45,069 bases of DNA from Brevinematales bacterium. Lineage in GTDB: Bacteria > Spirochaetota > Brevinematia > Brevinematales > Thermospiraceae. Every line of letters starts with the position of its first letter. Position 1 is the stretch's first letter. The notes under the pieces are model-generated. The model did no database searches and was not told the origin of the DNA. It saw nothing but the letters and a program-made list of their open reading frames with translations. Below are positions 1 to 45,069 of the stretch, piece by piece. The stretch is taken from assembly GCA_013177995.1 (NCBI GenBank), contig JABLXN010000013.1, positions 1 to 45,069 of the forward strand. The letters run 5' to 3'. A program made the translations under genes and the position numbers.

Positions 1-34
1 CGATAGTCAAAGTGAAGGTGAATTCTTTACGCAT
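1..34 (-). CDS. Start of an unidentified leftward gene (partial)
   Basis: Only the first 11 codons lie in the window: ATG at 34-32, reading MRKEFTFTLTI. An excellent ribosome-binding site (AAGGAGGA on the minus strand, about 39-46) stands at normal spacing before the ATG, which is why I call a gene from so little sequence. A GATAAT-like -10 lies at 54-59, without a convincing -35. No function can be inferred. Confidence 0.6.
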   Translation of the reverse strand, partial: MRKEFTFTLTI

Positions 35-542
35 GGGTTCCTCCTTGTGTCCTATTATCGGCCAGGGAGGAACTTTTTTTGCTTTTCCTCATCTTCCCAC
101 TGCAGGTCTCCTGAAAAAAACGTTACCAATTTTTCTATGAAAGAAAGGGTTTTTTGGTGGTTTTTTCCGGAAGATATTTTCTGAGAAAGGATAGGGGGTA
201 TATGAGAGGTATGTATGCTCTCTCCTTTTTTCAAAAGAAAAGATGATAATTTATTTTATATAAAGAATTTAGAAAAAGAATGTTTGAATAAAGGAGATAT
301 CTTACCAATTCCCTTTTCATATCTGGAGACTCCCCTCTAAGAGATTTTCCTTTCTTTTTTTATTCTCGTTTTTTCTAGGATTTTTTGGCTGAGAAAAAAG
401 AGTTTGCAGAAAGCGAAATAATGCTATCCACTTTCTTCAAAGAACAATATAATAAGTATTCTTACCTAAAAAAATTATGCAGCATATATTTGAAGAAAGG
501 AGAGAGCAAAAGATCTCCTTTCTTCCCCCTCTTTTTTAAAAC
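35..542. other. Intergenic region, no gene recognised
   Basis: About 500 AT-rich bases separate two divergent genes. A 61-codon open frame at 385-570 has no ribosome-binding site, runs into the promoter of the next gene and looks like chance. I see no RNA gene and no copy of the dispersed repeats found elsewhere in the window. Confidence 0.5.
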
Positions 543-571
543 TTGCTCTTTTCTAAAAAAATCTCTATAAT
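543..571 (+). promoter_or_regulatory. Sigma-70-type promoter of the lipoprotein gene
   Basis: TTGCTC at 543-548 and a perfect TATAAT at 566-571 are separated by 17 bp. The predicted transcript start (about 578) leaves a short leader with AAGGAG (593-598) before the ATG at 605. Confidence 0.7.
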
Positions 572-604
572 ATCCTTTATAGAATACATAGCAAGGAGTC
601 GCCT

Positions 605-1297
605 ATGAAAATCCAAAAGATGTTTTTCTTTTTTCTTGTGATGGCAAGTGTGGTAGGATGCTATAATATTGACCGTGTTCGTCCAAATAATATTCAAAAA
701 TACTTGGAAAAATATCCGGAAAGAGGGATTATTTATCTTACATACAGCTATTACAATCCAGAAGGTAACTATATAGATGCCCTTGGCATTTATCGTTTTC
801 TCTGGAATTACAAACAACCGCAGGAAACCTACTATCTTCTTGAGATGGAAAACACCAAAAGTAACGAGATGGTGGTTTATTATACCGCTCCCACGGTTAT
901 CAATCCTGTGGATTTTATCATTAGTAATACCACCTTCAATACCACTATGGTGAGACATACCTTTCCTGAACAGCCTATTTATGTGCAAACCGGAGAAATC
1001 GTCTATCTCGGGCACATTTATATTCATATTACCAACACCAAGGTGGGGTTTATCCCAACAACTGCTTATAAATTTTTCTGGGAAGATAGAGAAGCTACAG
1101 ACAAAGAAGCCTTTTTCAAGAGTTTTCCTCAGCTCTCTAACTGGGTATGGCGAAAACAGCTTGTAGAGGTTTATGTTAAACCAAAAACCGTTCTTCCCCA
1201 GCCATCAACCCAACCCACCCCCCAACCGACTTCTCCTACCCCTCAAGTTATTTATGTGACCAATGTTATTGTGGTGACGAATACGACCAACCAGTAG
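605..1297 (+). CDS. Putative lipoprotein of unknown function
   Basis: A 230-residue protein. The N-terminus (MKIQKMFFFFLVMASVVGCY) is a lipoprotein signal peptide: a short basic start, a hydrophobic core and the lipobox VVGC with the lipidated Cys at position 19. The mature part has no family I recognise; it is rich in Tyr, Thr and Asn. The tail (about residues 195-230) is a Pro/Thr/Gln-rich linker followed by Val/Thr/Asn repeats, like a surface-exposed stalk. The start is fixed by AAGGAG six bases upstream and a good promoter at 543-571. It is probably monocistronic: a small hairpin with a T-run follows at 1383. The membrane anchoring is a sound prediction; the function is unknown. Confidence 0.8.
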   Translation: MKIQKMFFFFLVMASVVGCYNIDRVRPNNIQKYLEKYPERGIIYLTYSYYNPEGNYIDALGIYRFLWNYKQPQETYYLLEMENTKSNEMVVYYTAPTVINPVDFIISNTTFNTTMVRHTFPEQPIYVQTGEIVYLGHIYIHITNTKVGFIPTTAYKFFWEDREATDKEAFFKSFPQLSNWVWRKQLVEVYVKPKTVLPQPSTQPTPQPTSPTPQVIYVTNVIVVTNTTNQ

Positions 1298-1382
1298 GGA
1301 GACACATCTTCTAAAACTTCGTTTGGGCTTATAGAGAGCGGGATAAGTCGAGGTATATAAAGGAGTGCAGGAAAAAGGAGTT

Positions 1383-1400
1383 CCCTTTTGAAAGGGTTTT
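1383..1400 (+). terminator. Possible intrinsic terminator after the lipoprotein gene
   Basis: CCCTT and AAGGG arms around a TTGA loop are followed by TTTT. The stem is short, so this is weak. A longer AT-only dyad follows at 1415-1447. Confidence 0.35.
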
Positions 1401-1414
1401 AAAGTTTTTTTGGT

Positions 1415-1447
1415 TTTTCCTTTTTTCTTCTTGGGAAAAAAGGAAAA
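1415..1447. repeat. Perfect 13-bp inverted repeat (AT-rich hairpin)
   Basis: TTTTCCTTTTTTC (1415-1427) and its exact complement GAAAAAAGGAAAA (1435-1447) flank a 7-base loop, 57 bases before the radical-SAM gene. The A/T-dominated stem is weak as RNA. It may be a protein-binding dyad, part of termination, or chance in a T-rich spacer. Confidence 0.45.
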
Positions 1448-1504
1448 GAAGTATGAGCAAACCGTCTTTTGTTTCTTTTTACATAATTTCTTTCAGGATG
1501 GGTC

Positions 1505-4006
1505 ATGATAGATATACGTTTTCTTGAAGATCATATCTTTCCTTTTGTGGAAAAACCTTCCCGATACACCGGCGGAGAAATTCATAGTATAGAGAAATCT
1601 CATCAAGGACGGACAACGTTAGCGCTTGTTTATCCGGATATTTATGAGATTGGAATCTCTAATTTAGGCATACGTATTCTCTATGACCTTGTGAATAGGG
1701 ATGATCGATTCGTGTGTGAAAGGGCCTACGCTCCCTGGTTGGATATGGAGGAAAAACTTCGGGAGTATCAGATACCCCTTTATAGTCTTGAAAGCAAGAC
1801 ACCACTTCGGGAATTTGATGTCGTGGGGTTTAGCTTTCAGTATGAACTTCTCTATACCAACTTTCTCACGGTTCTTGATCTTTCGGGTATTCCATTTTTT
1901 TCTTCTGAAAGGACGGAAGAAGATCCTGTGATTATTGCAGGTGGGCCTATTACGGGAAACATAGAGCCCATTGCTGATTTTGTTGATGCGGTGTGTGTTG
2001 GGGATGGGGAGTCAGCCCTTCTTGAGATAATGGAGGTGTGCCATACTCAGTCTTCTCTTTCACGAAAGCAACTTCTTCAAAGACTATCAGAGATTCAAGG
2101 GGTGTACGTGCCTTCTCTCTATACCCTTCATAAGAGAGGGGGGGTGATTGTTCCTGAGGGGAAACCTGTGCGTCTCAGGACAGAACAGGATTTGGAGAGA
2201 CTTCCCTTTGTGACACGACAGATTATTCCCAACTGTGAGGCTGTGCAGGATAGGGCGGTGGTTGAGGTTTCGAGGGGGTGTACACGGGGGTGTCGTTTTT
2301 GTCAGGCAGGTATTCACTATAGGCCGGTAAGAGAGAGAAGTGTGGGTACTATTCTTGAATTGGCAAGAGAGGCAGTGAAGGAGACGGGGTATCGGGAGTT
2401 TTCTCTCATCAGTCTTTCTATCAGTGACTATTCAAGACTGAATGAACTCCTTCCCCTTTTGCATGAACAGTTTTCCCCCCATGGGATTTCTTTTTCTTTG
2501 CCAAGTTTACGGCTTGATAGTTTTACCCTTGATCTTGCTGAGAAAGTTCAGGAGATTCGCAAGTCAGGCCTTACCTTTGCGGTCGAGGGGGCTACGGATG
2601 AAATTCGTCGTTCTATAAACAAAACCGTGACAGGAGAAGATCTCTGTAGTGTTATTGAAATTGCTCAGAATTTTGGCTGGCGATCGGTGAAGCTTTATTT
2701 TATGATAGGGCTTCCCTATACTACTCCTGCTGAAGAGGTCAGCGGAATTAAAACTCTTCTTGAAACGCTTAGTCGTCGTTTTCCGCGTATCACCCTGACA
2801 GCAAGTGTGGCTGTCTTTATTCCCAAACCGCATACTCCTTTTCAATGGGCTGGTCAGATGGACCCTGATGAGGCCCTTGAATATTTTCAAGGGCTTATTG
2901 CTCATTTTCGACGGAATCATCGGGTACAGATTCGCTATAATCACCCCCATCTGAGTTTTTTGGAGGGGGTATTTTCGCGGGGGGATCGTCAGTTAGGAAA
3001 GGTAATTCTCGAAGCCTGGAGAATGGGAGCTCGTTTTGATAGCTGGAATGATAGAATTCGTTTAGATCTCTGGCAGAGGAGTTTTGAGAAAGTGGGTATT
3101 GATCCCTGGCAATATGTAAAACCCAAGCAGGATGATGATCCTCTCCCCTGGCAGGTGATTGAAACGGTAAGTCGTGATTTTCTCTTGAGAGAAAAGAAAA
3201 AGGCAGAAGAGAGATGCTTTTCTGATGATTGTCGAAAGGGGTGTGTGAATCATTGTCGGGTATGTGATTTTGTGACACTCAAGCCAAGAGAGGCAGAGAA
3301 AAAAACGGCTTTTGTTGATGTAAATTTTCTCTCCAATGTCCAGATAGGGAAGGAGCCATTAGAGGTCTTGCGGTTTTCCTTTACCAAGCGAGGAAGGGCA
3401 CGCTATCTCTCGCCGACCGATCTTGAGGAGGTTCTTTCCAGAGCCGTTATAAGATCCAATCTTCCTGTCTGTTATACGAGGGGATTCAATCCTCATTTCC
3501 GTTTTGCCTTTTTGTGGGCGTTACCTTTGGGATTTGAGAGTGAGCAGGAGATAGCAGAGGTTATGGTGTGGAAACACCTTCTTCCTGAGGAGTGGAGAGA
3601 GCGTTTCAATGAGAGTTTGCCTGATGGTATTCGCCTGATGGCAGTGAATCTTTTGCCCCTTGGTACCAAGGCACTCAGTCAGCGTGCCAAAACGCATCTC
3701 TGCGAAATGATGGTAGAAGCCCCTTCTCTTTTCTCTTCTCTTTCTTCTATTCCTGAAGAGGCGACCTTTCTCAAGCAGACAAAGTCCGGGGAGAAACGAC
3801 TGTTGCTTCGAGAGTATATTCATTCTCTGACAACGGAAGGGATGACGAAGGTGTGTTTTACCCTGACAGAAGGAGGTATGCGTCTTCAGGATGTCCTTGA
3901 GGCTATAACCGGTATAGGGATGCCTGAACTTCTCCGTTATCGTCCCCTTCTTCTTAGGCGATTTGTGATCCAGGGGGGAAGAGAGGTTTCTCTCATGGAA
4001 TTATAA
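1505..4006 (+). CDS. Radical SAM protein fused to a DUF2344 domain (TIGR03960 + TIGR03936)
   Basis: An 833-residue fusion. The N-terminal part resembles a B12-binding-like radical SAM module ('DIYEIGISNLGIRILYD', 'IIAGGP', 'VDAVCVGDGE'). The radical SAM cluster motif CTRGCRFC has Cys 259, 263 and 266, which would bind a 4Fe-4S cluster that cleaves SAM. A second Cys-rich stretch (about residues 571-590, CX4CX3CX3CX2C) could hold another metal. From about residue 617 the sequence matches the radical-SAM-linked domain TIGR03936/DUF2344 ('FSFTKRGRARYLSP', 'YTRGFNPHFRF'), which many bacteria encode as a separate neighbouring gene. The substrate is unknown; RNA or ribosome-related work has been suggested for relatives. 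The ATG at 1505 has AGGATGG just upstream. The stop codon TAA (4004-4006) overlaps the target site of a repeat insertion. Confidence 0.88.
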   Translation: MIDIRFLEDHIFPFVEKPSRYTGGEIHSIEKSHQGRTTLALVYPDIYEIGISNLGIRILYDLVNRDDRFVCERAYAPWLDMEEKLREYQIPLYSLESKTPLREFDVVGFSFQYELLYTNFLTVLDLSGIPFFSSERTEEDPVIIAGGPITGNIEPIADFVDAVCVGDGESALLEIMEVCHTQSSLSRKQLLQRLSEIQGVYVPSLYTLHKRGGVIVPEGKPVRLRTEQDLERLPFVTRQIIPNCEAVQDRAVVEVSRGCTRGCRFCQAGIHYRPVRERSVGTILELAREAVKETGYREFSLISLSISDYSRLNELLPLLHEQFSPHGISFSLPSLRLDSFTLDLAEKVQEIRKSGLTFAVEGATDEIRRSINKTVTGEDLCSVIEIAQNFGWRSVKLYFMIGLPYTTPAEEVSGIKTLLETLSRRFPRITLTASVAVFIPKPHTPFQWAGQMDPDEALEYFQGLIAHFRRNHRVQIRYNHPHLSFLEGVFSRGDRQLGKVILEAWRMGARFDSWNDRIRLDLWQRSFEKVGIDPWQYVKPKQDDDPLPWQVIETVSRDFLLREKKKAEERCFSDDCRKGCVNHCRVCDFVTLKPREAEKKTAFVDVNFLSNVQIGKEPLEVLRFSFTKRGRARYLSPTDLEEVLSRAVIRSNLPVCYTRGFNPHFRFAFLWALPLGFESEQEIAEVMVWKHLLPEEWRERFNESLPDGIRLMAVNLLPLGTKALSQRAKTHLCEMMVEAPSLFSSLSSIPEEATFLKQTKSGEKRLLLREYIHSLTTEGMTKVCFTLTEGGMRLQDVLEAITGIGMPELLRYRPLLLRRFVIQGGREVSLMEL

Positions 4007-4009
4007 TCT

Positions 4010-4048
4010 GATAGCATGGCACGAATGTGCCATGCTATCAAAAAAGTT
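4010..4048 (+). repeat. Family A element, copy A1, left part (split by element B)
   Basis: The terminal hairpin of the element: arms at 4010-4022 and 4027-4039 around a GAAT loop, perfectly paired, with one further T-A pair from the flanks. Its arms differ from the family consensus (GAGACCTTTGCAC) but remain fully complementary. The 5-bp duplication AATCT stands at 4005-4009 and again at 5203-5207 after the right part. Without element B and one copy of the 18-bp repeat, A1 would be 195 bp. Confidence 0.8.
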
Positions 4049-5028
4049 TGTCGTTCCACATTCATACAGAATGGTTATCTTCACACAAAAACTGAATAGT
4101 TGTTCGATCATCTTTTCTTTTTCAGTTTTGGGCTATTTTGTCACCCATTTTCCTTCTTTTACAAAGTACTCCCGTATGGGCAAAGGGGGCCTTGTCCTCG
4201 TCGCATGCTACGCATGCGCCTCGGACGGAAGACAGGCCGCTTTTGCGGGCAAAGAAAAACTTCTTCCTTTTCCAGGGGAAGCCCTTCCTCCGTGGGCGAC
4301 CTCAACTCGTCCTCCTGACTTCGGAAAAAGCGCTCCCGCGCGGGCAAAAGGGGCTCCGCCCCTTTTGAAAACCCCGCCCCCGCCCCTGCGGCGGTTTCTG
4401 TAGCCACCGACCTGTCTCCCATGGTGCGGGCTGGAAGAAAAGCCTGTAGCCCCACTCTCTTCTGTAGCCGCCCGGGGACAGCCCTCCGTGCCTGACCCCG
4501 GGCTTCCTCACCACCTCCTGTGGTTCGGACATCGGCAAGAAAATGGAGCCCTCTTCCAACAGCCCGCATGGCCTCTACTCCCACGGGGCTTCTCCGACGG
4601 CACACCGCAGGCAGGGGCGAGGGCTATGGCAATATCTCAGCAAGAAGGGGGCTTTCTGAGACCACAGGACCCAGGGCTATGACCTTGTTTCAGCTAAACA
4701 ACCCATCGGTTAAACGTTTAACCTATGTCTATACCTCTCCCTCTTTCTATTCCCATGTCTCAGCAAAAGCCCTCCAGCTCCGCTTTGGTGGGCTTGTGAG
4801 AAAAAACAACAAAAGATGTCGCCCCGGGTGCCTCCTGCACCCTCACTCCGGAAGGACTTCCCCCTTACGACAAAGGACGCACAACCGCAAAAGCGGCCCG
4901 GTGGATACTGAGCGAAGTCGAAGTGGGGTACAGAAAAAAAGGGGTGAAAGAACAGAGCTTTCTCGTGTTATTTCCTTGTTCATTAAGAAATGTGGAAATA
5001 GCTATTCAGTTTCCTATGTGGAACGACA
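4049..5028. mobile_element. Family B element: 980 bp with 13-bp terminal inverted repeats
   Basis: The ends are exact inverted copies, TGTCGTTCCACAT at 4049-4061 and its complement at 5016-5028. It is flanked by an 18-bp direct repeat (4031-4048 and 5029-5046, one mismatch) and lies inside family A copy A1. The middle (about 4170-4620) is strikingly GC-rich compared with the window. It holds open frames on both strands (for example 148 codons at 4159-4605 minus and 176 codons at 4520-5050 plus), but none has a recognisable domain, convincing ribosome-binding site or protein-like composition, so I call no gene. Around 4345-4385, read on the minus strand, it carries a relative of the GGGGCG-AGCCCC hairpin found in family A. 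It is likely non-autonomous or decayed. Confidence 0.65.
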
Positions 5029-5202
5029 CATGCTCTCAAAAAAGTTGTAAAGAAGCACAATTAGCCAAAAAATATCTCTCTTGATAAAAACCACCCGCCT
5101 TTTTTTGAATAAAAAACAGGCCTGCTGTAAACAGAAAAAACGGGGTTTCAGGGGCGCAGCCCCTGACCCAAACAGGGGAAGAAAAAACTGTACAAGGGGC
5201 TC
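5029..5202 (+). repeat. Family A element, copy A1, right part
   Basis: It continues the A1 copy interrupted at 4048. It aligns along its whole length with the internal part of the other copies, including TGTAAACAG (5126-5134), the CGGGGTTTCA motif and the CAGGGGC-GCA-GCCCCTG hairpin (about 5149-5165). It ends in CAAGGGGCTC at 5202, followed by the target duplication AATCT. It forms most of the spacer before the gene at 5334. Confidence 0.8.
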
Positions 5203-5333
5203 AATCTTTTTTCAAATATAAGTGCTGTCCCTTTGTTTTTGAGGTCTTCTTTTGGTTCAGCATGAGAGGGCTTTCTTGCTTTGTCTCAAGATTTTTGCTT
5301 TTTCTCCGAAAATCAAAAAGATAGGAGGATTTC

Positions 5334-6851
5334 ATGGCACGATGGGCGTGGATGGTGCTTGTTCCTGTCTTTGGGTGGGCTACGATTTTTCAGCCGATAG
5401 AGGAGAAAAGGTTTACCCTTGATACCCTTTCCTGGTATCGGATAGAGAATCTTCGTTTAGTGACACAGAAAAATGGAGTGGTTCTTCGCTTGCTTGAGGA
5501 AAGACCTGCTGCCGATCTCAGTGAGGATCTTCTCCTTGATTTTGAAAGTCATTCTCCACTTTTGAAGAACTATCAGATTACCTATGAGAATTATATACCC
5601 AATCCGTTTCAGGTTCACAGTGGGAAGATAAGTGCCAAGTTTTTCACCAAGAATCAGAGCCTTCGGTTGCTTCCAAAAAGCAGTGCCCTTTTTCGTCCTG
5701 GTTCTATTCCCGGGAGTTTTACCATTGAGTTCTGGAGTTATTTTTATCAGATTTATGAGGGGCAGTCTATTGTAGAGTTTATTGGGAATAATTTAGGGGA
5801 CGAGAGCGACCAGAATACGTATGGGTTTCGTATTGTAGTAAAGAAGAATCGACTCACCTGTATTTTTGAAAACTTTTTCTGGGATGGGGAGGAGAGTTAT
5901 TCGGTGGAGATTTCAGAGGATATGCCACTTCTTTTGAATCGCTGGGAACATCATGCCGTTTCATTTAATATCCTTGATGGTCGGCTGGTGACGTGGCGGG
6001 GAGGGGTGGAACAGCAAACCCTCTGGGTGACAAAAACCCGTCGTCCTCGTTCAACTATTTTGATTCCAAAAATAAAAGAAGAGATCCATGCATCTTTGGC
6101 TATTGGGCAGGGTGGTTTTCTTTCCATGGATAATTTTGCGATTTTGCCCAAATTCAAGGATAGTTATGCCATTCAGAACTACAGGCAGAGACCGGCGGAG
6201 TTGGTGAGTACGGTGTACAAGATGCCTTTTCTTTTTGAAATAAAGTCGCTTGAACTGTTGGCAAAATTGCCTGAAGAGCCATCTCTTGTGAAAATTGCCT
6301 ATCGTTTGTCCAATCAGCCCTTTCCGCCTTCTGATACCACTCTTCCCTGGGTTTATCTTCCTTCCAAGGCGATGGAATTTCCATCTGAGATGATGATAGG
6401 GAAATATATTCAGTTCAAGATACAGTATTTTCCTTATGAGGAAAATGAAGAAAGTCCTCTTTTCTCGGGGCTTTCTCTTCGCTATACGGTGTATGAGAAG
6501 CCTGTGACCCCTCTCATTCTTTCCTCTGAGGCGGGAAATGGAGCCATTACCCTTTCCTGGCTTCCTTCTCCAGAGGAGAGTATTATAGGTTATGAGATTT
6601 ACTATGGGCGCCGTTCTCAGGAGTATATGGGAGAGGAAAGCAAGGCAGGAAAATCACCTGTTTTTGTGCCTTATAAACAGGGAGGGAAGTTAGAAGCTAT
6701 CTCCTACACGCTTGATGGTCTTGAGAATGATAGGGCTTATTTTGTTTCTGTTCGAGCGGTGGACAAATGGGGACAGAGGTCTGATTTTTCTCAGGAGATT
6801 GTGCTTTTCCCAAGTGATATTCACACCAGGCCAAGGTATAGCGTGAAATAG
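5334..6851 (+). CDS. Secreted protein with LamG-like and fibronectin type III domains
   Basis: A 505-residue exported protein. A short hydrophobic N-terminus (MARWAWMVLVPVFGWATIF) looks like a signal peptide. Residues about 105-270 resemble a LamG/concanavalin A-like jelly roll ('SFTIEFWSYF', 'RWEHHAVSF', 'DNFAILPKF'). Residues about 395-495 form a fibronectin type III domain ('ITLSWLPSPEESIIGYEIYYG', then 'RAYFVSVRAVDKWGQRSDFS'). Such architecture suits carbohydrate or envelope binding in the periplasm or at the surface, but no catalytic motif is visible. AGGAGG lies 6 bases before the ATG. The gene stands alone, between family A copy A1 and a gene-free stretch. The domain calls rest on motif recognition only. 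Confidence 0.75.
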   Translation: MARWAWMVLVPVFGWATIFQPIEEKRFTLDTLSWYRIENLRLVTQKNGVVLRLLEERPAADLSEDLLLDFESHSPLLKNYQITYENYIPNPFQVHSGKISAKFFTKNQSLRLLPKSSALFRPGSIPGSFTIEFWSYFYQIYEGQSIVEFIGNNLGDESDQNTYGFRIVVKKNRLTCIFENFFWDGEESYSVEISEDMPLLLNRWEHHAVSFNILDGRLVTWRGGVEQQTLWVTKTRRPRSTILIPKIKEEIHASLAIGQGGFLSMDNFAILPKFKDSYAIQNYRQRPAELVSTVYKMPFLFEIKSLELLAKLPEEPSLVKIAYRLSNQPFPPSDTTLPWVYLPSKAMEFPSEMMIGKYIQFKIQYFPYEENEESPLFSGLSLRYTVYEKPVTPLILSSEAGNGAITLSWLPSPEESIIGYEIYYGRRSQEYMGEESKAGKSPVFVPYKQGGKLEAISYTLDGLENDRAYFVSVRAVDKWGQRSDFSQEIVLFPSDIHTRPRYSVK

Positions 6852-7097
6852 AGAAGGGGAAAGGGGCTATTCCCATGTTTTGGAAAAAAGAGGGTTCTGT
6901 GCTCTCTACTTTGCTCAAAAAAAGACGTATAAGTCATTTTCTTGTATTGAATTACATCTTTTCTTTTTGAGAGAAGGAGAGAGCCTTTCTCCGTACCCAT
7001 AGTCAAGCGTTTCATCTTCTGTTATTCTAAACAGATCCCGACTATTCCCCTGTTTCAGCCAGAAAACGCCTCGGCTATCCCCTTTGATTACAAAAGA
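6852..7097. other. Spacer between convergent genes, nothing recognised
   Basis: About 245 bases follow the LamG/FnIII gene. Two short open frames on the minus strand (6697-6918 and 6821-7015) lack ribosome-binding sites and overlap the real gene. No clear terminator hairpin was found before the repeat at 7098. Confidence 0.4.
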
Positions 7098-7295
7098 GAG
7101 ACCTTTGCACGAAGGTGCAAAGGTCTCAAGAAAGTGATAAAAAACAAAAAATGGTATAGAAATGTTCCTTTCTATAATAAAAAATCCTATTTTTGGATAA
7201 AAAAGCAGATAAACCTTTGTAAACAGTAAAAACGGGGTTTCAGGGGCGTAGCCTCTGACCTAAACAAGAGAAGAAAACATTCGTCCAGGAGTCTC
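7098..7295 (+). repeat. Family A element, copy A2
   Basis: A 198-bp copy between convergent genes. The left end is a perfect 13-bp hairpin (GAGACCTTTGCAC, loop GAAG, complement 7115-7127). The central CAGGGGC-GTA-GCCTCTG hairpin follows near 7241-7257, and the right end closes with AGGAGTCTC. The flanks (AAAGA and GTTTT) do not match, so the target duplication has decayed or was never present. It sits 5 bases after the stop codon of the minus-strand gene that ends at 7301. Confidence 0.75.
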
Positions 7296-7300
7296 GTTTT

Positions 7301-9346
7301 TTATTTTTTCTTTTGCCTTTGTTCCTGAAGTTTCAGGGCGGTGTGGGCCATCCAGAGGGTAATATAGGCCCGGAAGGCGTCCTTGTTATGGATTTTTTCG
7401 ATGAATTTCTCTGTGCGCATGATATTGCTTATCTCATGCTGGACAACAGAGGCGTCAATGTGCTTGAGGAAACGAAGTCGACTGAGGATTTTGCTGTGAA
7501 CAAGATCAAAGTTGTCTTTTTTGGCTTCGGCGCTTAGGGTTTTGTTCCATTTGTCTCCAAGATTTTTGAGAACCTCTTCGACTGGTTCGCGTCCAGCGAT
7601 GGAACGAATGAGATCGGCAAGAGATTCTTCGTTTACTTTGGTGTTTTTTGTGGATTTTTCCACATCAGAGAGGGAAACATAACTTTCCTGTTTTTTGTCC
7701 TTGTGCGATTTGGTTGCGGCAAGCCATTCGCTCATTTCTTTTTTCTCAGCGAGGGCTTTGGTTATAGCCTCGTCCATCTTTTTGCCAAAAAGTCCAAAGA
7801 ACCACTGGAAGGGCTTGACAAGAACATTGAGAAAGAACTCCACAAAATTGAAAGGCATATTGTATTCGGCAAGTTTCACAAGGTCTTCGTAGGAGATGCG
7901 GAGAATTTCATCAAGAGGACGTCGGACGGGATGGGAAATATCATCCATATTCTCAAAGAAACGAAGGGCTTCTGGTTTGATGGCAGCGTTTTTTTGCACA
8001 TGGTAATAAAGAAACTGAAAAAGAAGCGGGGTATTGTTGAGAAGGTCGGCAAGCATATCATTTTTCTCTTCGACCAGCTCCTGAAGGTAAATCACAAAGA
8101 GTTCTTTGGTTTTCATAAAGGGCATACGGAGAAAGTCTGAAGGCCTATCTTCGGCCTGTCGTTCGAGGTTTTGTTTGATATCAAGGGCAATACTATCAAG
8201 AAGGTCAAGAAAAATTCTCAAAAAATGGCTTCTGTGGATGTATCTCACCTCCCCATTGAGACGAAACACAAAAATAGCAGGAGGGAGTCCTTCCTTTTCC
8301 GGCACGGTATAGGTATCAAGAAACTCCTTGACCAAGTCAATGTAGTCATTCTCCTTGAAGGCCCTGAGAACAGAACTTTTGTCGCGAAATCCTAATACCT
8401 GTCTATGGGAGAAGGGAACGGCGTATCGTTCAAAGATCTGAAGGATGGCGTGCATGGCCTGTTTTCGGAAGTCTTCTTTCTTCTCAGCCTGTTGTCCCAA
8501 GAAGGTAAAAGCCTGGAGTATCCATCCTATCTGGAAGAGAAGATTTTCTTTCTTGGGATCGACACTGGTGATAACCTGGTGACAGAAGGCCTGGAGAAGG
8601 GAGACATCCTTTTGTAGCCAGGTAAAAAACTGCTCGACATTTTCTATAGAGGGCATGGTGGCTTTGTGGATCTGGCGCATCTTGTTGACAAAGAGGGCAA
8701 AAATGTTTGGCTGGGTCTGAAAAATACGGTCAAGCCTTTCCCAGGCGATCTTTGGAAGAGAGGCAAAATCCTCAGCAGGGACAACCATGTCTGTTTCATT
8801 CGGGAACTTGACTACCACAATGAGATCTTGCTGGTTTTTGAATTCTTCCACCAGTCCTGTGGAGAGGGTCTGAATATCAACTTCACGGACATACTCTGAG
8901 GTGCGGACATCGGGGGGGAGAGTTTCTCTGGTGGGAAACGGTTTGGGATTGGAGACAGCGGGAAGATAAAGAGCGTTTCGAAGGGATACCACGATAGGGA
9001 TGATTTTGTTGGCCGGGTCCCGGGGATCCTGGAGAGTAAAGCCGATAACTTTGCCATTTTCTTGAATGGGGGAAAGATAGAGGTTTTTGTAGAGGGTCTT
9101 GTAAACCTCTTGCAGCGTAGCAAGCATCTGCTGTTCATTCTGGAGGTTACGGTTATTGATTTGTACGGCATAGGTGTAGAGTTCTTTGTAGAAGGGTTTG
9201 AGCAGGATTTGAGAGGTGTTATATTTTTCAGCATAGCGGCAGATACCTACAAAGAGATCTACCTCATCTTTGCTCGAGATTCCCATGCTATGGGCCAGTT
9301 CAATCTGTCTTGCCTCGTCTGCTCGAATCCACTCAGGAAATCGCAT
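7301..9346 (-). CDS. Hypothetical protein, 681 residues, no recognised family
   Basis: A long, probably soluble protein with no signal peptide and no clear membrane segment; the most hydrophobic stretch, about residues 525-545 ('FVEFFLNVLVKPFQWFFGLFG'), is amphipathic. It is largely helical by composition. The region 560-595 is Lys/Ser/Glu-rich and looks like a flexible linker between a large N-terminal part and a C-terminal helical domain ending in Lys-rich residues. I recognise no motif. The ATG at 9346 has GAGG 6 bases upstream and a very good promoter at 9373-9401. It is monocistronic, with family A copies at both ends (A2 behind it, A3 just upstream of its promoter). It is possibly specific to spirochaetes, but I cannot tell without a database search. 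Confidence 0.75.
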   Translation of the reverse strand: MRFPEWIRADEARQIELAHSMGISSKDEVDLFVGICRYAEKYNTSQILLKPFYKELYTYAVQINNRNLQNEQQMLATLQEVYKTLYKNLYLSPIQENGKVIGFTLQDPRDPANKIIPIVVSLRNALYLPAVSNPKPFPTRETLPPDVRTSEYVREVDIQTLSTGLVEEFKNQQDLIVVVKFPNETDMVVPAEDFASLPKIAWERLDRIFQTQPNIFALFVNKMRQIHKATMPSIENVEQFFTWLQKDVSLLQAFCHQVITSVDPKKENLLFQIGWILQAFTFLGQQAEKKEDFRKQAMHAILQIFERYAVPFSHRQVLGFRDKSSVLRAFKENDYIDLVKEFLDTYTVPEKEGLPPAIFVFRLNGEVRYIHRSHFLRIFLDLLDSIALDIKQNLERQAEDRPSDFLRMPFMKTKELFVIYLQELVEEKNDMLADLLNNTPLLFQFLYYHVQKNAAIKPEALRFFENMDDISHPVRRPLDEILRISYEDLVKLAEYNMPFNFVEFFLNVLVKPFQWFFGLFGKKMDEAITKALAEKKEMSEWLAATKSHKDKKQESYVSLSDVEKSTKNTKVNEESLADLIRSIAGREPVEEVLKNLGDKWNKTLSAEAKKDNFDLVHSKILSRLRFLKHIDASVVQHEISNIMRTEKFIEKIHNKDAFRAYITLWMAHTALKLQEQRQKKK

Positions 9347-9372
9347 GATTTGCCTCTTTTTCTCCCACTATC

Positions 9373-9401
9373 ATATTACCATAAAAAGGGCTTTCTGTCA
9401 A
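9373..9401 (-). promoter_or_regulatory. Sigma-70-type promoter of the 681-residue hypothetical gene
   Basis: Read on the minus strand: a perfect TTGACA (9401-9396), 17 bp, then TAATAT (9378-9373). Family A copy A3 begins only 2 bases upstream of the -35 box. Confidence 0.7.
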
Positions 9402-9403
9402 AC

Positions 9404-9602
9404 GAGACTTTGCACGAATGTGCAAAGTCTCAAGAAAGTAATAGAAAACAGAAAGTAGTATAAAAATATTCCTTTCTATAATAAACAATCCTATTGTTGT
9501 GGATAAAAAAAGGCAAATAAGCCTTTGTAAACAGAAAAAGCGGGGAAGAGGGGCGTAGTCCCTGACCCAAACAGGGGAAGAAAATACCCGTGCAAGGGTT
9601 TC
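9404..9602 (+). repeat. Family A element, copy A3
   Basis: A 199-bp copy. The hairpin has 12 bp (GAGACTTTGCAC, loop GAAT, exact complement at 9420-9431): one base is missing from each arm compared with other copies, so pairing stays perfect. The right end is CCGTGCAAGGGTTTC. No matching flanks are seen. It fills the space between the promoter of the 7301-9346 gene and the end of the penicillin-binding protein gene. Confidence 0.78.
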
Positions 9603-9609
9603 AGAGTAT

Positions 9610-11919
9610 TCATTCTTCTATTACAAGAATGGTGATATGTTTTCTCTGGTTTTTTGAGACGGCTTCGATGGAGTGTTTTCCAGCTTCTAAGGTCCAGAAG
9701 AGCCGTCTTCCCCTTCCAATCTCTTTCCCGTCACAGAACCAGGTGATCTCTTCTCCCGTGGCTTCGAGGGGGATGGCCTGGGATTCTCTTGCGATGTTGG
9801 GGTCAATTCCAAAAACGGCTCCGTCGGAGGGGAAAAGGATAGAAAGTTCTGTGGCCTTATGGGTCTCAATACCCTTTTCCCTTGCCCATGATTGGTATTG
9901 AGGGGGAACAAAAAGCCTTCCCGTCGTATCGTGCCAGGTGCAGAACTCTTGAGGGAGATTATCGGGGGTATATATTTCCTGAAGGGTATGGGGACATCCT
10001 TCATGGGCAATCATCCCTGAGAGGGCGCAGATTTGCTGGGTGACAAGATGGAGGTTTTCAGCACGAAAAGGGGGAAATGGAAACCCCTTATTCCAGAGAA
10101 AAAGCTCAATGTTTCGCAGGATTTTGCCGGCTCCAGCGACAGAGGCAAGATCTTTCATGGGTTCATTGTAGAGATTGCCTACCCACACCGCCGTGGTGAG
10201 AAAGGGAGTATAGCCCACCACACAGTTATCACGAAAGTCCTTGGTTGTTCCTGTTTTCACAGCGACAGGGAAGGGAAAATAAATGGGAGAGGCATTTCCA
10301 AAGGCGGGGATCTTGTAGGCAGGTTCAGAAAGGATATGAGAGATAAGAAAGGCGCTTTCAGAGGAAATTACCTGTTTTGGAGAAGGATTGGTCATGGTGA
10401 TGGTTTTTCCGTTGACAAACATAATGGAAGAAAGGCTACGGACGGGTGTATAGTATCCCCCGTTGGGAAATATGGTATACCCTTGCGCCAGTTCTAAGAG
10501 GGAGATGTCGGCATTGCCCAGAACCAGCCCTAAGCCATAAAAGGACGGGGATCTCACCAAAGAGGTGAAGCCAATTTTTTTCAAGAAATGGTAAAAAGAC
10601 TCCATGCCGACCTTGGCTGTCACATACACAGCCGAGACATTGTAGGAGGAAGCTAAAGCCACGCCAAATCGAACAGGGCCATGATAGGTACGGGTGAAAT
10701 TCTTGGGTATATAGCGGCCAATAGCCGAAGGGAATTCGGTGTACATGTCGGGGATGATGCTTGAGGCATGAAAAAGCCTTTTTTCTAAAGCAAGGGCGTA
10801 GGCAAAGGGTTTCATTACAGAGCCTACCTGCTTACGGATCAGGGTCGCGTTAATCTGGCCTTTGTTTTCGTCGAAGAAATCAAGAGAGCCTATCATCACC
10901 CGGAGTTCGGAAGTGGGATTATCAATCATCACCACAGCGGCATGTTTGGCGTTGTACTGCTCAAGGTCTTTCATCACCTCAGAGACAATCGGGAGAAGGT
11001 TGGTGTAGAGCACAAGATCAAAAGTGGTGTGAATGGCACTTATGGTTTCTGCTTTCGTGTATTTTTTGGCTTCTTTGAGGGCGTAGAGACAGAAAAGGGG
11101 GGCATAGATCCGCTCTTCCATGGGCAGGACACTCAGCATGGTATTGGTGTAGAGAGCCATCTGCTCAGCAGAAATAGCTATAGCCTTTGCTCTATAGGCT
11201 CTGGTGAGAAGGTCCTGGGCCCGATAGCTGAAGAGAATCCCTGATCGATAGGGCTGGTAACGGGTAGGGGCGGGCACAATCCTGATGAGGGCGGCCATCT
11301 CAAGTTCGGTGAGTTTGTCTATGGTTTTTCCGAAATAGACTTCGGCGGCTTTGCCAAAACCATAGATATTGTTGCCCAAAAAAACACTGTTGATATAGGT
11401 TTCAAGGATCTCCTGTTTGGTGAAATGGAGTTCAAGACGATAAGCTTCAATGATTTCGGTGAGTTTGGAAAAGAGGGTGTTTCGCATTTTCCCCCGACGA
11501 AGGCGAACAAGTTGCTGGGTAATGGTGGAGCCCCCTGAAACAATGCGTCCTGCTTTCAGGTTCTGGGACATGGCTCTGACAAGGGAGAGGGGACTCCAGC
11601 CAGTGTGTTGAAAGAAACGTTTATCTTCAGAGAAAAGAAGAAGAGAAAGAAAATTGGTAGGAACTTTTTCAAGGGGGACAAAGGAAGAGAATCCTCCGTT
11701 TTCTTTGGTGATCTCCATCAAAAGAAGATGGTTTCTATCATAGACTTTGATACTCTTTCGGGAAAAGGACAAAAGATAGTCTGAAGGGTAGGGCCAGAGA
11801 AGATAGAGAACCAGGCTTCCTAAGAAGGCGAAAAGAAGAAAAAAATGATGGATGAAAAAGAAGTGGAAGAGTTTTTTTGCGCTGGTAAGTCCCTGGGGAA
11901 AAATCATCTTTTTTTTCAT
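9610..11919 (-). CDS. pbpC: Penicillin-binding protein 1C (glycosyltransferase/transpeptidase)
   Basis: A bifunctional peptidoglycan synthase of 769 residues, inner-membrane anchored by one segment near the N-terminus ('FFLLFAFLGSLVLYLLW'). The GT51 glycosyltransferase motifs are present in order: EDKRFFQHTGW, GGSTITQQLVR, and ETYINSVFLGNNIYGFGKAAEVYFGK (interrupted here as ETYINSVFLG / NIYGFGKAA). The transpeptidase domain has SVMK (nucleophile Ser about 367), SYN, and KTGTTKD (about 555). The last 90 residues match the C-terminal BiPBP_C domain typical of PBP1C. I chose the ATG at 11919 (GGAG 6 bases upstream, promoter just before it) over an open-frame start at 11976, which would lie upstream of the promoter. 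It is divergent from the alpha-2-macroglobulin gene, a known partner of PBP1C in many bacteria. Confidence 0.93.
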   Translation of the reverse strand: MKKKMIFPQGLTSAKKLFHFFFIHHFFLLFAFLGSLVLYLLWPYPSDYLLSFSRKSIKVYDRNHLLLMEITKENGGFSSFVPLEKVPTNFLSLLLFSEDKRFFQHTGWSPLSLVRAMSQNLKAGRIVSGGSTITQQLVRLRRGKMRNTLFSKLTEIIEAYRLELHFTKQEILETYINSVFLGNNIYGFGKAAEVYFGKTIDKLTELEMAALIRIVPAPTRYQPYRSGILFSYRAQDLLTRAYRAKAIAISAEQMALYTNTMLSVLPMEERIYAPLFCLYALKEAKKYTKAETISAIHTTFDLVLYTNLLPIVSEVMKDLEQYNAKHAAVVMIDNPTSELRVMIGSLDFFDENKGQINATLIRKQVGSVMKPFAYALALEKRLFHASSIIPDMYTEFPSAIGRYIPKNFTRTYHGPVRFGVALASSYNVSAVYVTAKVGMESFYHFLKKIGFTSLVRSPSFYGLGLVLGNADISLLELAQGYTIFPNGGYYTPVRSLSSIMFVNGKTITMTNPSPKQVISSESAFLISHILSEPAYKIPAFGNASPIYFPFPVAVKTGTTKDFRDNCVVGYTPFLTTAVWVGNLYNEPMKDLASVAGAGKILRNIELFLWNKGFPFPPFRAENLHLVTQQICALSGMIAHEGCPHTLQEIYTPDNLPQEFCTWHDTTGRLFVPPQYQSWAREKGIETHKATELSILFPSDGAVFGIDPNIARESQAIPLEATGEEITWFCDGKEIGRGRRLFWTLEAGKHSIEAVSKNQRKHITILVIEE

Positions 11920-11937
11920 CGGCAACTCCAGGGGGAT

Positions 11938-11966
11938 AGTATACATGAGAAGGAGGAAAAAATCAA
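11938..11966 (-). promoter_or_regulatory. Promoter of the pbpC gene
   Basis: Minus strand: TTGATT (11966-11961), 17 bp, TATACT (11943-11938). It excludes translation starts upstream of about 11930 and supports the ATG at 11919. Confidence 0.6.
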
Positions 11967-12026
11967 TTTGAACCACGAAGAGCTTTGTGAAGAATGAAAA
12001 AGAAAGTGTTTTGAGATTTTTCTTCT

Positions 12027-12055
12027 TTGACAGGGAGATTTTTTTGCCTTATGAT
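12027..12055 (+). promoter_or_regulatory. Strong promoter of the alpha-2-macroglobulin gene
   Basis: TTGACA (12027-12032) and TATGAT (12050-12055) with a 17-bp spacer, followed by AAGGAGG before the ATG at 12085. It is back to back with the pbpC promoter, about 60 bp away. Confidence 0.75.
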
Positions 12056-12084
12056 AAAAACGATGTCAAGATAAGGAGGTTTTT

Positions 12085-12279
12085 ATGAAAAAGTGGATGG
12101 GGTTTTGTTTTCTTTTCATGGTATCGATGTTTGCGAATGAACTCCCCTTGAATCTTACGTATTGGGATCTTTCTTCTTCACGGCCTGTTGTGTTGACACT
12201 GGTTTTTTCAGAAGCGGTGGTGGGGACAAAAGATGTGGCGTCTATGAAAGAAGAACTCTCAAGAAAGGTTTTTTTTTGA
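12085..12279 (+). CDS. Alpha-2-macroglobulin, N-terminal fragment before a frameshift
   Basis: These 64 codons carry the signal peptide (MKKWMGFCFLFMVSMFA, probable cleavage before NE) and the beginning of the mature protein. The frame then meets TGA immediately after a run of nine T (12269-12277). With eight T the frame would pass directly into the large open frame that follows, through 'KVFFDFSPKLNYTLQV', giving one 1843-residue protein. The promoter and the AAGGAGG site belong to this fragment, so it is the true start of the gene. Unlike E. coli YfhM there is no lipobox Cys, so the product would be soluble in the periplasm rather than a lipoprotein. Confidence 0.8.
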   Translation: MKKWMGFCFLFMVSMFANELPLNLTYWDLSSSRPVVLTLVFSEAVVGTKDVASMKEELSRKVFF

Positions 12280-12382
12280 TTTCAGTCCGAAGCTGAACTA
12301 CACCCTTCAGGTCATAGATGAGAAAACCGTTGCTCTCACCATCAAGGATACCCTTCTTCCTGCAAAACGCTACTACCTCACC

Positions 12383-15300
12383 GTGAAAACAACAGAAAAG
12401 GCCATGCAGCAATTTACCATAGGGGGCAAAATCTTCCGTGCAAATACCCCTCTCTTTTTTGAAACACCCAAGCAAAGCGTGTCTTCGGCAACAAGAGCCT
12501 CTCGTCTTCCGGATAGTGAAATACGGCTTTTCTTTTCTCTTCCTGTGGATCTCAAAAATCTTGAGAAGGTGATAAAAATTACGCCTTCTATCACCTTTTC
12601 TATGATGTATGTCACCAACCGTGGGAGGATCTTTTCCAACGAGGTGGTGATCTATCCCCGAGGGGAAAAGACCAATACCCTGTACACCCTCACGATTGAC
12701 AGGTCTCTTACCCCTGTGGGTGGAGAGCTTCCGATGGCAGAGGATTTTCGTTTTTTTTACAAGACGTATGAGCCTTTTACGGTGGAGAAAATTTTTTTAG
12801 CAGAAGAGGATAGAGAATACGAATCTTATGGGGGCAATACCATTGTGATAAAATTCAACAATGGTATCGCCGATATACCGGATGAAATGTTGCGAAGATG
12901 GGTTACGGTAAGCCCTGCTGTGAGCTTTCTTTCTTTTGAAAAGGATGACAATGTCTTGTATCTGAGGGGGAATTTTGTTCCTTATCAGAGGTATAACCTC
13001 TCTATTCAGTCCTTTCTTCGGGATGAGTTTGGACAGACATTGGGGAGAGAGGTTTCCTATTCTTTTCAGGCGACACCCTCTCCTTCCTATGTGTATGTTC
13101 CAACGGGGTATCTCATCATGGAAAATTACCTTGCCAATCTTCTTTCTCTCAAGACCATCAATATTGAGGGGATTTCTTTTTCGTATGTTTCGCTTACCAA
13201 TCCGATGGAGATAGCTAAGTTTCTTCTGGAAAGGAACCCCGCCGAAATGATTGACAAATTGGCTCAGGAGAAAAAGGAGTTTCAACTTCCTGAGAAATGG
13301 AATAGTTTTGAGATTTACAAAATTCCTCTCAAGAGGTATCATCCTTCAGATGAAGGGTTTCTTCTTTACAAGGTGCAGGTGAAAAGAAGGACTCCTGCTT
13401 CAAAGTATGCCTGGACGCCACAGGCCTATTACGGCTATATCCAGTTTACGGATATTTCGGCAACATTCAAAGAAGGGCCCTGGGGAAATATGATCATCGT
13501 ACGCTCGCTAAAAAATAATGCCCCTGTGAGTAATGCGAAGGTGTATGGATATGATACCAACACTCGGCGATGGGTTCTCGCAGGGGTGACAAGCAGGGCA
13601 GGAATCCTTCTTGAGACGAATGTGCTTTCTTTTCTCTATATGGTGGAAAGTGAAAAAAGCCGATTCTATATCTCATCTTCTTACCATCATAGTTCTCAGG
13701 TTCAGTATGGGTATGAGGGATATAGTGAGAAGCCAGGGTGTCTTGTTTTTTCTGATCGGTATCTCTATCAGCCAGGTGAGAGGGTTTTCCTCAAGGGGAT
13801 TTACCGTTTCCGGTATAAGGACACATGGGTCATAGAACCAAAAAGGAAAGGGGCTTTTCGGGTAGAGGTCTATAACTCAAGAGATGAGATGATAGCGAAA
13901 ACGAACTTTTTTTCAACATCAAAGGGGAGTTTCGATTTCTGGGTGGATATTCCAAAGGATGCCCCAACAGGGGAGTATGGTGTCAGGATTTTCTTTGAGG
14001 GGGATGAGCGATATAAAGAGAGTTGGTACAGTTCTTTTCAGGTGGAAGAGTTTCGGCCGGCCAGGGCAGAGATGCGTATTCAGGCCAATAAGCCCCTCTA
14101 TCTCACAGGGGAAAAGATGAAGCTTGATCTGATAGGGTGGTATCTTTTTGGGGCTCCTGTGGGGAATTCGGTGAATTATACCGTATCGTTTCGCTCGTCT
14201 CCCTATCGAAGCAAGAGCTTCCCTCTCTATACCTTTTCATCCCGGCAGTGGTGGTATGAGTATGATGAGGATGAGTATGGGGGAGATTGGTACCGCTTTA
14301 GTGAAATTGCCAGTGGAACGCTTGAACCGAATGCAGAAGGCGTGGCTTCTACCACAGTGGATCTTTCAAGTATCTGTGATGACGGCTATCTCTCTATTTT
14401 TGCCCGGACCACGCTTCCTGATGATACACCTGTTTCAGGATACAAGTCCGATATTGAGGTGAGGAAGAAGCTCCATCTTGGTATCCGGGTGCCTTCTTTC
14501 TTCCATTCTGTGAACAAGCCGTTTTCAATCTCCCTTGTAGCCCTCAATGAGAAGGACCAGGTGGTCACCAATCAGGCTGTTCTTGTGGTGACTCACCATG
14601 AATGGAAGTCTTTTCGTGTGGCGGGACACGGGGGACGTTTTCAATGGGAATGGCGGGAAGTGACCACTCCTGTTTATTCCAATCAACTGGCGATTCATCA
14701 GTCCAGTGTTTCTCTTCAACTTGAGAAGCCAGGATACTATACGGCCACTGTCTATGAAAAGGCTGGAGGTAGTCTTGTTCCGCATGGGAGAACCTGGTTT
14801 TATGCTCTTGGAGGGGGATTTTATGGCTGGAGAATTGATGATGACGAGCGAACAGAGGTTATCTCCGATAAATCAGAATACTCAGTCGGGGAAACAGCCA
14901 CCCTTCTCATTCAGAATCCATACCCTTCTGCGCGGGCAGTGATTACTGTGGAAAGGGAGAAATTTTACAAGTCGTATGAAATTCCTGCCACCAATAGTAT
15001 GCTTACCTTTACCCTTCCGATTGAGGAGGAGTATATTCCCAATATCTATGTCTCGGTGATGCTCTATACAGGACGCACAGGGACAAATAAGGTTTCTAAT
15101 GATGTGGATTATGCCCGGCCACAGTACAGGATCGGGTATGCGAATCTCCGGGTAATTCCTAAGGAAAAGACACTCTCTCTGATGATTACCACAGACAAGG
15201 AGACCTATGAGCCAAGGGAAAAGGTGAAGGCTCGTGTGCGGGTGAGGGATAGGAGTGGTAACCCAGTCAGTGCGGAGGTAACCCTTTCTGTGGCTGATAG

Positions 15301-17617
15301 GGGAGTGTTAAACCTTGTGAATTATACTCTCCCAAATCCCCTTCAGTATTTTTATGCTCCGCGAGGTTTAGCGATATCCACCTATGAAACAAGGAATTTC
15401 ATCTATGGACAGCGATACCTGAGTGAGAAGGGGGAGATTCTGGGGGGTGACGGAGGGGTATCACTCGGGATGATTGTTCCCAGGGCGCTTATCAAGTATA
15501 CGGCTTTCTATGAGGCAAAACTCCAGATCACCAATGGAGAGGGGGAGGTTTCTTTCACACTTCCTGATAATCTCACCAGTTTCAAGGTGATGGCGGTGGC
15601 TCATACCACAAACTCAAAATTTGGTTATGGGGAAAGCAGTTTTGTGGTGAAGCGTCCCTTGATGGTGCTTGAGAGCTTCCCTACCTTTGTGAGGCCAAAG
15701 GATGAGTTTATGGCAGGTGGTATGGTGTTCAACTACACGGGAGAGAAGCAGACCCTCACGGTGGAGATGAGTGTTTCAGAGGAGCTTGCGGTAGGGGGAA
15801 AGAGGTCGATTTTGACCAACATTACGCTGGAGAATAATGCTTCGAGAGAGGTGCTCTTTCCTGTGTTGGTGAAGAGTCCAGGCACAGGACAGACAGCTCT
15901 TACGCTCAAGGTGATGGGGAAAGGGGTATCCGATGGGATCACCAAAACAATCCCCATCATGATCATGCGTTATCCTGAGACTGTGGCGCTATACGGCATG
16001 CTCTCAAATCAGCAAAACAGGGCTTCGAATGTGATCACGGTCACGACCAATGTGATGTCGGATCTTTCTTCTCTTGAGGTCACGGTTGCGCCGACAGCTT
16101 TTGTAGAACTCAAGGGGAATCTTGATTACCTTGTTTCGTATCCGTACGGGTGTGTGGAACAGAAGACCTCCCGTATTTTGCCGCTCATCACAGGAGAGGA
16201 TGTGATCCTGAAATACAAACTCTTGCACACCAAAACTAAGGAGGACCTCAGGGCTATTGTCCAGGAGGTGATGAACGAGGTGCCGGAGTATTTCAAGGAG
16301 AAGGGGTTTTCCTACTGGAAGGATAGCTCTTATATTTCAGGCTATCTCACGGTCTATGTCTTCTGGGTGTTGACATTGGCCCGTCAGGCGGGATATACCA
16401 TCAATGATGCTTTTTATAACCGGGTTTTTGAGGTGGTGAAAGGGTATATTCAGAAGAATACGATTCCTGATGATTTTTCTTCTTCCTATCGATGGCTTAC
16501 GATATGTTATGCTCTCTATGCTACCTCTCTCAATGGCTATACTGATCCCTCGAAATTCGTATGGGCGTATAATGAGATGAAAACCCGGGATCCCGGGAAT
16601 CTGTCTGCTCGGGCATTCTTTTTGATGGCGTTGGCCAAGTATCCTGATTTTCGAGAGAAGGCCGCTATACAGAAAGAACTTGTGGAATGGTTTGAGGCAA
16701 GGAAACGTCTCACAGGGGCCACGCTCTATTTTGAGGATAGAACCGATTGGGGATGGTTCTACTATAGCTCTTCTGTTGGTACGGCATTGGTGCTTCAGGC
16801 CTATCTCACAGCAGGTATCACTCTTCCGGATGCTTACAAGGTGATCAATTTCCTTGTATCCCAGCGAAGGGGCTATGCGTGGGCACACACCCACGAAAAT
16901 GCCTGGGTGTTTTATGCCTTTTCTACCTACCTGAAGATGTTTGAAAAAGAGGAACCGAAGAGTACTTATGAAGTCTTGATGAATGCAAAGCAGATTCTCT
17001 CTGGAAGTTTTGAAAACAGAAATCAACCTGCTCAAAGGGGTGTGGTGAGTTTTGGTGCGGAGGATATGGGTGAGAAAAATCTCCAGATTGCACGAACAGG
17101 ACAGGGAACTCTCTATTATAACTATCGATACAGGTATATCCCTCGCTCTACCCCTCGCTTGTTGGAGAATGGGTTTACCATAGAAAGAAAATATATCGAT
17201 CTCGACACAGGAAAGGAAGTGACGGTGATGGAGAGGGGAAAAGATTACCTCGTACGTATTACCCTGAGTACGCCTGTGGTTCGTCATATGGTGGTGGTGG
17301 AGGATACCCTTCCCGCCGGGCTTGAGGTGGTGAATCTCTCCTTTGCTACCGAAGGGGGAAATCCCAACCAGGAGAGGGTGAGGAGAGAGAGTGATGAGTA
17401 TGATTTCTGGTGGAGTGGGTTCTCACACAAGGAGATTTACAAGGACAGGGTTATTTATAGTGCGGATGTACTTTATCCTGGAACGTACACCTTGACATAC
17501 CTGGTTCGGGCTACGTTGCCGGGTTCATTTTTCATCCCTGGATGCCATGTAGAAGAGATGTATAATCCAGAAAATTTTGCCACCGTGTATTTCCCGGAAA
17601 AGATGATTGTGCAATAA
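12383..17617 (+). CDS. Bacterial alpha-2-macroglobulin (main part, thioester type)
   Basis: 1744 residues from a GTG at 12383; the frame is in fact open from 12278. Bacterial alpha-2-macroglobulins trap proteases in the periplasm through an internal thioester. Seen here: Ig-like macroglobulin domains, the conserved 'DRYLYQPGERVFLKG' segment (about residue 455), the bait/ANA-like 'SVADRGVLNL' segment (about 970), and the thioester motif YPYGCVEQ with Cys 1257 and Gln 1260 intact. An alpha/alpha-toroid thioester domain follows, then a C-terminal macroglobulin/receptor-like domain ('MVVVEDTLPAGLEVVN'). The family usually pairs with PBP1C, which is the divergent neighbour; together they are thought to defend and repair the envelope. 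The only defect is the T9 frameshift upstream. A strong terminator follows at 17642. The GTG itself has no ribosome-binding site, so this part alone would be poorly translated. Confidence 0.9.
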   Translation: MKTTEKAMQQFTIGGKIFRANTPLFFETPKQSVSSATRASRLPDSEIRLFFSLPVDLKNLEKVIKITPSITFSMMYVTNRGRIFSNEVVIYPRGEKTNTLYTLTIDRSLTPVGGELPMAEDFRFFYKTYEPFTVEKIFLAEEDREYESYGGNTIVIKFNNGIADIPDEMLRRWVTVSPAVSFLSFEKDDNVLYLRGNFVPYQRYNLSIQSFLRDEFGQTLGREVSYSFQATPSPSYVYVPTGYLIMENYLANLLSLKTINIEGISFSYVSLTNPMEIAKFLLERNPAEMIDKLAQEKKEFQLPEKWNSFEIYKIPLKRYHPSDEGFLLYKVQVKRRTPASKYAWTPQAYYGYIQFTDISATFKEGPWGNMIIVRSLKNNAPVSNAKVYGYDTNTRRWVLAGVTSRAGILLETNVLSFLYMVESEKSRFYISSSYHHSSQVQYGYEGYSEKPGCLVFSDRYLYQPGERVFLKGIYRFRYKDTWVIEPKRKGAFRVEVYNSRDEMIAKTNFFSTSKGSFDFWVDIPKDAPTGEYGVRIFFEGDERYKESWYSSFQVEEFRPARAEMRIQANKPLYLTGEKMKLDLIGWYLFGAPVGNSVNYTVSFRSSPYRSKSFPLYTFSSRQWWYEYDEDEYGGDWYRFSEIASGTLEPNAEGVASTTVDLSSICDDGYLSIFARTTLPDDTPVSGYKSDIEVRKKLHLGIRVPSFFHSVNKPFSISLVALNEKDQVVTNQAVLVVTHHEWKSFRVAGHGGRFQWEWREVTTPVYSNQLAIHQSSVSLQLEKPGYYTATVYEKAGGSLVPHGRTWFYALGGGFYGWRIDDDERTEVISDKSEYSVGETATLLIQNPYPSARAVITVEREKFYKSYEIPATNSMLTFTLPIEEEYIPNIYVSVMLYTGRTGTNKVSNDVDYARPQYRIGYANLRVIPKEKTLSLMITTDKETYEPREKVKARVRVRDRSGNPVSAEVTLSVADRGVLNLVNYTLPNPLQYFYAPRGLAISTYETRNFIYGQRYLSEKGEILGGDGGVSLGMIVPRALIKYTAFYEAKLQITNGEGEVSFTLPDNLTSFKVMAVAHTTNSKFGYGESSFVVKRPLMVLESFPTFVRPKDEFMAGGMVFNYTGEKQTLTVEMSVSEELAVGGKRSILTNITLENNASREVLFPVLVKSPGTGQTALTLKVMGKGVSDGITKTIPIMIMRYPETVALYGMLSNQQNRASNVITVTTNVMSDLSSLEVTVAPTAFVELKGNLDYLVSYPYGCVEQKTSRILPLITGEDVILKYKLLHTKTKEDLRAIVQEVMNEVPEYFKEKGFSYWKDSSYISGYLTVYVFWVLTLARQAGYTINDAFYNRVFEVVKGYIQKNTIPDDFSSSYRWLTICYALYATSLNGYTDPSKFVWAYNEMKTRDPGNLSARAFFLMALAKYPDFREKAAIQKELVEWFEARKRLTGATLYFEDRTDWGWFYYSSSVGTALVLQAYLTAGITLPDAYKVINFLVSQRRGYAWAHTHENAWVFYAFSTYLKMFEKEEPKSTYEVLMNAKQILSGSFENRNQPAQRGVVSFGAEDMGEKNLQIARTGQGTLYYNYRYRYIPRSTPRLLENGFTIERKYIDLDTGKEVTVMERGKDYLVRITLSTPVVRHMVVVEDTLPAGLEVVNLSFATEGGNPNQERVRRESDEYDFWWSGFSHKEIYKDRVIYSADVLYPGTYTLTYLVRATLPGSFFIPGCHVEEMYNPENFATVYFPEKMIVQ

Positions 17618-17641
17618 GAGAGCTTTTCAAAGGAAAGAAAA

Positions 17642-17677
17642 AAGCCCGTTACCTTTTGGGTAGCGGGCTTATCTTTT
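17642..17677 (+). terminator. Intrinsic terminator after the alpha-2-macroglobulin gene
   Basis: A 12-bp stem, AAGCCCGTTACC (17642-17653) against GGTAGCGGGCTT (17659-17670) with one G-U pair and a 5-base loop, is followed by ATCTTTT. Family A copy A4 starts on the next base. Confidence 0.85.
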
Positions 17678-17874
17678 GAGACCTTTGCACGAATGTGCGA
17701 AGGTCTCAAAAAAGCAATAAAAACACAAAATTAGTATAAAAATATGCCTTTCCATAATAAAAAATCCTATTTTTTTGGATAAAAAAGACAAATAAGCCCT
17801 TGTAAACAGAAAAACGGGGAAGAGGGGCGTAGCCCCTGATCCAGAAAGGTCAAGAAGCCCCCTGTAAGGGTCTC
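17678..17874 (+). repeat. Family A element, copy A4
   Basis: A 197-bp copy. Hairpin arms GAGACCTTTGCAC and GTGCGAAGGTCTC surround GAAT (one G-U type pair). The AGGGGC-GTA-GCCCCT hairpin and a right end CTGTAAGGGTCTC follow. The flanks CTTTT (17673-17677) and TTTTT (17875-17879) match at 4 of 5 bases. Its right end supplies the final codons and stop of the cupin gene that ends at 17850. Confidence 0.8.
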
Positions 17875-18362
17875 TTTTTGTGTTTGGCTGTGGCAAGCCA
17901 CTGTCTGATGGTCTTGTGGTGGAGATGGGTTTCTTCTTCGGTTGGTGCCCACGGGGCAAATTCCTTGTCTGTCGCAGGATCATAGGGGCCTGGTTTGACT
18001 TCAAAGGTGAGGCTTTTGGTGATAGGGATCAGAGTGTGCCAGCAGCCGGGGAGAAGATCCACGACGGAAACCTGTTTGCCGTCCATGAGGGTAGCCTCAA
18101 TGATATTTCCCTCATCGTCAAAAAGAATAACCCATACCCTTCCAGAGAGAAGAACGAAGGTCTCTGTTTTGGGTGGGTTGAGGTGCCGATGGGGACGGAC
18201 ATAGGAGAAGGGCATCATGGCATTGAAAAACCGTTGGACAGTATCCGGGAGCTGGTGGAGGTTATAGTTTTTTCGTTTTCGAGGAGAGTTGGCCGCTTCC
18301 TGGAAAAGAGAAGCGGCTTCTTTTTTTCCAAAGGTCTGGAGAAAAATCTTTTCCATCTTCAT
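17850..18362 (-). CDS. WbuC-like cupin-fold metalloprotein
   Basis: A 170-residue protein. The core (about 20-150) is a WbuC-type cupin: 'FFNAMMPFSYVRPHRHLNPPKTETFVLLSGRVWV' with HRH and Glu as probable metal ligands, then 'LPGCWHTLIPI'. WbuC relatives are found next to surface-polysaccharide genes; the reaction is unknown. Here it is the last gene of the flagellar operon, only 5 bases after motB, so it is co-transcribed with motor genes. The final residues (RPLQGAS) and the stop codon are read from family A copy A4; the original C-terminus was therefore replaced when the element inserted. The start ATG at 18362 overlaps the region of the motB stop, and a second Met follows two codons later. 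Confidence 0.78.
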   Translation of the reverse strand: MKMEKIFLQTFGKKEAASLFQEAANSPRKRKNYNLHQLPDTVQRFFNAMMPFSYVRPHRHLNPPKTETFVLLSGRVWVILFDDEGNIIEATLMDGKQVSVVDLLPGCWHTLIPITKSLTFEVKPGPYDPATDKEFAPWAPTEEETHLHHKTIRQWLATAKHKKRPLQGAS

Positions 18363-18367
18363 AGGGT

Positions 18368-19108
18368 TTAGTCGGAGACAGAGATATAAATGTCCACTCG
18401 CCGGTTGTATGCCCTTCCTTCTGGGGTGGCGTTACTTTCAATGGGGTCATATTCTCCTCGACCGGAAGCCTTCATGATAGAAGGATCTACCCCAAAGTCA
18501 GCCAGAAACCGGACCACAGAACTGGCCCGTGCTGTGGACAACTCCCAGTTGGATGGGTACACCTTGGCCATTTCGGAGGCACGGGGGATTTGCGTGTTAT
18601 CCGTATGGCCAATCACATCAATCTTGTAGCCTTCTTTGATGTTTTTGATCATCATGGCAATCTTTCGAAGGGTTTCCTTTCCTTCATCGAAGTCTATTTC
18701 GGCACTGCCTGGACGGAAAAAGAGGTCACTTGAGAGGGAGATTTTGATACCCTTCTGGGTTTCGTCTATACGGACTTTTCGAGCCCTGAGTTCTGGCTTG
18801 AGCATTTCCATCATCTCCTTCATGGAAATGGAGAGTTTGGTGCCCACTTCACGGGAGGGAAGGGATTCGACGGTGTGACCACCTTCGGCTAATTTCCCTG
18901 CGGAAAGGGTTTGTCCTCCCTCAAGAAACCCTATATTGCCGGTGAAAGCGGAGAGGATGAGTTGCAGGTCTGAGGTTTTGGCTTGAGGAGTCATGTTGGC
19001 AATAAGGAATACGAAGAAGGTGAGAAGGAGGTTATTCATGTCTCCGAAGGTCACCATCCATGCGGGGGTTGAATATCCTCCGGAGGGACATTTCTTTGGT
19101 CTTCCCAT
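18368..19108 (-). CDS. motB: Flagellar motor stator protein MotB
   Basis: 246 residues. MotB anchors the stator to peptidoglycan and carries the proton-binding Asp. The single membrane segment follows the conserved 'PAWMVTFGDMNNLLLTFFVF', with Asp 23 as the ion-binding residue. The C-terminal OmpA-like peptidoglycan-binding domain has 'VIGHTDNTQIP', 'NWELSTARASSVVRFL' and 'NRRVDIYI'. AAGGAG precedes the ATG at normal spacing; the gap to motA is 4 bases. In most spirochaetes fliL-fliM-fliN follow motB, but here a cupin gene follows and the strand then changes. Confidence 0.95.
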   Translation of the reverse strand: MGRPKKCPSGGYSTPAWMVTFGDMNNLLLTFFVFLIANMTPQAKTSDLQLILSAFTGNIGFLEGGQTLSAGKLAEGGHTVESLPSREVGTKLSISMKEMMEMLKPELRARKVRIDETQKGIKISLSSDLFFRPGSAEIDFDEGKETLRKIAMMIKNIKEGYKIDVIGHTDNTQIPRASEMAKVYPSNWELSTARASSVVRFLADFGVDPSIMKASGRGEYDPIESNATPEGRAYNRRVDIYISVSD

Positions 19109-19112
19109 GAGA

Positions 19113-19889
19113 CTACTCCTTCACTTCCTGTTTGGTGCGTTTGTCTGCCGGGACAAACGAGTTGAGACGTTCGCGCAGAATGGTGGGGTTATCACCGGCC
19201 TGAATGGAGAGCACTCCCTCTACCATAATCTCTTTTAAGAGAACCTCATACTGGTTGTAGAGGTCAAGACGGGAAGCCCATGGGAGAAAAAGGAAGTTGG
19301 CCATAATAGCACCGTAGAGGGTGGTGATAAGAGCCGTTGACATGTTGGCACCGATGGAGGCCACATCTGTCATGTTTTTGAGCATCGCAATAAGACCCTG
19401 AAGGGTCCCGATCATACCAAAAGCCGGGGCAAAATAAGCCCAGTCATCGAGCATCTTTTTCCCCTGGGCGTGGCGCTTTTCCAACTGGTCGAGTTCGTTG
19501 AACATGATGTTTTTCACCACCTCTGGGTCGGTACCATCCACCACAAGCTGGATGGCTTTTTTGAGAAAGGGATCGGGAACTTCGGCCACATCGTCTTCGA
19601 GGGAAAGCACACCCTCGCGTCTCGCTTTTTCGGCAAAGGTAACTAAGGTTTCAACGGTGGCTGCCGGGTCTATGCTGACCTTTTTGGTGGTGAGACCAAT
19701 AATCTTGGGGAGAAGTTTGAACCGTTCCATAGGGGTGGCTATCAAGAGAGACCCAAGAGAACCAAAAACGGTGGTGAAGAGGGACATAAGGTCCCAGTAA
19801 ATGAGGAGGTTTCCACCGGAACCAAGGAAGAATGAAAGGACAAGAAATCCGCCTCCTCCGACAAGTCCTATAAGCCATGCTAATTCCAT
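19113..19889 (-). CDS. motA: Flagellar motor stator protein MotA
   Basis: 258 residues, four membrane segments (near 5-22, 33-50, 150-170 and 180-205) and a large cytoplasmic loop. The loop carries the charged residues that contact FliG ('ARREGVLSLEDDV', matching the Arg and Glu region of E. coli MotA). The conserved Pro of 'FAPAFGMIGTLQGLIAML' lies at the third segment. AAGGAGG sits in the end of flbD, 3 bases separate the genes, and translation is probably coupled. With MotB it forms the proton-driven stator. Confidence 0.95.
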   Translation of the reverse strand: MELAWLIGLVGGGGFLVLSFFLGSGGNLLIYWDLMSLFTTVFGSLGSLLIATPMERFKLLPKIIGLTTKKVSIDPAATVETLVTFAEKARREGVLSLEDDVAEVPDPFLKKAIQLVVDGTDPEVVKNIMFNELDQLEKRHAQGKKMLDDWAYFAPAFGMIGTLQGLIAMLKNMTDVASIGANMSTALITTLYGAIMANFLFLPWASRLDLYNQYEVLLKEIMVEGVLSIQAGDNPTILRERLNSFVPADKRTKQEVKE

Positions 19890-19892
19890 AGG

Positions 19893-20102
19893 TTATCCCT
19901 CCTTTGAAAGCTTGATACCCTCCGCTACCGTTGAGGCAAGAAACCGGCGGAAGGCCGCAAACACCTCCTCCGGTTTCTCACGAACCATATAGCGGTTTCC
20001 ATTCATCATGGTGATGACCGTATCGGGGTGTGCCTCAATACTTTCCACCTGGAAGTAGTTGAGGTAGAGTTCTGTATTATTGATACGTGTTACCTTAATC
20101 AT
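19893..20102 (-). CDS. flbD: Flagellar protein FlbD
   Basis: A 69-residue protein of the short FlbD family (PF06289), starting 'MIKVTRINNTELYLNYFQVE' with the internal 'HPDTVITMMNGNRYMV' motif. The family sits between flgE and motA in spirochaetes and Firmicutes. Its role is not settled and it is unrelated to the Caulobacter regulator of the same name. It is 10 bases after flgE and 3 before motA. Confidence 0.9.
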   Translation of the reverse strand: MIKVTRINNTELYLNYFQVESIEAHPDTVITMMNGNRYMVREKPEEVFAAFRRFLASTVAEGIKLSKEG

Positions 20103-20112
20103 ACACTACCTA

Positions 20113-21489
20113 TTACCTCTTGAGGGTGAGAATCTCACGGAGCATATCATCCGAGGTGGTTACCACACGAGAGTTGGCCTGGAAACCTCTCTCGGTCACA
20201 ATCATATCGGTAAAGGTTTCCGAGAGGTCTACGTTACTCATTTCGAGAGCACCGGCGTAGATTTTGCCCCGTCCCACGGTTCCCGGAGCCCCGACATTGG
20301 GCATACCTGAGTTGTTGGATTCAGAGTAGAGGCTTTCTCCCTCTTTGGTGAGACCGGAAGGGTTCACAAAGGCGGCCAAAGCCACCTGTCCTAAAATACG
20401 GCGTTCTCCATTGGTATAAGCCCCGGTAATGGTACCGGAATCATCTATCTTGAAGCTTTCAAGATACCCCATCTCATAACCATCCTGGAAGTAGGCATAG
20501 GTGGTAGTAGGAGCACTGAACTGGGTTATAGAGTCCTTGACACTCCCTGCCTGTCCTAAGTGGAGTGTTACCTGTTTCTGCTGACCGTTGGGGAGGGTGA
20601 AACTCAGGATAGCCTCAAGATCGTTCTCTGTATCCGTGGTAGGATTGGCTCCGGCGGCTTCTGTGATGGAGAGAAGGGTTCCCTTGTTGTCAAAGTTGAC
20701 AATGAGTTCGTTGTTGGTATCTACCTTGACCCCACCGACGTTCAACGTGAGGTTGGTAACCGCATCCTCAGGGGTTTGTGGTTCAAGGGTGGCGGTCATT
20801 CTCCACTGATTGAGACCCTCCTTGCGGAAATTGAGGATAAGCCTTCGTTTGGTTCCATAGTCATCGAAGATATCAATGGCTGTTGAATGGGTGTTTTTGA
20901 TCCGTTCTGTTTCTGTGGCATTGGGTCCAAGAATAGGGGTGTCAAAATTGAGGTTACTCTTGAAGTTCACCACGGTGGTAGCCCGAGCCTCGAGTTTTTC
21001 CATCAGTGGGATACGGATATCCTCGAGAGGAGCTGAATGGTTGATGTAGCGTTCGCCGTTGGCAAGGGTAATGGCATTCCATCCCTGAACTTTGAGGCCA
21101 TTGGGGTTGACAAAATACCCATCACGATCAATGAGGAAGTTTCCGGCGCGGGTGTAGAAGGTGCGATCCCCCTGATTGAGAATGAAAAACCCTTCACCGG
21201 TGATGGCTAAATCGGTGTTCTTGCCCGTTGTCTGGATACTTCCCTGGGTCATGAGGGTATCAATACTGGCTATGGTCATACCAAGCCCAACCTGTTTGGG
21301 GTTCATACCTCCCCGTTCATCCGTGGGTTTAGCGGCACCGGTGAGTGTCTGGGAGAGAATATCCTGGAAAGTCACACGACCCTTCTTGAAACCGGTGGTA
21401 TTGACGTTGGCCACGTTATTACCGATGACATCCATGCGTGTCTGATGGTTTTGAAGACCGGAAACGGCGGAATAGAGTGATCTCATCAT
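20113..21489 (-). CDS. flgE: Flagellar hook protein FlgE
   Basis: 458 residues. It polymerises into the hook that joins motor and periplasmic filament. The N-terminal rod/hook motif 'SLYSAVSGLQNHQTRMDVIG' with 'NNVANVNTTGFKKGR' and the C-terminal 'VDLSETFTDMIVTERGFQAN' helix are typical of axial proteins. A hook-specific insert fills the middle (about 150-380). The start at 21489 (ATG ATG) has AAGGAG 7 bases upstream. The protein contains no cysteine at all. In characterised spirochaetes FlgE subunits are cross-linked by lysinoalanine between a conserved Lys and Cys (Lys165 and Cys178 in Treponema denticola), so that chemistry is not available here. Confidence 0.95.
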   Translation of the reverse strand: MMRSLYSAVSGLQNHQTRMDVIGNNVANVNTTGFKKGRVTFQDILSQTLTGAAKPTDERGGMNPKQVGLGMTIASIDTLMTQGSIQTTGKNTDLAITGEGFFILNQGDRTFYTRAGNFLIDRDGYFVNPNGLKVQGWNAITLANGERYINHSAPLEDIRIPLMEKLEARATTVVNFKSNLNFDTPILGPNATETERIKNTHSTAIDIFDDYGTKRRLILNFRKEGLNQWRMTATLEPQTPEDAVTNLTLNVGGVKVDTNNELIVNFDNKGTLLSITEAAGANPTTDTENDLEAILSFTLPNGQQKQVTLHLGQAGSVKDSITQFSAPTTTYAYFQDGYEMGYLESFKIDDSGTITGAYTNGERRILGQVALAAFVNPSGLTKEGESLYSESNNSGMPNVGAPGTVGRGKIYAGALEMSNVDLSETFTDMIVTERGFQANSRVVTTSDDMLREILTLKR

Positions 21490-21514
21490 AGGCCTACTCC
21501 TTGTATTTTTTCTC

Positions 21515-21967
21515 TTATTTTACCGGGGCGGCAATCTCGCTCACCTGTTCGAGAGCGACTTCCTCATTGTTGACATTGAGGAAGGTTTGTCCGTTTTTTA
21601 CCCGGATACTTTCGACAAGACCTTGAGCCATGACCCCATCGGTTCTCTCATACACCACCCACTTGTTGACAAGGCCAAGTGTGCGGGTGAAGGCAAGTTC
21701 CTTGCTGAAGGTTTGCATGGTGGTAATCATCTCGTTGAGTTGCTTGAGCGAGGTGAGCTGTGTCATCTGAGTGATAAATTCCTTGTCCTCAAGGGGCTTG
21801 GTGGGGTTCTGGTTCCGGAGCTGGGTGATCAGAAGCTTCATAAAATCAGCTTCCGAGAGGCTGTTCTTGCTTCCCTGGTTCTGGGCCCGAATCTGGGCGT
21901 TGAATCCCTCAACCTTGTAAGTAAGTTCCTGCAGTTCAGCAGGGCTCATCTGGGTATTTATGTTCAT
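21515..21967 (-). CDS. flgD: Flagellar hook assembly (capping) protein FlgD
   Basis: 150 residues, the short spirochaete type with the conserved N-terminal segment 'LSEADFMKLLITQLRNQNPTKPLEDKEF' (about residues 37-64; quoted in two overlapping parts: LSEADFMKLLITQLRNQNP and PTKPLEDKEF) and a C-terminal part ending in 'VNNEEVALEQVSEIAAP'. FlgD caps the growing hook and allows FlgE to polymerise. AGGAGG is placed 5 bases before the ATG. It lies 9 bases after fliK and 25 before flgE. Confidence 0.93.
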   Translation of the reverse strand: MNINTQMSPAELQELTYKVEGFNAQIRAQNQGSKNSLSEADFMKLLITQLRNQNPTKPLEDKEFITQMTQLTSLKQLNEMITTMQTFSKELAFTRTLGLVNKWVVYERTDGVMAQGLVESIRVKNGQTFLNVNNEEVALEQVSEIAAPVK

Positions 21968-21976
21968 ATGAACCTC

Positions 21977-23209
21977 CTATACAATATAATTGACCCGAGC
22001 ATCAGTCCAGAGGGAAGAGGATGTGATGCCTTCTGTCGCTATCACCTCACCTTCTCCCTGAAAAGAACGAGTAGAACCAAAAGCTGGCTCTGGCTGTTTG
22101 TCATCACCGGGTTGGCCTAAACTCACATCGAGACTTCCTACCTGTACCCCAGCCTGCTGAAGCTGACGCTGGAGTTCACCGAGGTTCTGGTCAAAGAGGG
22201 CTTTGGCTTCGGGGGTGGAAACCACAATCTTGCCCATCATCTGTCCATCTTCGAGGACAATCTTCATCTCCATACGACCAAGATCCGGTGGGGTGAGTTG
22301 AAGCCTCATCTCGCTCTGTCCATCCCGAAGGGTAATGAGGGCTTTGCCTGCCACCTGCTGAAGCATCTGTTCTACAGATACCTTAGGAAGGGAGGGGAGA
22401 GCAGGGGCTGTTTTCACACCAAAATCCTGGATGGGTTTGGCTATAGGGGAGAATATTCCCTCTTTGGGGTCGATTTGTTTCAGAAGGCTTTCAATCTTTG
22501 AGGAGAAGCTTTCCTTGAGAGAAAGAGACTCGGAGAGGGGTTTTTCTCCTGTGGTTGGCTGATAGGTTCTTTTGTCAATGAGACGAATGAGGGGCTTCTC
22601 CTGCTCTTTCTGGGTTTCGCTGGTTCTTGCAGGAGAGGAGTTCTTGTCCTGTGAAGGGGTGCTTTCTCTTTGTGGGGACTGACTATTCTCCTGATCTAAG
22701 AAGGCCTTGGGGTTTTCTGTGGGAAGGGTTGTCTTGAGGTTTCCAAAGGGAGAGGAAACCATCTCATCTATCCATCCCAAAAAATGTTTCAGAAAGTCCT
22801 CATTGGAGAGTTTGCCCTTTTCCCAGGCCAAAACCATCTCTCGAAGGGAAGAGAGAAGTTCAGAGGCCTCCTGTTTCATGCCAGGGGAAAGAGAGGCTGT
22901 TCCCTGGTTGAGAAAGGAGAGCAGGGCCTCAAGAACTTCAGTGATATTTTCCTCTGTTTGTTTCTCTGGATGCTGGAGGAGGGCTTCTACTTTTTCACGG
23001 ATATCCTGTATCTTTTCTGAGGGTCGTTTTTCTGTGGCGGGTTTTTCTTTGGGCTGAGTGGTCACCTTTTCAAGGGTGGCGGCAAATTCGCTTTTCTTTT
23101 CCCTCTCTCCTTTTGCCAAGGGCGAGGGGATATCCTTGCGAGACACATCAAAAGACATCTTTTCTGGCTGGAAGGTTTCTTTCAGGTTGGGGAATACCAT
23201 TGTATTCAT
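21977..23209 (-). CDS. fliK: Flagellar hook-length control protein FliK
   Basis: 410 residues from the ATG at 23209, chosen for its AAGGAG at 7-base spacing; the open frame extends to 23317 but that part has no start signal. The N-terminal two thirds are low-complexity Glu/Lys/Ser/Pro-rich sequence, as expected of the molecular-ruler part. Residues about 285-375 form the Flg_hook domain ('GQSEMRLQLTPPDLGRMEMKI', 'AKALFDQNLGELQRQLQQAG', each quoted as separate conserved blocks). FliK measures hook length and switches export from hook to filament subunits. It is the first gene of the operon visible here; no strong promoter is obvious upstream. Confidence 0.9.
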   Translation of the reverse strand: MNTMVFPNLKETFQPEKMSFDVSRKDIPSPLAKGEREKKSEFAATLEKVTTQPKEKPATEKRPSEKIQDIREKVEALLQHPEKQTEENITEVLEALLSFLNQGTASLSPGMKQEASELLSSLREMVLAWEKGKLSNEDFLKHFLGWIDEMVSSPFGNLKTTLPTENPKAFLDQENSQSPQRESTPSQDKNSSPARTSETQKEQEKPLIRLIDKRTYQPTTGEKPLSESLSLKESFSSKIESLLKQIDPKEGIFSPIAKPIQDFGVKTAPALPSLPKVSVEQMLQQVAGKALITLRDGQSEMRLQLTPPDLGRMEMKIVLEDGQMMGKIVVSTPEAKALFDQNLGELQRQLQQAGVQVGSLDVSLGQPGDDKQPEPAFGSTRSFQGEGEVIATEGITSSSLWTDARVNYIV

Positions 23210-23331
23210 TGGGACACTCCTTTTGTGTCGTCTTTTATGTTTTCGGTTTTTTTTGAAAAAGTTTGAGAGAGATGAGGGGGGATTTTTTGGTAAGGTTATA
23301 GATCCTGATCCATACATTTTTGATGAAAAAA

Positions 23332-23361
23332 CTGGAATTTTTTTTTCATTTGCTTTATAAT
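23332..23361 (+). promoter_or_regulatory. Possible promoter of the helicase/methyltransferase block
   Basis: A perfect TATAAT (23356-23361) has only a weak -35 (CTGGAA, 23332-23337, 18-bp spacer). The spacing to the ATG at 23393 is suitable. Confidence 0.4.
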
Positions 23362-23392
23362 GTAGAAAGATATCAAGGAAAAGGGAAAAGGT

Positions 23393-26300
23393 ATGCCTTT
23401 TATCACCAATGCGGGGGATTTTACTTTAGAGAGACGGTTGGAGGAGATTGTCCCCAGATGTCAGAAGATAAAGATCCTGGTTGGTTTTTTCTATTTTTCT
23501 GGTCTTAAGAAGTTTTATGAACTTTTGAGAAAGAATAGCGAGGTGAAGCTTCAGATACTCGTAGGACTTCTGGTGGATAAGACCAATTATGGACTGTATG
23601 AGTATGGGGGAGAGAAAGGTCTCAGTGAAGATGAGATCGTCGAAAGATATATCCAATCAATAAAAAGATCTCTCAATAGTGAATATTTTGATAACAAAGA
23701 ATTTTACGAACAAGTGAGTTTTTTTGTGGAGCTTATCAAAAAGAATCGTATTGAAATTAGAAAAACACGTGAACCTAACCATGGGAAATTATATCTTTTT
23801 TATTTGCAAGATACTATAACCCCTCATCTTTTTATTACAGGAAGCAGTAATCTGACAAAAGCAGGTCTTGAGGGACAAAATGAGTTCAATGTAGAGATCA
23901 AAGACTATGGTTTTGAGGAAGCAGAAAAATATTTTGATTCTCTCTGGAGGAGAGCTGTTCCTTTGACGGAAAACAATGTGAACAAAGAGAGAATACTCCA
24001 AACCTTAGAAAGGGAAACTCTGCTTAAATCTATCACTCCTTTTCAGGCCTATGTGTATGTTTTGCAGTGTTATCTGGAGACCTATAGAGGGAAGGAGATA
24101 GGCCAAAGTTTAGAAGAGTTGATGAGACAAAGAGGATATACGCCCTATCGATATCAGATTGACGCGGTACAACAGGCGCTTTCTATCTTGGAACAGCATC
24201 ATGGGGTTATCATTGCGGATGTGGTAGGTCTTGGGAAGACGGTCATTGCCTGTGCGATAGGCTATGAACTCAAGAAAAGAGGGATTGTGATAGCCCCACC
24301 TGGGCTTATTGGAGAGGATAACGGAACCGATGGCTGGAATAAATATCTGGAAGAATTTCGATTGGCTTCTCTTGGCTGGAAGGCCTTTTCTCTTGGAGTG
24401 CTGGATGATGTGGAAACGTATGTGAATAGGGCAGGGGATATAGAGGTGGTGATAGTTGATGAAGCTCACCGATTTCGTAATCAGGATACAGAAAGCTATG
24501 AGAAGCTGCGAAACATTTGTCGAGGGAAAAAGGTTATCCTTTTGACGGCCACACCTTTCAACAATAGGCCATCGGATATCTTTTCTCTTTTGAAGCTTTT
24601 TCTGTTGCCCAAACAATCTACCATCACTCTTGATAATAATCTCAAAGGGATTTTTGCGTCTTACAAGCAGGTTTTTGATAAGCTTTCCTATATCAAAAGG
24701 TATCACGATTCTGTTGATAAAGAAAAAAGAGAGAGAGCTTTCGCCTATTATAAGATTTTATTTGGAGAAAAGGCTTTTGATCTTAAAGAAGTAAGAAAGC
24801 GTTCTCATCTGCTTGCTTCACATATCAGGCATACCATTGCCCCTATTACTATTCGGAGAAATCGTCTTGATCTTCTCTCTCATCCTGTCTATTCTCAAGA
24901 AGTGAATAGTCTGTCTCGGGTGGCAGATCCTCAGGAGTGGTTTTATGAGCTTAGCAAAGAACAATCGGCTTTTTATGATAAGGTGATTAGAGACTATTTT
25001 TCAGAAGCCACCGGGCGTTTCCATGGAGCCATGTATCGTCCTGAGGCATACAAAATCGGAATAAAAAAAGCAGAAGAAAATAGTTTGAGTGGAGAAGAGA
25101 ATTTCAGGTATTTTCAACAGTTTAACTTGTACGATTTTATGAGAAGGCTTCTTGTGAAAAGATTTGAAAGCTCTTTTGGAGCTTTCCGAGAGAGTGTGCA
25201 AAATTTTCGAGATATCACGGAGAAGGTGATAAATTTTGTTTCTCGTACGGGCAAGTATGTTATGGATAGACGGTTGCTGGATGAGCTTTCTACGCCGAAT
25301 GACGATGACCTGAATGAACGTCTTGAAAAACAAAAAGCCGAATGGGAAAGTCTTTCAGAAGAAGCGGTAACCAGAAACAAAAATCACGAAGAAGTATATG
25401 ACATCAGTACCTTTCAAGATAAAGAGCTTTTTCTTCAACATTTGCAAGAAGACAGGGAATTGTTTGATGAAATTCTGAGCGAAATGGAAAAGGTGGGTTT
25501 GTCATTGGTAGATCCCAAAGCTCAAATGCTTATCCAGAAGATACAAAATCTTGAGAACGATATTCCACCAAAGGCTGGAGAACCAAAAAGAAAGGTGATC
25601 ATCTTTTCGGAATATGTGGATACCGTAAAATATCTTGAAAAGGTGTTGAGAGAGCATTTTGGAGAAAGACTTCTGGTTGTTTATAGTAATCTTACGAGAA
25701 CCAAAACGGAGGAAATTTACAAAAATTTTGATGCTTCTTATTCACCCCAGGAAGATAACTATGATATTTTGCTCACCTCTGATAAACTTTCGGAGGGATT
25801 CAATCTCAATAGAGCGGGTATAGTGATCAACTATGATATTCCATGGAATCCAGTGCGTGTGATCCAGCGGCTTGGACGTATCAATCGTATCAGCAGGAAG
25901 GTCTTTGATACCCTCTATATCGTGAATTTTTTTCCTACTGAACAGGGGGCCGAATTGGTGGATAGCAGGACAATAGCCGCCAATAAAATGTTTCTCATTC
26001 ATAATACGTTGGGTGAAGATACCAAGATCTTTGATACAGAGGAAGAACCTTCACCTTCCAGACTTTATGAGTGGTTGAATCGTAATCCAGACGAGATTGA
26101 AGAAGAGAGTTTTTATACCACGGTTGTCAAGGAATTTGAACGGATCAAAAATCAATACCCTGAGATTGTGGATTCTCTTGTTGATTTGCCACCTCGAATC
26201 AAGGTAGCCAAAAGAGGGAGAGAAAATGAGCTCTATGTGGTGATCAAGAAAGGCAATCTCTTTGTTCATTATAAAAATTATACTACCAAAGACAAGAATG

Positions 26301-26749
26301 CTTTTTCCCTTCATGAGGTTATTGAGAATCTGCGGGTGTCTTCTACAGAGGAGGCTCTTCCCTTGAGTGAGTGGTTCTGGGAGCACTATGAGGAGTTGTT
26401 GGCTTTTCAGAGTGAAGAGGAAGAGAGAGAAGGTGGGCAGAGTCGAGAAAGACAGGCATATAACAATCTGAAAACCCTTCTTCGGTCAACAGATACAAGG
26501 CTTCAACCACTGAAGGACTTTCTCAGGATGCTGATAGAGGATATTGAATCCTATGGAACTCTCCCGGATTTTACGCTTCGACGTATTGCAGATATTTCTT
26601 CACGAGACGAAGATAGAGATAAAGCGGTGGCGGAACTCCAGAAACTTCAAGAAGAATTAGGCCCTCGTTATCTTGAGGTGGAAAAAAGTCGTCTCGCCGA
26701 GTTGAGAAAAGAGATTATCATTGCTATAGAAAATCAGCAAGGGGGATAA
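23393..26749 (+). CDS. PLD-like nuclease domain fused to an SNF2-type helicase
   Basis: 1118 residues. Residues about 1-180 form a phospholipase D-like domain with the HxK motif in 'NHGKLYLF' (about 129) and 'FITGSSNLTKAGLEG', a fold often used as a nuclease. The SNF2/SF2 helicase motor follows: 'DVVGLGKTVIA' (motif I, about 276-286), VDEAH (II, about 351-355), LLTATPFNN (III, about 382-390), then SEYVDTVKYLEKVL, SDKLSEGFNL and QRLGRINRI (V and VI, about 790-830). The C-terminal 250 residues are charged and unrecognised. It is the first gene of the block; the methyltransferase begins 3 bases after its stop. Comparable helicase-methyltransferase pairs occur in restriction and DISARM-like systems, where the helicase moves along invading DNA and a nuclease domain cuts it. 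The base composition is AT-richer than the flagellar genes, which fits horizontal transfer. Confidence 0.85.
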   Translation: MPFITNAGDFTLERRLEEIVPRCQKIKILVGFFYFSGLKKFYELLRKNSEVKLQILVGLLVDKTNYGLYEYGGEKGLSEDEIVERYIQSIKRSLNSEYFDNKEFYEQVSFFVELIKKNRIEIRKTREPNHGKLYLFYLQDTITPHLFITGSSNLTKAGLEGQNEFNVEIKDYGFEEAEKYFDSLWRRAVPLTENNVNKERILQTLERETLLKSITPFQAYVYVLQCYLETYRGKEIGQSLEELMRQRGYTPYRYQIDAVQQALSILEQHHGVIIADVVGLGKTVIACAIGYELKKRGIVIAPPGLIGEDNGTDGWNKYLEEFRLASLGWKAFSLGVLDDVETYVNRAGDIEVVIVDEAHRFRNQDTESYEKLRNICRGKKVILLTATPFNNRPSDIFSLLKLFLLPKQSTITLDNNLKGIFASYKQVFDKLSYIKRYHDSVDKEKRERAFAYYKILFGEKAFDLKEVRKRSHLLASHIRHTIAPITIRRNRLDLLSHPVYSQEVNSLSRVADPQEWFYELSKEQSAFYDKVIRDYFSEATGRFHGAMYRPEAYKIGIKKAEENSLSGEENFRYFQQFNLYDFMRRLLVKRFESSFGAFRESVQNFRDITEKVINFVSRTGKYVMDRRLLDELSTPNDDDLNERLEKQKAEWESLSEEAVTRNKNHEEVYDISTFQDKELFLQHLQEDRELFDEILSEMEKVGLSLVDPKAQMLIQKIQNLENDIPPKAGEPKRKVIIFSEYVDTVKYLEKVLREHFGERLLVVYSNLTRTKTEEIYKNFDASYSPQEDNYDILLTSDKLSEGFNLNRAGIVINYDIPWNPVRVIQRLGRINRISRKVFDTLYIVNFFPTEQGAELVDSRTIAANKMFLIHNTLGEDTKIFDTEEEPSPSRLYEWLNRNPDEIEEESFYTTVVKEFERIKNQYPEIVDSLVDLPPRIKVAKRGRENELYVVIKKGNLFVHYKNYTTKDKNAFSLHEVIENLRVSSTEEALPLSEWFWEHYEELLAFQSEEEEREGGQSRERQAYNNLKTLLRSTDTRLQPLKDFLRMLIEDIESYGTLPDFTLRRIADISSRDEDRDKAVAELQKLQEELGPRYLEVEKSRLAELRKEIIIAIENQQGG

Positions 26750-26752
26750 AAG

Positions 26753-28648
26753 ATGAGTCGAGATGTCTTGAAAGAGGTGATTGAGAATTTTTCTGAAGAG
26801 AATCTCACGGAATATTTTCGTCAGAGTTTTCCGGGTTTTGGTGAGGAGAAGAAGAATCTTCAGGCGTATCAAGATGATGAATTTTCGTCCGTGAAAAAAA
26901 TAGGGGAGATAAGGTTTTCAGATGATGAAAAGGTGGGAGTGTTTCTCTTTCAAAGTAAAAACCATATCTCTTCCCGTTCAAGCAAAAAAAGACAGTACGA
27001 GAAGGCAAAAAGTATTCTGAAAGATACCTATCTTGATGGGGGGATTTTTGTCTTCTCTGATGATGAGGGGAATTTTCGGTTTTCTCTTGTGTATGCAGAA
27101 TATAAAGGTACTCGGAGAGAATTCAGCACCTACAAACGATTCACCTACTATGTGAGTCGCGAGCAAAAGAATAGTACTTTCTTACGGCAGCTTGGGGGAA
27201 AAAGAATAACCAGTTTGCAGGAGCTTCAAGAAGCTTTTAGTATTGAAAAAGTCACAGAAGAGTTTTTTGAGGCCTATAAACATGCTATAAACAACATAAT
27301 CATTCCTTCTCTTGATCAGAATATTGACTACAATAAACGGCATTCTTTCGCACAGCTTTTTCTTTCTCGAATATTTTTTCTCTATTTCTTACAAAAAAAG
27401 AATTGGCTGAAATGGAGAAACTATGAACAGGACAGTTCTTATATAAAGAATCTATGGCAAAAGTACAAGAATCATATAAGAGAAAATAAGGACAAAAAAG
27501 ACACCTTTTACCCGATATGGCTTTCCTCTCTGTTTTTTGGGGCGTTTAATAAAAAGCTTCATTTGATCAGCCGTGAACTTCCTGAAGATATTCGAGAGTC
27601 TTTTAGTATTATGCCCTATCTGAATGGGGGATTGTTTTCAGAAACAGAACTTGATAGATTGGAATTTCGTGTTCCTGATAGTGTTTTTGAATGGCTTTTT
27701 GAGTTTGATCCTACCGAAAATGAGAGAAAAAGGGGGTTCCTTGAGACATTTAACTTTACTATTGATGAATCTCTTCCTCTTGATGTGGAAGTGGCTATTG
27801 ACCCTGAAATGCTTGGGAAGGTGTATGAATCGTTGATAGCCGAAGAGGAAAGAGGCAGTGGAGGAATTTTTTACACCCCAAGAATCGAAATTGATTTCAT
27901 GAGCAGAATGTCGCTTTGTACCTATTTGAGTGCTCAGACAGGTATTCAAAAAGATAAAATCATAGATTTTGTTTTTGATCCACATGAAAAGGCGAATCTA
28001 TTGTCAAAGCAAGAATTACAAAAAGTTAAATCAGCCCTTGAAAACGTAAAGATAGTTGACCCTGCGTGTGGTTCAGCTTCTTTTCTTGTGGGAATCATGA
28101 ATGTGCTTTTAGATCTTCATTGTGTTCTCACCAAACAAATAGAAAACAAAGAGGAAAATCTTTTTGCTCTCAAACAGCACATTCTTCAGGAAAATCTGTA
28201 TGGCGTTGATGTGAAAGATTGGGCGGTGATGGTAGGTGAATTGAGACTCTGGTTGTCTCTCATCATAGAGACTGATGAAAAATATATGGATATCTATACA
28301 AGACCACTCTTGCCCAATTTGTCCTTCAAGATTCGTCAGGGGGACTCTCTTGTTGAAGAGATAGGGGAGATGCTGGTAAGTTTGAGGGGAGACTCTTTTC
28401 GATACTTGCCCCCGTCAATTGAGGGCAAGATAAGAGAACTTATTGATAGGAAAAACGCTTTCTTCTCAGGCCAGAGAAGTGCAGACCTCAGGGAAAGAGA
28501 AGAGATTGAAACCCTTGAGATCGGTATTTTGAAAGAGATTATCAATTTCCATATTCAAACGCTTTCACAGAAAATTGATGAGCTTGAACAGCAAAAAAGT
28601 GCTCTTCAGGGACAGGGGAAGCTTTTTTCACGAAGGAATAGAACCTGA
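26753..28648 (+). CDS. Eco57I-type adenine DNA methyltransferase, N-terminal part (frameshifted)
   Basis: 631 codons carrying the N-terminal region and the SAM-binding motif I, DPACGSASFLVG (about residues 436-447). 'IDPEMLGKVYESLI' and 'GIFYTPRIEI', just upstream, are typical of large Eco57I/PglX-like enzymes. The frame ends 'GKLFSRRNRT' because of an extra base at a run of six T (28623-28628). Removing one T gives 'GKLFHEGIEPDRID' and joins the next open frame, for a 1199-residue enzyme. The catalytic NPPY motif lies beyond the break, so this part alone cannot methylate DNA. GGGGGAT precedes the ATG and the gene is coupled to the helicase. Some N-terminal sequence ('VGVFLFQSKN', residues about 60-75) could be a nuclease-like fold, but I cannot confirm it. 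Confidence 0.82.
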   Translation: MSRDVLKEVIENFSEENLTEYFRQSFPGFGEEKKNLQAYQDDEFSSVKKIGEIRFSDDEKVGVFLFQSKNHISSRSSKKRQYEKAKSILKDTYLDGGIFVFSDDEGNFRFSLVYAEYKGTRREFSTYKRFTYYVSREQKNSTFLRQLGGKRITSLQELQEAFSIEKVTEEFFEAYKHAINNIIIPSLDQNIDYNKRHSFAQLFLSRIFFLYFLQKKNWLKWRNYEQDSSYIKNLWQKYKNHIRENKDKKDTFYPIWLSSLFFGAFNKKLHLISRELPEDIRESFSIMPYLNGGLFSETELDRLEFRVPDSVFEWLFEFDPTENERKRGFLETFNFTIDESLPLDVEVAIDPEMLGKVYESLIAEEERGSGGIFYTPRIEIDFMSRMSLCTYLSAQTGIQKDKIIDFVFDPHEKANLLSKQELQKVKSALENVKIVDPACGSASFLVGIMNVLLDLHCVLTKQIENKEENLFALKQHILQENLYGVDVKDWAVMVGELRLWLSLIIETDEKYMDIYTRPLLPNLSFKIRQGDSLVEEIGEMLVSLRGDSFRYLPPSIEGKIRELIDRKNAFFSGQRSADLREREEIETLEIGILKEIINFHIQTLSQKIDELEQQKSALQGQGKLFSRRNRT

Positions 28649-30353
28649 TAGGATTGACCAGAAGGGTAAACAAAAAGAGGTACAGATTGAAGAAATAAGA
28701 AAAGAAAAAGAAAAATATCAACGCATTCTCACCACTATTGCAGAGCACACAAAAAAGGATTATTTTCTCTGGGAGGTTGATTTTGCGGAGGTCTTTGCTG
28801 AAAGAAGGGGATTTGACATCGTGATTGGCAATCCGCCGTATGTTCGTCAGGAACTGATAGCTCCACCATTGGCAAACCAGGGCGATTATTCCGATGAAAG
28901 ATGGGGAGAATTGAAATCTCAGTACAAGAAAAAACTTATTGCTTCTGTGAAGAATATATGGAGAACTGTGCAGAAGATAGACAAAAAAAGTGATTTATAT
29001 GTTTATTTCTATTATCATGGGCTTTCTTTGCTGAGGCCGGGAGGGGTTTTTTGTTTTATAAACTCAAATTCATGGCTTGATGTGGGCTATGGAGCAGGGC
29101 TTCAGGAATTTTTGCTTCAAAATATGAGACCACTCTTTATCATTGATAACCTCAAAAAGCGTTCCTTCAAACAGGCAAAAGTGAATACGGTGATTGTTTT
29201 CATCCAGAGACCAGAAGAAAAGTTAGAAGATTACACGGTGAAATTTGTTGCCTTCAAAAAACCATTTGAAGAAGTGCATAATGCCGAGGTAATAAAGAAA
29301 ATAGAGAAAACAACGACCCCCCTCTTTGATGACGAGGATTGTAGAATTTTTCCAAAGACAAGAAAAGAGCTTTTGCTGGAAGGTGTGGAAATAGAAGAAG
29401 AACAAGAAATGAATCCATGGAATTTATCCCCTGAAAGTCTTCCCTATATTGGCAACAAATGGGGCGGGAAATATCTAAGGGCACCGGATATCTATTGGCG
29501 AATTATTGAAAAAAATAAGAATAGATTAGTTCCGCTGAGAGCTTTTTGTGAGTATCAATATGGCTTAAAACCGGGGAATGTAGATTTCTTCTATTTGTCT
29601 GAAAAAACAATAAAGGAATATGGAATTCCTATAAATTATACTTATCCCATTTTAACCTCAACTCAAGACATAAAAAAATTTTTTATTATAGCGGCCGATT
29701 GTGCAAAAATGTTTTATTGTGTTGAACCAATAGATAAGATTAAAAATAAAGGTGTTTACAATTATATTAAGGATGGAGAGAAGAAAAAGATACATCAAAT
29801 TGTTTCTGTTAAAAATCACCGTCCTTTTTGGTATTCAATCCATCCAAATGATCCAGATGTAATCTTACTTCAGTTTTTTGATCAGCGATTTTGGACACTT
29901 CTATGTAAAGACAATATCGCTTGCTCTAATAATTTTTATTATGGGAAATTAACAATTGATATAAATATTGGGATAACTTTATTGAATTCAATTTTTTATT
30001 TTCTACAAGTTGAAATGTTCGGTAGAGTAAATATGGCCGAAGGAGTTTTAACCATTTATGGCGAGGATTTCCGATTTATTTTATTGCCCAAACCTGAGGT
30101 TCTTAACAAACAAATGTGTGAGAATGTGCTTACTACACTATTTACAAGAGAGATACAATCCATCTTCACCGAACTTGGCTTTGATCCCAACAAGCCCATT
30201 CGTGAGCAGGAGCCCAATCCTTTGCCAGACCGCAAAGCCCTTGATGATATTGTCTTTGATGCCCTAGGGCTCTCAGAAGAAGAACGCAAAGAGGTTTACT
30301 GGGCAGTGGCAGAGCTGGTGAAAAATAGGTTAGAGAAGGCGAGGGGTGTGTAG
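28575..30353 (+). CDS. Eco57I-type adenine DNA methyltransferase, C-terminal part (after frameshift)
   Basis: The second half of the enzyme. Genuine coding begins near 28629, where the frame is joined; the upstream ATG at 28575 is only the first start in that frame and has no ribosome-binding site. The catalytic motif IV, 'FDIVIGNPPYVRQE', lies about residues 80-93 of this open frame. The target-recognition region is expected at about residues 300-510 (29475-30100), and that stretch is clearly more AT-rich than either side and uses AT-ending codons such as TTA, ATA and AAT. The C-terminus ('PNPLPDRKALDDIVFDALGL', then 'EEERKEVYWAVAELVKNRL') is the conserved tail of this family. Either the gene is dead or there is a sequencing error or programmed slippage at T6. 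Confidence 0.82.
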   Translation: MMSLNSKKVLFRDRGSFFHEGIEPDRIDQKGKQKEVQIEEIRKEKEKYQRILTTIAEHTKKDYFLWEVDFAEVFAERRGFDIVIGNPPYVRQELIAPPLANQGDYSDERWGELKSQYKKKLIASVKNIWRTVQKIDKKSDLYVYFYYHGLSLLRPGGVFCFINSNSWLDVGYGAGLQEFLLQNMRPLFIIDNLKKRSFKQAKVNTVIVFIQRPEEKLEDYTVKFVAFKKPFEEVHNAEVIKKIEKTTTPLFDDEDCRIFPKTRKELLLEGVEIEEEQEMNPWNLSPESLPYIGNKWGGKYLRAPDIYWRIIEKNKNRLVPLRAFCEYQYGLKPGNVDFFYLSEKTIKEYGIPINYTYPILTSTQDIKKFFIIAADCAKMFYCVEPIDKIKNKGVYNYIKDGEKKKIHQIVSVKNHRPFWYSIHPNDPDVILLQFFDQRFWTLLCKDNIACSNNFYYGKLTIDINIGITLLNSIFYFLQVEMFGRVNMAEGVLTIYGEDFRFILLPKPEVLNKQMCENVLTTLFTREIQSIFTELGFDPNKPIREQEPNPLPDRKALDDIVFDALGLSEEERKEVYWAVAELVKNRLEKARGV

Positions 30354-30367
30354 GAGAGGAAAGTAGT

Positions 30368-30865
30368 ATGACGGATTATCTTCTTTATGCCGCTTATGGA
30401 TCCAATCTTCTGAGAGAAAGATTGATGGTCTATATCAAAGGGGGGGTGTTTATGGGGAGGGAGTATGTAGGCTCAGAAGATAGGTCAGAACCCCAGGACT
30501 TTGGGTGGGTTCGCGTTCCTTACAGACTGTATTTTGCAAATAGCTCACCAAGATGGGACAACAAAGGAGTTGCCTTTTTATCTATCGTTAAAGAGACAAA
30601 TCCAGACTTGTTTGCTATAGTGCGCTTATGGAAGATTTCCGCAAAACAATTTGAAGATATACAAGAACAAGAAGGTTCTTGGTACAATGAGATTTTGTCA
30701 TTGGGTCAGATAGAGGATATACAGATAAAAACCTTGACCGGGAATTTTGAAAATTGTAAAAATGAACCATCCGAAAAATATCTTTCGATAGTCAAAGCAG
30801 GTTTGAAGGAGACTACAGGTTGGGATGATGAGAAAATTGAGTTTTATCTCAAGAATTTTTTATGA
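30368..30865 (+). CDS. Gamma-glutamylcyclotransferase-like (GGCT/AIG2-fold) protein
   Basis: 165 residues. The N-terminal 'LLYAAYGSNLLRERL' is the signature loop of the GGCT/AIG2 fold, which binds gamma-glutamyl substrates; 'QFEDIQEQEGSWYNE' (about 97-111) supplies a candidate catalytic Glu. It starts 14 bases after the methyltransferase, has AGGAGAGGA upstream, and its stop overlaps the next start (ATGA). Its place in the block suggests a link with the helicase/methyltransferase, but GGCT-like genes also occur as unrelated neighbours. The reaction is not known. Confidence 0.65.
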   Translation: MTDYLLYAAYGSNLLRERLMVYIKGGVFMGREYVGSEDRSEPQDFGWVRVPYRLYFANSSPRWDNKGVAFLSIVKETNPDLFAIVRLWKISAKQFEDIQEQEGSWYNEILSLGQIEDIQIKTLTGNFENCKNEPSEKYLSIVKAGLKETTGWDDEKIEFYLKNFL

Positions 30866-31635
30866 AAGAAATGGGTTCTGATTATTTGCAACTCTTAGGA
30901 GAACAATGGCTTGAGGCTAAAATCCAGAGGATGAAAAATCTTTTGAAGATTGCTGAGCCTGATGAGGCGCTTTATCGCGAGATGATGCTTTCTCTTGGGT
31001 ATCCGAAAAACAAGACCCCATTTTTAGAACTTGCTTTACTCCTTCCCTTCAAAGAGGTAAGAAAGCTAAAAGATCGGGAGACAATAGAAATAGCGCTTCT
31101 TCACCGTGCTGGATTTGTGGATTGGAAGGGGGAAGTGCCCGAACATTTTGATTTGTCGTTGAAAATGGATAAAAGTGTATGGGACTATCGGAATATCAGG
31201 CCGGCCAATTATCCTGAGAAGAGAATAGCGGGGATTGCTTTTCTTTTAAGCCAGACGGTATCTTCGGGACTGGTCGATTATTTTTTGGAGAGAATAGCAA
31301 AGGCAATGATCCCTGTTTGCACTCCTGAAGCGGCCAAACAATGTGTGCTAAAGATAATGGAATTCAGTGGTTTAGGGATTCAAAGAAAAACGGAAATGTT
31401 TTTTAATATTATTTTGCCTTTTGCGATGGCTTATGTTCAAAGTGAACAGCAAGAGATGGTGAGATTTTTGCAAAACATTTTTGACTTGCATCCGCCTCTT
31501 TCAAAAAATTCGGTTATAAAATATTTTTGTGCTTCATTGCCAGAGGGAACCAGTTATGAGACGATTTGTATTTCCACAAAAACTTATTTTGGGGTACATT
31601 TCTGGTACCTTCACCATAAAAATGGCAATCTCTGA
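30862..31635 (+). CDS. DUF2851-like protein, C-terminal half only
   Basis: 257 residues, resembling the C-terminal half of the DUF2851 family: 'GEQWLEAKIQRM', 'ALYREMMLSLGYPKNKTPFL' and 'WDYRNIRPANYPEKRIAGIA' are the usual landmarks, as I remember them. Full members are larger and carry a conserved N-terminal domain, which is missing here. The ATG overlaps the stop of the GGCT-like gene (ATGA), so it is translated by coupling. It could be a real short version or the remnant of a deletion that fused it to the operon. The function of the family is unknown to me. Confidence 0.55.
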   Translation: MKEMGSDYLQLLGEQWLEAKIQRMKNLLKIAEPDEALYREMMLSLGYPKNKTPFLELALLLPFKEVRKLKDRETIEIALLHRAGFVDWKGEVPEHFDLSLKMDKSVWDYRNIRPANYPEKRIAGIAFLLSQTVSSGLVDYFLERIAKAMIPVCTPEAAKQCVLKIMEFSGLGIQRKTEMFFNIILPFAMAYVQSEQQEMVRFLQNIFDLHPPLSKNSVIKYFCASLPEGTSYETICISTKTYFGVHFWYLHHKNGNL

Positions 31636-31790
31636 GAATGGAATGTCAACAAAAAAAGAGAGTCGTACTCTGAATGAGTGATACCATGAGATGTGGTTTT
31701 GCTATGCCTGCTGTTTTTCATCATGCTTGCTGAAACATGGTGATAGCCAGAATTCTTCTCCCGATACCTTTCCAAAAACTCCCTTCCCCC

Positions 31791-31819
31791 TTGCATTTTT
31801 CTCCACAACTGGCTATAAT
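31791..31819 (+). promoter_or_regulatory. Promoter of the diguanylate cyclase gene
   Basis: TTGCAT (31791-31796), 17 bp, then a perfect TATAAT (31814-31819). The predicted transcript starts near 31826, which rules out the GTG at 31825 as the start codon and favours the ATG at 31870. Confidence 0.75.
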
Positions 31820-31869
31820 AAAGCGTGAGCACAACAACGGAGCTGATATTAAAAAAAGAAGGAGGCCCT

Positions 31870-32727
31870 ATGTGGACAGAAGAAATGGACAAGGAACTAC
31901 TTGATCTTTTGACCCAGTATAGCTATGCCCCTGAACTTCTCGATCTGGCGGTGGAGCAGAATTTTCCCCGTCTTACACGAGCAGAGGTCTATCAGCGGAT
32001 TTTCTACCTGCTTGGCAAGGTACAGCTTCTCCCCTCTGAAATTCCTCTTGAGTGGACAGCCTTTCTTTCCTATCATCAGGAACTGATGCGAAAGCTCGGT
32101 CGGCCTGTATCCATTCAGGTGGCTTTCTTGGACTATTTCTATGAACGCAAAAACTACTACCATGATCCGATGGTTATCGAACGAAGTATTTACAATTATA
32201 CCCGCAATCAGACCTTTATCGATTCTCTCACCGGGCTTTATAACTACCGTTTTCTCCGGGATTTTCTCCAGAAGGAGAGCCGTCGGGCCAACAGGCACGG
32301 GGAAATGTTCAGTGTGATTCTCATTGATATTGATGATTTCAAGTCTATCAATGACAAGTTTGGCCATCTTGCCGGCGACATGGTCCTCCAGCATACTGCC
32401 AAAATGATGCTCGAGGTACTCCGTCAGGAGGATATTGCCGTACGGTATGGGGGGGACGAGTTTATGATTATTTTGCCTGAGACAGACCTTGAGGGGGCGA
32501 AGCGGTGTGCCGACAGGGTGCTTGCCCTGATGAAGGAGTCCACCCTCTATGTCCATGATACTCCCCTTCACGTGAGCTACAGCATGGGCCTTGCCACGTT
32601 CGGCTACCATAGCAAGGAATCATTGCTCCTTCTGGAACTTGCGGATAGGGCCCTCTATGAGGCCAAGAAAGCTGGCAAGGGGTGCTGGAGAACCACCGAA
32701 CAGGTTTACCTCACCTCGTCCTCATAG
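31870..32727 (+). CDS. Diguanylate cyclase (GGDEF domain)
   Basis: 285 residues from the ATG at 31870, which has AAGGAGG just upstream. It makes the second messenger cyclic di-GMP from two GTP. The N-terminal 120 residues are helical and unrecognised, probably a sensory or protein-binding part with no membrane segment. The GGDEF domain (about 120-280) contains 'DSLTGLYNYRFLRDFL', 'ILIDIDDFKSINDKFGH' and an intact active site GGDEF (about 194-198). An inhibitory I-site RQED precedes it by the canonical 5 residues, so product feedback is expected. Its end overlaps the end of the convergent enzyme I gene by 22 bases. Confidence 0.92.
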   Translation: MWTEEMDKELLDLLTQYSYAPELLDLAVEQNFPRLTRAEVYQRIFYLLGKVQLLPSEIPLEWTAFLSYHQELMRKLGRPVSIQVAFLDYFYERKNYYHDPMVIERSIYNYTRNQTFIDSLTGLYNYRFLRDFLQKESRRANRHGEMFSVILIDIDDFKSINDKFGHLAGDMVLQHTAKMMLEVLRQEDIAVRYGGDEFMIILPETDLEGAKRCADRVLALMKESTLYVHDTPLHVSYSMGLATFGYHSKESLLLLELADRALYEAKKAGKGCWRTTEQVYLTSSS

Positions 32728-34472
32728 AAGTACGAATCGTAGATTTCCGGACAGTGTTTCTTGAGATCCTCTCGTAAAACCTGCTGGATTTCCTCGTGGG
32801 TGGTGAGTTTTTTCACCGTATTCCACAGTTCTTTTGTCTGCTGAACCGAAGATTTCAAAAGAATAGATTTCACGAGGGGAAGATAGGCCGGATTGACGCT
32901 GAAGATACGAAGCCCCATTCCCAAAAGAAGTCGTACATAGAGGGGATCTCTTGCCATTTCTCCACACACCGAGACTGGCTTTTTGTTGGCGTTAGCCGCT
33001 CGAATGGTGAGACGAATGAGGGCAAGTACCCCCGGGTTGAGAGGCTGGTAGTATTCGCTGACATTGGGGTTGCCTCTATCGGCAGCGAGGGTATATTGGA
33101 CAAGGTCGTTTGTCCCTATACTGAAGAAATCCACCTCTTTGATGAGAGTAGAAGCCATCAGGGCCGCCGAAGGGATCTCTATCATGATCCCCAAAGGAAT
33201 GCGGTAATTGAAGGGTCTTCCCTCTCGTTTGAGGTCTGAGATACACTCCTGGATAATCTCTTTGACCTGACGCACCTCACTGAGGCTCGAAATCATAGGA
33301 ATCAAAATCCGTACATTGTCATTGAACACACTGGAACGCATGATAGCCCTGAGTTGCTGTTTGAAGAGTTCTTTTTCCTTGAGGAAGATACGGATAGACC
33401 TCCAGCCAAGGAAGGGATTGGCCTCCTGGACAGGATTGGCCAAAAACTTGTCCCCCCCAAGATCAAGGGTTCGAATGGTGACAGGTTTTCCGGCAAACAG
33501 GATGAGAAACTCTCTATAAAGGTCAAATTGCTCGTTTTCGTTCATCATACGCTGGTTCTGTATGAAGATCATCTCACTCCGGAGAAGCCCTATCCCTTCT
33601 GCCCCATGACGCATGGCGATATTGAGTTCCATGGAGTTGGATACATTGGCCATCAGGGTAATTCCTACCTCATCGGTGGTACGGGAGGGGAGGTTGATGA
33701 GGTTGAAGTTAGCCTCTTCCTGGGCTTTGTAATTCTTTTGAAGCTCGTGATAGGTATTGATAGTGGCCTCATCTGGGTTGATGATCACCACCCCTTTGTA
33801 ACCATCGACAATCATGATGTCGTCTTTCTTGATGAAGTTGAAGAGGTCCTTGATACCAAAAACAGCAGGTATCTCCAGAGACTCAGCGATAATAGCCGCA
33901 TGGGAGGTGGTACTTCCTGTTTCTGTGGCAATACCCAGGACTGCCCCCTGTTCAAGGTGAAGGACCTCTGCCGAGGAAATCTCTTCAGCTACAATGATGG
34001 CGGGGTTGTCCTTTGAGGGTCGTTCAAGGACCCCACCCTGAAGATTATGGGCAATACGATTGGCAAGCTCCTTGATATCTAAAAATCTTGCCTGAAAATA
34101 ATCGCTCTGGAGTTCTTCAAAGCGCTTTTTGAGCTGAGAAAGCTCATAGTGGAGAGCCGAAAGAGCGTTGTAATAGTCGGTCTGGATACGCTTCACCACA
34201 TCCTTTTGGAAAAAGTCCTCCTGGATGAGGTTGTAGTGAAAGTCAAGGACACTGGTATTTTTGTCGGAGAGGCGCTGCTGGGCCTGTTGACGCATGAGAA
34301 GCGTTTCCTGCCGGATGGCTTCAAGTGCCCTCTGATAGGCTTCTACCTCTTCCATCACCCGTTCGGCTTCGATACGGGTATAACGAATGTTTTTCATGAG
34401 GTCGTGGCGGAGAATAACCCGTCCAATCGCAATACCCCGCGAAATAGGTATTCCTCTCAAAAAGTAACCCAT
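32706..34472 (-). CDS. ptsI: Phosphoenolpyruvate-protein phosphotransferase (PTS enzyme I)
   Basis: 588 residues, the usual length of enzyme I, without an N-terminal GAF domain, so not PtsP. It takes phosphate from PEP onto a His and passes it to HPr. Visible motifs: 'GSTTSHAAIIAE' with the phosphorylated His, 'RTLDLGGDKF', 'GIMIEIPSAAL', 'FFSIGTNDLVQYTLA', and VCGEMARDP with the active-site Cys. The ATG at 34472 is preceded by AAAGGAG and a good promoter. HPr is not next to it. It is probably monocistronic; family A copy A5 lies immediately upstream of the promoter. Confidence 0.94.
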   Translation of the reverse strand: MGYFLRGIPISRGIAIGRVILRHDLMKNIRYTRIEAERVMEEVEAYQRALEAIRQETLLMRQQAQQRLSDKNTSVLDFHYNLIQEDFFQKDVVKRIQTDYYNALSALHYELSQLKKRFEELQSDYFQARFLDIKELANRIAHNLQGGVLERPSKDNPAIIVAEEISSAEVLHLEQGAVLGIATETGSTTSHAAIIAESLEIPAVFGIKDLFNFIKKDDIMIVDGYKGVVIINPDEATINTYHELQKNYKAQEEANFNLINLPSRTTDEVGITLMANVSNSMELNIAMRHGAEGIGLLRSEMIFIQNQRMMNENEQFDLYREFLILFAGKPVTIRTLDLGGDKFLANPVQEANPFLGWRSIRIFLKEKELFKQQLRAIMRSSVFNDNVRILIPMISSLSEVRQVKEIIQECISDLKREGRPFNYRIPLGIMIEIPSAALMASTLIKEVDFFSIGTNDLVQYTLAADRGNPNVSEYYQPLNPGVLALIRLTIRAANANKKPVSVCGEMARDPLYVRLLLGMGLRIFSVNPAYLPLVKSILLKSSVQQTKELWNTVKKLTTHEEIQQVLREDLKKHCPEIYDSYFYEDEVR

Positions 34473-34495
34473 AACTTTCTCCTTTTTCCATCTCC

Positions 34496-34524
34496 ATTAT
34501 ACCACTTTTTCAAAAAAGGTGCAA
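34496..34524 (-). promoter_or_regulatory. Promoter of the enzyme I gene
   Basis: Minus strand: TTGCAC (34524-34519), 17 bp, then a perfect TATAAT (34501-34496). The family A element begins 6 bases upstream of the -35. Confidence 0.75.
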
Positions 34525-34530
34525 TATTTT

Positions 34531-34730
34531 GAGGTCTTTGCACATTCGTGCGAAGACCTCAAAAAAGTAATAAAAAAACGAAAAATAGTATAAAAATATT
34601 CCTTATGATGATAAGTGATGCTCTATTTTTTAACTAAAAAGACAAATAAGCTTCTGTAAATAGAAAAAGCGGGGTTTCAGGGGCGTAGCCCCTGACCTAA
34701 GTAGGACAAGAAAAAACCTGCAAGGGTATC
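34531..34730 (+). repeat. Family A element, copy A5
   Basis: 200 bp, with a perfect 5-bp target duplication ATTTT (34526-34530 and 34731-34735). The hairpin arms are GAGGTCTTTGCAC and GTGCGAAGACCTC around ATTC: relative to the other copies both arms changed together (GAGACC/GGTCTC became GAGGTC/GACCTC), which keeps the pairing. The central CAGGGGC-GTA-GCCCCTG hairpin is intact. The right end is CTGCAAGGGTATC. Confidence 0.85.
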
Positions 34731-34743
34731 ATTTTTGTTTTTT

Positions 34744-37161
34744 TTAGCCTTTTCTGAGAATCTCCTGAGCCACCCGAACCGCATCCACCGCATCCACGGC
34801 ATAGTATGCCCCGATACTTGAGGCAAACTGTCGGGTTACAGCGGCTCCCCCTACCATCACAGGGGTTTTCATATTTTCCTTTTCAAGAAGCTCCATAAAT
34901 TCAGCCATTCTGGGCATGGTGGTGGTCATCAACGCTGATAAGCCAATAATATCTGCCTGATGTTCCCTTGCCACCTCATAGATCCGCTGGGCCGGGACAT
35001 CCTTGCCAAGGTCTATCACCTCAAAGCCCTGATTGCGGAGCATGAGGATGACAATATTTTTGCCAATATCATGCACATCCCCCTGCACAGTGGCAAAGAC
35101 GAGCTTCCCCTGCGACTTCTGACCCTCTGAGCGAAGGAGAGGCTCAAGCCTGGCAAAGGCCTTTTGCATGGTTTCGGCCGAAAGGAGAAGCTGGGGCAAA
35201 AAGTACTGCCGTTTCTCGTACAACTGCCCAACCTCTGTGATCGCAGGGATGAGAAGCCTGTCAAGAATATCCTTGGGAGCCAGGGAGTGGGAAAGTGCCT
35301 CAGCCAGAAGCCCCTCAATGGCATCCTTTTGTCCCTTGATAACCGCTTGCCGGATTCTCTCTTCAAGTGGCATATCTTTTGTCTGGGAGGAAGAAACAGA
35401 GGGAGGGGTTGTCCCTTTTTGGCCGGAGTAGAGACGAATATACTCCATGGCCGAGGGATCTCGCTCAAGAAGCACATCTGATGCCCGAACAAGCCCCATC
35501 TGTTGTTCGTCTAAGGGATTCACAATCGCCGAGGTAAGCCCGGCCTCCATAGCCATGGTGAGAAAGGCCTGATTGATAAAGGCCCTTGCAGGGAGGCCAA
35601 AGGAAACATTGGACAGCCCCATGGTGGTGAAAAGTCCCAGTTCCTCTCGAAACATCCTGAGGGTTTTCAGGGTTTCCTTCGCTGAACGTTGATCAGAGGA
35701 TACCGTCATAACCAACGGATCCGCCAGAATATTCTTTTTGTCTATTCCTGCTTTCTCCGTGGCTTCAAGAATGCGTCTCATGAGAGCCACGCGTTTCTCT
35801 GCTTTGTCGGGAATACCATGCGCATCAATGGGAAGGGCCACAAAGGCGGCTCCATATCGCTTCACATGAGGCAGGAGAGCAAGTCTCTCTGGCTCCGCGG
35901 TGAGAGAATTCAAAAGGGGTTTCCCTGGGTAGATTTTCATTCCCTGGATAGCGGCGGAAGGAGACGAGGTATCAATGGCTAACGGTACCCTGACTACGGT
36001 AGAAAGGAGATTGATGGCATTTTCCATCAAGGTAGCCTCATTGGCCTGGGGGATACCCATATTCACATCGAGTACATGGGCTCCGGCCTGTTGCTGTTTG
36101 AGAGCCTCCTCACGCACAAGGGCAAATCCACCCGAGAGAATATCTTCCACCAGGGCCTTGCGTGCGGTGGGATTGATACGTTCACCAATCACGGTAAAGG
36201 GAAGATCATGCCCTATTCTGTGAAACTCAAAACGACTTGAGAGTTTGAGAAAGGTTACCGCTCGTTTCTGATAACGAAGGTATGGTTTTTCTTTTTGGCT
36301 TCGTTCAATGAGAAGCCGGATGTATTCTGGTGTGGTCCCACAGCATCCCCCTATCACACAGGCACCATGTTCAAGCATATGCAGAGCCGTTTCCACATAA
36401 CTCTGTGGTGTTTCACTATAGTGGGTATGGCCATCGACGAGATGGGGAAGACCAGCATTGGCCTGAACGATGATCGGTGTCTCAAACAGATGCCCCACCC
36501 GTTCCATGATGGAGAGCATCTCCTTTGGACCAGTCCCACAGTTCATTCCCATGATATCGACACCAAGAGCCTCAAGGGTGGTAAAGGCGGCCTCCGGGCT
36601 TGTTCCTGTGACCATGCGGCCATCAGATTCAAAGGTCACACTGGCAATGATCGGAAGATCGCATACCTCTCTTGCGGCAAGAATGCCCGCCTTGAGTTCT
36701 AAGATATCAATATGCGTTTCAAAAAAGAGGGCATCCGCTCCCGCATTGGCCAAAGCCACAATCTGTTCTTTGTAGATATCCATCATCTCTTCAAAAGAGA
36801 TATCCCCTAAGGGCTTCACAAAATGCCCTGTTGGTCCAATATCAGCCGCCACAATAGCCCGTCCTCGTGAGGCTTCTTTGGCATTTCTTACCCCGGCTGC
36901 ATTGAGTTCTTCTAACCGGTGGGCAAGCCCATAGCTTTCGAGTTTGATTCTATTGCCCCCAAGGGTATTGGTGATCACAAGATCACTTCCTGCTTCAATG
37001 TAGGCCCGGTGAACACTCTGAACAATCTCTGGTCTGGTCACATTCCAGAGTTCTGGGCAATCTTCTCCCTTCAGACCATATTGTTGGAGAAAAACTCCCA
37101 TAGAACCATCGCTGTAGGCCACCCCATGTTTGGCCTTTTCAAGAAACTCCTGCCATGTCAT
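34744..37161 (-). CDS. metH: Cobalamin-dependent methionine synthase, short form
   Basis: 805 residues. It transfers a methyl group from methyltetrahydrofolate to homocysteine. Domains in order: homocysteine-binding barrel (1-290) with zinc ligands in 'GMNCGTGP' and 'GGCCGTTP'; pterin-binding domain (about 310-560, 'VIGERINPTARKA'); cobalamin cap and B12-binding domains (about 600-805, 'GDVHDIGKNIV' with the lower-ligand His, then 'GLSALMTTTMPRM'). The roughly 330-residue SAM-dependent reactivation domain of E. coli MetH is absent, as in Thermotoga and several Firmicutes, so oxidised cob(II)alamin must be repaired by another protein or tolerated. The ATG overlaps the stop of the hydrolase gene (ATGA), with GGAGG upstream, so it is the last gene of the operon that begins with the M50 protease. 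Confidence 0.93.
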   Translation of the reverse strand: MTWQEFLEKAKHGVAYSDGSMGVFLQQYGLKGEDCPELWNVTRPEIVQSVHRAYIEAGSDLVITNTLGGNRIKLESYGLAHRLEELNAAGVRNAKEASRGRAIVAADIGPTGHFVKPLGDISFEEMMDIYKEQIVALANAGADALFFETHIDILELKAGILAAREVCDLPIIASVTFESDGRMVTGTSPEAAFTTLEALGVDIMGMNCGTGPKEMLSIMERVGHLFETPIIVQANAGLPHLVDGHTHYSETPQSYVETALHMLEHGACVIGGCCGTTPEYIRLLIERSQKEKPYLRYQKRAVTFLKLSSRFEFHRIGHDLPFTVIGERINPTARKALVEDILSGGFALVREEALKQQQAGAHVLDVNMGIPQANEATLMENAINLLSTVVRVPLAIDTSSPSAAIQGMKIYPGKPLLNSLTAEPERLALLPHVKRYGAAFVALPIDAHGIPDKAEKRVALMRRILEATEKAGIDKKNILADPLVMTVSSDQRSAKETLKTLRMFREELGLFTTMGLSNVSFGLPARAFINQAFLTMAMEAGLTSAIVNPLDEQQMGLVRASDVLLERDPSAMEYIRLYSGQKGTTPPSVSSSQTKDMPLEERIRQAVIKGQKDAIEGLLAEALSHSLAPKDILDRLLIPAITEVGQLYEKRQYFLPQLLLSAETMQKAFARLEPLLRSEGQKSQGKLVFATVQGDVHDIGKNIVILMLRNQGFEVIDLGKDVPAQRIYEVAREHQADIIGLSALMTTTMPRMAEFMELLEKENMKTPVMVGGAAVTRQFASSIGAYYAVDAVDAVRVAQEILRKG

Positions 37162-38399
37162 ATACCCTCCAAAAACGAGAGAATATCCTGATATATCTCT
37201 AGCCTATTTCTTTCCATCAAAAGATGATGGTTGCCAGGATAGAGTTTCACCTCTAAGGACGGAAAGAGCCTCTGAAGAACAGGAAGGTTGTACTTCCAGT
37301 CCACGACGCTATCCTCTCTTCCCTGCACCATCAGGACGGGAAATGTTCCAAAAGAAGGATACAGGATAACCCTTTCATGCCAGTTTCTTGCCGCTCGAAG
37401 CCAGGAGAGATGGACCTTTTTCTCCTGAAGGGGGTCTTTGTTGTAGATAAAATCCAGAAAATCCTTGTCTGAGGTGGTTTTGTTCTGAGAACGGGGAACC
37501 TCTGTCAAAATCCCCCCAAGGATATTGTAGCCCATGAGAGCCATGTTCCAGTTAACAAGTCGCACAAGGGGAGAAACAAGCACCAATTTTTCTATCCGTT
37601 TTTCTCTTCTATGGTTGTGAAGGTACTCAATCCATACCGAACACCCTGTACTGAAACCCATGGCCACAAAGCGTTGGGGAACATCCACCCTTTGAAGGAC
37701 ACTCTCGAGAGCCTCAGCATACTCAGAAAAATCCTCTATCCCTGTTCGAAGCCCACTGGAAAGTCCATGTCCGGGCAAATCCATCGCCACAATGGTGTAC
37801 CCTTGAGCAAGAAAAAACTCATAAAAAGCCCCATAGTTTCCCACATGATCAAGATATCCATGCACAAAGACAATGGTTTTCTGAGACTTTTGAGGCAGAA
37901 ACTTGAGCACAAACACGGTATTTGTCCGCTGCCATGACACCACAAAACTCTGGATCCGGACTCCTTCCCACGAGAGATGATAAAAGTGAAGATAGTCACC
38001 TAAGATTTCCGTTGCATTGGTTTTTCCATTTGCCTGAAAGGCAAGATTTGTCCACTTCGTATAGGTATTTGTTTGGGCATACCCAAACCCCACCAAAAGA
38101 AAAAGACTACACAATACGAGACCTTTGCACGAATGTGCGAAGGTCTCAAAAAAGTAATAAAAAAACAAAAATAGTATAAAAATATTCCTTTTCGTAATCA
38201 ATAATTCTATTTTTTTTGAATAGAAAAGACAAGTAAGCCCCTGTAAACAGAAAAATCGGGGTTTCAGGGTCGAGAGCCACAAGTTCACCGTTGTGGTACT
38301 CGTATACTGTAAACAGAAAAATCGGGGTTTCAGGGGCGCAGCCCCTGACCCAAACAGGGCAAGAAAGCACCCGTGCAAGGGTCTCAATACTCTTTTCAT
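37158..38399 (-). CDS. Exported alpha/beta hydrolase (monoacylglycerol-lipase type) with a family A insertion in its signal peptide
   Basis: 413 codons as it stands. The catalytic part has 'IVFVHGYLDHVGNYG', nucleophile elbow GFSTG, acid Asp in 'GREDSVVD' and His in 'GNHHLL', so it is a serine hydrolase of the Hydrolase_4 group. The ATG at 38399 overlaps the stop of the Fic-like gene and has CAGGAG upstream. Codons 1-5 read MKRVL; then 91 in-frame codons (the 268-bp family A copy plus a duplicated AATAC) interrupt; the gene resumes with 'CSLFLLVGFGYAQ'. The empty site reads MKRVLCSLFLLVGFGYAQ, a perfect signal peptide of a 322-residue protein. Reading through the element adds a long hydrophobic stretch, so export may change. 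A TTG inside the element (about 38201) could be an alternative start but lacks a ribosome-binding site. The end overlaps metH by ATGA. Confidence 0.8.
   Translation of the reverse strand: MKRVLRPLHGCFLALFGSGAAPLKPRFFCLQYTSTTTVNLWLSTLKPRFFCLQGLTCLFYSKKIELLITKRNIFILFLFFYYFFETFAHSCKGLVLCSLFLLVGFGYAQTNTYTKWTNLAFQANGKTNATEILGDYLHFYHLSWEGVRIQSFVVSWQRTNTVFVLKFLPQKSQKTIVFVHGYLDHVGNYGAFYEFFLAQGYTIVAMDLPGHGLSSGLRTGIEDFSEYAEALESVLQRVDVPQRFVAMGFSTGCSVWIEYLHNHRREKRIEKLVLVSPLVRLVNWNMALMGYNILGGILTEVPRSQNKTTSDKDFLDFIYNKDPLQEKKVHLSWLRAARNWHERVILYPSFGTFPVLMVQGREDSVVDWKYNLPVLQRLFPSLEVKLYPGNHHLLMERNRLEIYQDILSFLEGI
38118..38385 (+). repeat. Family A element, copy A6 (enlarged, inside a gene)
   Basis: 268 bp, with perfect target duplication AATAC (38113-38117 and 38386-38390). 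The hairpin is identical in sequence to that of copy A4. It is longer than other copies because a 29-bp segment (38241-38269) is repeated at 38307-38335, with 37 bases between them. Those 37 bases hold their own small hairpin (CCACAA and TTGTGG arms, about 38277-38296). The whole copy is open in the minus-strand frame of the hydrolase gene. The right end is CCGTGCAAGGGTCTC. Confidence 0.88.
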
Positions 38400-39070
38400 G
38401 GATTCTCCTGACAATATTTTGAGATAAGATAACGGGTATCCCCATATTTTTCAAGAAGGGAGTAGATGCTTCCCTCTGAAACGCCTATCTGGGTGATCTG
38501 GTCAAGCCATTTGTCCTTGTCGCTATATTTGATTCGGCTGGATGGATTGAAGTAGGCTATGGCATTTTCCACCGTGAGGATAAAGGGAGGAAAACCGTCC
38601 CCTACGAGAAGGTAATTCAGCACAATATTTCCCGTGCGGTGATTCCCCTCGATGAAGAGCTGGGGCTGACTGAGAGCAAGGGTATAAAACTGGGCAGCCT
38701 TGCGAAGGGAGGGGAGTTTTTTGCCCTTTTCTTTGTACCACTTGAGAATTCTTCCTATCCTTTTCTGAAACCTTTCCCTTGTACTGAGGATATGCTGATG
38801 AAACTCGAACCGTTTTGCCGGGTCTTTTCCACAAAGCACAATGTGGTTGAGTTCCAGCATAGCATATACCCCCGCAGGATTAAAGAGGTCTATGTCCTGG
38901 GCAAGAAGGGTATTGAGATACTCATACGCTAAAAGAATATGCTCTATAATTTCCAATGTCATCGGTTCACGTTTTGTTTCGAGTTTGGCATTGATCTCGT
39001 CAAAGTGGTAGTAAACCTCCAAAAGGCTTTCCCGAATAGCGGGAAGGTTAAAAAGACATCCCTTTTTCAT
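38396..39070 (-). CDS. Fic-like protein lacking the catalytic histidine
   Basis: 224 residues. Residues about 145-165 carry a Fic-type motif, but it reads 'QPQLFIEGNHRTGN' where active AMP-transferases have HPFxEGNGRxxR: the catalytic His is Gln and the last Arg is Asn, while Phe, Glu, Gly-Asn and the first Arg are kept. The phosphate-binding loop may thus survive without AMPylation by the usual mechanism. The rest is helical, as in Fic domains. The start overlaps the TPR gene stop (ATGA) and its stop overlaps the hydrolase start (ATGA). It may be a binding protein or use another chemistry. Confidence 0.7.
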   Translation of the reverse strand: MKKGCLFNLPAIRESLLEVYYHFDEINAKLETKREPMTLEIIEHILLAYEYLNTLLAQDIDLFNPAGVYAMLELNHIVLCGKDPAKRFEFHQHILSTRERFQKRIGRILKWYKEKGKKLPSLRKAAQFYTLALSQPQLFIEGNHRTGNIVLNYLLVGDGFPPFILTVENAIAYFNPSSRIKYSDKDKWLDQITQIGVSEGSIYSLLEKYGDTRYLISKYCQENP

Positions 39071-40971
39071 CGTGGGGTAAGTCTCTCTCGAATATACCCA
39101 TTATTAGGATTGATGGAGAGACCCTTTTCCCACATGAGACGGGCATCAGCCGGTCGTTTCAGGGCCTCATACACCATCCCGATATGGTAATAGACCTCAT
39201 CAAGCCCTTCAAAGGTCTCTATCCCATCTAACTTCAAGAGAATCCAGGCAAAAACCTCAAGGGCCTTTTCATACTCTCCCTTCTGGTAGTAAATCCATCC
39301 AAGCGTGTCTTTGTACGCAATGTTTTCCGGTTCTTCTTCAAGGGCTTTCTGAACATAGAGAAGAGCCCTGTCAAGGGAAACCTTCTTGAGAGCATAGATA
39401 TAGGCCAGAAGATTATAACTCGAAGCAGACGGCTCAATAGCAAGAGAGGTTTCCAGTGCCTTGCTTGCCTCATCAAGCCGTTGCAGGAGAAAAAGAGAAT
39501 TCCCAAGGGAATAGTTGACTGAGGCCGTGTTGGAATACTGTTTGGCCTTCTGGAAGGCCTCAATGGCCTGAAGGTGAAGGTTTTTCTGCTGAGCTATAAG
39601 CCCGCTATAGTACCAGAAGCGGTAGTTTTGTTCCGGGGTTTTGGCGAGTTTTTCTGCCTGGGCGTAGGAAAGCTGGGCGCGGTAGGTATTGGTATTCTTC
39701 GTGTAGAGAAAGGCAAGGGCTAAATGCAGATCAAAGCCCTTTTCTTTTATTTTGTCTTCGGGAGCTTCTCTCAGATACTGTTCATAGCGTTTGATAGCTT
39801 CTCCATAGCTTTCTGTTTCTTCATAGAGGGAGGCTAATGTCAGAAGAGCCTCAAGCCGGAGATCCTTTTCTTTTTCGAGGGGGGTGATATACTGGATGGC
39901 GAGATCCGTTTTGCCCACCTGATAAGCATAATATCCAAGGAGAAACAGCATTTCCCTCTTTGTTTTGGTGTCTCCTATGGCCTCTGCGGCCTTGAGTTTT
40001 AGATAATTGGCATAAAAAATACGGGTGGGATTTGCCTCATATTCCTTGATGAGATCATTGATGAGGGTAATCACCTCCCTGTACTTTTTTTGGCCGTAAA
40101 GACGGTAGGCTTTCGCCAGAGGGGAATCTTTCTCATAGGCTGTGGCTAACCTTTCCCAATCCTTCAGGCCTAAAAAAAACGAGGTTTGAATACGGATCAG
40201 GGCCACATCCGCACTATAAAAGAGTTCAGGAATGTTTTTCACCATATCATAGGCCTTTTGTACCTCAAGAAGCTGCTGATACCCGAAAGCTAAATACCTA
40301 TCAAGGTTATAATCCTGATCAAAGAGGTTTTTTGCCTTTTCGAGAAGCGTTACCCCTTCTCTGTAGTTCTCTTTTCGAAGCTCAATAAGTCCAAGGAGAA
40401 AGTAGCTCTGATACACAGGCTGGCGAGAAGATTCCTCATCCTGTCCGTTGGTGATCACCCGCCAGAAAAATCCCTTGGCCTGTTCAAAACGTTGCTGATT
40501 ATAGAGAAGAAACCCCCGATAGAAGTTGCCCAGCACATTCTCCGGGTCAATAACCAGAAGTTGTGAGAGCCCTCTCTCAAAATCTGCCCACTGCCCAAGG
40601 GCTTTTTTTACATCAAGATAGCCATACAAAACCTCGCGGTTGGTGGCATAGTTGGTATAGGCAAGATCAGCAAGATAATCCACTAACGAATAGAGTTTTT
40701 CCGCAGGCATCAGGGTATATTGTTTCTGTTGCAAAAGGCTGGCACTGATAGAGAGAATCATCTGAAAACTATAGGGGTTATGATACCCATTTTCAGCCAG
40801 TTGTCCTAAGACAAGAAGAGCCTCCTCTCTTTTTCCTTCATAGGCCAAAGAAACTCCATACGCATACTGAGCCTCAATCTGGCTTGATAGAAGATTCTGG
40901 ACTATACCCGTTGCCTGTGAATATCCTACATTTGCCAGAAAAAAGACCCATAACCATATTTTTTTTATCAT
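39067..40971 (-). CDS. Exported TPR-repeat protein
   Basis: 634 residues from the ATG at 40971 (AAGGAG 5 bases upstream; a GTG two codons earlier overlaps that site and is unlikely). The N-terminus 'MIKKIWLWVFFLANVGYSQA' is a signal peptide. The rest consists of tetratricopeptide repeats, clearest at about 160-250, 370-420 and 470-620 ('SVNYSLGNSLFLLQRLDEAS', 'IAYKDTLGWIYYQKGEYEKA'). It is likely a periplasmic scaffold for a protein complex. It lies 14 bases after the M50 protease gene and overlaps the Fic-like gene by ATGA. No enzymatic motif was seen. Confidence 0.88.
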   Translation of the reverse strand: MIKKIWLWVFFLANVGYSQATGIVQNLLSSQIEAQYAYGVSLAYEGKREEALLVLGQLAENGYHNPYSFQMILSISASLLQQKQYTLMPAEKLYSLVDYLADLAYTNYATNREVLYGYLDVKKALGQWADFERGLSQLLVIDPENVLGNFYRGFLLYNQQRFEQAKGFFWRVITNGQDEESSRQPVYQSYFLLGLIELRKENYREGVTLLEKAKNLFDQDYNLDRYLAFGYQQLLEVQKAYDMVKNIPELFYSADVALIRIQTSFFLGLKDWERLATAYEKDSPLAKAYRLYGQKKYREVITLINDLIKEYEANPTRIFYANYLKLKAAEAIGDTKTKREMLFLLGYYAYQVGKTDLAIQYITPLEKEKDLRLEALLTLASLYEETESYGEAIKRYEQYLREAPEDKIKEKGFDLHLALAFLYTKNTNTYRAQLSYAQAEKLAKTPEQNYRFWYYSGLIAQQKNLHLQAIEAFQKAKQYSNTASVNYSLGNSLFLLQRLDEASKALETSLAIEPSASSYNLLAYIYALKKVSLDRALLYVQKALEEEPENIAYKDTLGWIYYQKGEYEKALEVFAWILLKLDGIETFEGLDEVYYHIGMVYEALKRPADARLMWEKGLSINPNNGYIRERLTPR

Positions 40972-40985
40972 ATACACTCCTTCGA

Positions 40986-41609
40986 TTATGAGCTATATAA
41001 AAGATCAAGGGCATTCAAGACCCCACCAAGAACCGTGTCCACAAGAAAAGAAAAAAACGGTGAGTTTACAAACAGAATGATCAGAATAATTCCCAACGGG
41101 AAAAGATACGGTTCTATTTTCTGCTGCCATGTGGCGGGCAGAAGGCTTAGTACCACACGAAAACCATCTAAAGGCGGGAGGGGGAGCAGATTGAAAAAAG
41201 CCAAAAAAAGATTGACGGTAATGAGATGAAAAAAAAGATTTAAGGGAAAAACGAGGGTAATTCCTACAAGAATGGCGGCCACAAGAATATTCATCGTTAT
41301 CCCGGCAAGCGAAACGGTGAGGTTTCCCCATCGCCAGCTTCGGAACTTGGAGGGGTTTATGGGTACAGGTTTTGCCCATCCAAAGATACTCCCACTTGTG
41401 AGGTACATCAACAGAGGAACAATTACTGTGCCTACAGGATCGATATGGGCAAGTGGTGAAAGAGAAAGCCTCTTGTTTTGCTTGGCAGTATCGTCTCCCC
41501 ACCAGAGAGCCACGACTCCATGGGCTATCTCATGAAGAATAATCGAATACAGAATACCGAGAGCAAACAAGATCCAGAAAGCAAGAGACCCGAGAGAAAA
41601 CTCCTTCAT
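40986..41609 (-). CDS. M50-family (site-2) membrane metalloprotease
   Basis: 207 residues, about five or six membrane segments. The zinc-binding motif HEIAHG is near residue 26 in the first long segment, and the third ligand Asp occurs in 'NLLPLPPLDGFRV' (about 140-152), as in short site-2 proteases that lack a PDZ domain. It cleaves substrates inside the membrane; relatives often activate sigma factors or process signal-peptide remnants. ATG at 41609 with GGAG 5 bases before it and a promoter at 41633-41661. It is the first gene of the operon M50-TPR-Fic-hydrolase-metH. Confidence 0.9.
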   Translation of the reverse strand: MKEFSLGSLAFWILFALGILYSIILHEIAHGVVALWWGDDTAKQNKRLSLSPLAHIDPVGTVIVPLLMYLTSGSIFGWAKPVPINPSKFRSWRWGNLTVSLAGITMNILVAAILVGITLVFPLNLFFHLITVNLFLAFFNLLPLPPLDGFRVVLSLLPATWQQKIEPYLFPLGIILIILFVNSPFFSFLVDTVLGGVLNALDLLYSS

Positions 41610-41632
41610 ATCTACTCCATTTTCATGCTAAA

Positions 41633-41661
41633 AATATACAGCAAAAGAAGAGAAAAAGCAA
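41633..41661 (-). promoter_or_regulatory. Promoter of the M50-to-metH operon
   Basis: Minus strand: TTGCTT (41661-41656), 17 bp, TATATT (41638-41633). The surrounding sequence is T-rich, so some chance similarity is possible. Confidence 0.55.
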
Positions 41662-41700
41662 AAAAGCCTCTCTTCAAAAAAGTCTCCATGAGGCGTTTAT

Positions 41701-41736
41701 CAAAAGTGAGCCCATGATGGTATATCATGGGCTCAC
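41701..41736 (-). terminator. Intrinsic terminator after ahcY
   Basis: A perfect 13-bp stem, GTGAGCCCATGAT (41706-41718) and ATCATGGGCTCAC (41724-41736), has a 5-base loop. Read on the minus strand it is followed by TTTTG (41705-41701). The T-run is short but the stem is strong. It separates the methionine-cycle operon from the M50 operon. Confidence 0.75.
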
Positions 41737-41765
41737 ACGCTGTTTTTCCAGAATATGCTGGTCTC

Positions 41766-43166
41766 TTAATACCGGTAATGCTCTGGTTTGTATGGGCCTT
41801 CTATCGGCACACCAATATAGGCGGCCTGTTTGGGAGTGAGTTTGGTGAGTTTTACCCCTATCTTTTCAAGGTGGAGGCGTGCTACCTCTTCATCAAGGTG
41901 TTTGGGAAGTCGATAGACCTTTTTCTCATAGGTCTTCCAGTTTTTGGCAAGGTCTATCTGGGCAAGGGTCTGGTTGGAGAAGGAGTTGGACATGACAAAA
42001 GAGGGATGGCCTGTGGCACACCCAAGGTTGACAAGCCTTCCCTCAGCCAGAAGATAGATCACATGCCCATCGGGGAAGATGTACTTGTCATACTGGGGCT
42101 TGATGGTGATGCGTTTGATGCCGGGATAATTGTTGAGCGCGTCCACCTGGATTTCATCGTCAAAATGCCCGATGTTACAGACAATCGCTTCGGACTTCAT
42201 CTTCTCCATGTGTTCAATACGAATCACATCGCAGTTACCCGTGGCGGTAATATAGATATCCGCTATACCGAGGGTGTCTTCCACGGTGGTGACCTGATAC
42301 CCCTCCATGGCTGCCTGAAGGGCATTGATAGGGTCTATTTCGGTGACAATGACCCTTGCTCCCATCCCACGAAGGGCCTGAGCACATCCCTTTCCCACGT
42401 CTCCATAGCCACACACTACAGCCACCTTTCCAGCAATCATCACATCGGTAGCCCGTTTGATACCATCAATGAGAGACTCGCGGCATCCATAGAGGTTATC
42501 AAACTTGGACTTGGTGACGGAATCATTCACATTGATCGCAGGGACAAGCAGTTCTCCCTTTGCCTGCATCTGATAGAGACGATGAACACCGGTGGTAGTC
42601 TCTTCAGAAATACCATGCCAGTCCTTCACCACCTCGTGCCAGAAGCCAGGACGCTCTTTTTGAACCTCTTTGAGAAGGCTCAGGATAATAGCCTCTTCCT
42701 TGCTTTCCGGTTTTTTGTCAAGGAGCTTGGGGTCCTTCTCAGCATAATACCCTTTGTGAATGAGAAGGGTGGCATCTCCTCCGTCATCCACAACCTGATT
42801 TGGCCCCTTTCCACCGGGGAAAGAAAGGGCCTGCAGTGTACACCACCAGTATTCCTCAAGGGTTTCCCCCTTCCACGCAAAGACGGGAATACCGGCCTTG
42901 GCAATGGCGGCGGCTGCGTGATCCTGAGTCGAAAAGATATTGCAGCTTGCCCATCTCACGTCAGCCCCGAGTTTTGCCAAGGTTTCAATGAGAACGGCTG
43001 TCTGTATGGTCATGTGCAGGGAACCAGTGATTCTCACCCCTTTTAAGGGCTGGGAGGGGGCGTATTTTTCGCGAATAGCCATGAGCCCTGGCATCTCCTG
43101 CTCGGCCACCTCAATTTCCATACGGCCCCAATCAGCAAGACCAATATCCTTTACCTTGTATTCCAT
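41766..43166 (-). CDS. ahcY: Adenosylhomocysteinase
   Basis: 466 residues. It hydrolyses S-adenosylhomocysteine to adenosine and homocysteine with tightly bound NAD, removing the inhibitor produced by methyltransferases. The NAD-binding '[20 protein letters not shown]' lies near 250-270, substrate-site motifs '[13 protein letters not shown]' (about 47) and '[14 protein letters not shown]' (about 78) are present, and the C-terminus ends with the conserved 'YKPEHYRY' that closes over NAD. AAGGAGG precedes the ATG and the gap to the MetF-like gene is 11 bases. It is the last gene of the operon. Confidence 0.96.
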
Positions 43167-43177
43167 AGTATCCTCCT

Positions 43178-43921
43178 TCAGGATAATTTTTCAAAAAGAG
43201 GGGACAAGTACGAACTGATATCCACTCGGATCGGCATGAGATAGAGGGCATACTCCGGGTATTCCATGACTTTTTCCAGAACAAAACGAGCCCAACTAAT
43301 ATTTCCCTCTAAAGAGAGATCATACCCGTCTCCAATGGGGACGCGATTTTTCTCTCGCCAGTAGGCAAGGCTTTTCTCGGTGAGAATGGGACTCACCCCC
43401 CACCATACCGAAAGCCCCTGGCAGTGTACCATGTACTCCTCAAGAATACCCTTCTCAAAAAAGGGCTGGGTGAGAAAGGCTTTGGCTCCGGCTTTTATTT
43501 TCTGTTCTACGTAATTCATCTCTTCACGGAGAGACTGACGATAGGGATCAATGGCGCCATACAGTTGTAAGGAAGGGTCTATCTGCCTCAAAGCTGAAAG
43601 CATTTCCAGAGAGGACATCCCTTTTTTTGTGTTTTCCTTTTCCTGATCTCCCTGTATAACCAGAATCTCTGAAATACCATGGCTTTTGAGTGTCCGATAA
43701 AATGTCTCTATCTTTTGTGGTTCTACATCACAGGCCCGAACATGGATAATCACAGGATAATGCCCCTCTACCCAGCGGGAAGCCTCCCAGCTTCTCGTCT
43801 CAAGTCTCGTGAGATCAGGGATATTGATATGGGTAATAGCCGAGATATGCTCTTTTGCCCAGCGCACCTCTGAGACAAAGCTTTCTCTTTCTCGTGGAAC
43901 AAGTTCAAGAGAAATTGACAT
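43178..43921 (-). CDS. metF: Methylenetetrahydrofolate reductase-like protein
   Basis: 247 residues, shorter than the typical 290. The (beta/alpha)8 MTHFR features are visible: 'SLELVPRE' at the start, 'EILVIQGDQ' at about 90, '[20 protein letters not shown]' at about 150 and 'WWGVSPILT' at about 183. It would reduce methylenetetrahydrofolate to the methyl donor used by MetH. The ATG (AAGGAGG upstream) lies 17 bases inside the 3' end of the regulator gene, so translation is coupled. The shortness and divergence leave some doubt about the electron donor: the archaeal and acetogen types use other partners. Confidence 0.82.
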
Positions 43922-44843
43922 CGCATCCTCCTTTTCCTTTTTTCATCAGAAGAGCAAATAACCTCAGATTCGATTTGGCTAACGGATAATAGGCTTCCTT
44001 TACCACTGAAAAACCAGCTGCCCCGAGTAGAGAAACGATGTCTTCTACTGCAAAACCCATCCAGTAATCATGGTACACCTCTCGAAGCTTTTCCTCCTGA
44101 TGAGGGAGAAAATCCACAACAGCCACATATCCCCCCTCTTTGAGTACACGCGCCATCTCGTTTGCCCAGAGAGTAAGATTTGGCAAATGGTGGAGGGTGA
44201 GGTTCAGGGTCACAAGGTCCATTTCTCCATCTTTGAGGGGGAGGTCTTCAATATCCCCCTGCCGGAATTCCACTCTGGGTTCTTCGAGAAACCGCTGTCT
44301 TGCCAAGGAAAGCATCTCTAAAGAATGATCCACGCCAATAACCCTCTCGGCTAGAGAGAGAAGCGTTGAGAGCCCCTCACCACTTCCACAGCCCAAATCT
44401 GCACAGCGGCGAATACCCGAAAGTCCCTCCAGAAGGGGCTTCATGGGATCTACGTTGCCCAACAGCTCTTCTCGTAGGGTGTTCCAGCGAGAGGCAATAT
44501 CATCAAAAAATCTCTGGGTGGACCTTTTCTTTTTCTCTTCCCATTCTCTGGCTCTCTTGAGGTCTTCTTCGTAGAGGGGGCCTGTGAGTTCATCTTTGAT
44601 GAGAGAAAGCCACTTTTCCTTCTTCCAGATATCAGAGAGACGATAATACGCCCAGAGCCCCTGTCGTCGTACAGAAACAAGATCAGCCTCGTACAGGATG
44701 CCTAAATGCCGGGAGATTCGAGATTGCCCCATCTGAAGAATATGGACAATATCATTCACACTCCACTCATGGAGAGAGAGAAGTTTGACAATCCGAAGAC
44801 GGGTCTCATCCGAGAGAGCCTTGAGCCATTTGAGGTCAATCAT
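43905..44843 (-). CDS. ArsR-family regulator fused to a SAM-dependent methyltransferase domain
   Basis: 312 residues. Residues 1-90 are an ArsR winged helix ('LSDETRLRIVKLL', 'QSRISRHLGILYEADLVSVR', 'GLWAYYRLSD'). No metal-binding Cys pair is seen in the recognition helix. Residues about 140-300 are a class I methyltransferase ('CADLGCGSGEGLSTLL', 'VIGVDHSLEML', 'LVTLNLTLHHLPNL'). Because it leads an operon with metF and ahcY, the methyltransferase fold probably senses SAM or SAH, as in the SahR type of regulation of the methyl cycle. An AT-rich dyad at 44850-44867 just before its start fits autorepression. Whether the domain still methylates anything is unknown. The ATG at 44843 has only a weak ribosome-binding site. 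Confidence 0.85.
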   Translation of the reverse strand: MIDLKWLKALSDETRLRIVKLLSLHEWSVNDIVHILQMGQSRISRHLGILYEADLVSVRRQGLWAYYRLSDIWKKEKWLSLIKDELTGPLYEEDLKRAREWEEKKKRSTQRFFDDIASRWNTLREELLGNVDPMKPLLEGLSGIRRCADLGCGSGEGLSTLLSLAERVIGVDHSLEMLSLARQRFLEEPRVEFRQGDIEDLPLKDGEMDLVTLNLTLHHLPNLTLWANEMARVLKEGGYVAVVDFLPHQEEKLREVYHDYWMGFAVEDIVSLLGAAGFSVVKEAYYPLAKSNLRLFALLMKKGKGGCDVNFS

Positions 44844-44849
44844 TATATC

Positions 44850-44867
44850 AATATATCCAAATATATT
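44850..44867 (-). promoter_or_regulatory. Candidate operator of the ArsR-methyltransferase regulator
   Basis: A perfect 7-bp dyad, AATATAT (44850-44856), CCAA, ATATATT (44861-44867). It lies directly after the predicted transcription start (about 44869), where a bound repressor would block RNA polymerase. It is the only such dyad I noted near a promoter in this window. AT-rich dyads can occur by chance. Confidence 0.5.
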
Positions 44868-44875
44868 TATACAGT

Positions 44876-44904
44876 ATTATAAGCCATCTCGGGAAATTTT
44901 GCAA
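44876..44904 (-). promoter_or_regulatory. Promoter of the regulator-metF-ahcY operon
   Basis: Minus strand: TTGCAA (44904-44899), 17 bp, then a perfect TATAAT (44881-44876). Confidence 0.75.
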
Positions 44905-44943
44905 GAAAAATCGCTCGAAGAAAAATTTTCATGAATAAAAAGC

Positions 44944-44984
44944 TGTCGTTCCACATATGAAACTGAATACCTATTTTCACATTT
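44944..44984 (+). repeat. Lone end of family B element
   Basis: 41 bases match the right end of the 980-bp element (4988-5028, reverse complement) with 3 differences, including the exact TGTCGTTCCACAT terminus. No opposite end is visible in the remaining 85 bases of the window, so it is a solo end or a relict. It stands between the divergent regulator operon and the gene at 45024. Confidence 0.65.
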
Positions 44985-45023
44985 GACAAAGAAGGGGCAA
45001 CGAAGGGATAATAAGGAGGAACT

Positions 45024-45069
45024 ATGAAGAGGAGGAAGAAGTATATGGTTAAATCGAAGGTAAAGAGAT
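45024..45069 (+). CDS. Start of an unidentified rightward gene (partial)
   Basis: An ATG at 45024 after AAGGAGGA (45013-45020) begins a very basic N-terminus (MKRRKKYMVKSKVKR), cut by the window edge. No function can be given. Confidence 0.6.
   Translation, partial: MKRRKKYMVKSKVKR

Follow-up and report, generated by a model that had tools for sequence, protein, structure and literature searches.

A probable MITE-like derivative of an IS1202-type insertion sequence, nested within an unrelated MITE in a Brevinematales genome

Nested elements in an intergenic interval

The DNA analysed here (the window, 45,069 nucleotides) is contig C5 of a 2.38-Mb, 57-contig genome of a Brevinematales bacterium. 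Between a radical SAM gene and the next gene, the window carries a copy of a short repeated element (A1, of family A) that is split by a longer element (B). These elements, the other A copies and an insertion sequence (IS) at the end of the contig are located as follows:

4005-4009, no strand: left 5-bp target duplication of A1, aatct, repeated at 5203-5207
4010-4048, + strand: left part of A1, a hairpin (4010-4022/4027-4039) and then an A-run; aligns to the A consensus
4031-4048, no strand: left copy of the 18-bp target duplication of B, catgctatcaaaaaagtt
4049-5028, + strand: element B, probably a MITE-like non-autonomous derivative of an IS1202-type insertion sequence; about 30 two-ended copies, both ends homologous to a coding IS
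4049-4061, + strand: left terminal inverted repeat of B, 13 bp, 100 % complementary to 5016-5028
4049-4098, + strand: left end block of B, 50 bp that match positions 1318-1367 (right end) of the coding IS at 81 %
4109-4978, no strand: GC-rich non-coding core of B, GC 0.56
4349-4377, - strand: short inverted relative of the central A hairpin, local alignment score 31
4988-5028, - strand: right end block of B, 95 % over 41 bp to the left end of the coding IS
5016-5028, - strand: right terminal inverted repeat of B, exact pair of 4049-4061
5029-5046, no strand: right copy of the 18-bp target duplication of B, catgctctcaaaaaagtt, one mismatch to catgctatcaaaaaagtt
5047-5202, + strand: rest of A1, downstream of the right 18-bp repeat
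5203-5207, no strand: right 5-bp target duplication of A1, aatct, repeat of 4005-4009
7098-7295, + strand: uninterrupted A copy
9404-9602, + strand: uninterrupted A copy
17678-17874, + strand: uninterrupted A copy
34531-34730, + strand: uninterrupted A copy with 5-bp duplication
38118-38385, + strand: A copy enlarged by an internal insert
44944-45069, + strand: left end of a coding IS copy, cut by the contig end; transposase start codon at 45024

The sequence of the window places B at 980 bp, and both the exact inverted ends and the flanking 18-bp direct repeat with its single mismatch are as the original prediction had described them. A further inverted pair lies just inside the ends (4089-4104 / 4997-5012). 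When B and one copy of the repeat are removed, 195 bp of A1 remain, and these align over their full length with the A consensus (156 of 204 columns identical). A1 is thus a real A copy split by B, and the predicted nesting of one family in the other is confirmed. From the structure of the nest follows its order, A first and B second: an A element of about 201 bp would have come to lie between the two genes and B would then have landed in its left hairpin. B may have inserted at this locus, or A and B may have arrived jointly as a composite, because at another locus (L062) the right half of a related A copy meets B at the base seen in the window (CATGCTCTCAAAAAAGTTGTAAAG..., 86 % over 181 bp). 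Common descent or recombination may link the two nests. At the orthologous locus of a sister species (genome G001), about 100 bp separate the radical SAM gene, which is 76 % identical, from its neighbour, and both A and B are missing from this interval; both insertions are therefore lineage-specific, or were lost in the sister genome.

Family A consists of elements of about 201 bp with the ends GAGACCTTTGCACG and CGTGCAAGGGTCTC (GAGACC...) and a 5-bp target-site duplication (TSD). The end pattern has 387 matches with at most one mismatch, up to three sites falling in each copy (the two ends and an inner hairpin arm), and we estimate the copy number at 100 or more. An exact 5-bp repeat, the mode, was found in 57 of 107 strand-wise counts where 1.5 are expected, the 107 counts corresponding to about 54 distinct copies matched on both strands. 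We found no partner IS for A and no match to A in the two other genomes of the genus. A is a MITE unrelated to B.

We also considered that the left hairpin of A is an intrinsic terminator hit by B, and rejected this since A's, not T's, follow the hairpin. Both arms of the A1 hairpin (4010-4039) deviate from the A consensus and still form a perfect 13-bp inverted match, and in other A copies the loop is flipped, reading GAAT or ATTC. The paired changes in A1 suggest hairpin-templated correction or selection on the stem.

A modular family with long target duplications

Comparing the DNA of B with the genome returned 126 matching pieces, and the terminal sequence TGTCGTTCCACA occurs exactly 73 times, against 0 for the reversed control pattern. 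Among about 60 regions examined we count about 30 elements with both ends, numbers that rest on the searches and on the examined regions of the genome. The second full-length copy with the same ends, on which the prediction of a family depended, is accordingly one of many. Copies span 288 bp to 1.8 kb, most of them 0.3-1.3 kb, with one of 2410 bp that has a second IS inside. The two end blocks are common to nearly all of them, and the core is modular, some of its blocks being deleted or placed in another order. One frequent deletion joins position 142 of B to 280, beside a similar repeat of about 28 bp (117-144 and 280-306), and would be explained by recombination between these repeats. Relatives of the B DNA are restricted to this genome as far as we searched, with nothing of substance in 40 related genomes and B absent from those of the same genus.

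Two copies have unusual cores. The 1775-bp element at L080:9119-10893 has B ends and a 260-aa ORF that encodes a zinc ribbon of IS1595 type (E 4e-10) and a catalytic part that matches poorly; the ORF is either cargo or a nested decayed IS. The 288-bp element at L091:2039-2326 has B ends around a core that is almost entirely one A element, and is flanked by a 5-bp repeat, tagct.

A and B are found in each other repeatedly. Whole A elements lie inside the B copies L032, L034, L035, L039, L043 (twice), L054 and L091, and B lies within A or at its edge at five places, namely in the window and at L079, L058, L037 and L062. The original prediction had pointed to an inverted relative of the central A hairpin within B, and had read it as exchange between the families or a common origin. 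The relative is present (29 bp), and its score of 31 is marginal, the highest of 200 shuffles being 30. The match is a short GC-rich palindrome of the GGGGCGNAGCCCC hairpin type, for which convergence or a generic hairpin would be an equally good explanation. An exchange of a hairpin module between A and B, or an origin common to both, is improbable in our view, even with this match and with A sequence in many B copies: the ends and TSD lengths are unrelated (GAGACC.. and 5 bp for A, TGTCGT.. and 18 bp for B), and the A sequences within other B copies are complete 201-bp elements beyond which B resumes, several with a 5-bp repeat, as ordinary insertions have. Neither exchange nor common origin is needed. 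Nor is a special affinity of A and B, because so many A copies lie between genes. L034 and L039 have a common A-in-B junction (flanked by gaaat) and different 18-bp TSDs; a B copy carrying A has therefore moved as a unit.

The core of B is richer in GC than the window (0.56 versus 0.45) and, as predicted, holds no recognisable gene. Its two longest ORFs have no Pfam match, and comparison of the copies reveals many frame-breaking indels, which led us to reject a coding core. Against Rfam the core has no match above threshold (best sub-threshold E values 0.1 and 0.6), and we likewise reject a known RNA. A structured RNA or regulatory cassette useful to the host, with transposon ends that are incidental, would fit the GC content and the single-strand folding of 4100-4975, which is better than that of shuffled sequences (z = -4.3, 20 shuffles only). 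We regard it as very improbable given a core that is reshuffled, deleted and interrupted between copies, the Rfam result and the absence of B from genomes of the same genus.

A direct repeat of about 18 bp abuts about half of the roughly 30 two-ended B copies. Pairs of flanks belonging to the same element mostly score 12-19, against scores of 4 or less for 99 % of 1056 mispaired flank combinations. TSDs of 18 bp with 0-2 mismatches are found in the window and at L034, L039, L061, L065, L066 (one base off), L079 and L094. L049 and L059 have 19-bp repeats, L041 an 18-bp repeat displaced by 5 bp and L051 a decayed one of 18 bp. The B copy at L067:2751-3403, upstream of an 817-aa ORF, has a 30-bp TSD (2 mismatches), which exceeds 18 bp by about one helical turn. 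At about 13 two-ended copies a recognisable TSD is absent, for which we propose recombination between copies or decay. We rejected a target motif: the 18 TSDs examined have mild A/T enrichment (63 %) only and no strong consensus.

L079 provides a paralogous empty-site control. Here an A copy is interrupted 2 bp before its end, and AACACCCGTGCAAGGGTC is present twice, compared to once in intact A copies. One might suppose that the 18-bp repeat in the window is a recombination remnant or a pre-existing repeat of A, its two copies differing by one base and A sequences being repeated across the genome. Intact A copies, however, contain the sequence of the repeat once only, and 18-19-bp repeats adjoin both ends of many unrelated insertions outside A, which makes this explanation highly improbable and argues for a target duplication.

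A coding insertion sequence with the same ends

A coding version of B, which the original prediction had proposed to search for, exists in the same genome. Three nearly full-length coding IS elements of 1365-1372 bp (L081:10692-12058, L082:1892-3256 and L083:2044-3415) have the same ends as B, and contig ends truncate further copies. The single transposase ORF, of 403-405 aa, is intact in L081 and L083 and frameshifted in L082. The copy at the end of the window is identical to L082 over 126 of 126 positions and 99 % identical to L081. A dN/dS of 0.14 between the L081 and L083 transposases indicates that the protein is under purifying selection.

The transposase has the DDE residues D154, D214 and E253; D214 and E253 are invariant in an alignment of 31 sequences, and D154 is at least 90 % conserved. 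Seven residues after the catalytic E (E+7) it has Q, the majority residue of the distant homologues in that alignment being R. Its best NCBIfam hits are ISNCY_2 (132 bits) and IS481 (118 bits), both below cut-off, and it matches the Pfam rve integrase core weakly. In the AlphaFold model (pLDDT 79, pTM 0.59), helical bundles at the N terminus are accompanied by an RNase H fold and a beta barrel, and there is no separate C-terminal domain. IS21 IstA (8q4d/8b4h), TnsB and MuA match best by sequence as well as by fold; they rank first in Foldseek, with low TM-scores (0.3-0.5) and large rmsd that speak for domain arrangement, not exact superposition. Among 393 genomes of the phylum the transposase is found at E <= 1e-20 in only one other, at 44 % identity; the named record that matches is Spirochaetes bacterium ADurb.Bin133, by which the host belongs to the same phylum.

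The outer ends of the IS are TGT...ACA. They share TGTCGTTCCACA exactly over 12 bp, followed by a partial match further in. Each outer site recurs near the opposite end: the outer left matches the inner right at 23 of 24 positions and the outer right the inner left at 16 of 20, with scores of 43 and 23 against a 99th percentile of 19 for random 31-mers. An exact 18-bp TSD flanks L081 and L082, and IS ends paired across different contigs have exact duplications of 18 bp in two pairs and 19 bp in a third.

Some observations concern the assembly around these copies. Several contigs break off about 115 bp into an IS copy, and the contig pairs C18/C20 and C3/C23 (L090/L097 and L095/L098), with matching 18-19-bp duplications at their ends, are probably each joined by an IS copy. 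The outer 18-bp flank of the IS copy at the end of the window (ttttcatgaataaaaagc) recurs as the flank to the right of the IS copy that lies in contig C54 (L083:2044-3415), and the two flanks of that copy do not match each other. Either recombination between IS copies or misassembly would account for this.

The 2.4-kb B copy at L061:2610-5019 has an ISH6-like 410-aa transposase inside B ends, and could on that account be taken for the coding version of B. This is barely credible, and we rejected it: the ISH6-like unit (about 3115-4625 of L061) recurs six times elsewhere at 92-99.9 % identity, and the homology breaks off at the limits of this unit, well short of the B ends, so that it is a separate IS inserted in B.

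B as an IS1202-type MITE-like element

Members of the IS1202 family have a TnsB-like DDE transposase encoded as a single large protein of 394-507 aa, with two HTH bundles, an RNase H fold and a beta barrel, and with Q at the seventh residue after the catalytic E where other DDE families have R/K (PMC10132070). Their ends are TGT...ACA, with imperfect TIRs of 22-29 bp and an extra binding site, a second copy of the inner TIR, near each end (PMC10132070). A long-TSD subgroup, to which IS1202, ISTde1, ISCARN53/62/63 and ISHahy13 belong, makes TSDs of 16-28 bp, with published lengths of 16-17 or 27-28 (PMC10132070).

The partner IS has the features of this subgroup in each respect examined: a transposase of about 400 aa within the family range, Q at E+7, TGT/ACA outer ends with an imperfect TIR, two binding-site-like motifs per end, an exact TSD of more than 15 bp and, in the AlphaFold model, the TnsB/IstA-like layout for which the Foldseek TM-scores are those given above. 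It also resembles ISTde1 in having no separate C-terminal domain. It differs from the published members in its TSD of 18-19 bp, with 30 bp in one B copy, and B itself differs in having no transposase. Placement in the long-TSD IS1202 group is strongly supported and is made by features, not by alignment with a named member. IS481 does not fit: in that family TSDs are mostly 6 bp and E+7 is R/K, compared to 18 bp and Q here, with a score below the IS481 cut-off. Because the features of the partner match the long-TSD group, an 18-bp TSD is what would be expected. The original prediction called the duplication unusually long, which holds for insertion sequences in general and not for this group, where it is ordinary.

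Taken together, these results suggest, with a probability of about 0.92, that B is a MITE-like non-autonomous element moved in trans by the long-TSD IS1202-group transposase of the same genome. B shares its ends with a coding IS, lacks a transposase and has a TSD equal in length to that of the IS (18 bp). The similarity of its ends to those of the IS is about the same in nearly all of 30 mapped elements. B also keeps the outer TGTCGTTCCACA plus an inner repeat of a binding-site-like motif: the left end block has outer and inner candidate transposase sites, the inner one matching the outer site of the other end, and the relation that links the two ends of the IS at 23 of 24 positions links those of B at 19 of 23. 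The IS transposase would bind two sites at each end of B and join the TGT/ACA ends to the target, whose two strands would be cut about 18 bp from each other; repair of the gaps would yield the 18-bp duplication. In most B copies the left end reaches only about 80 % similarity to the right end of the known IS. This weaker match suggests that B derives from a related IS that is not among the copies seen, and B may have descended from, or been moved by, a relative no longer present.

B resembles bacterial MITEs such as the IS1182-related MITEPye1 (PMC11578231) in being non-coding and multi-copy, with ends from a coding IS family, and, at the locus studied, intergenic. It differs in its length and modular GC-rich core, and in a partner that is IS1202-type, not IS1182. 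The mechanism is ordinary and the family little studied, namely an IS1202-type MITE-like derivative nested in an unrelated MITE. In the open full-text literature searched for IS1202 together with MITE (subscription papers and ISfinder being outside the scope), the sole MITE found belongs to IS1182, and B is possibly the first non-autonomous family linked to a long-TSD IS1202-type element. It offers dozens of natural insertion sites, including paralogous empty sites, at which to study a TnsB-like transposase making an 18-bp duplication, as well as a spirochaete genome in which two MITE families have inserted into one another.

The range of TSD lengths raises the idea that the duplications made by a single bacterial transposase fall into discrete length classes, spaced by about one helical turn (18-19 bp at most copies, 30 bp at L067 and perhaps 5 bp at L091), which we consider unlikely. 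The IS481EU/Banshee elements of parabasalids have a related DDE transposase, TGT..ACA ends in Histomonas families and long TSDs in discrete length classes (PMC10045372). Unlike the elements described here, with 18-19 bp and a single 30-bp case, they are eukaryotic and their classes are about 4/15/25 bp (PMC10045372). By analogy, discrete classes in this genome would resemble those reported within single eukaryotic IS481EU families.

What the first reader, a model, noticed from the sequence alone, without database searches (positions are those of the whole stretch)
37158..38399. A repeat inserted in frame into signal-peptide codons; the empty site can be rebuilt exactly
Removing the 268-bp element and one AATAC from the hydrolase gene gives ATG AAA AGA GTA TTG TGT AGT CTT, i.e. 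MKRVLCSLFLLVGFGYAQ, a textbook signal peptide starting at an ATGA overlap with a good ribosome-binding site. The insertion (273 bp = 91 codons) keeps the frame, and the element has no stop on that strand, so the downstream enzyme and translational coupling to metH are preserved. This resembles Rickettsia palindromic elements, which also enter genes in frame. It may create a new N-terminus, membrane anchor or alternative start inside the element.
Basis: seen in the sequence. Interest (0 to 1): 0.88.

Follow-up and report, generated by a model that had tools for sequence, protein, structure and literature searches.

The report
Transposon-plus-spacer insert in a signal peptide
A short parasitic DNA element jumped into the export-signal codons of a bacterial enzyme gene without breaking its reading frame, and a second, CRISPR-spacer-sized piece of DNA later landed inside that element, apparently because the cell's CRISPR memory machinery inserted DNA in the wrong place.

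Summary
An element at 38118-38385 with a 5-bp AATAC duplication adds 273 bp (91 codons, no stop) to the signal-peptide codons of an alpha/beta-hydrolase. Two congeners carry the uninterrupted gene between the same neighbours, and the rebuilt start fits theirs. The element is not Rickettsia-like: it is one copy of a MITE family of about 200 bp (90 copies parsed, 48 with exact 5-bp duplications), not found in either congener and mostly intergenic, whose ends match an intact IS5-family element found once in this genome. This copy alone is 268 bp: 202 bp of MITE plus 66 bp, a 29-bp target duplication and a 37-bp insert. The 66 bp look like an off-target CRISPR spacer integration. Three more such solitary structures in this genome also have period 65-66; the resident type I-B array has 29-bp repeats and 36-bp spacers. 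Those three inserts match host DNA (GAPDH gene, MinD/ParA-type gene, MITE end). In congener G002, whose array has periods 73-74, the one comparable event has period 73. Cas1-Cas2 as agent is inferred. Translation, export and the donor of the 37 bp are unknown.

The parts
37158..38399 (-). alpha/beta-hydrolase ORF (413 aa with the insert; PF12146 Hydrolase_4), ATG at 38399, stop 37158-37160
   Evidence: best NCBIfam model NF052543 phospholipase BipL at 199.7 bits, below its cut-off of 450
38386..38390 (.). target-site duplication AATAC, copy on the start-codon side
38118..38385 (+). MITE copy, 268 bp (202 bp family body + 66 bp inner insertion); ends GAGACCTTTGCACG / CGTGCAAGGGTCTC
38113..38117 (.). 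target-site duplication AATAC, copy on the hydrolase-body side
38118..38147 (.). terminal 30-bp hairpin at the left end of the MITE (one mismatch to the commonest form)
38241..38269 (.). 29-bp direct repeat CTGTAAACAGAAAAATCGGGGTTTCAGGG, copy 1 (target duplication)
38270..38306 (.). 37-bp spacer-like insert, found once in the genome at up to 3 mismatches (pattern of its inner 31 bases)
38307..38335 (.). 29-bp direct repeat, copy 2 (start-to-start 66 bp)
38173..38201 (-). promoter-like TTGATT-17-TATACT inside the MITE, pointing at the hydrolase body (9 of 12 consensus bases)
38396..39070 (-). upstream 224-aa gene overlapping the hydrolase start by ATGA; Fic-like motif by eye and from recall only
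   Evidence: no Pfam or NCBIfam match
34744..37161 (-). metH-like methionine synthase, start overlaps the hydrolase stop (ATGA)

Best explanation
Two successive insertions made the extra 91 codons. First, a 202-bp non-autonomous element (MITE), probably moved by the resident IS5-family transposase, inserted after codon 5 with a 5-bp duplication; 202 + 5 = 207 bp keeps the frame, and its T-rich strand reads as hydrophobic codons, which a signal peptide may tolerate. Second, the Cas1-Cas2 integrase of the resident type I-B CRISPR system inserted a 37-bp prespacer inside that MITE instead of in its array, duplicating 29 bp of target as it duplicates a 29-bp repeat in the array; 66 bp = 22 codons again keeps the frame. 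Translation most likely still starts at the original ATG with its own ribosome site and runs through the insert. Shown: both insertions, their sizes, the duplications, empty sites in congeners, the candidate parent IS, the matching array sizes, and host donors for the three other inserts. Inferred: that the IS5 transposase moved the MITE, that Cas1-Cas2 made the 66 bp, where translation starts, and any effect on export.
For: MITE step: 90 parsed copies, 48 with exact 5-bp duplications; one intact 1366-bp IS with ends GAGACCCTTGCACGGGTAG / GAGACCCTTGCACGACTC and a 383-aa transposase (NF033581 IS5 family, 283.3 bits against a cut-off of 140); no MITE match in G001 or G002 by blastn with a 201-bp copy (19 first-look candidates scored in each); uninterrupted orthologues in both. 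Spacer step: four solitary duplication-insert-duplication structures in about 1.45 Mb of distinct G000 sequence, all period 65-66 (29+37, 30+36, 29+36, 30+36); resident I-B locus with Cas1b, Cas2b, Cas4b and array repeat 29 / spacers 36 / period 65; an array in G001 with a near-identical 29-bp repeat also has a 37-bp spacer, period 66; three inserts match host DNA: GAPDH gene 36/36 counting one base shared with the target, MinD/ParA-type gene 33/36, MITE end 36/36; the amylase insert is missing from both congeners; taking the 65 bp out of the ankyrin gene gives back an ankyrin-like C-terminus; in G002 the one comparable event is 38+35 = 73 and its own array shows exact runs of 38 and 39 bp with 35-bp gaps, periods 73 and 74.
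Against: The donor of the 37 bp is unknown. Only three of four target sites resemble the CRISPR repeat, and weakly (p 0.041, 0.02, 0.02; the fourth 0.995). One further period-66 repeat near the IS (L131 11687-11799) has other proportions, about 38/28 with a mismatch. Only one of the four events came from 60 stretches taken without regard to repeats (1,087,489 b); the other three came from stretches fetched around MITE copies or a transposase hit, so no rate can be given. 400 kb of G001 and a second 400 kb of G002 held none. The parent IS itself has an imperfect 5-bp duplication (AGAAA/AAAAA). 42 of 90 parsed copies lack an exact 5-bp duplication. No expression data.
Confidence: 0.8

Rival explanations
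1. The MITE step is right, but the inner 66 bp arose by templated repair or replication slippage, in which a short piece copied from elsewhere is joined with a local duplication.
For: Inserts come from ordinary host genes, as templated insertions can; target sites show little sequence rule; one period-66 repeat has other proportions.
Against: Such events should vary in size. Four of four counted events in G000 have period 65-66 with a 29-30 bp duplication and a 36-37 bp insert, like the resident array, and G002's single event follows G002's own array. If periods were uniform over the 166 scanned spacings, the two events found after the idea was noted would both fall at 65-66 with probability about 1.5e-4 (arithmetic).
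Confidence: 0.12
2. The element is a protein-coding palindromic element of the Rickettsia type, selected to enter genes in frame and yield a tolerated peptide.
For: This copy is in frame and stop-free; a review describes in-frame RPEs in Rickettsia genes (PMC10969869, passages).
Against: Of 89 parsed copies examined, this one alone is in frame inside a gene that looks intact; only 34 of 90 have length + 5 divisible by 3, 19 of these with an open frame, and the chance of being in frame and open for random orientation and phase is 0.035; the open frame of this copy depends on an extra base in a homopolymer relative to the 201-bp consensus.
Confidence: 0.03
3. The insertion moves the functional start: transcription from the promoter-like site in the MITE and translation from an internal TTG (codon 67 or 96) give a shorter hydrolase; the long ORF is not translated.
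For: TTGATT-17-TATACT lies in the element, and 4 promoter-like sites were found in 37900-38600 against a mean of 1.1 in shuffles; 62 of 88 copies reach 9 of 12 consensus bases against 32 of 88 mononucleotide shuffles, though the copies are not independent; TTG codon 67 is followed by ITKRNIFILFLFFYYFF, a signal-anchor-like stretch.
Against: No good ribosome site by eye before the internal starts, whereas ATG 38399 keeps AGGAG at good spacing; TATACT occurs in 60 of 88 copies but TTGATT at spacing 17 in only 8.
Confidence: 0.2
4. The gene is on its way to a pseudogene: the extended N-terminus no longer exports the enzyme, and the open frame is kept by chance or only for coupling to metH.
For: Two hydrophobic peaks (residues 73-83 and 94-104) separated by a short loop could form a hairpin that leaves the enzyme in the cytoplasm (inference).
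Against: The hydrolase body is intact, with a GFSTG motif (by eye) and 76% identity to the G001 protein; the copy differs from the MITE consensus at 6.5% of positions yet has no stop in frame.
Confidence: 0.3

Closest known systems
Bacterial MITEs moved by IS5-family transposases
   Same: Short, no transposase, terminal inverted repeats like those of a resident IS, 5-bp duplications, many copies, mostly intergenic
   Different: Left end is itself a 30-bp hairpin; one copy sits in frame in a signal peptide and carries a second insertion
Off-target (non-canonical) Cas1-Cas2 spacer integration, Nivala et al. 2018 (paper not held; cited in PMC11788318, passage read; that it also proposed natural cases is recalled)
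   Same: Spacer insert outside the array; the duplication of repeat length is the general scheme (recalled)
   Different: Here found in a natural draft genome, inside protein genes, with host donor sequences identified for three of four, and with sizes that follow the species' own array
Off-target integration by purified S. thermophilus Cas1-Cas2 (PMC6895254, passages read)
   Same: [quoted passage not shown] a ruler sets the distance of the second attack
   Different: In vitro, likely half-site, type II-A
Rickettsia palindromic elements (PMC10969869, passages; one original paper tried and not held)
   Same: Mobile repeat read in frame within a gene
   Different: Terminal inverted repeats and 5-bp duplication of an IS5-type MITE; intragenic in-frame position is the exception here

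Membership tests
MITE (IS5-family type) | terminal inverted repeats matching a transposase-bearing element in the same genome | tested here: met
   MITE right end and IS left end share GAGACCCTTGCACGGGT; left MITE end GAGACCTTTGCACG
MITE (IS5-family type) | target-site duplication of constant length | tested here: met
   5 bp exact in 48 of 90 parsed copies; AATAC at this copy
MITE (IS5-family type) | no transposase of its own, high copy number | tested here: met
   87 of 90 parsed copies 197-208 bp; 221 exact end-motif matches
MITE (IS5-family type) | mobilisation by that transposase | not testable with these tools
   needs a transposition assay
Rickettsia palindromic element | recurrent in-frame location within protein genes (from review PMC10969869) | tested here: not met
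   1 of 89 parsed copies
Off-target Cas1-Cas2 spacer integration | spacer-length insert between direct repeats of CRISPR-repeat length | tested here: met
   29+37 here; 30+36, 29+36, 30+36 elsewhere; array 29+36
Off-target Cas1-Cas2 spacer integration | adaptation module of matching type in the genome | tested here: met
   Cas1b, Cas2b, Cas4b next to the 29-bp array
Off-target Cas1-Cas2 spacer integration | insert derives from another identifiable DNA source | tested here: inconclusive
   met for the three other events; donor of the 37 bp in this window not found
Off-target Cas1-Cas2 spacer integration | target resembles the CRISPR repeat | tested here: inconclusive
   p 0.041 (this window), 0.02, 0.02, 0.995 for the four sites
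Off-target Cas1-Cas2 spacer integration | dependence on Cas1-Cas2 activity | not testable with these tools
   needs experiment
CRISPR array | three or more regularly spaced copies of the array's own repeat | tested here: not met
   two copies of a MITE-derived 29-mer only

The most novel reading that the evidence does not exclude
In this genus the CRISPR integrase acts as a natural mutagen: Cas1-Cas2 puts spacer-sized pieces of the cell's own genes into other genes with a repeat-length duplication, sometimes adding 22 codons in frame, and the size of the scar follows the CRISPR type of each species (65-66 bp with 29-bp repeats, 73 bp with repeats of about 38 bp). The hydrolase carries such a scar inside a transposable element inside its export signal.
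Probability: 0.75. Interest if true: 0.78.

Novelty: new variant of a known kind. Interest (0 to 1): 0.66.

Why it matters
If true, a simple size signature read against each genome's own array allows natural off-target Cas1-Cas2 integrations to be counted in sequenced genomes, with donors and targets named. It would give a rate for CRISPR self-damage and show a route by which small in-frame insertions enter proteins. The MITE part by itself is ordinary apart from its position in a signal peptide, which gives a clean natural test of how much a signal peptide can absorb.

Tried and rejected
AlphaFold of the long protein (two-sequence alignment) gave mean pLDDT 34.1 and says nothing. dN/dS of the hydrolase was not obtained (all three pairs ended in an error). 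Rfam: no match in the window at gathering scores. Origin of the 37 bp: inner 31 bases found only here in the genome at up to 3 mismatches, no exact IMG/VR match, only partial phage hits with E of 2 or more. The ResIII insert has no exact IMG/VR match; it is host GAPDH sequence. I took the long C3 structure (36015-37398) for a possible parent IS; its ORFs looked like no transposase by eye and it reads as nested repeats (no family search was run on it). Outward promoter of the MITE: possible but weak. Tandem duplication of 66 bp: rejected because the 37 bp occurs once. Casposon, IS200/IS605 or IS1202-type long duplications were considered from general knowledge and not tested.

Rows dropped before counts: one search parsed 95 pairs in loci held at that time; lengths outside 190-270 and duplicates were dropped to reach 90, two of which (256 and 267 bp) are alternative pairings that share an end with another parsed copy; one search kept 89. 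Copies in stretches fetched later were not added. In the direct-repeat scans (exact repeats of 20 bp or more, spacing 35-200, simple low-complexity filter) I set aside CRISPR arrays, MITE-in-MITE repeats, tandem and coiled-coil-type repeats, tRNA genes and, as not fitting, L131 11687-11799; in G002 also 21-23 bp repeats in L175 and L178, tandem families and L247; in G001 a 23-bp repeat at spacing 198 (L201) and a tRNA repeat.
Full report
What is there. The window is contig C5 of a 2.38-Mb draft genome in 57 contigs (G000). The only named match to the hydrolase is MAG SKW221, 'Brevinematales bacterium' (JAOADA010000007.1), whose contig length of 59,029 equals that of G001's contig C31, so G001 is probably that MAG. 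On the minus strand an upstream 224-aa gene, the hydrolase and metH overlap by ATGA. The hydrolase ORF runs from ATG 38399 to a stop at 37158-37160 and holds a 268-bp element flanked by AATAC. Without element and one AATAC the protein starts MKRVLCSLFLLVGFGYAQTNTYTKWTNLAF. G001 has MKIFVFVLFFLVGGGYAANLSYDRWTNLAW and G002 MKYLFIFFVCILLSHGYADYHTWTNLAH, between the same two genes.

The MITE. The element gives 92 matching pieces in its genome, and its end motif occurs 111 + 110 times against none for the reversed control. I parsed 90 copies between 190 and 270 bp; 87 are 197-208 bp, 28 of them 201 bp and 27 of them 202 bp; one is 268 bp; 48 of the 90 have an exact 5-bp duplication. A 201-bp copy used as query in 41 genomes gives no match in G001 or G002; ten other relatives give matches of 24-51 bp, mostly in the A+T-rich part, which I take as chance. 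The genome has one intact 1366-bp element with the same kind of ends and a 383-aa IS5-family transposase. Searching 12 relatives with this transposase found only a decayed fragment in G001, nothing in G002, and relatives of 31-35% identity in G006 and G011. I infer that this IS moves the MITE.

Why the frame survived. 202 + 5 = 207 bp and 66 bp are both multiples of three. Across the family 34 of 90 copies have a length compatible with frame, 19 of them with an open frame, and the chance that a copy is in frame and open for random orientation and phase is 0.035. Of 89 parsed copies examined, 24 lie inside some ORF of at least 100 codons once removed, but by eye most of these ORFs are not real genes; the hydrolase is the only in-frame copy in a gene that looks intact. 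This is one tolerated insertion in a mostly intergenic family, not a habit of entering genes. The T-rich strand reads as F, L, I and Y, so the insert adds a hydrophobic peak (residues 73-83) before the retained signal core (peak 94-104). Whether the protein is exported, anchored or held in the cytoplasm cannot be told here. The RNA of the insert with its flanks (38060-38430) folds strongly (z -6.2).

The second insertion. Without 66 bp the element is 202 bp and aligns to the consensus end to end. The 66 bp are a 29-bp exact duplication of MITE sequence and a 37-bp insert; its inner 31 bases have no other place in the genome at up to 3 mismatches. A similar structure had turned up by accident in an alpha-amylase-like gene (L115 2417-2512): 30-bp duplication, 36-bp insert, period 66, in frame, missing from both congeners. 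Its insert equals the terminal 36 bp of MITE copies. Duplication and insert of these sizes suggested an off-target CRISPR spacer; the idea was noted in the same turn as the Cas1 search, before any array had been seen.

The test. The genome has a type I-B locus (Cas1b, Cas2b, Cas4b, Cas3b, Cas5b, Cas7b, Cas8b, Cas11b, Cas6b) with an array of four 29-bp repeats and three 36-bp spacers, period 65. A second Cas1 stands by a large array of period 69-79 that does not fit. A scan of the loci held by then for exact direct repeats of 20 bp or more at spacings 35-200 (104 loci, 437,729 b with overlaps) and of three sets of 20 stretches (396,012, 376,500 and 314,977 b) gave, apart from arrays, MITE-in-MITE, tandem, coiled-coil-type and tRNA repeats and one misfit, the two known structures and two new ones. 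One is in an M14 peptidase/ankyrin gene (L045 1824-1917): 29 + 36 = 65, shifting the frame near the C-terminus; taking 65 bp out gives back an ankyrin-like end. The other is in a ResIII-type gene (L149 1587-1683): an exact run of 31 + 35 = 66, or 30 + 36 if the base shared with the donor is counted to the insert; in frame, 22 codons. Their inserts come from host genes: the ankyrin insert matches a MinD/ParA-type gene (flhG-like by eye) at 33 of 36, the ResIII insert the GAPDH gene at 36 of 36 with the shared base. The misfit is another period-66 repeat near the IS (L131 11687-11799, about 38/28 with a mismatch). Only the ResIII event came from the 60 stretches taken without regard to repeats; the others came from MITE-centred or transposase-centred loci, so the rate is unknown.

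A second species. In G002 the first 400-kb sample held one comparable structure (L180 from 18940): 38 + 35 = 73, frame-shifting. Only afterwards did I see G002's own array beside its Cas1: exact runs of 38 and 39 bp with 35-bp gaps, periods 73 and 74. The second G002 sample of 400 kb held none. G001 has an array with a near-identical 29-bp repeat and spacers of 36 and at least one of 37, only part of a Cas1 in that search, and no event in 400 kb. Size following the resident array in two species is the strongest argument for Cas1-Cas2, though in G002 it rests on one event. Similarity of target to repeat is weak (p 0.041, 0.02, 0.02, 0.995).

Known or new. A review describes prokaryotic MITEs as normally intergenic and RPEs as unusually often in frame (PMC10969869, passages). 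Off-target integration by Cas1-Cas2 is known in vitro (PMC6895254, passages) and on Cas1-Cas2 overexpression (Nivala 2018, not held; as cited in PMC11788318, passage). PMC9456107 (passages) discusses how cells may repress integration outside arrays. I recall that Nivala 2018 also proposed natural cases. No title or abstract start in my search listings announced such insertions in coding genes, but the library lacks most subscription journals and I read passages of only some of those papers. I file the whole as a new variant of known kinds.

Limits. Draft genome, no reads, no expression, no signal-peptide predictor, unknown donor for the 37 bp, few events.

Noticed in passing
L115:2417-2512 (G000 contig C36): Alpha-amylase-like gene with an in-frame 66-bp insertion: 30-bp duplication around the terminal 36 bp of the MITE; missing from both congeners.
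   Followed up: yes
L045:1824-1917 (G000 contig C15): M14 peptidase/ankyrin gene shifted in frame near its C-terminus by a 65-bp structure whose 36-bp insert matches a MinD/ParA-type gene at 33 of 36.
   Followed up: yes
L149:1587-1683 (G000 contig C45): ResIII-type gene with 22 extra codons, its insert identical to host GAPDH sequence, flanked by a 30-bp duplication.
   Followed up: yes
L180:18940-19050 (G002): Solitary 38+35 bp structure, the size of G002's own CRISPR unit, shifting the frame near the end of an unnamed ORF; donor not found in the held sequence.
   Followed up: partly
L131:11687-11799 (G000 contig C27): Period-66 repeat, about 38/28 bp with one mismatch, just outside the IS and some 5 kb from a Cas1 fragment; does not fit the I-B sizes.
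   Followed up: no
window 4979-5028 and 44944-44993: Inverted pair of a second repeat family (TGTCGTTCCACAT...), also seen next to copies of the first MITE (for example in L051).
   Followed up: no
L073:1510-1539 and L115:468-497: Solo copies of the 30-bp terminal hairpin; the L073 one has a 5-bp AAACT duplication, suggesting the hairpin alone may move.
   Followed up: partly
L108:1496-1697: MITE copy inside a radical-SAM-like ORF (by eye), apparently with a deletion of the gene's middle.
   Followed up: no
L130:4358-7000 and 18935-19600 (G000 contig C1): Large second CRISPR array near a second Cas1, repeat about 35 bp, period 69-79.
   Followed up: partly
window 7120, 9424, 17700, 34553: Four further copies of the MITE family in the window; over 122 nt without gaps three of them are 61-73% and the hydrolase copy 80% identical to the copy at 9424.
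   Followed up: partly
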